Shown one piece after another: positions 1-40,445 of a stretch of DNA of 40,445 nt. The stretch covers positions 1 through 40,445 of the forward strand of contig NZ_JNUP01000072.1 of NCBI RefSeq assembly GCF_000758165.1. Reading direction: 5' to 3'. The translations under genes and the position numbers were made by a program. The notes under the pieces were generated by a model. The model worked only from the letters and a program-made list of their open reading frames with translations. It did no database searches and was not told the DNA's origin. Numbering within the stretch: position 1 is the first letter of the stretch; each line of letters starts with the position of its first letter. Source of the DNA: Spirochaeta lutea. GTDB taxonomy: Bacteria; Spirochaetota; Spirochaetia; DSM-27196; Salinispiraceae.

Positions 1-1297
1 GATTAAGCAACCTTTTTTCTGTAAATTTCTTTAAAAGCAGGGCGATCATTAGACTCGGGTAAGTACCGTTTTTCATTCTGCCATTGATCGTTCTGTTCGA
101 TCAGCATGGCCGCCGCAAGGCGAAGCAAACTATCGGCATTAGGGAATACGCCTACGACCTTTGTTCGCCTTTTTATTTCTTTCATTTGACGTTCAGCCAA
201 ATTTGAGGTTCGTAACTTCCTCCTGTGGTTTTCCGGGATATGAAATACGCTTAATCCCTCCCGGAGATTTTCATCAGCCCACTGGGCAAGACGGGGCTGG
301 GTCTTCTCATACTTTTCTACCAGGCTCTGCAAGTACCTTTCGGCGTTCTGTTCATCTGGGGCATTGAAAACCTTGCGGATTTCCGCCGCTACCGCCGGGA
401 CATCGTCTTTCCTTGTCACGTAACCACGAGCATTTTGCTGCAAGTGAAATTGACACCGTTGCCACAAGATTCCAGGAAACACAGCATCGATAGCTGCTCG
501 AAGACCCGCATGGTCATCACTGGTAATCATGGTCAGACCATGGAGCCCTCTACGAACCAGGCCTTCTAGAAACGATCGCCAATTTACCTCCGCTTCGCTA
601 TTGGCTACTTCTGTGCCCAAAATCTGACGTTTGCCTTCATAATCGACGCCTATGGCCATCAGTAGGGACTGTTTGACCACTTTCGAGCCTACACGCACTG
701 ATTCATATGTAGCGTCGAGCACGAGATACTGTATTTGTCCTACCGGCGAGGATCGCCAGGATGTTGCCTCTTCATCCAGCTCCTTCGCCAATCGACTTAC
801 CTGTGAGGAGCTCACCTCGGTGCCGCATAGGATTTCTACGATATCTGAAACCCGTCTAGTACTGACCCCTTTTACGTACATCTCGGCTATCGCAAGTTTT
901 AAGGCTCGTTCACTCCGAATACCCTTTTCGATACAGCTGGGATAGAATTCCAGTCCGCGGACTTGAGGTATCTTGAGTAATACCTTCCCGGTAGCCAAAG
1001 CCAAGGTTTTGTTCTTAAACCCGTTGGCGTAGCCCATTCGATCTTCGGTCCGCTCATAGGGTTCGGCCTGAAGGGTTTTGGCTCGCTCAAGTTTCATTGC
1101 TTCGTTCACTACCTTTTCTATCACCTTAGAAAATTTACTGTCTTCCTTGGTGGCTAACATTTGGATCACTTGCTCTAAAAGTGTATACTCTGATTGGTAG
1201 GCCATCGGGCTCTCCTTATGGTTTGTTTCGTCACTTACCATTTGAGCCTGATCGGCCTGCTTTCTTCAACCTAATTTACAGAAAGAATTGTACACCA
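1..1297 (-). mobile_element. IS256-family insertion sequence, left end cut by window
   Basis: The element carries one transposase gene reading leftward. Its right end near 1270-1297 contains TTTACAGAAAG followed by AATTGTACACC, which read inward resembles the GTACAATT...TGTAAA terminal repeats common in IS256-family elements. The matching left end (TTTTTTCTGTAAATTT, about 14-29) overlaps the last transposase codons and continues off the window. The outer left boundary and the target-site duplication therefore cannot be seen. The right boundary is approximate. Confidence 0.8.
3..1205 (-). CDS. IS256-family (mutator-type) transposase
   Basis: This is a DDE transposase of about 400 residues, the usual size for the IS256 family. 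The start at 1205 has an AAGGAG ribosome-binding site six bases upstream; an in-frame start at 1241 would add 12 residues without a good site. Visible motifs are LDATYESVR (first catalytic Asp), ITSDDHAGLRAAI (second Asp), a QRCQFHLQQN stretch and the C-terminal TSNLAERQMKEIKRRTKVVG segment with the catalytic Glu. No frameshift or stop is seen, so it may be active. The stop codon lies inside the presumed terminal inverted repeat. Confidence 0.93.
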   Translation of the reverse strand: MAYQSEYTLLEQVIQMLATKEDSKFSKVIEKVVNEAMKLERAKTLQAEPYERTEDRMGYANGFKNKTLALATGKVLLKIPQVRGLEFYPSCIEKGIRSERALKLAIAEMYVKGVSTRRVSDIVEILCGTEVSSSQVSRLAKELDEEATSWRSSPVGQIQYLVLDATYESVRVGSKVVKQSLLMAIGVDYEGKRQILGTEVANSEAEVNWRSFLEGLVRRGLHGLTMITSDDHAGLRAAIDAVFPGILWQRCQFHLQQNARGYVTRKDDVPAVAAEIRKVFNAPDEQNAERYLQSLVEKYEKTQPRLAQWADENLREGLSVFHIPENHRRKLRTSNLAERQMKEIKRRTKVVGVFPNADSLLRLAAAMLIEQNDQWQNEKRYLPESNDRPAFKEIYRKKVA

Positions 1298-1630
1298 ACA
1301 TCCGAAGATTCGGTCCGCAATATCCGCAACGTTCAGTTCGTCATAGGCACCCAAATCATGGGCAAGCTCCTGGCAGCCTATCTGCTTGAGCCCGCCAGCG
1401 AAACCATTTCTCGACAGATCATTCAGTCCGGAGGAATCGATCTGATGCTCTGGGAGCTGGGAACCCAGGAAGTCAGCACCCTCGGCCGGGTTTCAAACCT
1501 TTCCAAACAGCTCTACCTTCAGGGTGGGTGCTTCGTGGGACTCTATCGAAACGGCCGGCCCCTCATCAATCCACCGGGCACCATGGCACTAGAGCCCCGA
1601 GACAGGGCAATCCTTCTCACCCAGGTGTAA
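1298..1630 (+). pseudogene. 3' remnant of a potassium-channel/RCK-domain gene, interrupted by the IS
   Basis: About 110 codons are open from the IS edge to TAA at 1628-1630. The segment IGTQIMGKLLAAYLLEP followed by a C-terminal part with VGLYRNGRPLINPPGT and PRDRAILLTQV resembles the end of RCK/TrkA-type domains, where a NAD-binding half is followed by a TrkA-C half that usually ends with a 'gD.lilig' strand. No start codon belongs to the fragment, because the open frame continues backwards only into IS sequence. The likely reading is that the IS inserted into a K+ channel or K+ transport regulatory gene and its 5' part lies beyond position 1. The exact family is uncertain. Confidence 0.65.
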
Positions 1631-1638
1631 CGCTACCC

Positions 1639-1743
1639 TAGTGCGCAAAAGGTTCTATGAATGCCCCTCGGCGATACCACCCATGGGTGGACTCATAGGT
1701 CTCTCCGCTATATCCGGTGCCGTTTACAACCCTTGGCGCGCTA
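1639..1743 (+). repeat. Dispersed ~104-bp palindromic repeat, copy A
   Basis: The copy begins TAGTGCGCAAAAGG and ends CCTTGGCGCGCTA, so the ends are inverted repeats flanked by TA. The core holds CCACCCATGGGTGG, followed by CTCCGCTATATCCGGTG and GTTTACAACCC. It is homologous to the copies at 8823, 13627 and 24517. It lies between the channel-gene remnant and the UvrA-like gene. The next 62 bases, up to 1805, show nothing recognisable. Confidence 0.85.
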
Positions 1744-1805
1744 CATAACGGTAAAAAGAATACAGCTATTCACAGCCTCTCTACAGTCCTCCCGTCCTCT
1801 TCGCC

Positions 1806-4091
1806 TCAAGACGTACGATAAAAGGACGAGAGGTACTTGGCCGTCCGGCTATCCCGACATCCGGGGAGCCCCGCTGCCGGCCCCTGGTACAGTACCCGGC
1901 CCCCTTCCTTTCCGGCCCCGGGCCCGAGGTCCACAATCCACTGGGCATACTTAACTATATCCATATTGTGCTCTATCACCACCACGGTATTCCCCGCCCC
2001 CACCAGATCCTGGATGAGAACATGAAGGGTTTGGATATCCCCCCGATGCAGCCCCCTGGTTGGTTCGTCCAAAATATACACCTGTCCTCGGGTGCTCAGC
2101 CGGGCGGCCAGTTTCAGACGTTGGGCCTCTCCGCCCGAGAGGGTCGATAAGGCCTGACCCAGTTTGAGATACCCCAACCCGACCCGGAGCAGCAGTTCAA
2201 GCTGGGCTTTTATCTTCGACTGGCTGAAAAGCTCCAGGGCCTGATGGGCGGTCATCTCCAAGACCTCATCAATACTCACCCCGGCATAGCGGTAGGTTAA
2301 CACCTCAGGACGGTAACGCTTACCCTGGCACTCGTCACAGGGGGTCTGAACTGCATCCAGAAAAAACAACTCGGTGGAAATGACCCCCTGACCGCCGCAT
2401 TTTTGACAGGCGCCCTGGGAGTTAAAACTGAATAAGGACGCAGCCTGACCGGTAGCCTTGGAAAACAGCCTCCGTACCGCATCGAACATGCCCGTATAGG
2501 TAATCAGATTGCCCCGGCTTGTACGTCCGATTCCACCCTGGTCCACCACCACTGCCTCGGGGTAGGCGGCGATAAACTCCTGGTGCATCAAAGTGCTTTT
2601 TCCGCTTCCTGACACACCCGTAATACAGGTAAAGGCTCCCTGGGGAATCTTTACAGAAATATCCTGGAGATTGTTGGTGCGGGCGTGGTGTATTTCGTAA
2701 AACCGGCTGAACTCCTTCCGGGAAGGGATGACGGCCTCGTCTTGGAGAAGCCTCCCGGTAATGGAGGAACCCCCGTGTAAATCCCCCGGAGAACCCACAT
2801 ACACCACCTCCCCACCCTGGGCACCTCCACTGGGGCCCAGATCGACAACCCAATCAGCTCCCCGGATGATGGTCGGATCATGCTCCACCACCAGGACGGT
2901 ATTTCCCCTGTCCCGGAGATTCCGCAATAACGCCAAAACAGCCTCGGTATCCCGGGGATGAAGGCCGGCGGAGGGCTCGTCCAGGATGTAGAGCAGATCG
3001 GTCAGGTCACAATCCAGCTGACGAGCCGTTTTAACCCTCTGACTCTCCCCCCCAGATAGGGTCGACACCGGACGCTCCAGGGTCAGATACCCCAAGCCGA
3101 GCCGTATGAGCCCCTGGAGCAGTATGCGAGCTTTGGGGAGAATGGATTGTCCCAGGGGATCAGAAATCCCTTCCAACCACGGAAGCAGATCAGCCAGCTC
3201 CATGGCACAGAGCTGACCAATATGCCGGTCCCGGATACGCGACTCCCGGGCCCGGGCATTAATACGATGGCCGCCGCAGTCGGGACAGGTCCCATAGGAA
3301 AAATACTCCTCGTACACAGAGGTCTTTTTCCCCCCTCGGCTGGATTCCACAGGTTCCCCCCCCTCGGCCTCTCCCTTGGCGGTTTTTAAGCGGACAAGTC
3401 TCCGGGCAAATCCTTCCCAGTTTTTGATATAGGTTTCCACCCCGTGGGGTTTTGTAACCGGAACGGCTTCGGTATCGAGAAGCAGGTGCAGCTCCTGGGG
3501 GGTGAATTCGGATAGGGGTTTATCCGGGTCAAAAAGACCGATGCTTACAAGTTCCCGCCATAAAAATCCCCCGGGCCTGCATTCCGGATGATCCAGCGCG
3601 CCGTCCCTCAAACTCCGGTCCCAACGCAACAACCGTTCGCGGTTCACCTCTATGACCGTACCCAATCCGTGGCAGGCGGGACACATCCCCTCGGGATGGT
3701 TGAAGGAGTAGAGAAAACTCGGTCCGATCTGGGGCTGGGCCAGGCGGGAGAACAATAGTCGGAGATACGTCAGTATCTCCGTGGCGGTCCCGAGGGTGCT
3801 GCGCAGATTCGATCCCATGGGTTTTTGGTCGATAAGAATGGCGGTAGAAAGGTTGGTTACCTCATCCATATCCGGTCTGGACAGCTTCGGCAGGCGTGAG
3901 CGGGCAAAGGTAGAAAAGGTCTCCACCAGCTGCCGCTGGGCCTCGGTGTACAGGGTATCAAAAACCAAGGATGATTTCCCCGAACCGGATACCCCGGTGA
4001 ACACCACAAACCTATGCTTGGGTATCTCAACCATGATATTCTTGAGATTGTGGGTTCTTGCACCCCGGACAACGATACATGATTCAATCAT
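1806..4091 (-). CDS. UvrA-like ABC ATPase, short form lacking the UvrB-binding region
   Basis: This is a 761-residue relative of excinuclease subunit A with two ABC ATPase modules. Walker A is GVSGSGKSS near residue 33 and GVSGSGKST in the second half; the signatures are LSGGESQR and LSGGEAQR. Zinc-type CxxC pairs are present (CPAC, CPDC, CQKC, CDEC). Canonical UvrA is about 940 residues. Here the segment after the first ATPase strand ([11 protein letters not shown]) passes almost directly to [15 protein letters not shown], so the UvrB-binding and insertion regions are missing. Such short UvrA paralogues are linked to drug or antibiotic resistance (DrrC-like) rather than to nucleotide excision repair with UvrB. 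The start at 4091 has GGAGG five bases upstream. It is divergent from a MerR-type regulator that probably controls it. Confidence 0.9.
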
Positions 4092-4109
4092 AACGACCTC
4101 CTGCCCAGC

Positions 4110-4140
4110 ACAATACAGAAATCGTCAGGGGTGGGGACAA
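4110..4140 (-). promoter_or_regulatory. Candidate MerR-type promoter with 19-bp spacer for the UvrA-like gene
   Basis: On the minus strand TTGTCC (4140-4135) and TATTGT (4115-4110) are separated by 19 bases. Over-long 19-20 bp spacers are the hallmark of promoters activated by MerR-family regulators through DNA distortion. The predicted transcription start lies just upstream of the GGAGG site at 4101-4097. The match is by eye; the dyad in the spacer is not obvious. Confidence 0.45.
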
Positions 4141-4156
4141 GGTGGAGGCTTTCAAC

Positions 4157-4963
4157 ATGACCGAATATGGATATTCCACGGTGAGCTCGGCTGGGGAGCA
4201 TGAAGCGATTCACATCCGGTTCCCCCAGGGGCTCTCCTGCCCCAGGCTTGCCAAACTCATGGGACGCCACCCCAATACCCTCCGACGATATGAAGAATGG
4301 GGCTTCATTGAACCTGTTCGCCGGCAGCCCAACGGATACCGTATATACACTCCCAGACAAATCATTCAAGCCCTGTTTGCGGTCACGGCCCTACGGGCAG
4401 GCTTCCAGGACTGGCAGGGCCGGAGACGGGTAAAATCCATGATTTCCCTCATTGTAGAAGGATCATATTCCGAGGCTTCCATCCTCTTGGACCATCACCG
4501 CCGGGACCTGGAGGAACGGCTAACCCATGCTCTGGAGGTAAAGGAGATTGTAACGTCCCGGGGAGCCTGTTCTCCGGGGTGTACCCAACCGAATACCGAA
4601 ACACCCGGCCTTTCCCGAAAGGCAGCCGCCGCAGAGCTGGGAATTTCCCCCCATACCATCCGGGATTGGGAACGAAATGCTCTGGTAACCCCGGACTACG
4701 GTAAGCATCACTGGCGGCTCTACCATCCCCACCACCTGGATCAGCTGCGGATCATTCGCATGCTCCGCCAGGCGGGTTACAGCTACATGGGAATACTAAG
4801 CCTGCTTTATGGCTCAACCAGCAGCGAAGACCTGACCTTTGCCCGGGATACCTGGGATCAAACCTTGACGAGATTAATCGATGATTCCCGACGCATGGAT
4901 GAGTTACTCGCCGAGCTCATCCTCCTAAAAACAAGATCCATGGGGCTACCCCTGGAAGGGTAA
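4157..4963 (+). CDS. Transcriptional regulator with two MerR-type HTH domains
   Basis: This 268-residue protein has two separate MerR-type winged-helix motifs. The first is [19 protein letters not shown] with a following [12 protein letters not shown] wing. The second, about 140 residues later, is [19 protein letters not shown] with [15 protein letters not shown] helical linker with one CSPGC pair joins them, and the C-terminal tail is a helix. ATG 4157 was chosen because GGAGG sits eight bases upstream; a GTG at 4142 is in frame but poorly placed. Ordinary MerR proteins have one DNA-binding domain and dimerise through a coiled coil, so this may bind DNA as a pseudo-dimer. It is divergent from the UvrA-like gene, which suggests local drug-responsive control. 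The ligand is unknown. Confidence 0.8.
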
Positions 4964-5039
4964 CCATCGGGGGCCCGTCCAAGGGGTAGCTCCACCGGCG
5001 TTGAAACGCCCTCGGTCCCGTACTCCCTAGCCGGGCCCA

Positions 5040-6644
5040 TCACCACTCAATAATTCCACCTGCCACCGTCAATCCGGCCCCTACCGAGCAGAGCAGCACC
5101 CGCTGTCCCGGTTTTAACAACCCCTGCTCCTCCATATCGCTCAAACACAGGGGAATGGTCGCACCGGAGGTATTGCCGTACTTCTCGATGTTGAAAAATA
5201 CCCGCTCCATGGGGATGCCGAGTTTCTTTGCTACCGCCTTGAGAATCCGCCGGTTTGCCTGATGGGGTACAACCCAATCAATCTGATCCAGGGTTAAGCC
5301 CTGGGCCTGGGCTGCCGCCTCAATGATCTGGGTGAAGGCCGTCACGGCCCCGCGGAACATCCGTCCGCCATCCATAAACCAGTATTCATCCCCGGGTTCT
5401 AGGTCCGTCCCAGGGGGGTAGGCGCTGCCACCCGCTTTTCGGTAAATAATATCATAGCCCTCGGAATCGGCCTGCAGTATGAGATCCCCGAGCCTATGGC
5501 TGGCGGAGGGCTGCCCCCCAGGATTAGAGGACAGCACCGCTGCTCCGGCCCCGTCTCCGAAAAGGAAGGCCGTGGCGCGATCCGTTTTATCGGTAAATCG
5601 GCTCATCACCTCTCCGGCTACCACCAACACATTGGTGTATCCTCCGGTCTGGATGAACTGCCGGCCTACCGACAGGGCATAGAGCCATCCGCTGCATGCC
5701 GCAGCAATATCGAAGGCCGGAATGGTGGTGCACCCAAGTTTTTGTTGGAGAGCGCAGGCAGTGGCCGGCAGGGGCATATCCGGGGTTGTGGTTGCCAGAA
5801 TAATCAGGTCCAAGTCTCCGGGGGTGATTCCAGCCTTTTTAAGAGCCTGTTTACTCGCCTGGAAGGCCAGGTCGCTGGTACTTTCCTGATCGACCCACCG
5901 ACGTTCCTTAATGCCCGTCACCTTCTCTATATAGTCCTCTGTAATATCATCAAAATCCTGTAGGAAGGCAGAGTTCGCCACGACCTTGCCCGGGACGTAG
6001 CTCCCAATTCCGCGGACAAAACATGGCAAGAGTCCCCCTGCACCATTTGAGGCCGCCTCCTTCGCATCCAAATACCCCCCGATATCCGCCGCAGTCAGCC
6101 GACCCTCAGGGCCGGTGCCGGGTATCGTTGCGAGTTCAGCCTCAGTAATGTTGTTATCCCGAACCATCTTCTTTAACCGGGGACTGAGCTGGGTTCTCGA
6201 GGCACCGGCGGCATTTCCTCGGGAAGGTCCGGATGCAGCGGTGCTGCTTCCGGAACCGGCACCGGGGCCGCCACCCTCGGGAGCCGAAGCATCCCCCGGA
6301 CCGGCTTGGCCTGGCACCGCGGTACTACCGGCACCTGCGCTGCCCAAATGATCCTCTGCACCAGCCCCGGAAAGATGCTTCACATCATGGTCCGAGGTTT
6401 CCACGGTCAAGAGAGTCGCCCCCACATCCACCACATCACCCTCATCACAGGCTAAGGATTCAACAGTACCGGCACAGGGGGCTTCAAAGTCCCAGGTGGA
6501 TTTCTCGGTTTCGATATCTGCAATATGCTGACCCTTGGTGATGGTATCACCCGGTTTCACTAGCCAGGCTACAAGAATTCCATCTACGATAGATTCACCG
6601 ACAAAGGGCATGGGAATAGATGCAATAAACGTCTGCTCACTCAT
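5040..6644 (-). CDS. Lipoyl domain - E1/E3-binding domain - beta-ketoacyl-ACP synthase III fusion
   Basis: This 534-residue protein has E2-like N-terminal parts and a FabH-like catalytic part. Residues 1-85 are a lipoyl domain with the modification motif IETEKS (Lys48). Residues 92-152 are a Gly/Ala/Pro/Ser-rich flexible linker. Residues 152-193 are a peripheral subunit-binding domain (LSPRLKKMV...GTGPEGRLTAADI). From about residue 207 to the end is a complete KAS III: nucleophile Cys317 in DIAAACSG, His461 in VVPHQANRRI and Asn491 in YGNTSGATIP. The E2 acyltransferase domain (HxxxD) is absent. The AAGGAAGG ribosome-binding site precedes ATG 6644, 35 bases after the E1 gene. The inferred role is transfer of an acyl group from E1 via lipoamide to the KAS III cysteine and condensation with malonyl-ACP. 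The domain calls are firm; the coupled reaction is inference. Confidence 0.9.
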   Translation of the reverse strand: MSEQTFIASIPMPFVGESIVDGILVAWLVKPGDTITKGQHIADIETEKSTWDFEAPCAGTVESLACDEGDVVDVGATLLTVETSDHDVKHLSGAGAEDHLGSAGAGSTAVPGQAGPGDASAPEGGGPGAGSGSSTAASGPSRGNAAGASRTQLSPRLKKMVRDNNITEAELATIPGTGPEGRLTAADIGGYLDAKEAASNGAGGLLPCFVRGIGSYVPGKVVANSAFLQDFDDITEDYIEKVTGIKERRWVDQESTSDLAFQASKQALKKAGITPGDLDLIILATTTPDMPLPATACALQQKLGCTTIPAFDIAAACSGWLYALSVGRQFIQTGGYTNVLVVAGEVMSRFTDKTDRATAFLFGDGAGAAVLSSNPGGQPSASHRLGDLILQADSEGYDIIYRKAGGSAYPPGTDLEPGDEYWFMDGGRMFRGAVTAFTQIIEAAAQAQGLTLDQIDWVVPHQANRRILKAVAKKLGIPMERVFFNIEKYGNTSGATIPLCLSDMEEQGLLKPGQRVLLCSVGAGLTVAGGIIEW

Positions 6645-6679
6645 AAAAACCTTCCTTAAACCTTTTTAAGCATAGTTAC

Positions 6680-8659
6680 TCAGTACGCCAGAAGCTCGCG
6701 CAGGGCTGTCTCAATCCCTGCCCTACTGGGTCTGTACACCGACTCAAGCTCGGGAGCAAAGGGTACCGGTGTATCCGGTGCAGAAATCAGGCGGGGCGGA
6801 GCCTCCAGATCAAAGAAATTCCGCTGAGCGATTTCGGCAACGATGCCGGCTCCTATGCTACCGGTCTTCCACGACTCATGCACCACCAGCAGCTTGTGGG
6901 TCTTCTCCACGGATGCACTGAGGGTATCAAAATCGAAGGGTTTGAGAATCCGCGGATCTACAACCTCAATAGTATAATCACCCTCAGCCTCGATGGCTGC
7001 TACCGCAGCAAGGCATTCATGCATGGCGGCACCGTAGGCAACCAGGGTCAGATCCCCGCCCTCTTTATAGATCCGGGCCTTCTCCAGGGGATCCACTCCT
7101 CCGGAGAATTCAATGTCCCCTTTCAACCGGCGGTACAGGTACTTGCTCTCAAAAAACATCACCGGATTCGGATCGTACAAGGCGCCTATTAGCAGGGAAA
7201 AGAAATCCTCGGCAAAGGAGGGATACACAATCTTCAACCCGGGAAAACTTCCGAACATTCCCTCCAAATCCGCGCTGTGGAAGGGCCCGTAACTCAGCCC
7301 CCCGCCCGTGGGCATCCGAATGGTTACGGGCAGTCCCAGTTCATTCCGGAAATAGTAACTCCCGGCATTTACGCCTATCTGGGTCACCGCATCCGTCGCA
7401 AAATCGGAAAACTGCATCTCGACCACCGGACGCAGGCCCATTTGAGCGGCGCCCACGGCGAACCCTGTGAAACCCGACTCTGCCAGGGGCATGTCCAATA
7501 CCCGGGGCCGACCGTACTTCTCAAAAAGCCCCTTGGTCGCCTTGAAGGGCCCCCCGTAGGTCCCCACATCCTCCCCCATGAGAATAACCGCCGGATCATG
7601 CTCCATGGCGTGGTCCAAGGCCGCATTCACAGCCTGGACAGGGGTTACTCCCTGGAGAGAGAGGGGCGGCAGTCGGGGGGTATCCTCTCCCCGGGACGGT
7701 GCGTAGGCCGACCAATTCGTTTTCTCAGGGCTCACCTTAGCAAGGCCGATTGCACGGTTGGACTCCGTTGAAATATGTTCCTCCCACTGACGCTCCAGGG
7801 ATTCCAATTCCTCAGGGGTGGACAGCTCCTGCTCTATAATGTACCGGCGCATAACCTCAAGAGGATCCTCTTTCCTCCAGGCTTCCAGGTCTTCCCGGGG
7901 AACATACTCCGCAGTGTCATAGGCAGCATGTCCGGCTAGCCGGTAGGTAATTGTTTCCAGAATGTAGGGTTCCGGATGGTTCCGGAGTTCTTCGGCAATC
8001 TCGGCTACCTGGGTGTAGACCTCCATGGCATTGGTAGCTCGAATGGTCTTTCCCCGAATCCCATAACCAGCGGCTCGGGAAGATAGGGACTCGCAGGCAT
8101 ACTGGTGTTTTATAGGGGTAGAGTAAGCCCATTGGTTATTCTCTATCATGAAGATCACCGGCGTTCCTAATACTGCAGCAATATTCATAGCCTCATGAAC
8201 ATCCCCGGTACTGGTCCCGCCGTCTCCAATGATCGCTAATCCCAGGGATTCTATTCCCTGCTGGCGCCGAGCATGAACTGCACCAACCACATTAGGAAGC
8301 ATGGTGCCTAGATGGCTTACCATGGGTAGCAAACCCCGTTGAGGTGCGCCATGGTGAACGTTTCCATCCTTCCCCCCTGTTGGACTTTCCTCATTGGCCA
8401 GATAGTGGTTAAACATATGGAATACGGATAAGCCCCAGACCAGATATCCGCCGAAATCCCGCTGCATAAAATTACAGATATCCCGCTGGGGATCCAGAGC
8501 CATGGTGGTTCCTACAATGGCCGCCTCATTGCCTTCGCCGCTGGTAACCGTACCTTTTACCAGTTGCTCGCGATACAATTCCCAAAGGCGGTACTCGCTC
8601 TTCCGGGAAAGAAACATGTAGTTATACATTTTAAGAGCAATATCAGACTTCTCAAGCAT
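6680..8659 (-). CDS. 2-oxoacid dehydrogenase E1, alpha and beta subunits fused
   Basis: This 659-residue thiamine-diphosphate enzyme decarboxylates a 2-oxoacid and acylates a lipoyl arm. The alpha half (about 1-320) has the ThDP motif starting GDG at 145-147 and ending NN at 174-175, plus the HHGAPQRG and YRLAGHAAYD segments. The beta half (about 340-659) has MGEDVGTYGG, PLAESGFTGFAVGAA and a C-terminal KLLVVHESWKTGS segment. In most bacteria alpha and beta are separate genes; fused forms of this size are known. Substrate (branched-chain oxoacid, pyruvate or acetoin) cannot be told from sequence alone. AGGAG lies five bases before ATG 8659. It is the first gene of a pair with the lipoyl-KAS III fusion, which carries the only lipoyl domain in the window. 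No E3 or conventional E2 gene is nearby. Confidence 0.9.
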   Translation of the reverse strand: MLEKSDIALKMYNYMFLSRKSEYRLWELYREQLVKGTVTSGEGNEAAIVGTTMALDPQRDICNFMQRDFGGYLVWGLSVFHMFNHYLANEESPTGGKDGNVHHGAPQRGLLPMVSHLGTMLPNVVGAVHARRQQGIESLGLAIIGDGGTSTGDVHEAMNIAAVLGTPVIFMIENNQWAYSTPIKHQYACESLSSRAAGYGIRGKTIRATNAMEVYTQVAEIAEELRNHPEPYILETITYRLAGHAAYDTAEYVPREDLEAWRKEDPLEVMRRYIIEQELSTPEELESLERQWEEHISTESNRAIGLAKVSPEKTNWSAYAPSRGEDTPRLPPLSLQGVTPVQAVNAALDHAMEHDPAVILMGEDVGTYGGPFKATKGLFEKYGRPRVLDMPLAESGFTGFAVGAAQMGLRPVVEMQFSDFATDAVTQIGVNAGSYYFRNELGLPVTIRMPTGGGLSYGPFHSADLEGMFGSFPGLKIVYPSFAEDFFSLLIGALYDPNPVMFFESKYLYRRLKGDIEFSGGVDPLEKARIYKEGGDLTLVAYGAAMHECLAAVAAIEAEGDYTIEVVDPRILKPFDFDTLSASVEKTHKLLVVHESWKTGSIGAGIVAEIAQRNFFDLEAPPRLISAPDTPVPFAPELESVYRPSRAGIETALRELLAY

Positions 8660-8822
8660 TTCAACTCCTCACCTGCAACAGCATACTACCGTCTTACTGG
8701 TTCCCAAACCCTACCATGGAAACACCACCTCGGCTACGTAGAAAAAGCCAAGTCAGGGCGATTTGCCTACCATTATCTCTAATTCAAGGAGGTACATTCC
8801 CTGTGGAGAGGATAGTTTTTAT
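8660..8822. other. Leader region of the E1 operon
   Basis: These 163 bases precede the E1 gene and hold no open frame of note. A GATAAT hexamer is present on the minus strand but no convincing -35 lies at the right distance. The region ends at the palindromic repeat copy D. Confidence 0.4.
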
Positions 8823-8926
8823 TAGTGCGCGAGGCTTGTAACCTCCGGTGCTGAGGCCCCTACCTGGGGTGTGGTCCCAATCCGGAGCGACCATATCGGA
8901 CGTTCCTTACATTCTTTTGCGCACCA
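8823..8926 (+). repeat. Dispersed ~104-bp palindromic repeat, copy D (divergent)
   Basis: The copy begins TAGTGCGCGAGGCTTGTAA and ends TTACATTCTTTTGCGCACCA. It retains both terminal arms and a GACCATATCGGA segment corresponding to CGCTATATCGG of the other copies. The core CCTACCTGGGGTG has diverged. It lies between the E1 operon start and the ppdK terminator. Confidence 0.7.
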
Positions 8927-9006
8927 TACACAGGTTTCTCCCATCCCAATGGGCCCGGTGGAAAAAAGCCCCTTCCCCTCAGACGCTCCTCGGTGCATCC
9001 ATACAT

Positions 9007-9034
9007 AAAAGCCCCCCGGGGTTCCGGGGGGCTT
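9007..9034 (-). terminator. Rho-independent terminator of ppdK
   Basis: A perfect 11-bp stem (AAGCCCCCCGG at 9009-9019 pairing with 9024-9034) with a GGTT/AACC loop is followed on the minus strand by TTTT. It sits 15 bases past the ppdK stop codon. Confidence 0.9.
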
Positions 9035-9048
9035 GGTTAACACAGCCA

Positions 9049-11715
9049 TCAATCCTTTTGATGGGCTAACACTGACTGGGCTGCTGCCAGCCGGGCAACA
9101 GGAACCCGGAAGGGAGAACAACTTACGTAGTTCATCCCTGCACGATAGCAGAATTCAATTGAGCTTGGCTCGCCTCCATGCTCGCCGCAGATCCCGATCT
9201 TCAAATTCTTATTAGTGCTTCGTCCCTTGGATATCCCGAGTTCTACCAACTGACCAATTCCGTCCTGATCAAGCTTCGCGAAGGGATCATCCTGGAGAAT
9301 GCCCTCCTGGATGTACTGGGGCACAAAACTACCCACATCATCCCGGCTGAAACCATAGGTCATCTGGGTCAGGTCATTGGTTCCAAAGCTGAAGAAGTCT
9401 GCATACTGAGCCAGCTGGTCAGCTACCAGGGTGGCCCGAGGAACCTCGATCATGGTACCGATCTTATAGTCAACCTCCGCCTTGGTTTCCTGGAGTACCT
9501 GCTTAATAACCTCCTCAGCATGCCCCCGCATGATCTCCAGCTCGCGGATGTGGCCGACCAGGGGAATCATTATTTCCGGAATGACCGCGACCCCCTTCTT
9601 GCTCACGGCTGAGGCGGCACGCATGATAGCCTCCACCTGCATCCGGTACACCTCCGGGAAGGTTATTCCCAACCGGACACCCCGGTGTCCGAGCATGGGA
9701 TTTTCCTCGTGTAAACTCTTGATTTTATTCTTCAACTGGCCCGTCGAAATACCAGCAACCTTGGCTAGTTCTTTTATGGCCTCATCCGTCTTAGGTACAA
9801 ACTCATGGAGGGGAGGATCTAAAAGCCGGATGGTTACCGGAAGCCCGTTCATCGCCTGGAAGATTCCTTCAAAATCCTTCTGTTGTAGGGGAAGCAGTTT
9901 CTTTAATGCCTTCTGCCGGGCCTCTAAATCGGCGGCAACAATCATCTCCCGGAAAATCCGGATTTTATCTTCCTCAAAGAACATATGCTCGGTACGGCAC
10001 AGACCGATTCCCTCCGCGCCGAAGTCTCTGGCACGCTTGGCGTCCTGGGGAGTATCTGCATTGGTTCTGATTCCGAATCCCTTAAGGCCCCGTTGGGCGC
10101 GGAAGCTATGGTTTCGGATCTCGTCAGCCCAGGATAAGAAGGTTGTCAATTCTCCGGTAACCTCAGGCTCTACCAGTTCCATCTGGCCTTCAAAGACCTC
10201 CCCGGTAGCACCGTCCAGGGTAATCCAATCGCCCTCTTTGTATTCCTTACCCTTGGCTACCATTTTTTTGCCGACGATCTGCACTTCCTTACAGCCGGCA
10301 ACACAGGGGGTTCCCATACCCCGAGCTACAACCGCCGCGTGACTGGTCATTCCTCCGGTGCTGGTAAGAATTCCCTCTGCGGCATTCATTCCGCCGATGT
10401 CTTCAGGACTTGTTTCCGGGCGGACGAGCAGTACCTTTTTACCCTTTTCGACCCATACTTCCGCCTCATCTGCGCTGAAGACGATCTGTCCGGTGGCGGC
10501 CCCAGGACTGGCATTCAAGCCCTTGGCGATGGGTTTATACTGTTTTTTTACCGCGGGATTGATAGCGGGATGGAAGACCTGTTCTAATTGTCCCGGAGTT
10601 ACCCGGCCGATAGCCTCTTCCTTGGTGATAATTCCCTCACCCACCATATCCACTGCTACCTTTATAGCCGCGGCACCGGTTCGCTTCCCGTTCCTGGTTT
10701 GCAATAGATAGAGTTTCCCCTGCTGAATGGTAAACTCCATGTCTTGCATATCCCGGTAATGGCCCTCGAGGCGGTCCTTTACATCAACGAGCTGTTTATA
10801 AATGACAGGATTGGTATCCTCCAGGGTTGAAATTTTCAGGGGCGTTCGAATCCCCGCCACAACATCCTCACCCTGGGCATTGATAAGATACTCACCGTAA
10901 AATTGCTTCTCACCGGTGGATGGGTCGCGGCTAAAGCATACCCCGGTTCCTGAATCATCCCCGAAGTTACCGAATACCATGGCCACCACGTTGACCGCAG
11001 TGCCCAACAATCCGTCAATATCGTTAAATTTCCGGTATTTTATGGCCTTATCATTCATCCAGGAACCGAATACAGCATCGATGGCTTCCCATAGTTGAGT
11101 TTTGGGGTCCTGGGGAAAATCCTCATGGGTATGCTTCTTGTAGACCTGCTTGTAGAACTTCACAACCTCTTTCAGGTCGGCAGCATCAAGGTGGGTATCC
11201 TCTTCAACACCCTTTTTATATTTGACCTTCTCAAGTTCCTTTTCAAATGCCTCATGGGGTATGCCCTTCACAACGTTTCCGTACATATTGATAAAACGCC
11301 GGTAGCTGTCCCAGGCAAATCGTTCGTTCTTCGTAATAGTATGCAGACCTTCAACGGCTACATCGTTGAGACCAAGGTTCAGAATGGTATCCATCATACC
11401 GGGCATCGAAACGGCAGCGCCGCTCCGAACCGAAACCAGCAACGGATCCTTCGCGTCACCCAGCTTTTTACCCTCGATGGTTTCCAAGCGGTGCAAATGC
11501 TCCTCAACCTCTTCAACCAGATCATCAGGATGTTTTCTGCCGTGCTCATAGTAGGCAGCGCACATCTTGGTGGTGATGGTGAATCCCGGTGGAACAGGGA
11601 TGCCTAGATTTGTCATCTCTGCCAGGTTGGCACCCTTTCCTCCCAAGAGGTCCTTCATCCCGGCAGAGCCTTCCGCACTGCCGCCGCCGAAAAAGTACAC
11701 GCGTTTTTCAGCCAT
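9049..11715 (-). CDS. ppdK: Pyruvate, phosphate dikinase
   Basis: This 888-residue cytoplasmic enzyme interconverts pyruvate + ATP + Pi and phosphoenolpyruvate + AMP + PPi. The N-terminal nucleotide-binding part begins with KRVYFFGGGSAEG and LLGGKGANLAEM. The swivelling phosphohistidine domain has TGGMTSHAAVVARGMGTPC. The C-terminal PEP/pyruvate barrel has FSFGTNDLTQMTYG and the CGEHGG...SCSPFRVPVARLAAA end. The length matches the family at about 880. ATG 11715 was chosen for its GGAGG seven bases upstream and because KRVYFF is the usual N-terminus; longer in-frame starts lack support. It is a single-gene unit with its own promoter and terminator. In fermentative spirochaetes PPDK often works in a PPi-linked glycolysis; that role is inferred. 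Confidence 0.97.
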   Translation of the reverse strand: MAEKRVYFFGGGSAEGSAGMKDLLGGKGANLAEMTNLGIPVPPGFTITTKMCAAYYEHGRKHPDDLVEEVEEHLHRLETIEGKKLGDAKDPLLVSVRSGAAVSMPGMMDTILNLGLNDVAVEGLHTITKNERFAWDSYRRFINMYGNVVKGIPHEAFEKELEKVKYKKGVEEDTHLDAADLKEVVKFYKQVYKKHTHEDFPQDPKTQLWEAIDAVFGSWMNDKAIKYRKFNDIDGLLGTAVNVVAMVFGNFGDDSGTGVCFSRDPSTGEKQFYGEYLINAQGEDVVAGIRTPLKISTLEDTNPVIYKQLVDVKDRLEGHYRDMQDMEFTIQQGKLYLLQTRNGKRTGAAAIKVAVDMVGEGIITKEEAIGRVTPGQLEQVFHPAINPAVKKQYKPIAKGLNASPGAATGQIVFSADEAEVWVEKGKKVLLVRPETSPEDIGGMNAAEGILTSTGGMTSHAAVVARGMGTPCVAGCKEVQIVGKKMVAKGKEYKEGDWITLDGATGEVFEGQMELVEPEVTGELTTFLSWADEIRNHSFRAQRGLKGFGIRTNADTPQDAKRARDFGAEGIGLCRTEHMFFEEDKIRIFREMIVAADLEARQKALKKLLPLQQKDFEGIFQAMNGLPVTIRLLDPPLHEFVPKTDEAIKELAKVAGISTGQLKNKIKSLHEENPMLGHRGVRLGITFPEVYRMQVEAIMRAASAVSKKGVAVIPEIMIPLVGHIRELEIMRGHAEEVIKQVLQETKAEVDYKIGTMIEVPRATLVADQLAQYADFFSFGTNDLTQMTYGFSRDDVGSFVPQYIQEGILQDDPFAKLDQDGIGQLVELGISKGRSTNKNLKIGICGEHGGEPSSIEFCYRAGMNYVSCSPFRVPVARLAAAQSVLAHQKD

Positions 11716-11819
11716 ACCCATACCTCCACTATCATGGTTTATGTCTCCGAGACACTGCAAAGCCTCTCGTTTTCATCCTTGCTCCGGAAACCGGGGCGGC
11801 ATAGGTGATGATAAACAAC

Positions 11820-11835
11820 AGGCCTTGCAAGGCCT
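11820..11835. promoter_or_regulatory. 16-bp perfect palindrome at the predicted ppdK transcription start
   Basis: AGGCCTTGCAAGGCCT is its own reverse complement. It lies about 12 bases downstream of the predicted ppdK -10 box, so it covers roughly +6 to +21 of the transcript. Outer GATGA/TCATC flanks extend the symmetry imperfectly. It could be an operator or a leader hairpin. No T-tract follows it on either strand, so it is not a standard terminator. Confidence 0.45.
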
Positions 11836-11847
11836 TCGTCATCTACA

Positions 11848-11876
11848 AGGGTACGACCACTTATGAAGGCTGTCAA
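11848..11876 (-). promoter_or_regulatory. Predicted sigma-70 promoter of ppdK
   Basis: On the minus strand TTGACA (11876-11871) is followed after 17 bases by TACCCT (11853-11848). The -35 is perfect and the -10 is weak. It lies just past the terminator of the upstream sigma-factor gene and about 130 bases from the ppdK start. Confidence 0.6.
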
Positions 11877-11879
11877 ACT

Positions 11880-11910
11880 AAAAAAAGAGCTCCGAATTAT
11901 TCGGAGCTCT
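11880..11910 (-). terminator. Rho-independent terminator of the RpoS-like sigma gene
   Basis: The inverted repeat AGAGCTCCGAAT / ATTCGGAGCTCT (11886-11910) is followed on the minus strand by a run of T (11885-11880). It lies 61 bases after the sigma-factor stop codon. Confidence 0.88.
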
Positions 11911-11971
11911 CTTGGGAAGGGTACGTTGGAAGGGCATCCTGGCCGTGATCCATAGAACCAGCCGGGGCTTC

Positions 11972-12832
11972 TTAGGCGATGTAACTCTCTAAAAACTTAG
12001 ACCTTGTGGGGTGCTGAAGACGCTTCAGGGCTTTTTTCTCAATCTGCCGAATCCGTTCCTTCGTAAGGTTGTACCGGTCCCCGATTTCTTTGAGACTCAG
12101 GGGGCTTCGCCCGTTCAGGCCGAAACGGTACTGAATAATCTCCGCCTCTTTCTCTGAGAGGGTTCCAAGAATCATATTAATATCGTTCTTCAATGCATCG
12201 TGAATCAACACCTCATCTGGGCTCTTGTACACCGTATCCTCAACAAAATCACTTAAAACCGAGGAGTCTTTCTCGTTATACACCGGCGTCTCTAGGCTCA
12301 CATGGTCCCTGGCAATGCTTACCAGGTCATGAACATGCTCAGGATTCATATTCAGCATTTGAGCAATCTCCTGAATCTCCGCCGTCTCACCCTTGGTACC
12401 GGTAATCTCCTTACGGACCTTTTCAATCTGAACCAGCTCATTCGCTCTATTCAGGGGAAGGCGGATCATCCGGCTCTTTTCACAGATAGCCTTCAAAATT
12501 GCCTGCCGGATCCACCATACGGCATAACTGATGAAATGATATCCCTTATCTACATCAAACCGTTCAATGGCGTTCATGAGCCCGATATTCCCCTCGCTGA
12601 TCAAATCATCCAGGGGCAGACCCTGATTCTGATACTTTTTAGCTACATTTACCACAAACCGGAGGTTGCTTTGAACCAACATATCCTTGGCGTGCTTATC
12701 ACCATCTCGTGCCGCCCTGGCATACTCATTCTCTTGTTCCCGGGTCAGCAATGGAATCTTATTGATTTCCTTCAGGTACACACTCAAAATATTTTCTGCA
12801 TCGGTTGCACGGTTCTTTTCTGCTACTGCCAT
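11972..12832 (-). CDS. RpoS-like group 2 sigma-70 family factor
   Basis: This 286-residue sigma factor directs RNA polymerase to -35/-10 promoters. Region 1.2 is DAENILSVYLKEINKIPLLT. Region 2 has NLRFVVNVAKKY, LISEGNIGLMNAIERFD and YAVWWIRQAI. Region 3 is seen around SRMIRLPLNRANEL. Region 4 has RSPLSLKEIGDRYNLTKERIRQIEKKALKRL. It lacks region 1.1 and the long non-conserved insert of a primary RpoD (usually 500-600+ residues), so it is an alternative factor close in size to Borrelia RpoS (about 267). Start 12832 has AGGAGG eight bases upstream; the longer frame from 12874 would run through the sigma-54 promoter. A strong terminator follows, so it is a single-gene unit. RpoS orthology is inferred from size and promoter type. 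Confidence 0.9.
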   Translation of the reverse strand: MAVAEKNRATDAENILSVYLKEINKIPLLTREQENEYARAARDGDKHAKDMLVQSNLRFVVNVAKKYQNQGLPLDDLISEGNIGLMNAIERFDVDKGYHFISYAVWWIRQAILKAICEKSRMIRLPLNRANELVQIEKVRKEITGTKGETAEIQEIAQMLNMNPEHVHDLVSIARDHVSLETPVYNEKDSSVLSDFVEDTVYKSPDEVLIHDALKNDINMILGTLSEKEAEIIQYRFGLNGRSPLSLKEIGDRYNLTKERIRQIEKKALKRLQHPTRSKFLESYIA

Positions 12833-12855
12833 GGTTGTATCCTCCTGGGTACATA

Positions 12856-12873
12856 TTTGCAATAGGCGTGCCA
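12856..12873 (-). promoter_or_regulatory. Near-perfect sigma-54 (-24/-12) promoter of the RpoS-like sigma gene
   Basis: The minus strand reads TGGCACGCCTATTGCAAA, matching the consensus TGGCACG-N4-TTGCA with the invariant GG (12872-12871) and GC (12860-12859) separated by exactly 10 bases. The predicted start near 12848 leaves a short leader that just contains the AGGAGG site at 12846-12841. Sigma-54 promoters need an NtrC-type activator, and one is encoded at 20178-21524. No enhancer site was identified. Confidence 0.85.
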
Positions 12874-13188
12874 AAATTGTATTTTTTTCATTAATCTCCT
12901 ATCTTCTTTCTTTAAAGGGATTTAAACGCCCGGTCAACAAAAACGGAACCACACCTCCAGACAGACAGCGGGTACTTTTGACCCATCTTGCCTTCAGACT
13001 AGAAATTGTGGGTCAAAAGTAAACACACACTGTGATTTATAAAAAAGCCTGCGCCATTTTGCTCCGCTTTTTATCACATATAGTGATTTCTTAATACACG
13101 ACACGTGGTAGGAGACCTCCCTGGGCCTCGGAATCTCCACCGTCCAACGGGTTTCTTACTTCAAACCCCATCACCATAAAAAATATTC
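12874..13188. other. Intergenic region between sigma gene and groES, with two inverted repeats
   Basis: No gene is seen here. It contains a 13-bp inverted repeat at 12975-13023 and a second imperfect AT-rich inverted repeat at 13033-13080, where TGTGATTTATAAAAAAGC faces GCTTTTTATCACA. A CACT/AGTG extension reaches 13087. Further upstream on the minus strand, TTGACC near 12935 has no good -10 partner. A CIRCE heat-shock operator is not present in complete form. Confidence 0.5.
12975..13023. repeat. 13-bp perfect inverted repeat, 23-bp spacer
   Basis: TACTTTTGACCCA (12975-12987) is repeated in inverse as TGGGTCAAAAGTA (13011-13023). The arms are too AT-mixed and far apart for a classical terminator, and no T-run follows. 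It could be a paired binding site or a relic of a small element. It lies between two divergent units, the sigma gene and groES. Confidence 0.6.
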
Positions 13189-13217
13189 TTGACCCTTCCC
13201 TAGGGAACACGTATATT
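13189..13217 (+). promoter_or_regulatory. Predicted sigma-70 promoter of groES
   Basis: TTGACC (13189-13194) and TATATT (13212-13217) are separated by 17 bases, with a predicted start about 50 bases before groES. A partial GAGCACTAA follows at 13231-13239 but it lacks the second half of a CIRCE element. Confidence 0.75.
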
Positions 13218-13273
13218 TCAGACACACGAAAAGAGCACTAAATAAGACTCAAAATTGATTCAGGAGGATTAGA

Positions 13274-13540
13274 ATGAACATAAAACCCCTAGGTGACCGT
13301 GTACTTCTCCAGGCTGAACAGGCCGAGGAAAAAACAGCCAGCGGACTGTACATACCCCAAACCGCCCAGGAAAAAACCCAGATTGCCATCGTTCGCGCTG
13401 TCGGCGATGATACCGATGCAATCAAGGTGAAGGTCGGCGACCGGGTTATGTATGATAAGTATGCCGGAACCCAGGTAAAGATCGACGGCGAGGACCACCT
13501 CATCGTAACCATGGGCGATGTCATTGCTATCGTAGAGTAA
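13274..13540 (+). CDS. groES: Co-chaperonin GroES
   Basis: This is an 88-residue 10-kDa chaperonin, the heptameric lid of the GroEL folding chamber. It begins MNIKPLGDRVLLQ, has the mobile-loop segment EEKTASGLYIPQTAQEK, and continues VGDRVMYDKYAGT to MGDVIAIVE at the end; length is slightly below the usual 94-97. AGGAGG lies seven bases before ATG. It is a single-gene unit with its own promoter and terminator. groEL is not adjacent, so the two chaperonin genes must be separated in this genome. Confidence 0.96.
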   Translation: MNIKPLGDRVLLQAEQAEEKTASGLYIPQTAQEKTQIAIVRAVGDDTDAIKVKVGDRVMYDKYAGTQVKIDGEDHLIVTMGDVIAIVE

Positions 13541-13559
13541 TCCCTACCGGGTCACTCCA

Positions 13560-13594
13560 AAAACCGCTCAGGCTGCTCTGAGCGGTTTTTTTTT
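13560..13594 (+). terminator. Rho-independent terminator of groES
   Basis: AAAACCGCTCA (13560-13570) pairs with TGAGCGGTTTT (13579-13589) around an 8-base loop. The stem runs into a nine-base T tract (13586-13594). It starts 20 bases after the groES stop. Confidence 0.95.
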
Positions 13595-13626
13595 GGCCCG
13601 GATTAGAAACCGCGCAAATCATTGCT

Positions 13627-13731
13627 TAGTGCGCAAGAGGTTGTAAACTACACCAGATATAGCGGAGCAACCGGTAACTCTACCCTTGGGTGGGGTCGCC
13701 AAGGTGAAAAGGTTCACCCTTTTGCGCAGTA
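13627..13731 (-). repeat. Dispersed ~104-bp palindromic repeat, copy B (inverted orientation)
   Basis: Read on the plus strand it begins TAGTGCGCAAGAGGTTGTAAAC and ends CCTTTTGCGCAGTA. On the minus strand it aligns with copies A and C, including ACCCAAGGGT in the core and CTCCGCTATATC. The best conserved arm (GATATAGCGGA near 13655-13665) is almost identical to copies A and C. It lies between the groES terminator and the end of the helicase gene. Confidence 0.88.
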
Positions 13732-13770
13732 TAAGATCATTGCACCAAAAACCCGGCCTTGGGCATCCAT

Positions 13771-16245
13771 TCAGGAATAGAGAAAGGATTCGATGTCCTT
13801 GAGCAGCAACCGGGATTCTTTGATACTCCTCCTGGTTTCAGGGAGGCTGCCGGTAAACATACTTCCGTAAGATTTTTGAATGATTCTCGGATCGGTTACG
13901 AGAACAATCCCCCGGTCACTTGCCCGGCGCATAAGTCTCCCAAACCCCTGTTTGAACTTCATCACCGCCTCAGGAATACTCAATTCAATAAACGCATTCC
14001 CACCCCGGGCTTCAATAGCCTCTGCCCGGGCAATTACTACGGGATCCGTAGGCACCCGGAAGGGCAACCTGCAGAGAATGAGCAATTCCAGAGAACTCCC
14101 GGGAGTATCCACCCCTTCCCAGAAGCTATCGGTAGCAAAGAGCACGCTGGAGACATCATCCCGGAAGGTTCGCAGCAGCCGGGTCTTATCATCATCCCCT
14201 TGGCGGAATACAGGAATGCCCGCCTCATCCAAGGCTGGTTTTACTGCGGCAAACACCTCATTTAGCATGGCGTAACTGGTAAACAGAATCAACGCCTTCC
14301 CCTCGCTGATGAGCACCGCCTCTCGTATCAGATTTACCAGGAAGGGATTGTAGGCCGGGCTCTGGGGTGGCGGAGCATCTGCGGGAATCCCCAGCATAAC
14401 CTGCTGCCGATAGTCAAAGGGGCTGGGGAACACTGCCTGCAATGGCTCCAGCCCCTGTAACCCTACCTGGTTATCGAAATACTGAAAACTTCCCTTAATC
14501 GAGAGGGTCGCGCTGGTCATGATTACCGTGGGATAGGGTTCAAAGACGGTTTCCCTCATCATAGTCCGGATATCCAGGGGCGTGATTGTCAGCCGTATGA
14601 AGCGTTCCCCCGTAGTAGGCACTCGGTTTTTATCAATCCAGAACACCCGATCCGGCTCCTGTTCGTACTGCTGAAAATCCTGACAGACGGCTGCAGCATC
14701 CTCCAAGCGGCGGAGAATGATCTTTACATCATGAACCTGGGGCAGCTCAAGATCCTCTTCACTGAGTTGTTTCAGTTCCTGAACAACATGGTCAGCCAAT
14801 TCCAGGATGGCCTTCTGTAAGCCCCGAAGCGGGCCGAATATTCCCTGGGAAAGATCCCGGTATTCCTGACTGAAGCGCCCCTCCCCCTGGGCAAGGGCAG
14901 GATGGAGACGAAGACTGGATTGCTCCCCGAGAAACTGGAGGATTGCAGCCTCAGTACTCCCCAATGCCTCCCGGACGCCCTCAATCAACGCCTCAGCCTG
15001 GTTCACCTCCAATCCCAGAAAACTACGCAGGGCCTGAATGAGCCCGAAGGATCTGCCCTGTTTCCGGCGGAGAAGCATGGTAAGGTACTTATGCAGGGTA
15101 AACCTGCTCAAAGTCCGGGAGAAGTAGCTGGTAGCAGAACCCTCAATGGTGTGGGCCTCGTCGAAAATTACCCTGGAAAAAGGCGGCAGAATCACCGTAG
15201 ATTCAAATCCCATTCCCCCGGAGCGCATACTGGCATCGGCGAAGAACAAATGGTGATTGGTAATGATGATCTGTGCCTGAGCAGCCTCACGCCGGGCCTT
15301 GAGCAGGAAGCAATGGTCCCGGTTACGGCACCGTGCCCCGGAACAGGAATCCGGATCTGAGTTAATCCGGCTCCACAAGGCATCGGGAACATAGAAACCG
15401 AGGTCGGTCCTCATTCCGGTGGCGGTAACCCGAGCCCATTCGACCACCCTGTTGAGCTCGTCATCTTCCTCCCGGAACAGGGAATCTTCTTCCTGAACCT
15501 CTTCCAGGCGGTTCAGACAGAGGTAGTTGTTACGGCCTTTGGCAAGCACGGTTTTAACCTTGGTACCCAGAAGCCGCTCCACCGTGGGGATGTCTTTTTC
15601 GATGAGCTGGTGTTGAAGGTTTATGGTAGCCGTACTAATGACCACCCGTTGATTGTTCTGCTGAGCCCAGGCCATGGCTGGAATAAGATAGGCGAAACTT
15701 TTCCCCACCCCGGTACCAGCCTCCCCCACCACAATGCGGTCCTCATTGAATCCTCGGCAGATCATGGATAATAGAGCGACCTGGCTCTCCCTGGGTTCGT
15801 AGTCCTGCCCGGCTTCCCGTTCCAGGGCTCCCCCCGGCTCCAATATTCCGGCCAGGGACTGCTCATTCAACAGGGTGGGTTCAGGCTCACGGTAGGGCTC
15901 GGTTATGACATATAACCCCTCGAGAGCGGAATCCACTATCCAACTGCCGATACCCCGCTGGGCAAGCTCGCTGGCTACGGAAAGATCAGCGTTACTCGGG
16001 TAGAGCGTATTTGAGGGATGATTATGGATGATCACATCACCGCGGTTCATGTGGGGCATGGGGGCCGGAACCATGGAAGTTCCCCCCCGGGCAGCGACTA
16101 CAAAATCTGAAATACATACATCATCCCCGACCTGGCAGACAAAGAGCACCTCCCTGCCCTGGGTAGCCTGAATTTCCCACCGCATGCGGTTGCGAATTTC
16201 CTCAGGTATCCGCGAAGAGGCCTTTGTATTGTCTCGTTGCTCCAT
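13771..16245 (-). CDS. DinG-family iron-sulfur DNA helicase with N-terminal JAMM domain
   Basis: This 824-residue protein joins two modules. Residues about 15-130 form a JAB/MPN (JAMM) metallo-isopeptidase-like domain with the full zinc motif HNH-x7-S-x2-D (HNHPSNTLYPSNAD) and a candidate Glu in RWEIQATQG. The rest is an XPD/DinG-type superfamily 2 helicase: Walker A GEAGTGVGKS, four cysteines for an Fe-S cluster (NYLCLNR plus CSGARCRNRDHC), the FDEAH box, SATLS, and QGFGRLMRR for motif VI. DinG helicases unwind DNA 5'-3' and act on R-loops and stalled forks; Gram-positive versions carry an N-terminal exonuclease instead. Start 16245 follows GAGGTAGGG and is seven bases after the punA stop, so the two are cotranscribed. 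What the JAMM domain cleaves, if anything, is unknown. Confidence 0.9.
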   Translation of the reverse strand: MEQRDNTKASSRIPEEIRNRMRWEIQATQGREVLFVCQVGDDVCISDFVVAARGGTSMVPAPMPHMNRGDVIIHNHPSNTLYPSNADLSVASELAQRGIGSWIVDSALEGLYVITEPYREPEPTLLNEQSLAGILEPGGALEREAGQDYEPRESQVALLSMICRGFNEDRIVVGEAGTGVGKSFAYLIPAMAWAQQNNQRVVISTATINLQHQLIEKDIPTVERLLGTKVKTVLAKGRNNYLCLNRLEEVQEEDSLFREEDDELNRVVEWARVTATGMRTDLGFYVPDALWSRINSDPDSCSGARCRNRDHCFLLKARREAAQAQIIITNHHLFFADASMRSGGMGFESTVILPPFSRVIFDEAHTIEGSATSYFSRTLSRFTLHKYLTMLLRRKQGRSFGLIQALRSFLGLEVNQAEALIEGVREALGSTEAAILQFLGEQSSLRLHPALAQGEGRFSQEYRDLSQGIFGPLRGLQKAILELADHVVQELKQLSEEDLELPQVHDVKIILRRLEDAAAVCQDFQQYEQEPDRVFWIDKNRVPTTGERFIRLTITPLDIRTMMRETVFEPYPTVIMTSATLSIKGSFQYFDNQVGLQGLEPLQAVFPSPFDYRQQVMLGIPADAPPPQSPAYNPFLVNLIREAVLISEGKALILFTSYAMLNEVFAAVKPALDEAGIPVFRQGDDDKTRLLRTFRDDVSSVLFATDSFWEGVDTPGSSLELLILCRLPFRVPTDPVVIARAEAIEARGGNAFIELSIPEAVMKFKQGFGRLMRRASDRGIVLVTDPRIIQKSYGSMFTGSLPETRRSIKESRLLLKDIESFLYS

Positions 16246-16252
16246 CCCTACC

Positions 16253-17062
16253 TCAATAGTGTTGCCGGACAGCGGAAACCAGTTCAGTGAGTAACCGTCG
16301 TAGGCGGTGTTCGGCTTTTTTACCCGTATCCACTACCTCGCTATGATCAAGCTCCCCCTGCCCAAGACCGGCAGCCTTGTTGGTTACCACCGAAATACCA
16401 CAAACCCGCATCCCCAGGTACCGGGCGGCAATAGCCTCAGGCACGGTGGACATCCCCACTACATCAATACCCAAGGTTCTATACGCACGAATCTCCGCAG
16501 GGGTTTCGTAGCTCGGACCGGTTACCGCACCGTACACCCCTTCAGCGAGATGCGGATCAATCTCCTTCGCTAACCGACGCAGGTCCGGAGTGTACACCTC
16601 TGACATATCCGGGAAACGGGGCCCCAGAGAATCATCATTGGGTCCCATTAAGGGATTTGCTCCCAACAGATTAATATGATCCGAAAGCAATACCAGATCA
16701 CCGGGCGCCAGGTCATGACGGATTCCCCCAGCAGCATTGGTCAGAATTATGGTCTGAACCCCAAGACTCTTCAGCAAAAAAATGGGAAGCACCACCGTAT
16801 CCATGGGATGTCCCTCATAATAATGAAACCGTCCAGCCATAACAGCTGTTTCCGGCCCCAGGCGGAGCATGCCTGAATGACCGGTTACGGTGGGCACCGG
16901 ATATCCGTCAATCTCAGAAAAAGGAATGGTATCGCCCTCAAATTCCTCAGCCAAACTCGATAACCCGGACCCCAGCACCAGCCCCACTTTAGGGCTGTAT
17001 TCGTTCTTTTTCCGGATGGATTCCAATGCCACCTGTACCATTTCTTGTCTATTCTTAATCAT
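16253..17062 (-). CDS. punA: Purine-nucleoside phosphorylase
   Basis: This 269-residue enzyme phosphorolyses inosine and guanosine (trimeric PNP type) in purine salvage. Motifs in order are VLGSGLSSLAEE (phosphate site), GHSGMLRLG, GRFHYYEGH, TNAAGGI, GPSYETPAEIR, VGMSTVPEA and TNKAAG. The length is normal for the family. ATG 17062 was chosen for GGAGG just upstream; a longer frame to 17167 crosses the promoter region. It is followed after seven bases by the JAMM-DinG helicase gene. This is a functional odd couple, probably linked only by transcription. Confidence 0.95.
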   Translation of the reverse strand: MIKNRQEMVQVALESIRKKNEYSPKVGLVLGSGLSSLAEEFEGDTIPFSEIDGYPVPTVTGHSGMLRLGPETAVMAGRFHYYEGHPMDTVVLPIFLLKSLGVQTIILTNAAGGIRHDLAPGDLVLLSDHINLLGANPLMGPNDDSLGPRFPDMSEVYTPDLRRLAKEIDPHLAEGVYGAVTGPSYETPAEIRAYRTLGIDVVGMSTVPEAIAARYLGMRVCGISVVTNKAAGLGQGELDHSEVVDTGKKAEHRLRRLLTELVSAVRQHY

Positions 17063-17181
17063 GCCACCCTCCGTAAGATCCCCGGAATCCTCCGAGCAGT
17101 GTATGCACCGAAGTGGGATCCCGGATACCAGGCTCAAATCTGCCCCGGTATTATATTGACGATACATCTACAAGACTTTTC

Positions 17182-17210
17182 AGTATACACATGTTCTGCC
17201 CGTGGTGCAA
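17182..17210 (-). promoter_or_regulatory. Predicted promoter of punA-dinG
   Basis: On the minus strand TTGCAC (17210-17205) precedes TATACT (17187-17182) by 17 bases. The -10 is strong and the -35 moderate. A perfect TATAAT (17155-17150) lies further downstream but has no good -35. Confidence 0.5.
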
Positions 17211-17241
17211 AACAATCCATGGCTATTGGGGGGTGGTACAA

Positions 17242-17271
17242 TTGACAGGTCCCCATCAGGCCATGTAGATT
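17242..17271 (+). promoter_or_regulatory. Predicted promoter of asd-lysC
   Basis: A perfect TTGACA (17242-17247) is followed after 18 bases by TAGATT (17266-17271). The leader to the asd start is about 40 bases, too short for a lysine riboswitch, and none is seen upstream either. Confidence 0.55.
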
Positions 17272-17314
17272 GACGACAATTTCACACACCAATACACCAA
17301 GAGGAGGTACGGGC

Positions 17315-18352
17315 ATGAACCCCATAAACGTTGCAATTCTAGGAGCCACCGGCACAGTAGGCCAAAAATTTATTACCCTGCTCCAGGGACATCCCTACTT
17401 CCGTATTCATGAGGTGGTGGCCAGTCCACGCTCCGCGGGGAAACCCTACGCAGAGGCAGCAAGCTGGAAACAGGATATTCCCATTCCCCAGGATGTGGCA
17501 CCCATGGTGGTTAAAAGCCTAGAGGACAGTCTAGAAAGCACCATTCTGTTCTCAGGCCTGGATAGTTCGGTTGCAGGGGAGGCAGAGACCCGGTTCGCAA
17601 AGCAAGGCCACTTTGTAATTTCCAACTCTAAAAACCACCGCATGGACCCGGATGTGCCCCTAATCATCCCAGAAATAAACCCTGAACATTTTGAAATTAT
17701 TAAAACCCAACCCTATCAGGGTGCTATTATTACCAACTCCAACTGTTCGACCATGTTTCTTTCCATGGTGTTAGCCCCCATCCACCGAGAGTTCGGAATC
17801 GAGGCTGTACAAGTGACTACCATGCAGGCAATTTCTGGGGCCGGCTACCCCGGGGTACCTAGTCTGGATATTCTCGGAAACGTCGTACCCTTCATCGGAG
17901 GCGAGGAAGACAAGCTCGAGACTGAGCCCCAAAAGATTCTTGGGACCTATACCAACGGAACCATCATTCCTGCAGATTTCCACGTCAGCGCCCAATGTAA
18001 CCGGGTCCCGGTCATCGACGGCCATACAGAAACCCTTTCCATCAAACTCAAAAAGAAGGCCAGCCCCCAGCAAGTCGCCGAGGTTTTGGCATCCTTTTCG
18101 GGAATGCCCCAGGAACATAAGCTGCCCACCGCTCCCGAGCACCCTATCATCGTAATGAGCGATGAAAACCGGCCACAACCTGCCCGGGATATCTGGCTGC
18201 AGGGCGGCATGGCAACCATGGTGGGACGGATCAGGTCCTGCCCGGTTTTCGACATTAAAATGGTAATAATGGGCCATAATACTGTCCGAGGAGCTGCAGG
18301 TGCTGCAATTTTAAACGGTGAAGCCCTGGTAGAATTGGGGTATCTCCAATGA
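17315..18352 (+). CDS. asd: Aspartate-semialdehyde dehydrogenase
   Basis: This 345-residue NADPH enzyme reduces aspartyl phosphate to aspartate semialdehyde, the branch point to lysine/diaminopimelate, threonine and methionine. It has the Rossmann start AILGATGTVGQKF, catalytic Cys144 in TNSNCSTMF and the active-site region GHTETL. The sequence resembles the archaeal/fungal-type Asd rather than the E. coli type. ATG 17315 follows GAGGAGGT by seven bases; the in-frame 17270 start lacks a site. It overlaps lysC by four bases (ATGA), so the two are translationally coupled and catalyse consecutive steps. Confidence 0.95.
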   Translation: MNPINVAILGATGTVGQKFITLLQGHPYFRIHEVVASPRSAGKPYAEAASWKQDIPIPQDVAPMVVKSLEDSLESTILFSGLDSSVAGEAETRFAKQGHFVISNSKNHRMDPDVPLIIPEINPEHFEIIKTQPYQGAIITNSNCSTMFLSMVLAPIHREFGIEAVQVTTMQAISGAGYPGVPSLDILGNVVPFIGGEEDKLETEPQKILGTYTNGTIIPADFHVSAQCNRVPVIDGHTETLSIKLKKKASPQQVAEVLASFSGMPQEHKLPTAPEHPIIVMSDENRPQPARDIWLQGGMATMVGRIRSCPVFDIKMVIMGHNTVRGAAGAAILNGEALVELGYLQ

Positions 18353-19704
18353 TTGTTCTCAAGTTCGGAGGAACCAGCGTCGGTTCAGCTGAGGTCATTC
18401 AAAACGCCATAACCATAGCCTGGAGTCAGGCCGACCATGCACCGGTGGTCGTTTGTTCCGCCATGGCAAAGACCACCGACACCCTCGTTCGCCTCGCTCA
18501 GGCCGCCTTGGACGGGCGGGAGGATCAGGTTCGCCGAGAGCTGGACCTTCTTTCCACCCTCCATCTCGACGCCCTCGCGGGCCTTACCTCCGGGGAAACC
18601 CGGAGCACCGGACAAGATCTCATCCAGAATCTCCTGGATGAACTCTCCAGCTTAGCCCGAGGCCTCCTGTTGATTCAGGAGGTCAGCCCCCGGAGTAAGG
18701 ACGCCCTTCTGAGTTTCGGTGAGAGGCTTTCAACGACCCTTATCTGGCTGGCATGTGTCGAACGGGGGATTAGCGCTGAACTGTTGGACAGCCGGGAATT
18801 CATAAAAACCGATGAGAAATTCACCGAAGCATCCATTCTCCCCCAGGCGACCCAAGAAGCCATAACGGCCCGGGTCAAGCCCCGAAACAACCACCTCATT
18901 ATTTGCCAGGGGTTTATTGCCTCTACCATGTCCGGGGTCACAACCACCCTGGGGCGCGGTGGATCGGATTACAGCGCCACCATCATTGGTGCCGCTCTCC
19001 AGGCTCAGGAGGTTCAAATCTGGACTGATGTAACCGGAATCATGACCACCGATCCGAGGCTCATCGCTTCGGCAAAAACCATCAGCGAAATCAGTTATGA
19101 GGAAGCCGCGGAACTCTCCTTCTTCGGCGCAAAGGTAATTCATCCCTCCACAATCCAGCCGGCAGTAGAAAAAGAAATCCCTGTTTTGGTTAAAAACACC
19201 AACGCACCCGAGCAACCCGGAACACGTATTTGTCGAACGGTGAAAAACCGGGGTATCCAGGCCATCACCGGAAAGAACGGTATCACCGTTGTCACCGTTC
19301 AATCCAGCAGAATGCTCAACGCCCATGGATTTCTGAAAGCCATCTTTTCCGTGTTCGAGAAACATAGAATTAGTGTTGATCTTGTATCAACCTCCGAGGT
19401 ATCGGTCTCCATGACGGTAAACCGTTTCGAGCCCAGCCTTGAACAAGTCATACAAGAACTTCAGAGTTTTTCCCGGGTAAACGTCGAGCCGGACCACGGG
19501 ATAGTTAGTCTGGTAGGAACCGACCTTTGGAAAGAGGCCAGTTTTACCGCCAGGGTATTTGCCGCACTTCGGGACATTCCTGTACGAATGATCAGCCTCG
19601 GATCTTCGGATATTAATCTCTCGGTAGTGGTACCCCAGGAAAACCTTGAACAGGCCATAACCCTTCTGCACCAGGAGTTGTTTCCCCAGGGTGAAAAAGG
19701 ATAG
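18349..19704 (+). CDS. lysC: Aspartate kinase (LysC type)
   Basis: This 451-residue enzyme phosphorylates aspartate, the first step of the aspartate amino-acid pathway. It has the kinase start LKFGGTSVG, the FGERLS and GRGGSDYSA motifs, and TDVTGIMTTDPR. Two ACT-type regulatory repeats follow (about 305-375 and 380-450, with FSVFEKHRISVDLVSTSEVSVS and LRDIPVRMISLGSSDINLS). Length and layout match the E. coli LysC monofunctional class, which is lysine-inhibited; that inhibition is inferred here. Translation starts within the asd stop (ATGA). The J-domain gene follows after eight bases. Confidence 0.96.
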   Translation: MIVLKFGGTSVGSAEVIQNAITIAWSQADHAPVVVCSAMAKTTDTLVRLAQAALDGREDQVRRELDLLSTLHLDALAGLTSGETRSTGQDLIQNLLDELSSLARGLLLIQEVSPRSKDALLSFGERLSTTLIWLACVERGISAELLDSREFIKTDEKFTEASILPQATQEAITARVKPRNNHLIICQGFIASTMSGVTTTLGRGGSDYSATIIGAALQAQEVQIWTDVTGIMTTDPRLIASAKTISEISYEEAAELSFFGAKVIHPSTIQPAVEKEIPVLVKNTNAPEQPGTRICRTVKNRGIQAITGKNGITVVTVQSSRMLNAHGFLKAIFSVFEKHRISVDLVSTSEVSVSMTVNRFEPSLEQVIQELQSFSRVNVEPDHGIVSLVGTDLWKEASFTARVFAALRDIPVRMISLGSSDINLSVVVPQENLEQAITLLHQELFPQGEKG

Positions 19705-19712
19705 AATAAACC

Positions 19713-20108
19713 ATGGACTTTTTTGAACGCTTGGGAGACACCATACGTGAACTCTTTGATGAGGATACCTCCTACCAGGATTCAGATTTCAGACATGCCT
19801 GGGATGAACTCAACGATTACCTAGATGAAAATACCGGTTCTCAAACCTCCCATGGATCAAACCAGTCATCCAAGCCTGGTCAGTTCAATCCCCGCCCGGT
19901 AGACGGGTTAGTAAAGGATTACAGAAACCTCGAATTGGCTCCCGGTGCCGATGCTGCTCAGGTTCGCCAGGCCTACCGGAAGTTGTTGGTAAAATATCAC
20001 CCCGACCGCCATGCCGCTGATGCGGGCAAACAAAAGATTGCCACAGAGATTACAGCAAAACTCAACGAATCCTATAACCGGATCATGCAGCATCTGGGGG
20101 AGAAATAA
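19713..20108 (+). CDS. Small protein with C-terminal J domain
   Basis: This 131-residue protein has an acidic, Ser/Asn-rich N-terminal half and a J domain at residues about 67-127. The HPD motif is in LVKYHPDRH, flanked by DYRNLELAPGADAAQVRQAYRK and a long helix. J domains stimulate Hsp70 (DnaK) ATPase. It lacks the Gly/Phe and zinc-finger parts of DnaJ, so it is a specialised co-chaperone. It starts eight bases after lysC and is probably cotranscribed with asd-lysC, without an obvious pathway link. The partner Hsp70 is not in the window. Confidence 0.85.
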   Translation: MDFFERLGDTIRELFDEDTSYQDSDFRHAWDELNDYLDENTGSQTSHGSNQSSKPGQFNPRPVDGLVKDYRNLELAPGADAAQVRQAYRKLLVKYHPDRHAADAGKQKIATEITAKLNESYNRIMQHLGEK

Positions 20109-20177
20109 TCACACCCCTGGGTAGGCAGGCCTCAGGGTACCGCCCCGGACTTAGCGGACTCATCGGCCGTTCGGAGG
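20109..20177. other. Short convergent intergenic gap without a clear terminator
   Basis: Sixty-nine bases separate the converging J-domain and response-regulator genes. GC-rich inverted pieces are present but there is no T-tract on either strand. Confidence 0.4.
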
Positions 20178-21524
20178 TCACTCCAAACCGTACTCATGAA
20201 TTTTTCGGTGCAGGGTTTTCCGCCCGATACCCAAGACCTCGGAGGCCTTGCTTTTATTGCCCTTCTCTGCAGCAAGAGTAGCCCGGATTAATTCCCGTTC
20301 GGCATCCGCCATGGACGCTCCAATGGACAGTTTAATATAATCCCCCTCATTATCCTGTCCAATGTGGGGGGGAAGGTCGTCAAGGGTGATGATATCCCCC
20401 TTGGCAAGCACTACTGCGCTCTCGATGGTGTTCCTCAGCTCCCTGATATTGCCGGGCCACTGATACCGATGGATAGCGGCCCTGGCTTTCTGGTCGATGC
20501 CATGGATGATCTTGCCGTTCTCCTCTGAAAATTCCTTCAAGAAGGATGATACCAACAGGGGAATATCATCCTTCCGTTCCCGGAGGGGTGGAATGTGAAT
20601 ATTGACCACATTCAATCGGTAGTATAAGTCTTCTCGAAAGGTTCCCTGCTCAATCTCAGCCTTCAGATCCCTGTTGGTAGCAGCAATAAGACGGACATCG
20701 ACCTCCACGGTCTGTTCACCCCCTACCCGTTCAAAGCTCTTCTCCTGAAGAACCCGGAGAATCTTTATCTGAACTGATTGGTTGATCTCCCCAATCTCAT
20801 CAAGAAATATAGAACCGAGATGGGCGAGTTCAAACCGTCCCCTCTTCCGGTTCACCGCACCGGTAAAAGCTCCCTTCTCATGACCGAACAATTCACTCTC
20901 TAGGAGACTTTCTGAAAGGGCGGCACAGTGTACCTTAATGAATGCCTTCTCCCTCCTGGGACTCAACCGGTGGATTGCATCGGCTACCAATTCTTTACCT
21001 ACACCGCTCTCGCCGGTTATCAGAACCGATGCCTTCGTAGGGGCAACCTGGTTAATCATTTCAAAGACTTTCTGCATTGCCGGACTTTTTCCGATGATGT
21101 GGTTTGAGAGGCGACGTCCCTCCAGCTCAGCCTGAAGCTGGCGGTGCTGCAACACAAGTTCACGGGTTGAAAGGGCACGGCGCACCAGCAGACTAAGTCT
21201 TTCAAGATCCAGGGGTTTGGTCAGAAAATCGAAGGCTCCGTCTCGCATCGCCTGCACCGCTGTCTCAATGGTGCCATGGCCGGTTAAAACGATGACGGCT
21301 ACCGAAGGCCAATGCTGTACCACCTCATTGAGGAGCTGTTCCCCGGAAAGACGGGGCATCCGCAGATCGGTAACCACCAGATCAATCTCCTCTTGCCTCA
21401 TGATTTCAAGGGCCTGTTGCCCGTCCACCGCCTGATATACCTGATAGCCGTCTAGTTCCAGGTTCTTCGCAAGCCCCTCGCGGATATTTTTCTCGTCCTC
21501 AGCGAGCAAGATATTAAACTTCAT
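20178..21524 (-). CDS. NtrC-family response regulator, sigma-54 activator (Rrp2-like)
   Basis: This 448-residue regulator has three parts. The receiver domain (1-120) has phosphoacceptor Asp53 in VVTDLRMP. The AAA+ sigma-54 activator domain (about 140-380) has Walker A GESGVGKE, the sigma-54-contact loop GAFTGA and Walker [10 protein letters not shown]. The C-terminal Fis-type HTH (about 405-448) is [25 protein letters not shown]. All parts needed to activate a sigma-54 promoter are intact. It overlaps its partner kinase by 11 bases, with GGAGG before ATG. Size and layout match Borrelia Rrp2 and the Treponema AtoC-like regulator. The RpoS-like gene's sigma-54 promoter at 12856-12873 is a natural candidate target. 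Confidence 0.93.
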
Positions 21525-22707
21525 CAGCTACCTCCCACTCAGGCTCATCGGTCTCATTCCCCAGCAGATGGGGTTCTTTCTGGGGTACGGGAAAGCTGAT
21601 GGTAAAGGTTGTGCCCCTACCTTCCTTACTCATCACCGTAATCTCCCCATGGTGTTCCTTTATTATCTTATAGACGAGGGTAAGACCGATACCCGAGCCG
21701 AAATCCTTGGTCGTAAAGTACGGCTCAAAGATCTTTTCCATAACCTCCTGGGACATGCCGATCCCATCATCACTGATCCGGAGAATTACCTCATCCCCCT
21801 TTTTCTGGGTGCTTAATACCAGGGTCCCACCATCCGGCATGGCGTTCATGGCATTCTTCACCATATTGAGGATTGCCTGTTTCATAAACTTCTCATCCAT
21901 GAGGATATGGCTCAACCCATCCTCTAACTCGGCCTTCACCTGAATACCGGTCTGCTCGAGTTCATACTGCATAAACTTGAGCAAATCTTGAATGAGACAG
22001 TTCAAGCAGCCCTCGGATAACGACATATCCATGGGCCGCACCGCAAACAGAAAATCCACTACAATCTTGTTGAGCCGTTCGACTTCCTCGTTAATGACAT
22101 CCAAATAGGAGGATATATCCTCGCTTTCCACCCGCCCTTTCTCACGAATCAACCGCTGAATAAGCTGGATATGTATTCCTATGGATCCCAGGGGATTTTT
22201 AATCTCATGGGCCACCCCGGCCGTGAGGGTGGTTAAGCTTGCCAGACTTTCAGCCCGGCGTAATTTTGCCTCCCTCCAGCGTTTCTCTGAGATATCTTCG
22301 ATGTGCAAGATACTTCCTTGAACACGCCCGGCATGAACCAGGGGTAAAATGCTAAGACTGAGGATTTTTGTTGCTCCGCCACTCGACAGGGTAAACTCCC
22401 GGTCGCTGACGGTCTCCTGATCCTCAAGATTGATCTGTATAAACCTACTGATATCCGCATCATCGATTATGTCCCAAATGATCTTCTCATACACCTCTGT
22501 TCCGGTAAGAGGAAGCAGCCGTTCGGCTGACTTATTACAGACCATGACCCGGTTATTCTGATCGGCAGCAATCACACCATCGGTCATACTATCTAGAACA
22601 ATCTCAAGACTCTCGTTTTCCCGGGCCAGATCACGGATAAGGCTGTAGATCTGCTGCGAATCGAGCTTCGGCAGCTTATGGAGCGCCCGCTGAATGAACT
22701 TACGCAT
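21514..22707 (-). CDS. Soluble PAS-domain histidine kinase (Hk2/AtoS-like)
   Basis: This 397-residue kinase has no membrane segment. A PAS domain (about 32-150; SMTDGVIAADQNNRVMVCNKSAERLL) is followed by a dimerisation/phosphoacceptor helix with His in LTAGVAHEIKNPLGSI. A GHKL ATPase follows, with the N box NMVKNAMNAM, ISDDGIGM, and FGSGIGLTLV. It starts within the end of the holB-like gene (8-base overlap) and ends inside the regulator gene (11-base overlap), so it is tightly coupled to both. The signal sensed is cytoplasmic and unknown. Confidence 0.93.
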   Translation of the reverse strand: MRKFIQRALHKLPKLDSQQIYSLIRDLARENESLEIVLDSMTDGVIAADQNNRVMVCNKSAERLLPLTGTEVYEKIIWDIIDDADISRFIQINLEDQETVSDREFTLSSGGATKILSLSILPLVHAGRVQGSILHIEDISEKRWREAKLRRAESLASLTTLTAGVAHEIKNPLGSIGIHIQLIQRLIREKGRVESEDISSYLDVINEEVERLNKIVVDFLFAVRPMDMSLSEGCLNCLIQDLLKFMQYELEQTGIQVKAELEDGLSHILMDEKFMKQAILNMVKNAMNAMPDGGTLVLSTQKKGDEVILRISDDGIGMSQEVMEKIFEPYFTTKDFGSGIGLTLVYKIIKEHHGEITVMSKEGRGTTFTISFPVPQKEPHLLGNETDEPEWEVADEV

Positions 22708-23917
22708 CCTTTAGAATCCCCCCAAAAAATATCTGCTCAAACACCGTCTCCGGACCAATGTTATAACCCTCCAGGCGCTGGTACTGTAGATCGATACGCT
22801 GAAGCATTGCCTGGTACCATTCCGGTGAATGGGGTTGCTCTCCCTGGGGTGATGCCAGACAGTTGCGGAATAACCCGCCGGTTTCCTGCAGCACATGACG
22901 TACCGCCTCGCGCCGGCTCTGGGGCGGCAGGGCTGTAAATGCAGTCACGAAGGAACGAAGGCGCAGGTAGGCTCCCTCCCCGCCATTTTGTACCAGATCA
23001 AACAGGGTTTGCGCGGCTTCCGTAACAGAGAGCTCATCCCCGGTACGTATCCCCAAGAAGACATCCCGGAGACCAGCGTACTCCGACCCTTGTATTCGGA
23101 AAATTCGGTTCAGAACCTCCTGCTCGGTCTTCTGACTTCGTTGGGGAAAGGTATATACCCGCAATCGCGATCGTAGAGTTGGCATTAGTCCCGTCAGACG
23201 GGTTGTGGTTAAAATGAAGTTGGTTTTTGTCGGGGGCTCTTCCAAAATCTTCAATAGGCTATTGGACGCTGCATCATTTAGCCGTTCGGCGTTCTCGATA
23301 ATGATTGTTTTGCGTGAATCTCCTCCGGAAATGTGGGTCCATGCCGTCAACCGGCGGATCATATTCACCGTTGCACCATCTGCGGGTAATAGTTGGAGCA
23401 GTTTATCGGTTTCACCGTACAGCTTCTCCAAAATCCCCGCTCGCTCCTTCTCCCCCGTCCCGGGTCTTCCCGGCTGTAGGGGATCCAAGGATTCTTCGAT
23501 CTCGTCGATAATCCGGGATGCCTTACCCAGCTTCTGATCTTCACCTTCCCATAGAAGGGGTTCAAACCGGTTCGTGAGCTTCCGTACCGCCCGTAGGAAG
23601 AGATACCGGTTACCTTCTCGATCGTCTCCGGACAGGGATTTTCCGCACAGTCGTATTTCATCCGCAAAATACCGGTGACCGAGCATGAGGGTGTAGGGGC
23701 TCATAAGCACCCTGTGTTGCCTGCAGGAGAGGCAGGAACAATTCCACGGAGCGTTTTTTTGTGTGCACGAGAGGCTTCTGGCAAGCTCCAGGGCTGTGCT
23801 TAATTTCCCGGCATACTCGGGGCCGTTGAACAGCACCGCACCGGGTAATGCCTGGGTTCCAACATCTTCCATGATCCGGGTAACCACCGCCTCCTGGCCG
23901 AGGATGTTTTCAAACAT
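22700..23917 (-). CDS. DNA polymerase III delta'-like clamp-loader subunit
   Basis: This protein of about 405 residues belongs to the HolB/DnaX-like AAA+ group. It has LGQEAVVTRI at the start, a Walker A variant GPEYAGKLS, a CSCLSCRQH zinc-type cluster, and the hallmark NAERLNDAASNSLLKILEEPP followed by PTLRSRLR. Delta' subunits are about 330 residues; the extra length lies after the cysteine cluster. ATG 23917 was chosen because GGGGGGAG precedes it and it overlaps the cvpA stop by eight bases; an alternative start at 23950 adds 11 residues. The role is loading the sliding clamp during replication. Confidence 0.82.
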   Translation of the reverse strand: MFENILGQEAVVTRIMEDVGTQALPGAVLFNGPEYAGKLSTALELARSLSCTQKNAPWNCSCLSCRQHRVLMSPYTLMLGHRYFADEIRLCGKSLSGDDREGNRYLFLRAVRKLTNRFEPLLWEGEDQKLGKASRIIDEIEESLDPLQPGRPGTGEKERAGILEKLYGETDKLLQLLPADGATVNMIRRLTAWTHISGGDSRKTIIIENAERLNDAASNSLLKILEEPPTKTNFILTTTRLTGLMPTLRSRLRVYTFPQRSQKTEQEVLNRIFRIQGSEYAGLRDVFLGIRTGDELSVTEAAQTLFDLVQNGGEGAYLRLRSFVTAFTALPPQSRREAVRHVLQETGGLFRNCLASPQGEQPHSPEWYQAMLQRIDLQYQRLEGYNIGPETVFEQIFFGGILKDA

Positions 23918-24422
23918 CCACTCCCCCCGATTCTCCGGTGAGTCCTCCATTCAGCACCGCGGCTGCATAGGGGAAAAAGGGAGAGAGCAATCCGTAAATA
24001 ACACTTTCCTCAAGAATTTGCTGAACTTCAAAAAAAGGCTGAATCTGCATGATAAAAAGCAGGATAAAGCAAAGCAATATGCCCTCAATTAAACCGAGAA
24101 ATAATCCCAAGGCCTTGTCCAGATTTTGCAGATTCACCCGCTCAATGAGACCGTTCAATCCTGCCTCAAAGAGTTTAAGCACAAGGTACACTAATACAAA
24201 AATACCGAGGAACGATGCAACCTGGGTCCAAACGGACTGCCCAAGCCATTGCTCTAAAAACACAGCCGCGACTCCACTGAATATCATGGCAAGCAGAATA
24301 CCCAGGATCACCGCCCCAACACTCATGAGTTCCTTTACGAACCCCCGAAAGACGGCTCGAATACCTGCTAACCCCGTAATAATTAGGAGCACAACATCAA
24401 GGGTAGTTATATTAAAATTCAT
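23910..24422 (-). CDS. CvpA-family membrane protein
   Basis: This 170-residue protein has about four hydrophobic segments (roughly 9-26, 33-55, 66-85 and 104-125) and the family-typical start TTLDVVLLIITGLAGIRAVFRGF. CvpA proteins are inner-membrane proteins, first linked to colicin V export, with roles in cell-envelope homeostasis. GGAGG lies six bases before ATG. It is the first gene of the cvpA-holB-kinase-regulator operon. A -10-like TATACT lies at 24446-24441 with a weak -35, just downstream of repeat copy C. Confidence 0.82.
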   Translation of the reverse strand: MNFNITTLDVVLLIITGLAGIRAVFRGFVKELMSVGAVILGILLAMIFSGVAAVFLEQWLGQSVWTQVASFLGIFVLVYLVLKLFEAGLNGLIERVNLQNLDKALGLFLGLIEGILLCFILLFIMQIQPFFEVQQILEESVIYGLLSPFFPYAAAVLNGGLTGESGGVDV

Positions 24423-24516
24423 TCAATTCCTCCAGCGGACAGTATAACCTATTCTCCCGGCATCTAAACACATCCATGGATAACACATTTCCCGGGGAGG
24501 CTCCATTTTTTATATA

Positions 24517-24620
24517 TAGTACGCAATAGGTTGTAATATTGCACTCCGGCGACACTACCCATGGCTGGCCTTATAGGCTGGTCCGCTATATCGGTGTTGT
24601 TTACAGCCTGTTGCGCACTA
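24517..24620 (+). repeat. Dispersed ~104-bp palindromic repeat, copy C
   Basis: The copy begins TAGTACGCAATAGGTTGTAA and ends TTTACAGCCTGTTGCGCACTA, flanked by TA. The core has ACTACCCATGGCTGG and the TCCGCTATATCGGTG segment. It lies between the cvpA operon start and the murG stop, so a transcript of murG would read through it. Confidence 0.88.
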
Positions 24621-24628
24621 CAAAATTC

Positions 24629-25723
24629 TCACCCCGACTGTTGTATTATAGTCATAATCCTGTCTGCAATGATCCCTGCCGCGTCCCGGGGTAATGCATC
24701 CGCGTGAGATGCCATTTCCTCTCTTTTCTGCCTATTTGCAATCAGAGACTCCAGAGCCGTTCCAAACTCTTCCGCTTCGGGATCCATCATTACCTGATAC
24801 GCTCCGGTTTGTTCAAAGATCCGGGCGTTGCGAATTTGATCACCCCGGGATCCAGCAGTCAAGGGAATGAGTATTCCTGGGATCGTCAAAACCCCCAGCT
24901 CCCACAAGGTCCCGGCACCAGCCCGGGCCACAGCCAAATCGGCCATCGCCAATACATGCTTCATCTCCGGACCTATGAAATCCCGGGGATAATAGAACCC
25001 CGGCTCTTCCCCGGGTGGCTGCCACTGTTTCCCGTATTGATGAATAATCACCGCTTTTCCCCGAAGCCGAGGAAGATTCTCTTGCACCAAATTGTTGACC
25101 TGTACCGCCCCGAGACTGCCCCCAAGGACTACCACAACCGGCACCCCTTCTCGGATTCCGGGGAATAAGCTCCTCCCTTCTCGCGGATCACCCCTAAAAA
25201 GGTCCTCACGAATGGGATTCCCGCTCACGTGAACCCGGGGTTTAATTGAGTCAGGAAAGTACTGGATACTATCTTTGTAGGCCACAAATATGGCACTTGA
25301 TTTTTTCATATTAAGACGGGTTGCCAATCCTGGATCCAGATCAGATTCATGGGATATAACGGGGATTTTTAACAACCCCGCAGCCCAAACCGGGGGCACC
25401 GTGACATACCCCCCCTTGGAAAAAATCGCTGCCGGAGGATCCTTCAAGAAATCGATCATACAATGTACAAATCCCCCCAGAATTTTAAAGATATCTATGA
25501 AATTCTGAAATGAAAGATACCTGCGCAGTTTTCCTGAAGGTATGTGCCGGAATTCCAACCCATCAATCCCGCTGGAACCGACAATTTCCGCCTCAATACC
25601 CCTTCGGCTCCCTACCCAGGTGATTCTTCCCGACCACGACCTCCGTAAGGCCCAGGCGACAGCAAGACCCGGGTATACATGACCTCCGGTGCCCCCTCCG
25701 GTAAACACTATCCGTTGCTCCAC
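24629..25723 (-). CDS. murG: UDP-GlcNAc:undecaprenyl-PP-MurNAc-pentapeptide GlcNAc transferase
   Basis: This 364-residue membrane-associated glycosyltransferase makes lipid II for peptidoglycan. The N-terminal motif is IVFTGGGTGGHVYPGLAVAW. Others are SKGGYVTVPPVWAA, ISHESDLDPGLATR, VVLGGSLGAVQVN, and the C-terminal ARAGAGTLWELGVLTIPGILIPL. A GTG start at 25723 was chosen: GGAGG lies six bases upstream and the family begins right at this motif. A longer frame from 25777 overlaps the divergent promoter region. It is monocistronic here, not within a dcw cluster. Confidence 0.95.
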   Translation of the reverse strand: MEQRIVFTGGGTGGHVYPGLAVAWALRRSWSGRITWVGSRRGIEAEIVGSSGIDGLEFRHIPSGKLRRYLSFQNFIDIFKILGGFVHCMIDFLKDPPAAIFSKGGYVTVPPVWAAGLLKIPVISHESDLDPGLATRLNMKKSSAIFVAYKDSIQYFPDSIKPRVHVSGNPIREDLFRGDPREGRSLFPGIREGVPVVVVLGGSLGAVQVNNLVQENLPRLRGKAVIIHQYGKQWQPPGEEPGFYYPRDFIGPEMKHVLAMADLAVARAGAGTLWELGVLTIPGILIPLTAGSRGDQIRNARIFEQTGAYQVMMDPEAEEFGTALESLIANRQKREEMASHADALPRDAAGIIADRIMTIIQQSG

Positions 25724-25783
25724 AACCTTCCTCCAGTCATACGGCTTGCCGAAGAATCTCCGGTCTCCTATACTCATACTACC

Positions 25784-26653
25784 ATGATCGTATTTTCCAA
25801 AGCAATCAGACCCTCTCTGCTATTCATCTGCCTCATCCTATGGCTTCTCCCCAGCGTGGTAGTGTCCCAAGAATCTCAGGGGCAGCCCCGGCCGGATTTT
25901 TTTCTTCCCCTCACGAGGGAGACTGCCCAAGTCTTGCTGTCGGGCATTCCCGTCACAGACTCGCAGATCGAAGAATTCATGACCACCGGCATGTTGATCA
26001 GGCTTGATTCTGAGAATGCACATCCCGATCTAAACCCCCTGCCCCAGGCCACAGCGGACATCCGGCAGGCCTGGGAGAGCAACCCCGGGAATATCACTAT
26101 ACAAACCCTTATCGCCTACCCGCTGCCTAAGCGGTTTGCCACCCTTACCGAAGAAGAAATCCGGTTACGGCTCTACAATACCTTCAGCCGGTACTCCACC
26201 ATGGCCGGCATAGAGTACTGGTCCGAGAGCCGTCAGCGGATGCGTACCTTTTATATTGATTCCTACCGTATTAACCCCGACTTCCCGGATCGTCCCTTGC
26301 CTGATGCAACCTACCAACAGGTTCCTCCCAAGGAATATGTCACCCTCAGACAACGGGATGCTTCCTTTGGCGATAATCGCTATCGATTGACCATCAACAA
26401 CTACCCCGAGGGAATTCACGCACGGATCGAAAACCTGACCACCATGTGGTATAAAATACTGCCCATAGCTGAACCCCAGGGGGTACGTATGGATCTCTGC
26501 CTATCCATCAAAGACTCGTACCTCCTCTTTTTCGGCTCTACCAGACTTCAGGCACCTGGAATTTTCGGAATCCGAGATCGGGCAGAAGACAGCTTTTTCA
26601 ACCGTCTTATCGCGTTATATAATTGGTATACAGGGCTTTTAACCGAAAATTAA
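25784..26653 (+). CDS. Secreted or periplasmic protein of unknown family
   Basis: I do not recognise this 289-residue protein. It has an N-terminal signal peptide (residues 1-28, positively charged start then FICLILWLLPSVVVSQ) with a likely cleavage after VVVSQ. The mature part has no further membrane segment and is rich in aromatic and Arg residues, with TLIAYPLPKRFATLTEEEIRLRLYN and two beta-rich stretches toward the end. The ATG at 25784 was preferred because the signal peptide starts there. It is divergent from murG; only 60 bases separate the starts, so the two promoters must overlap. A role in the envelope is a guess from export alone. Confidence 0.7.
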   Translation: MIVFSKAIRPSLLFICLILWLLPSVVVSQESQGQPRPDFFLPLTRETAQVLLSGIPVTDSQIEEFMTTGMLIRLDSENAHPDLNPLPQATADIRQAWESNPGNITIQTLIAYPLPKRFATLTEEEIRLRLYNTFSRYSTMAGIEYWSESRQRMRTFYIDSYRINPDFPDRPLPDATYQQVPPKEYVTLRQRDASFGDNRYRLTINNYPEGIHARIENLTTMWYKILPIAEPQGVRMDLCLSIKDSYLLFFGSTRLQAPGIFGIRDRAEDSFFNRLIALYNWYTGLLTEN

Positions 26654-27027
26654 CCGTATCCTCATACAATTCTGTAGTACCCCCGGGGTATTGTGAGGGA
26701 TACCTGGTGGGTATAAGGTTGCACTATACACCCGACGGGTCCGGACCGGGAGACAACCCCGGGACGGTGCCGCCGGCATGCCGGGGTACAACTTGAAATT
26801 GTATTAGAGGCCGAAGGAACCAATCCGGTTCTGCCGGCGAGCCGGGTTACAACCTGTTGAGGACTAGATGGGGAACACGGTGTGGATGACCCCAGGATTG
26901 CTCCGGGGCGCACCTACAATAGTCTGTAATACAGGAGATTCCCAGGAACAGCAAATGGTCCACGGGAACCTGCAGAAAAACACAGACCTGTACCAGTTGT
27001 TTTGAACGGTACCGATCATAGAAGGGG
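26654..27027. other. 374-bp non-coding region upstream of phoU, hairpin-rich, possible decayed repeat copies
   Basis: No gene is seen. The region is packed with short GC-rich inverted repeats: TACCCCCGGGGTA near 26685, ATACC-TGGTG-GGTAT near 26700, CCGGCATGCCGG near 26773, and CCGGTTCTGCCGG near 26825. The segment ending GGGTTACAACCTGTTGAGGACTA at 26866 resembles the right arm of the 104-bp repeat family. GGGATACC...GGGT...CTATAC near 26698-26732 resembles its core. They may be one or two decayed copies. No clear -35/-10 pair or phosphate-box operator was recognised for phoU. Confidence 0.4.
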
Positions 27028-27693
27028 ATGCTTGTGGAAACACGAATTCGACTGAACGAACAGATGGCGGAGGTGTATCAGACCGTTTTAAAAATGGGCA
27101 CCTTCGTCGAGGAAGCCCTGAGAAAGGCCCTCAATGCAGTATCAAATCGGAATATGAACCTGGCACAACAGGTTATCGAACATGATATTCACATTGATAG
27201 TTATCAGAATGCCATAGAGGATATGTGCACCAAGATAATTGCAACGGAACAACCGGTTGCCAGCGATCTTCGAGAACTAGTCACGCTCATAAAGGTAGTC
27301 TCTGATCTCGAACGCATCGGTGATCACGCAAGACATCTTGCCAAATCCATCTCCAGTATCAGCGAGCCGATTCTCGAACAGGTGCTCCCTAAAATCAAAG
27401 TCATGACGGAAAAGGGGATTTCTATGGTGCATGATGCCCTAACCGCCCTCTCTACCCATGATGCGGACCTCGCCACCACCATAGCTGCCATGGATGATCA
27501 AATAGATGAATTACATACCCAGCTCTACGAACAAATCATCACCATCATGCAGGAGGATCCCCGGTACATCGAAGAAGGGACAACCCTCCTGTTCCTCAAT
27601 CGATTCCTCGAGCGCCTGGGCGACCATGTTACAAATATCTGCGAATGGATCGTGTATGCCAAACGGGGAACTCACATCGAATTAAACTTTTAG
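27028..27693 (+). CDS. phoU: Phosphate signalling regulator PhoU
   Basis: This 221-residue all-helical protein links phosphate transporter state to the PhoR-PhoB system. It has two PhoU repeats; the metal-binding motifs are DLERIGDHARHL in the first and LERLGDHVTNI in the second. The start could be ATG 27028 or GTG 27034; AAGGGG lies in front of both. It is followed after nine bases by phoB. The pst phosphate transporter genes that usually accompany phoU are not in the window. Confidence 0.93.
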   Translation: MLVETRIRLNEQMAEVYQTVLKMGTFVEEALRKALNAVSNRNMNLAQQVIEHDIHIDSYQNAIEDMCTKIIATEQPVASDLRELVTLIKVVSDLERIGDHARHLAKSISSISEPILEQVLPKIKVMTEKGISMVHDALTALSTHDADLATTIAAMDDQIDELHTQLYEQIITIMQEDPRYIEEGTTLLFLNRFLERLGDHVTNICEWIVYAKRGTHIELNF

Positions 27694-27702
27694 GAGGTAC
27701 GC

Positions 27703-28395
27703 GTGTCCCGGGAAAAAATCCTTGTCGTGGATGATGAAGAAGATATTCTCACCCTCATTGAATACAACCTCCTAAAGGAAGGCTACCAGGTCCTTACCGC
27801 CGCTACCGGGGAAGCAGGACTCTCCCAGGCTCGGGAGCAAAAACCGGATCTCATCGTGCTGGATCTCATGCTACCGGGTATTGATGGGATAGCAGCATGC
27901 CGAAAACTAAAGGCCGAGGACGATACTAAGCACATTCCCATTATCATGGCCACCGCAAAGGGCGAAGATATCGACGTAGTCTCCGGACTCGAAGTGGGTG
28001 CTGACGATTATGTAACAAAACCATTCAGCCCCAAGGTGCTCATAGCCCGGATTCGCAATCAACTGCGGCGCTCCACCGCAGAACCAACCGACCACGCCCA
28101 GACCCTCTCCATCCACGGAGTCGTAATTGACACGAACCGCCACGAAGTGACCTTGCATAACCGGAACATCCCCCTCTCAGCCACCGAGTTTGCAATCCTT
28201 GAATTCCTTGCCCAGAATCCGGGCTGGGTCTTTAGCCGGAACAAGATAATTGACGCTGTTAAGGGAAAGGACTATCCGGTCACTGAACGCTCCGTAGATG
28301 TACAGATCCTGGGCCTCAGAAAAAAACTGGGCGAGCAGGGTGATATCATTGAAACGGTAAGGGGCGTTGGATACAGGCTACGTCCGGAGGAATAG
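27703..28395 (+). CDS. phoB: Phosphate response regulator PhoB
   Basis: This 230-residue OmpR/PhoB-type regulator has a receiver domain (1-120; acidic pocket DDEED, phosphoacceptor Asp in VLDLMLPGIDG, Lys in VTKPFSP). The winged-helix domain (about 135-228) has LSATEFAILEFLAQNPGWVFSR and ERSVDVQILGLRKKLG. The GTG start at 27703 follows AGGAGGT by four bases. It sits between phoU and phoR in one operon and should bind phosphate-box sequences when phosphorylated under phosphate limitation. Confidence 0.94.
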   Translation: MSREKILVVDDEEDILTLIEYNLLKEGYQVLTAATGEAGLSQAREQKPDLIVLDLMLPGIDGIAACRKLKAEDDTKHIPIIMATAKGEDIDVVSGLEVGADDYVTKPFSPKVLIARIRNQLRRSTAEPTDHAQTLSIHGVVIDTNRHEVTLHNRNIPLSATEFAILEFLAQNPGWVFSRNKIIDAVKGKDYPVTERSVDVQILGLRKKLGEQGDIIETVRGVGYRLRPEE

Positions 28396-28400
28396 GTTTC

Positions 28401-30101
28401 ATGACCATCCCTAGGCTCTTCCCTAGACGGGAGCTGATTTCTGTCATAACTCTTGAGGTGATTCTCCTGCTACTACCCCTCAGCATTGCTTCTATCCTTC
28501 TCTCTACCCCCCCGGCACCGGGTATAAACGAGTTTCGGGCACAACGGACCCTAGCAGCCTCACTCCTGGTTTCTCCGGACATCCAGGATCCCCAGGAGGC
28601 TATCCGGATTCTGGATGAGGCTCTGAAGAACTATACCCTCACCCTAATCCCATCCCCAGAAGCGAAACCTGTCCCGGAGTCGGAGGACCTGCAAATTTTT
28701 TCCTCTTCCCACCATCGGTACACTGCGGTCCTCACAATCCCTCAAACCCTCCAAGAGCCAAGAGCCTATGTACTCACTAGTGAATACAAGGTGACAGCCC
28801 CCCTCCCCTCCTGGATCCTAGTCAGTGTGATTATTACCCTCGGCCATATGATCTGCCTAGCCTTGTTCCTGAAGCAGATCCTCCGGACCTATACCCTCCC
28901 CATCAGCCGTCTCTCAGAATCCCTCAAGCGGATAGAACAGCGGGAAGACAATCCATCCACCTCCCGCAAGCCTCCCACGGAACAGGAAGACATCCATACC
29001 CTATTCACCCGGGTGTTCAGTAAAATCCATCAACGCCTGACCCAGCTTGAGTACCGGAACCAAGAACTCTGGAACATCCTCCAGCATATGTCCGATGGGG
29101 TACTGGTGCTTGATTCTCGGGGTGAAATCCTCATCATGAACCAGGCTGCAAGAGACTGCCTTCTCTCCCGGACACCAGATACCAAGCCCACCACTATTCA
29201 GCTCCTTGGAAGCACGGGTCTCATCACCCTTTTTGAGGAATCATTACGGGCCCAGGAACTAATAAAAACCCAAATCATCACATACCATTCGGATTCAGAG
29301 CATACCTTCGAGGCTGCCGGGCAGGCTGTGGAACTCAATAGTCATGAGATCTCTTCAAAACGGATCATTATCCTTCTCCATGAGGTTACCAAACTCCAGT
29401 ATCTGGAGTCCGTCAGAAGCGATTTTGTTGCTAATGTAAGCCACGAACTCAAAACCCCCATCACCTCAATTCTTGGATTTGTGGAAACTCTTCTCTCAGA
29501 TCCTGGGATCGATTCCGATTCCCGGATGAACTTCTTGCAGATTGTCCACCGTCAATCAAACCGTTTGAAGAATATCGTAGAGGATCTGCTATCCCTCTCC
29601 CGGTTAGAGCAATCTGGGAAGCACATCAGTCTTGCGCCCTGCGACCCCCAGCAAATTATGAGATCCGCCATAGACACCACAGGACACCAAGCTGCTCAGA
29701 AGGGCATCAAACTAACCCTTTCTCCCAGCTCCGATTCCGTTCCCATCATGGCCAATGAGGCCCTCCTTGAACAAGCCCTCATTAATCTCATAGAAAACGG
29801 GATCAAATACGGTACCGAGGGGGGATGGGTGCGGGTTGAAGCCCGATTGGATGATACCTACTGTATATTCTCAGTCCAAGATAACGGTCCCGGCATTCCC
29901 GCGCGTGAAAAGGATAGAGTTTTTCAACGATTCTATCGCATCGACAAAACAAGGAGCAGACAACAGGGCGGTACTGGCCTGGGGCTATCTATCGTAAAAC
30001 ACATAGCCCTGTGCCACCATGGCGAGGCGTCTGTCACAAGTACCATGGGTCAGGGAAGTACGTTTTCATTGAAAATCCCTCGGGGCTCCATGCCAGACTA
30101 G
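28401..30101 (+). CDS. phoR: Phosphate sensor histidine kinase PhoR
   Basis: This 566-residue membrane kinase has two transmembrane segments (about 13-35 and 138-160) around a periplasmic stretch of about 100 residues. A HAMP-like linker and a PAS domain (about 215-320) come next. The phosphoacceptor helix has VANVSHELKTPITSI, and the ATPase has LINLIENGIKYG, VQDNGPGIP and GGTGLGLSIVKHI. It starts five bases after phoB. Assignment to PhoR rests on the phoU-phoB context and domain order. The stop codon overlaps the stop of the convergent DUF445 gene. Confidence 0.92.
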   Translation: MTIPRLFPRRELISVITLEVILLLLPLSIASILLSTPPAPGINEFRAQRTLAASLLVSPDIQDPQEAIRILDEALKNYTLTLIPSPEAKPVPESEDLQIFSSSHHRYTAVLTIPQTLQEPRAYVLTSEYKVTAPLPSWILVSVIITLGHMICLALFLKQILRTYTLPISRLSESLKRIEQREDNPSTSRKPPTEQEDIHTLFTRVFSKIHQRLTQLEYRNQELWNILQHMSDGVLVLDSRGEILIMNQAARDCLLSRTPDTKPTTIQLLGSTGLITLFEESLRAQELIKTQIITYHSDSEHTFEAAGQAVELNSHEISSKRIIILLHEVTKLQYLESVRSDFVANVSHELKTPITSILGFVETLLSDPGIDSDSRMNFLQIVHRQSNRLKNIVEDLLSLSRLEQSGKHISLAPCDPQQIMRSAIDTTGHQAAQKGIKLTLSPSSDSVPIMANEALLEQALINLIENGIKYGTEGGWVRVEARLDDTYCIFSVQDNGPGIPAREKDRVFQRFYRIDKTRSRQQGGTGLGLSIVKHIALCHHGEASVTSTMGQGSTFSLKIPRGSMPD

Positions 30102-31597
30102 GGTAATACGAGTTGCAGCGCTCCGATAATCGCCCCAAGAACAGCTCCAAATACATTAATCCACTTGAATTGACGGGCCATAATTCCTAGGAGCAAATTT
30201 TCTACATCCTTCACATCAAGTCCGTTTATTCGGTTGACCACCATACTTCGGATATCAAAGCGTTGAACCAGGGGAGGAACGGTTTTCTCTAAAATCCGGG
30301 TAATTCCTGACTGCAGGGAATCTACACTCTGATCTGGCTGCACACCGGCTCCCGGTTTTGGCGCTGTGGGAATCAGGCTGAGGACCGTACGAATCAGCCC
30401 CTCCAAAGCCAGGGGGCGTTGAAGCCAGCTGTACAACGCATCGGCACCTCGGGCAGCCCAAACCGAGGGGTAGGACCCGCTAGCCCAGAGCACAATCGCC
30501 GCCAGACTATGATTTTGGTGACGTGCAAAAAACCTGTTGAGGCCGACCCTTGCCCTAACCCCGATCCGTTCCTTCCGTAGAAACACAAGAATCTGCTCAA
30601 TCCCATGCCCGGCTAACGAAGACAGATCGACCCCGAGGATCCTCTGTGTCTCCTCAAAGGTCTTATCCGCAACCCGATCGAGCCCGCCTTCCATCCAGCG
30701 GATAATCCGCTCGCGGTTATCCTCATGGTGTAGAAACTCATCCAAGGTCTCTAACAAGGAATCGATGATCCCGGGCATCCTCTCATTTAAGGTTTTATCA
30801 TATTGACCTGCGGATAGAAGAAAGCGCTGAACAGCCGTAAGCTGGGCCAAAATTCCGCTGAGAATTGTTTTGCCCCGGCGGATCAATTCAGGCCGGAACT
30901 CAGGTCTCCGCAGCCACTCCATGAGATAATCAACCCCAGGTTCATAGTATCCCCTTCCCGCCTGTACCAGGGCTTGACGCAGCTCCTTGGTTACTACCAT
31001 CTCCACCCGGTCTCCATCCCGAACCCAGCGGTCTACGATTCTCTGCACCTCTTGTACGATCCCGGGCCCTAACCCTTCGCTCAGCTGATGGTTAATAAGA
31101 TTCATAACCCAGTGGGGAACCCGTAACCTGGCAACAACCTCCCCAATTTGAATCCCCTGAACCGCTTCCACACTCCGAAGCAATCCGGCCTGCAACCGCT
31201 GCCGGGTAGCAATCCGCCGGATAACTCCGGCCAGATACAGGGAAAGGCTCGATCCATCCGACTGTCCCCCTGCATCCGAGTGCAACAACTCCTCCAGTCC
31301 CTGATGAATCCGTTCCTGAAATCCCTCCCCATGGATATGACTAAGCACTGCCTCCCGCGACAGCAGTTGGCCCGAAACCATCTGCCCGATACTTTCCGCC
31401 AACTGGCCCCTCTGCCGGGGAATGATTCCGGGGGTAAAGGGCAGACGGATACCCAACACCCTGATCTCACGCAAGGGACGGAATAACATCCGGATCGCAA
31501 TAGCATTGGTAACAAACCCAATACCCGCCCCCAGCACTACGGGTAGTACCTGGGGTAGCACCCCCTGGAGCCAAACTACTATGCTACTCATGTCCAT
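30098..31597 (-). CDS. DUF445 family membrane protein
   Basis: This protein of about 499 residues has a hydrophobic N-terminus (VLPQVLPVVLGAGIGFVTNAIAIRMLFRPL), typical of DUF445/YheB-like proteins. It has a long soluble, largely helical middle and a hydrophobic C-terminal end (VFGAVLGAIIGALQLVLP). The function of the family is not established. ATG 31597 and ATG 31591 are both possible; both overlap the end of the upstream lipoprotein gene. GGGACGGGG acts as ribosome-binding site. The stop codon shares the palindrome CTAG (30098-30101) with the stop of phoR. Confidence 0.85.
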   Translation of the reverse strand: MDMSSIVVWLQGVLPQVLPVVLGAGIGFVTNAIAIRMLFRPLREIRVLGIRLPFTPGIIPRQRGQLAESIGQMVSGQLLSREAVLSHIHGEGFQERIHQGLEELLHSDAGGQSDGSSLSLYLAGVIRRIATRQRLQAGLLRSVEAVQGIQIGEVVARLRVPHWVMNLINHQLSEGLGPGIVQEVQRIVDRWVRDGDRVEMVVTKELRQALVQAGRGYYEPGVDYLMEWLRRPEFRPELIRRGKTILSGILAQLTAVQRFLLSAGQYDKTLNERMPGIIDSLLETLDEFLHHEDNRERIIRWMEGGLDRVADKTFEETQRILGVDLSSLAGHGIEQILVFLRKERIGVRARVGLNRFFARHQNHSLAAIVLWASGSYPSVWAARGADALYSWLQRPLALEGLIRTVLSLIPTAPKPGAGVQPDQSVDSLQSGITRILEKTVPPLVQRFDIRSMVVNRINGLDVKDVENLLLGIMARQFKWINVFGAVLGAIIGALQLVLP

Positions 31598-32048
31598 ACA
31601 CCCCGTCCCCCAGTTGTGCTGAAGCATTTTGCGCCCTGGCACGGGTTGTGAATAACACAAGGTCCTGGCCAAAAATCCAGCCCTCCCTGCTCTGAGGACT
31701 GCCATTCGGCAAGACAATAGAGTACGCAACGGAATACCAATAATCAACTGAGCCCCGTTCAAGGGTCTCAAAGGGAGCCGCCTCAATCAGTTCCACCACT
31801 CCTCCCCGGCGCACCAGATCCACAACCCTGGAAGATGAGTCAGCCTCCTCATGGATCCGAGCATAATGGGGCTGAATGACCCCAAACCGGCCCCGGGTAA
31901 CAATGAGCTCTTCCACCGGCAAATCCAGTGCCCGGGTCTCCGAGTCGGAACAGGCACTCATAATCAAACTCCCCGCCATCATCAACGCAACACCGAGCAT
32001 CGCTCCGCTTCGAGAATACGACTTTGGTTCTGACTTTGCAGCAATCAC
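31584..32048 (-). CDS. Lipoprotein with SH3-like domain
   Basis: This 154-residue protein has a positively charged N-terminus, a hydrophobic core and a lipobox-like SLIMSAC around residues 27-33. The mature part has a bacterial SH3-like pattern: VTRGRFGVIQPHYARIHEEADSSS, VVDLVRRGGVVELIEA, and EGWIFGQDLVLF near the end. Such domains often bind peptidoglycan or protein partners in the envelope. The GTG at 32048 keeps a normal signal-peptide n-region; ATG 32000 would remove it. Its end overlaps the DUF445 start by a few codons, which couples the two genes. Confidence 0.75.
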   Translation of the reverse strand: MIAAKSEPKSYSRSGAMLGVALMMAGSLIMSACSDSETRALDLPVEELIVTRGRFGVIQPHYARIHEEADSSSRVVDLVRRGGVVELIEAAPFETLERGSVDYWYSVAYSIVLPNGSPQSREGWIFGQDLVLFTTRARAQNASAQLGDGVYGHE

Positions 32049-32083
32049 TTTTCTTTTTTATCCCCATCAGCTACCTTAGACAT

Positions 32084-32662
32084 ATGGTCAAAAGTATAGG
32101 ACCTTTCGTCCTCTTTGTCATTGTCTGGCTTCATTTCATACCGTTCCAGACCTACACCGAATCCGCCCTACCCGAGTCCCAGATCAGGGCGGCCTCCCCC
32201 CTGATTCAATCAGACCTAGAATCCGGCATCATAGTCGACTCCTCGGGCCTGCAAAATTTCACGGCCGTTCACATCCAACTTCCCCTCATAACACCCCGGG
32301 ATGGTGTCCGAGGCCTCAGCCTCGCTTCAGGACTGAGTTTAGCACGCACCATCCCTCTGAGCTCCGAAGGCCTTCAAATGCCCCGAAGCACCTCCATTAC
32401 CGCATGGACCGTGGACCTCGGGTATTCCTTCAACAACATCCGTCTCGGAATACGCCCCTCCGCCAACTGGGCCCGATTTAGTCAGACCCACCTCCTCTTT
32501 TTCTACCCAGGAATCCGTATGTATATTCAGGGTGATTCTACGGTTTCTAGCCCCTTGGGCAGCTTTCGCATCAGCTCAGGCCTTTTTACCGGTTTACAAT
32601 GGCAGAAAACAAACGGTCCCGGCCTCCGCATTGGTTTAACCGGCGGCATTTCGCTATACTAG
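32084..32662 (+). CDS. Exported protein, possible small outer-membrane barrel
   Basis: This 192-residue protein has a signal peptide (residues about 1-26; VKSIGPFVLFVIVWLHFIPF). The mature part has many short alternating beta-like segments (GLSLASGLSLARTIPL, ITAWTVDLGYSF, RISSGLFTGLQW) and ends in an aromatic residue (GGISLY), as many outer-membrane barrels do. I do not recognise a family. There is no strong ribosome-binding site. It is divergent from the SH3 lipoprotein (35 bases apart) and is followed after nine bases by the caspase-like gene. Confidence 0.6.
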   Translation: MVKSIGPFVLFVIVWLHFIPFQTYTESALPESQIRAASPLIQSDLESGIIVDSSGLQNFTAVHIQLPLITPRDGVRGLSLASGLSLARTIPLSSEGLQMPRSTSITAWTVDLGYSFNNIRLGIRPSANWARFSQTHLLFFYPGIRMYIQGDSTVSSPLGSFRISSGLFTGLQWQKTNGPGLRIGLTGGISLY

Positions 32663-32671
32663 AGAACAAAT

Positions 32672-33616
32672 ATGAGAAACGTCATGAGAACACAATCTAC
32701 TCAGTTCATAGTTCTGGGGATTATAATGCTGCTTTCGTCCTGTACGCTCCAGCCGACCACCGAGCCGGAACGGTATGCCCTAGTGTTCGGGGTAAACGAT
32801 TACCCGGCTGATTACAATGATCTGTCCGGAGCCGTGAATGACGCCGAGTCCATCCATCGTGTTTTGGAATCACGGGGATTTAATTCCCAGGTATTCACCA
32901 ACCAGAACGCCACCCGCCAGGCTATGGAGGAAGAGATATCAGCCCTCGAATCCCAACTCTCACCCGGAGACATGCTCCTGCTCTACTATGCCGGTCACGG
33001 AATACAGGGAACCATTGGCGACGAATACGACGAGTTCATCATTCCCGCCCTCACACAAAACGCCGGACTTTCAGAGATCCGGGATCAGGTTATAAACTCC
33101 CGGGACCTTAAAACAATTCTCAGCGGCCTCTCCGGGGTGGAGATTGTCCTCATCTTTGATGCATGTAATACCGGGGGATTCGTTGAACAGACCAACGAGG
33201 TCATCAATACCCTACCCCGAAACTACAGCCCCCTGCCATACATCCAGGAAGGAAGCGGATATTCGGTCCCCTTCTTCTCTGCCGTCGCAGAGTTCTTTAA
33301 AGCTGATTCACCAACCCGGGATGACCCGCCCCCCCCGGAAATCCACGGTATAACCGCCGCAGGACCGTCCGAAGAAAGTTGGGAGTTTGCCAGCCGGGGA
33401 GTTTTCACCACAGCCTTCGTGGATGGCATTGAATCTGGAAGGGCAGACGTTAACAGAGACAACCGAATAACCCTCGATGAGATCTACATTCATACCTTTA
33501 ATACAATCCAGAATACATGGAATTCCCAATACGGAGCGACAACCGGGGCGGACTACGCCTTCTTACCCCACCGAACGGGGAATCCCTACGATCTCATCCT
33601 GATCCAAGAAAATTAA
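32672..33616 (+). CDS. Caspase-family (C14, orthocaspase-type) lipoprotein
   Basis: This 314-residue cysteine protease has a lipoprotein signal with Cys24 in LLSSC, so it is probably membrane-anchored outside the cytoplasm. The caspase fold starts at YALVFGVNDY. The catalytic dyad is His109 in YYAGHGIQG and Cys165 in IFDACNTGGF. A perfect EF-hand-like loop (D259-E270; D-x-N-x-D pattern ending in E) lies near the C-terminus, suggesting calcium dependence as in metacaspases. Bacterial caspase relatives act in proteolytic signalling or cell death; the substrate is unknown. It follows the possible barrel gene in one unit and converges on uvrB. Confidence 0.87.
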   Translation: MRNVMRTQSTQFIVLGIIMLLSSCTLQPTTEPERYALVFGVNDYPADYNDLSGAVNDAESIHRVLESRGFNSQVFTNQNATRQAMEEEISALESQLSPGDMLLLYYAGHGIQGTIGDEYDEFIIPALTQNAGLSEIRDQVINSRDLKTILSGLSGVEIVLIFDACNTGGFVEQTNEVINTLPRNYSPLPYIQEGSGYSVPFFSAVAEFFKADSPTRDDPPPPEIHGITAAGPSEESWEFASRGVFTTAFVDGIESGRADVNRDNRITLDEIYIHTFNTIQNTWNSQYGATTGADYAFLPHRTGNPYDLILIQEN

Positions 33617-33625
33617 GCCCCGTTG

Positions 33626-35611
33626 TCAATTCATCTCTTTTATTTTCTCAATCTCATCCCGTAACACCGCGGCCTGCTCAAACTCGAGGTTCTTTGCATG
33701 CTCCAACATCTGAGCCTCCAGCGCCTTAATCAGCTTCTTCCGTTGAGCCGGTACCAGGAGATTATGATCCTTCTTAATGATTTCAAGATTCTGCTCTTCA
33801 TCCTTGCGTTTATCTTCCTTTTCCCGCTGAAGGATACTACGAATGTTCTTTCTGATAGTCTGGGGGGTTATTCCGTGTTCTGTATTATACTCTATCTGCT
33901 TTGCACGCCGACGGTCGGTTTCCTGTATGGCTTCTTCCATCGCAGGGGACATTCTGTCCGCATACATAATCACTGTACCATTCTCATTCCGTGCGGCTCT
34001 GCCTATGGTCTGGATCAGACTGGTGGCTGAACGGAGAAAACCGATCTTGTCCGCATCAAGGATAGCAATCAAACTTACCTCCGGAAGATCTAGCCCCTCC
34101 CTGAGAAGGTTAATTCCAACCAGCACGTCAAACGCCCCGCTCCTCAAATCGGTGAGAATCTCCACGCGTTCAATGGTTTCAATCTCCGAATGTAAATACC
34201 GAACCTTCAGCCCCATTCCCAGAAGGTAATCGGTAAGATCCTCCGCCATTTTCTTTGTGAGGGTTGTTATCAGGGTCCTGTCGCCCTGCTCCGTCCGCTT
34301 TACAATTTCACTGTACAGATCCTCAATCTGGCCCGCTGTGGGACGAACCTCAATAACCGGATCGAGAAGCCCTGTGGGCCGGATAATCAACTCACTAACC
34401 TGCTTAGACTTAGCAAGCTCCTCATCCCCAGGAGTAGCAGAAACAAAAACAGTCTTATCGAGAAGATTCTCAAACTCCGGATACATCAAGGGCCTATTAT
34501 CCAAGGCGGAGGGTAGACGAAAGCCGAAGTCCACTAAATTCTGTTTACGTGACCGGTCTCCGGCATACATCGCCCGCACCTGGGGCAAGGTAACATGGGA
34601 TTCATCAACAAAGGTTAAAAATTGATCCGGAAAATAATCAAGGAGGACTGCAGGTCTCTCCCCCGCATTCCTAAAACTCAAATGGCGGCTGTAATTTTCA
34701 ATCCCCGAGCAATAGCCCATCTCATAGAGCATCTCGATATCATATTTAGTACGACTCCGTAGCCGTTGCGCCTCCACAAGCTTGTTCTGGGACTCTAGCC
34801 TTTGGAGCTGTTCATCTAGCTCCTCCTCTATCAAATGAATCGCCTTATGAACACTATCCTCGGGCATAACAAAGTGTTTTGCTGGGTATACAATAAGCGT
34901 CTCCAGCTCATGGAGAACATTCCCCGTCACTGGATGGATCTCAGATATCCGCTCCACCTCATCCCAGGCTAACTCTATCCGATATGCTTCCTGGGTGTAG
35001 GCAGGATAGATTTCAATTACATCACCCCGAATTCTGAAGACCCCGCGTTGCATCACCGCATCGTTGCGCTCATACTGAAGGCTTACCAGCCGCGCTCGCA
35101 AATCACTGATCTGCAGGTGACTACCTCGATCAATGCGGATTTTCATGTCCCGGTAATCTCTCGGGCTTCCAAGTCCATAGATACACGAAACGGTGGCAAC
35201 TACAATAACGTCCGGTCGCTCCAGCAGGTTGGCCGTTGCTGAAAGCCTAAGGCGGTCAATCTCATCATTGATGGAGGAATCCTTCTCGATATAGAGATCT
35301 TTGGAAGCAACGTATGCCTCAGGCTGGTAGTAATCATAATAGGATACAAAATACTCCACCGCGTTATTGGGAAAGTACTCTTTAAACTCACGGTACAACT
35401 GGGCTGCCAAGGTCTTATTGTGGCTCAGTACCAAGGTAGGCAACTGAATACGTTCAATAATCTTCGCCATAGTGAATGTCTTGCCCGAACCTGTGACCCC
35501 CCGAATCGTTTGAAAGGGATGTCCCTGGGAAATACCGCCGCTGATTGAATCAATTGCCTTTGGTTGATCGCCCGATGGGCTATAATCGGATGCTACAGTA
35601 AATTTATTCAC
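33626..35611 (-). CDS. uvrB: Excinuclease ABC subunit B
   Basis: This 661-residue damage-verifying helicase of nucleotide excision repair has Walker A GVTGSGKTFTMAK, the beta-hairpin region around YFVSYYDYYQPEAYV, the DESHVT box, and GINLLREGLDLPEVSLIAILDADK. The C-terminal UVR motif (LEAQMLEHAKNLEFEQAAVLRDEI) for UvrC/UvrA contact is present. Length matches the family. The GTG start at 35611 sits seven bases after the htrA stop. It is the last gene of the rnhA-comM-htrA-uvrB unit. A canonical uvrA is not here; the UvrA-like gene at 1806 lacks the UvrB-binding region and is unlikely to be its partner. Confidence 0.97.
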   Translation of the reverse strand: MNKFTVASDYSPSGDQPKAIDSISGGISQGHPFQTIRGVTGSGKTFTMAKIIERIQLPTLVLSHNKTLAAQLYREFKEYFPNNAVEYFVSYYDYYQPEAYVASKDLYIEKDSSINDEIDRLRLSATANLLERPDVIVVATVSCIYGLGSPRDYRDMKIRIDRGSHLQISDLRARLVSLQYERNDAVMQRGVFRIRGDVIEIYPAYTQEAYRIELAWDEVERISEIHPVTGNVLHELETLIVYPAKHFVMPEDSVHKAIHLIEEELDEQLQRLESQNKLVEAQRLRSRTKYDIEMLYEMGYCSGIENYSRHLSFRNAGERPAVLLDYFPDQFLTFVDESHVTLPQVRAMYAGDRSRKQNLVDFGFRLPSALDNRPLMYPEFENLLDKTVFVSATPGDEELAKSKQVSELIIRPTGLLDPVIEVRPTAGQIEDLYSEIVKRTEQGDRTLITTLTKKMAEDLTDYLLGMGLKVRYLHSEIETIERVEILTDLRSGAFDVLVGINLLREGLDLPEVSLIAILDADKIGFLRSATSLIQTIGRAARNENGTVIMYADRMSPAMEEAIQETDRRRAKQIEYNTEHGITPQTIRKNIRSILQREKEDKRKDEEQNLEIIKKDHNLLVPAQRKKLIKALEAQMLEHAKNLEFEQAAVLRDEIEKIKEMN

Positions 35612-35617
35612 AGCACA

Positions 35618-36874
35618 CTATTCCAAATATCGATCGGGGCGAAGAACCAACTCAACCTCAGTAGTGTTACTTCGGCCATTCCGTATGTACTCTACCTCAA
35701 CCCGGTCCCCAGGTTTTGTATTTTGCAGCGCCTCAAATACTGAAGCCATATTAGTGATAGGTGTATCCTCTATCCGGACAATAATGTCCCCGCCCAGGTA
35801 AATGATGGTATTTCCGGACCGAACGGCATTCCTGGGATTCCCACCCCGAAGACCCGCCGCCTCCGCCTTTCCACCGGGTTCTACCTCGGAAATCAATATC
35901 CCTTGCGTAACGGGGAGATTGGCAAAACTCACTAATTGAGGGAATAGTTGAATGGGAGTAATGTCGATCCAGCCTCGCTGTACACGCCCATATCGGATCA
36001 GGTCAGGAATAACCCGCTTGGCCGTCTCAATAGGAACAGCAAAACCCACACCAATACTTCCGCCGCTCGGGGAATAAATCATTGTGTTTACCCCAATGAT
36101 ACGCCCGGAACTATCCAACAGCGGTCCACCGGAATTTCCCGGGTTTATAGACGCATCGGTTTGGATCATATCCTGGATAATACTTCCGCTTTGGGAACGA
36201 ATAGGTCTGCCGATTCCGGAAATCACACCGGTAGTCAGAGTACGCTCAAAGGAAAACGGATTACCGATTGCGAGAACCTTTTGTCCAACCCTCAGATCCT
36301 CCGAAGAGCCGAGAGGAATAACGGTAAGGGGTTCATCTGTTTCTATCTTTATAACAGCAAGATCATTTTCCGGGTCGATACCCACGACCTCCGCCTCATA
36401 GCGTTTTCCGCTTGCCAAGGTAGCATAGACCTTCACTGCGTTCTTAATCACATGGTTATTTGTGAGGATATACCCCTCATCATCGATAATCGCCCCGCTC
36501 CCGGAACTGCCCTCCTGGGGAACCGCTTCAAAAAACCAGTAATAGGAAACCGTTTCCGTTGTGATGTTAACCACACCCTGGTTCCTCTCATCGTAGACCT
36601 GAATATTATTACGTTCATCAGCCGTAAACCGATCCGTGGCAAGGTTCACCGGATTATAACCGAAATCAGATGTACCTCCCGAATCCTCTTTGGGCTCTTG
36701 AAGAACCTTGATTATTTCCGGCTCCTGGGATACCACCGCAGCAGAATCCGGCCCGCGAGAGCCCCCAGCAGCTCCAAGAGGTATAAGCCCCAACCCGATA
36801 GCCAAGAGTAAGCCTATGCCTATGCCGGATACCACATAGATAACGTGTGTAATTGGTTTCTTTCTACGTCCCAT
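35618..36874 (-). CDS. HtrA/DegP-type serine protease with one PDZ domain
   Basis: This protease of about 418 residues has an N-terminal membrane anchor (residues 10-34). The trypsin-like domain has a complete triad: His141 in LTNNHVIK, Asp171 in PENDLAVI and Ser248 in INPGNSGGPL. One PDZ domain occupies about 300-405. It degrades misfolded envelope proteins. ATG 36874 was chosen although no strong ribosome-binding site precedes it; a TTG at 36910 in frame would overlap the comM end. uvrB follows after seven bases. Confidence 0.9.
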   Translation of the reverse strand: MGRRKKPITHVIYVVSGIGIGLLLAIGLGLIPLGAAGGSRGPDSAAVVSQEPEIIKVLQEPKEDSGGTSDFGYNPVNLATDRFTADERNNIQVYDERNQGVVNITTETVSYYWFFEAVPQEGSSGSGAIIDDEGYILTNNHVIKNAVKVYATLASGKRYEAEVVGIDPENDLAVIKIETDEPLTVIPLGSSEDLRVGQKVLAIGNPFSFERTLTTGVISGIGRPIRSQSGSIIQDMIQTDASINPGNSGGPLLDSSGRIIGVNTMIYSPSGGSIGVGFAVPIETAKRVIPDLIRYGRVQRGWIDITPIQLFPQLVSFANLPVTQGILISEVEPGGKAEAAGLRGGNPRNAVRSGNTIIYLGGDIIVRIEDTPITNMASVFEALQNTKPGDRVEVEYIRNGRSNTTEVELVLRPDRYLE

Positions 36875-36899
36875 AGTAGTTAATATACCGACAACATCC

Positions 36900-38402
36900 C
36901 TATTTGCCAATCATACCGAAGATATCAAAGGGCCCCAGAGCCGGAAACCGTAAACATCCAGCCATGGATAAATCACCATCATTGGGAGAATCCCTCCCAT
37001 CAAGATCAGCAAGGGTTACCGCTATACGAATCAGGGCAGCCCTATCCCGAGCACTGTAGCTGGACTTATTGCTCCATAAATCGGGGTACATATCCCTAAG
37101 AATCAATCCACTAATCCGTCCGTTATACCGAGATCCTGTAGCATTTCTCCTATCAAATTGCCGGTTCTCAGCTTCCACCAGCACCATGGATAGCTCATCA
37201 GCATGATCTACCCAACCAGGCAGATCCACATCCTGGGTATCCTGGTTTGTGAATATGCGAATGTCAAATCTATCCATCAAGGCTGCACCGATCTTCGTCC
37301 AATATCGGGAGAGTTGTCTCGGATCGCATAAACAGTACCCATCGCTGCCAAGCCCCCCACAGGGACAAAGATTCATTGCCGCAACAAGCATGAAATCACA
37401 GGGAAAGGACGTGCTCATATCAGCACGCCCAACAGAAATCCAAGATTGTTCCATAGGAAGCCGAAGACCCGAGAGAATTTTTGCCTGAAACGCTGAAAGC
37501 TCATCAAGAATGAGCATACCGCAATGCGCCAGGGAGACCTCTCCTGGCCTGAGAATCCGGCCGCCCCCAAACATTCCCTCAAAACTTGTAGTATGGTGAG
37601 GAGTCCGAACCCGTGCCTTCCGGTGCTTCTCTACCCCCTCAAAATCACCCACCAGTCCAGAAATTCGTTGAACCTCCCCCTCATAGTCCGGCCGTAAGGG
37701 CAAAGAGAAACTCTGGAGGTACTCCAGTAGACTTGTCTTCCCACTCCCCGGGGGACCAAGAAGATTCACATGATGCCTACCAGCCAAGGCGACAGTCCCG
37801 GCATAACGGCTGAATCGGGAAAGATTCGAGAAGCTTCCTATCTCTTCAACAATACCCAGGGCGTCAGAGGAAAGCCCGGCTTCACCTTCGGCAGATTTCA
37901 ACGAGGGTAAGGGCTCAAGAAGGTCCGTCAACCGTCGTAGGCCATGCACCCTCAAACCGGCATCCGGTGCATAGCCACCCAACTGATCCGCCGGTCCTAT
38001 ACAGGCATCAATCTTATGCTTGGCAGCCATATCCAGGGCACCCGGCAAGCCCTTCACCTCGCAAACCTCCCCTGAGAGGGACAGTTCACCGAGTATGAGA
38101 TATTTTTTATGGGAATCCAGGGTGATTTGGTTGCTTATACAAAGAATCGCAACCGCCAGGGCCATATCATAAGAAGCCCCCACCTTACGAATCCCCGCCG
38201 GGCGCAAATTGATAAGAATCCTTCCCCTGGGAATCGAAAAACCCGAGTTACGAATCGCCGCCCGGACCCGTTCTCTCGCTTCCCGGACCGAGCTATCCGG
38301 CAACCCTACAAGATCTATACCCGGGATACCCTTACGGACCTCAATCTCTATTGCAACAAGAATACCTTCGTATCCCACAGGACAAAAACCATATATTTGC
38401 AT
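36900..38402 (-). CDS. comM: ComM/YifB family Mg-chelatase-like AAA+ ATPase
   Basis: This 500-residue protein has the N-terminal Lon-like/ChlI-associated domain (VAIEIEVRKGIPGIDLVGLPDSSVREAR) and the AAA+ core with Walker A LLGPPGSGKTSLLEY and Walker B MLILDELS. The family's C-terminal domain follows, with a CPCGG/LCDP cysteine segment. In naturally transformable bacteria ComM is a branch-migration helicase in DNA uptake; whether this organism is competent is unknown. ATG 38402 has AGGAG six bases upstream. It follows rnhA by 38 bases. Confidence 0.92.
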   Translation of the reverse strand: MQIYGFCPVGYEGILVAIEIEVRKGIPGIDLVGLPDSSVREARERVRAAIRNSGFSIPRGRILINLRPAGIRKVGASYDMALAVAILCISNQITLDSHKKYLILGELSLSGEVCEVKGLPGALDMAAKHKIDACIGPADQLGGYAPDAGLRVHGLRRLTDLLEPLPSLKSAEGEAGLSSDALGIVEEIGSFSNLSRFSRYAGTVALAGRHHVNLLGPPGSGKTSLLEYLQSFSLPLRPDYEGEVQRISGLVGDFEGVEKHRKARVRTPHHTTSFEGMFGGGRILRPGEVSLAHCGMLILDELSAFQAKILSGLRLPMEQSWISVGRADMSTSFPCDFMLVAAMNLCPCGGLGSDGYCLCDPRQLSRYWTKIGAALMDRFDIRIFTNQDTQDVDLPGWVDHADELSMVLVEAENRQFDRRNATGSRYNGRISGLILRDMYPDLWSNKSSYSARDRAALIRIAVTLADLDGRDSPNDGDLSMAGCLRFPALGPFDIFGMIGK

Positions 38403-38440
38403 ATACAACTCCTGCCCATATACCGTCGCTATTCGTGAAA

Positions 38441-38881
38441 TTACTTCAAAGAGTTTATCCCAACATGTACCAATTCATCACACCGCTCATTCATTGGATT
38501 CCCACTATGACCCTTAACCCATCGCCACGAGATCGTAATCCCCTCAGCCAGAGCGTCCAAAGCTTCCCAGAGTTCGCGGTTTTTTACCGGTTGTTTTGCG
38601 GCAGTTCTCCACCCATTTTTTTTCCATGAATGGATCCAGGTCGTAATACCGTTTTTAACATATTGACTATCCGTTGTAATAATAATCTCGGAATCTTCCT
38701 TTCCCTGAGCTCGAATAAAACGCAATGCTTCGATCACCGCAGTTAATTCCATTTTATTGTTTGTGGTTTGCGGCTCCGCACCATAGTTTTCAGTGATTTC
38801 ATTGTTCAGTGAAACGATATAGGCCCAACCACCAGGACCTGGATTCCCAATACAACCGCCATCAGAAAATACCTCTATCAC
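38441..38881 (-). CDS. rnhA: Ribonuclease HI
   Basis: This 146-residue nuclease cleaves RNA in RNA:DNA hybrids. All catalytic residues are present: Asp7 in FSDGGC, Glu45 in NKMELTAVI, Asp71 in TTDSQYV, Asp135 in NERCDELV, plus His125 in KGHSGN. The GTG start at 38881 follows AAGGAG. It heads the unit with comM, htrA and uvrB, which joins nucleic-acid maintenance with one envelope protease. Confidence 0.96.
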   Translation of the reverse strand: MIEVFSDGGCIGNPGPGGWAYIVSLNNEITENYGAEPQTTNNKMELTAVIEALRFIRAQGKEDSEIIITTDSQYVKNGITTWIHSWKKNGWRTAAKQPVKNRELWEALDALAEGITISWRWVKGHSGNPMNERCDELVHVGINSLK

Positions 38882-38893
38882 CCCCGACTCCTT

Positions 38894-38923
38894 TTGACAA
38901 AAGCTAATTGCCTACGATACTAT
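38894..38923 (+). promoter_or_regulatory. Predicted promoter for the membrane protein gene at 38930, possibly leaderless
   Basis: A perfect TTGACA (38894-38899) is followed after 18 bases by TACTAT (38918-38923). The predicted start falls at about 38930, on the ATG itself. No ribosome-binding site is seen. The gene may be translated from a leaderless mRNA, or the promoter call may be wrong. Confidence 0.4.
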
Positions 38924-38929
38924 TAGCCC

Positions 38930-39421
38930 ATGGTATACAGATTCGAGCTTAAAAAAAACCCCCGTTCAATAGTTCTGTTTCTAATAATCCTCGGAATAGG
39001 TTTACTAGGAGTATTTCTGCTCTTGGCTTTAAACTTCCCGTTCAATCTAATTCTTGGATTTCTGCTCGGATACCTGGCGGTCAAATTGTATGGTTTTATC
39101 AAAGGCCAGATGCGTTCCACAATCATAACTCACGACGATGGGGTTTCCGCAAAAACATCCATGGGAGAAAACATCTCCATCCCCTGGTCACTGGTTACCC
39201 ACGCAGGCAGGTTCTTCAGCACACGAATTAAAAAGCCCGTTATCTTTGTCTATGCAGAATCAACCGATCAACTGCTTTCAATCCCCGATCAATACTCGAA
39301 TTTTGAGCAGCTACTCACAGAGATGCGGGAATACATAGACATTCCAGAGATTACCCTTCAGGAAAACCAAACACTTAACGAATACCTCAAGGAACGATTG
39401 ACGGATTCAGAACCCAGCTAA
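38930..39421 (+). CDS. Small membrane protein with possible PH-like soluble domain
   Basis: This 163-residue protein has two adjacent hydrophobic segments (about 14-34 and 39-55; SIVLFLIILGIGLLG and LGFLLGYLAVKL). A basic turn (FIKGQMRS) and a C-terminal domain of about 100 residues of beta-type pattern follow, with IPWSLVTHAGRFF and a helix at the end. That layout resembles YcxB-like or bacterial PH-domain proteins, but I am not sure. The start has no ribosome-binding site. It is divergent from rnhA with only 48 bases between. Function is unknown. Confidence 0.6.
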   Translation: MVYRFELKKNPRSIVLFLIILGIGLLGVFLLLALNFPFNLILGFLLGYLAVKLYGFIKGQMRSTIITHDDGVSAKTSMGENISIPWSLVTHAGRFFSTRIKKPVIFVYAESTDQLLSIPDQYSNFEQLLTEMREYIDIPEITLQENQTLNEYLKERLTDSEPS

Positions 39422-39565
39422 CCGCAACCAGCCGTCCCTTTATTAGTTCATAAAAGGTTACAGCTCATAATACTGATAGTATTGTAGCCCTCACCGTAAT
39501 GTGCTCCTTGGATGCAGCCCCTATGTGCGGCGTTCTTTCCATGCTTTTTACGTACAAGAGACCCC
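39422..39565. other. Convergent gap with a small hairpin
   Basis: The only structure seen is a short AT-rich hairpin, AATACTGATAGTATT (39469-39483), with no T-tract. The ends resemble the 104-bp repeat family only weakly. Confidence 0.3.
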
Positions 39566-40445
39566 TTACAATCGATCAGAGAATATCTCACTCATATAGT
39601 CGATGATGGTGGTGGTTTCCCTAGGCGATAACAGCAGGTACATTGCCTTTCCGCCGAACTGTATGGGTATAAATAACAGTTGATTTAATGAACCCAACTG
39701 CCGTTCATGGGGGGGCAGGAAAAACATCAAGCTCCCAATATTATGTATCAACACAATTTTTTGCTTTGATAAGTATTGTTCAACCAGCCAGTGTTCCCCC
39801 GAGAGCGGTGGTACTCCCTCTGAGTATCCTACACCGTATAAGAACTCTAGAAATCCATTTTCTAGGGTAAGAACAGAGGCAAACCGGCTATTTAACAGTC
39901 TGCTGACTGTTACCAATGACTTTACAATTCCAGGAGTATCAGATTTAAAATACGTAGCAAACTTGTCATAGTCTAAACCCTGATTGTTAAACTCCAAGTC
40001 CTCGCGTGTCACAGTTTTTGGATTCCACTGGTGACTCGCGTACTCTTGGGGACCTTCCGACGCATCATTGTAGCTTAAATCTATCTCGGGTAAATCAAAC
40101 AGCTCATCAATGGAGCCTTTTTTTGCTTCCTTCGGTTCACTTGATTCAAGCTCAATACCCCTACCATCATCCTCTTTAATAGCCTTTGAGAACACCTGCT
40201 CATTAATCTGGACAACCCCGTCTTGTTCAATAAATACCGGATTAATAAAATTTCTTAATTCTTGAATAGATATGGCTTCTATCTCTGGATCGCTCTCTCC
40301 CACTGCCTCTAGTTCTTCCCCTTCATCTTCCACAGGATCCAGTTCTTCCAGCATATATTCGCCCCTTATCCTACCCTTGAATAGCCAATCTGATTCTAAC
40401 TCTTCGGCTTCTTCTAACTCTTCGGCTTCTTCTAACTCTTCGGCT
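39566..40445 (-). CDS. Acidic protein of unknown function, N-terminus beyond window
   Basis: The frame has no stop from 39566 to the right edge, so the true start lies outside; ATG 40354 is internal. The visible part is 292 residues. First come copies of an EELEEA hexad, then an acidic region, and then from about residue 160 of the visible part a folded region with FATYFKSDTPGIVKSLVTVSRLLNSR and a hydrophobic-rich end (LLFIPIQFGGKAMYLLLS) that could be a GAF-like sensor domain. I do not recognise the family. No membrane segment is evident. Confidence 0.65.
   Translation of the reverse strand, partial: AEELEEAEELEEAEELESDWLFKGRIRGEYMLEELDPVEDEGEELEAVGESDPEIEAISIQELRNFINPVFIEQDGVVQINEQVFSKAIKEDDGRGIELESSEPKEAKKGSIDELFDLPEIDLSYNDASEGPQEYASHQWNPKTVTREDLEFNNQGLDYDKFATYFKSDTPGIVKSLVTVSRLLNSRFASVLTLENGFLEFLYGVGYSEGVPPLSGEHWLVEQYLSKQKIVLIHNIGSLMFFLPPHERQLGSLNQLLFIPIQFGGKAMYLLLSPRETTTIIDYMSEIFSDRL
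40394..40445 (-). repeat. 18-bp tandem repeat in coding sequence, about 2.9 copies, runs off the edge
   Basis: The unit CTAACTCTTCGGCTTCTT repeats nearly perfectly. As it is a multiple of three, it encodes the hexad EELEEA without shifting frame. The array continues past position 40445, so copy number is unknown. Confidence 0.9.

Follow-up and report, generated by a model that had tools for sequence, protein, structure and literature searches.

Related systems

Bacterial fatty acid synthesis is taught as starting from an acyl-CoA through FabH, a KAS III enzyme. In Bacillus, the BKD complex precedes FabH, with the acyl-CoA being released by its HxxxD E2 and taken up by a separate FabH (PMC6461809). 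The locus described here resembles that system in having an alpha/beta E1 for 2-oxoacid decarboxylation, a lipoyl arm and a KAS III predicted to act with malonyl-ACP, and the kind of product is probably the same. However, it has no acyltransferase, and its KAS III lies on the lipoyl protein with the CoA-contact residues changed. As in the E2 of a 2-oxoacid dehydrogenase, this protein carries a lipoyl domain, a Gly/Ala/Pro-rich linker and a peripheral subunit-binding domain (PSBD), and its gene adjoins that of E1, but the PF00198 catalytic domain is absent. It shares the fold, the Cys-His-Asn triad and the ACP-docking Arg with the FabH of E. coli and S. aureus, and differs from these in its N-terminal lipoyl domain and PSBD and in the replacement of Thr28, Trp32, Arg36, Asn210 and Phe304.

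The glycolyl loaders NapB/NapD, QncN/QncL and SclQ1-4 also combine an E1-type enzyme with a lipoyl domain, for a proposed delivery of the acyl group to ACP without free acyl-CoA. However, in some of these systems an acyltransferase domain is retained, a dedicated ACP is present and no C-C bond is formed, whereas here the terminal domain is a KAS III and no cluster was recognised around it. A description of a lipoyl-KAS III or lipoyl-FabH protein was not found in the open-access library that was searched; a preliminary description of this DNA also knew of no such enzyme.

Organisation and domain content of the locus

The window is a 40,445-nucleotide stretch of Spirochaeta lutea (contig NZ_JNUP01000072.1), and the features of the locus are listed in Table 1. 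Both ORFs were uninterrupted on the minus strand, where they had been placed beforehand (5040-6644 and 6680-8659). The preliminary description had read the first of these (P0001) as a lipoyl domain with Lys48, a PSBD and a KAS III with intact triad in one frame, lacking the HxxxD acyltransferase, and its upstream neighbour (P0002) as a fused alpha/beta E1; profile searches and orthologues bore out each of these assignments. Pfam detected Biotin_lipoyl (residues 10-80, 62.6 bits, cut-off 22.1), E3_binding/PSBD (153-188, 31.1 bits, cut-off 23.7), ACP_syn_III (311-374, 90.2 bits) and ACP_syn_III_C (446-534, 122.4 bits) in P0001, with no match to PF00198 (HxxxD acyltransferase). The C-terminal 325 aa represent the KAS III, and the NCBIfam fabH model TIGR00747 scored the protein at 318.9 bits (cut-off 292.1). 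An AF2 model of this domain alone had a pLDDT of 87.6 and a Z of 47 to S. aureus FabH (1zow), and of 46-47 to FabH structures. A degenerate KAS III was ruled out, as both catalytic triad and fold are kept. P0002 contains E1_dh, Transket_pyr and Transketolase_C, with the ThDP-site Arg and the active-site His present.

Table 1. Features of the E1 and lipoyl-PSBD-KAS III genes in the window
Feature	Coordinates	Strand	Basis
Fused alpha/beta 2-oxoacid dehydrogenase E1, 659 aa (P0002)	6680..8659	-	Pfam E1_dh, Transket_pyr, Transketolase_C; orthologues in 5 genomes
E1 alpha part, E1_dh residues 17-303	7751..8611	-	Pfam; conserved ThDP-site Arg and active-site His
E1 beta part, Transket_pyr 341-510 and Transketolase_C 527-649	6713..7639	-	Pfam
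Lipoyl-PSBD-KAS III protein, 534 aa (P0001)	5040..6644	-	Pfam, NCBIfam, orthologues
Lipoyl domain, residues 10-80	6405..6617	-	PF00364, 62.6 bits
Lys48 codon, predicted lipoylation site	6501..6503	-	ETEKS motif; 6/6 conserved
Gly/Ala/Pro-rich linker, lipoyl to PSBD, residues 81-152	6189..6404	-	Sequence; length variable among orthologues
PSBD, residues 153-188	6081..6188	-	PF02817, 31.1 bits
KAS III domain, residues 210-534	5043..6017	-	Pfam, NCBIfam, AF2 model
Cys317 codon (E. coli FabH Cys112)	5694..5696	-	6/6 conserved
His461 codon (E. coli FabH His244)	5262..5264	-	6/6 conserved
Asn491 codon (E. coli FabH Asn274)	5172..5174	-	6/6 conserved
Tyr238 codon at FabH Trp32 place (CoA adenine stacking)	5931..5933	-	Tyr 6/6; Trp 51/51 stand-alone KAS IIIs
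Ile234 codon at FabH Thr28 place (adenine hydrogen bond)	5943..5945	-	Ile 6/6; role from PMC4606726
Val242 codon at FabH Arg36 place (phosphopantetheine contact)	5919..5921	-	Val 6/6; S. aureus FabH also without Arg
Gly427 codon at FabH Asn210 place (phosphopantetheine contact)	5364..5366	-	Gly 6/6; Gly 0/51 stand-alone KAS IIIs
Val521 codon at FabH Phe304 place	5082..5084	-	Val 6/6; stand-alone Phe 49/51, Met 2/51

Recurrence of the two-gene operon

Sampling covered the spirochaetes, with other phyla being reached through one close-relative scan of genome contigs. The preliminary description had proposed looking for the same architecture beside E1 genes elsewhere, and the gene pair was found in five further spirochaete genomes, with an intergenic gap of 8-35 nt and a KAS III identity to the window copy of 58-65%. 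Because the pair recurs in this way, the fusion in P0001 is neither a product of chance nor an assembly error, both of which were ruled out by its presence in six genomes; in genome G433, one of the five, the fusion gene is cut by contig ends. Within a class sample of 296 genomes, the fused E1 scored above 1,050 bits in five, all of them holders of the fusion, with other E1s at 434 bits or less. Together with the window genome, the fused E1 is confined to genomes with the lipoyl-KAS III protein (5/5 in this sample). KAS III and E1 co-diverge (r 0.84), and Lys48, Cys317, His461 and Asn491 were all invariant between P0001 and its homologue. The PSBD exceeded the Pfam cut-off in two of the five complete members (P0001 and L003) and was below Pfam detection in L045, L046 and L047, so any recruitment of dihydrolipoamide dehydrogenase (E3) may be weak.

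A stand-alone FabH with Trp32 is present in all six window-type genomes, which makes the fusion an addition. GcvH, a further protein for the lipoate machinery and E3 to serve, is likewise found in all six, which counts against the function proposed below. The window genome encodes PDH and OGDH, each a complete complex with its canonical E2. In genome G393, also one of the five, the HxxxD acyltransferase was found nowhere in the genome, with E3, LplA-type ligases and the fusion all present. No record of the plasmid collection covered 80% of either the two-gene architecture or the single-chain one described below, and the viral contigs held no lipoyl-KAS III fusion. Around the copies read, no secondary-metabolite cluster was recognised, nor was a dedicated ACP gene recognised beside them in an unsystematic reading of the neighbouring ORFs of at least 100 aa.

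A single-chain architecture

Among the 393 spirochaetes sampled, ~14 had a second architecture, consisting of one chain of ~1,120 aa in the order E1alpha-E1beta-lipoyl-KAS III; one of these copies is broken. This form and the recurrence of the module go beyond the preliminary description. Genome G211 has the single-chain layout with an ordinary acyltransferase at the place of the KAS III. In a tree of KAS III sequences each architecture formed one clade (100/100). The best tree separated the two, and a common clade of both was not rejected (p-AU 0.55). The E1s of the two architectures are only 31% identical, which favours, short of proof, their separate assembly.

CoA-contact and catalytic residues

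In FabH, CoA is contacted by Thr28, Trp32, Arg36 and Asn210 (Y. pestis numbering in the source, PMC4606726). Residues at these and other sites were counted, in FabH numbering, in six window-type and 12 single-chain KAS IIIs and compared with 51 stand-alone KAS IIIs. All six window-type domains have Ile, Tyr, Val and Gly, respectively, at the four positions, while keeping Arg151 and Asn247. At the Trp32 site the single-chain domains carry Asp, Glu or Gly (12/12), so that this residue is replaced in all 18 lipoyl-linked KAS IIIs and is Trp in 51/51 stand-alone ones. Arg151 is also lost from the single-chain form (12/12). The change at Arg36 alone is not diagnostic, since this position is Met in S. 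aureus FabH. The Cys-His-Asn triad is kept throughout (6/6 window-type, 12/12 single-chain), and the ACP-docking Arg249 is kept in 5/6 and 12/12, respectively (17/18). It should also be noted that the PDB lists M. tuberculosis FabH mutants as 2aj9 (W42A, R161A) and 2ahb (R46A, R161A).

Proposed function and alternatives

From these features we infer that the two genes probably specify an enzyme which primes a ketide chain independently of CoA. E1 with thiamine diphosphate would decarboxylate a 2-oxoacid and reductively acylate the lipoyl group that its partner carries on Lys48, after which the acylated arm would swing over to the partner's own KAS III domain and pass the acyl group to Cys317. 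His461 and Asn491 would then aid decarboxylative condensation with malonyl-ACP, giving 3-oxoacyl-ACP, and the arm would be reoxidised by an E3 encoded elsewhere and probably recruited by the PSBD. The net reaction would be 2-oxoacid + malonyl-ACP + NAD+ -> 3-oxoacyl-ACP + 2 CO2 + NADH. In this scheme the KAS III would stand in for the E2 acyltransferase as well as for a conventional FabH that depends on acyl-CoA. The channel from acyl-lipoyl to KAS III without free acyl-CoA, first suggested in the preliminary description, thus gains support from the operon in six genomes, the loss of CoA contacts and the single-chain form.

KAS III enzymes can transacylate, and as this one occupies the usual place of the acyltransferase it might be a surrogate E2, passing the acyl group from lipoamide to Cys and on to CoA in an ordinary 2-oxoacid dehydrogenase with a non-orthologous acyltransferase. 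The His and Asn of KAS III are needed for malonyl decarboxylation, and a plain transacylase needs neither. Both architectures lack CoA-contact residues yet keep His, Asn and the ACP-docking Arg, and the PDH and OGDH of the window genome already have their canonical E2s, making this reading unlikely. The same retention of His244 and Asn274 (18/18), dispensable for plain transacylation, weighs against a KAS III which loads a carrier protein by handing the lipoamide-bound acyl group over to ACP without condensation, as has been proposed for the lipoyl-E2 acyltransferases of glycolyl units. Described E1/lipoyl ACP loaders of the tetrahydroisoquinoline and scleric acid clusters give this idea a precedent, and the Arg249 count would suit it, but with neither a dedicated ACP nor a biosynthetic cluster recognised beside the copies read it is considered very unlikely.

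The domain scores above the curated FabH cut-off and models as FabH, and the textbook route runs from BKD through acyl-CoA to FabH (PMC6461809), so it could also be a conventional FabH on free acyl-CoA, with the lipoyl domain and PSBD merely anchoring it to a 2-oxoacid dehydrogenase complex where it captures nearby acyl-CoA. The replacement of Trp32 in every lipoyl-linked domain, set beside its presence in all 51 other KAS IIIs, speaks against this, as do the intact lipoyl lysine motif and the lack in G393 of an E2 acyltransferase to supply acyl-CoA alongside, and such an anchored enzyme appears quite improbable.

The CoA-independent priming enzyme would suggest that some spirochaetes start fatty acids directly from keto acids without free acyl-CoA. 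Keto-acid oxidation and fatty acid initiation would then be one channelled machine in these organisms, and the composition of their branched lipids would depend on 2-oxoacid pools and NAD+ rather than on acyl-CoA. This would be a new reaction, and also a natural case of a swinging lipoyl arm rewired to serve a condensing enzyme, of use in branched-lipid engineering, and loss of Trp32 would be a residue signature for finding further CoA-independent KAS IIIs. The fuller proposal, in which oxidative decarboxylation of a 2-oxoacid leads through acyl-lipoyl to C-C bond formation with malonyl-ACP by KAS III without acyl-CoA, in two spirochaete architectures possibly assembled twice and serving to prime branched-chain fatty acids, is favoured on balance.

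Substrate of the E1

Alongside an ordinary acetyl-CoA FabH, the enzyme would likely serve to initiate fatty acids of branched-chain or other non-acetyl type. Counting against a priming role, Salinispira pacifica makes iso-C15:0 and yet has its single-chain copy split into three frames in the record. Both E1 types were compared with human BCDH at the residues of its branched-chain acyl pocket (Phe85, Met87, Tyr113, Met146, Leu164 and Ile226). The window-type E1 matches Ser162 and Leu164 of the human enzyme but has Gln in place of Tyr113 and Tyr in place of Ile226, and the single-chain type keeps Phe85, Tyr113, Met146 and Ile226. The earlier suggestion that the products are perhaps branched is made plausible by one single-chain gene which lies directly behind leuA-leuB on the same strand, but this support concerns an E1 other than that of the window.

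Recurrence of the E1 and lipoyl-PSBD-KAS III gene pair

The two minus-strand ORFs of the preliminary description were borne out as a fused alpha/beta E1 (P0002) and a lipoyl-PSBD-KAS III protein, the fusion (P0001), with Lys48, Cys317, His461 and Asn491 of the latter at the positions it gave. The normal acyltransferase was indeed missing, as no match to PF00198 was found in P0001 using Pfam. The predicted model of the KAS III domain had a pLDDT of 87.6 and matched FabH structures at Z 46–47.

Coordinates of the E1, lipoyl and KAS III features
Feature	Location	Strand	Basis
Fused alpha/beta E1 (P0002)	window 6680–8659	minus	ORF
Lipoyl-PSBD-KAS III protein (P0001), 534 aa	window 5040–6644	minus	ORF and domain profiles
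P0001 lipoyl domain	residues 10–80		
P0001 PSBD	residues 153–188		
P0001 KAS III, complete	residues 210–534		
Single-chain E1-lipoyl-KAS III (P0005)	L138 1421–4765		
Single-chain E1-lipoyl-KAS III (P0006)	L139 1213–4599		
Further single-chain loci (L143 is the same gene as L138)	L143–L154, L161		
leuA-leuB and single-chain fusion	L164 1682–4479 and 4758–8090	same strand	

A regulator gene convergent with the fusion gene (4142–4963, plus strand) encodes a single chain bearing two MerR-type DNA-binding domains. The window also encodes a short UvrA-like protein of 761 aa scoring under the UvrA curated cut-offs (1806–4091, minus strand; UvrB is distant at 33626–35611), a caspase-like protein (Peptidase_C14/CHAT; 32672–33616, plus strand) and, at the contig end, a Mutator-family transposase (3–1241, minus strand).

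A P0001 pattern scan of 84,980 species genomes gave one close relative, the Spirochaetes MAG L003 (genome G393), in which the same two genes are adjacent and the fusion was matched end to end. Four further operon genomes (G407, G432, G409 and G433) were found among the relatives of G393, and the fusion is therefore real; in G433 contig ends split the fusion gene, with both pieces and the E1 present. The gap between E1 stop and fusion start is 35 nt in the window genome, 12 in G393, 23 in G407, 11 in G432, 9 in G409 and about 8 in G433. Among the five complete members, Pfam did not detect the PSBD in three. Within a class sample of 296 genomes the fusion was found in five, and E1s of the window kind (1,057 to 1,432 bits) were found in precisely these five, the next-best E1s of the sample scoring ≤434 bits. 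Pairwise identities of E1 and KAS III co-vary (r 0.84). As only the window genome had a full-length fusion in the first phylum sample (n = 393), the window type is rare and patchy. Upstream of the operon in L003 (200–2619), indolepyruvate ferredoxin oxidoreductase subunit-like genes were assigned by eye.

Single-chain E1-lipoyl-KAS III proteins

A second architecture, which stands as a finding of its own, was first indicated by KAS III matches within frames roughly 1,120 aa long in some G393 relatives. Two such proteins were scanned; in each, a single chain combines E1_dh, Transket_pyr, Transketolase_C, Biotin_lipoyl and ACP_syn_III, with neither PSBD nor acyltransferase matched. A profile built from two single-chain proteins (threshold E ≤ 1e-150) matched 15 of 393 phylum genomes, near full-length in 11. 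The protein of G130 (1,209 aa) has all the single-chain domains, that of G329 is cut at a contig end with lipoyl and KAS III present, and that of G203 (L158 3826–7342) is broken into three frames in the record. At the place of KAS III, G211 (L159 1647–4838) has an ordinary acyltransferase (PF00198, 137 bits) following E1alpha-E1beta-lipoyl. This puts the single chain in about 14 of the 393 spirochaete genomes sampled, the broken copy included. The assignment comes from a direct Pfam scan for some of the 14, and from full-length profile match and KAS III alignment for the others.

In two genomes an aconitase AcnA gene lies divergent beside the single-chain fusion (L165 2494–5223 and L166 2053–4737). 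Two Streptomyces plasmid matches (H21 and H22) cover E1 alpha/beta and lipoyl (query residues about 5–750) and adjoin or overlap non-ribosomal peptide synthetase annotation; they may be relatives of the E1-lipoyl unit from natural-product pathways.

Changed CoA-contact residues and proposed mechanism

In FabH the adenine of CoA is hydrogen-bonded by Thr28 and stacked upon by Trp32 and Arg151, while phosphopantetheine is bound by Arg36, Asn209 and Asn246 in Y. pestis numbering, the last two being Asn210 and Asn247 in the E. coli numbering used here (PMC4606726). All six window-type fusions have Ile, Tyr, Arg, Val, Gly and Asn at positions 28, 32, 151, 36, 210 and 247, with four of the six contacts altered. 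They were compared with 51 other KAS IIIs (34 spirochaete, E. coli, S. aureus, seven viral-contig and eight plasmid), every one of which has Trp32 and none of which has Gly at position 210; position 304 is Phe in 49 of these and Val in all fusions. S. aureus FabH carries Met at position 36, so the Arg36 change by itself has no diagnostic value. Cys112, His244, Asn274 and Asn247 are kept in all six fusions and Arg249 in five. Among 12 aligned single-chain copies, Trp32 is replaced by Asp, Glu or Gly, Thr28 by Trp or Leu and Asn210 by Pro or Gln, and Arg151 is found in none; Cys112, His244, Asn274 and Arg249 are retained in all 12. A KAS III on an IMG/VR contig (L123 1486–2415) has Ile28, Val36 and Ala151 yet retains Trp32; the genes next to it were judged by eye to be desaturase-like and ribonucleotide-reductase-like.

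In the usual route, BKD supplies acyl-CoA to FabH (PMC6461809). In the lipoyl-linked systems this acyl-CoA middle step appears to be skipped: E1 would acylate the lipoyl arm, and KAS III would take the acyl group from the arm and condense it with malonyl-ACP. Loss of the CoA clamp argues both against a conventional FabH working on acyl-CoA and against a surrogate E2 producing it, and retention of the His and Asn speaks against simple transacylation. Glycolyl loaders are a partial precedent in lipoyl-to-ACP delivery, at least some of which retain the acyltransferase and form no C-C bond.

Each of the six window-type genomes encodes a stand-alone FabH that retains Trp32, which makes the fusion an addition to ordinary FabH. 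GcvH is likewise present in all six, so that lipoylation and E3 serve more than the fusion. In the window genome, canonical E2s are encoded in an OGDH cluster and in a complete PDH cluster (E1alpha, E1beta, E2 and E3), and the stand-alone FabH adjoins genes resembling FabG and FabF. A profile search of the G393 genome detected no PF00198 domain; a strong E3 (579 bits) and LplA-like ligases are present.

Substrate

The single-chain gene of G349 is preceded, on its own strand and at a distance of 279 nt, by leuA (774.6 bits, cut-off 697.4) and leuB (489.3 bits, cut-off 353.2). The leucine pathway yields 2-oxoisocaproate, the source of the isovaleryl unit that primes iso-odd fatty acids. Residues of the human BCDH pocket include Phe85, Tyr113, Met146 and Ile226 (PMC12655727), and these are present in the single-chain E1s, with a few copies varying. 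Compared with human BCDH, the window E1 keeps Ser162 and Leu164 and has lost Tyr113 and Ile226, the alignment near Phe85 being uncertain. Salinispira pacifica, which G203 is taken to be, makes iso-C15:0 (11.7%) and anteiso-C15:0; since branched acids are made though its single-chain copy is broken, there is either another route to them or errors in the record.

Origin of the two architectures

The KAS III tree placed each architecture in a clade of its own (support 100/100). The best tree set the two types apart, placing the window type close to S. aureus FabH; a common clade was not rejected (p-AU 0.55). Between the two types, E1 identity is 31%. From these comparisons, it is likely that the two architectures were assembled separately.
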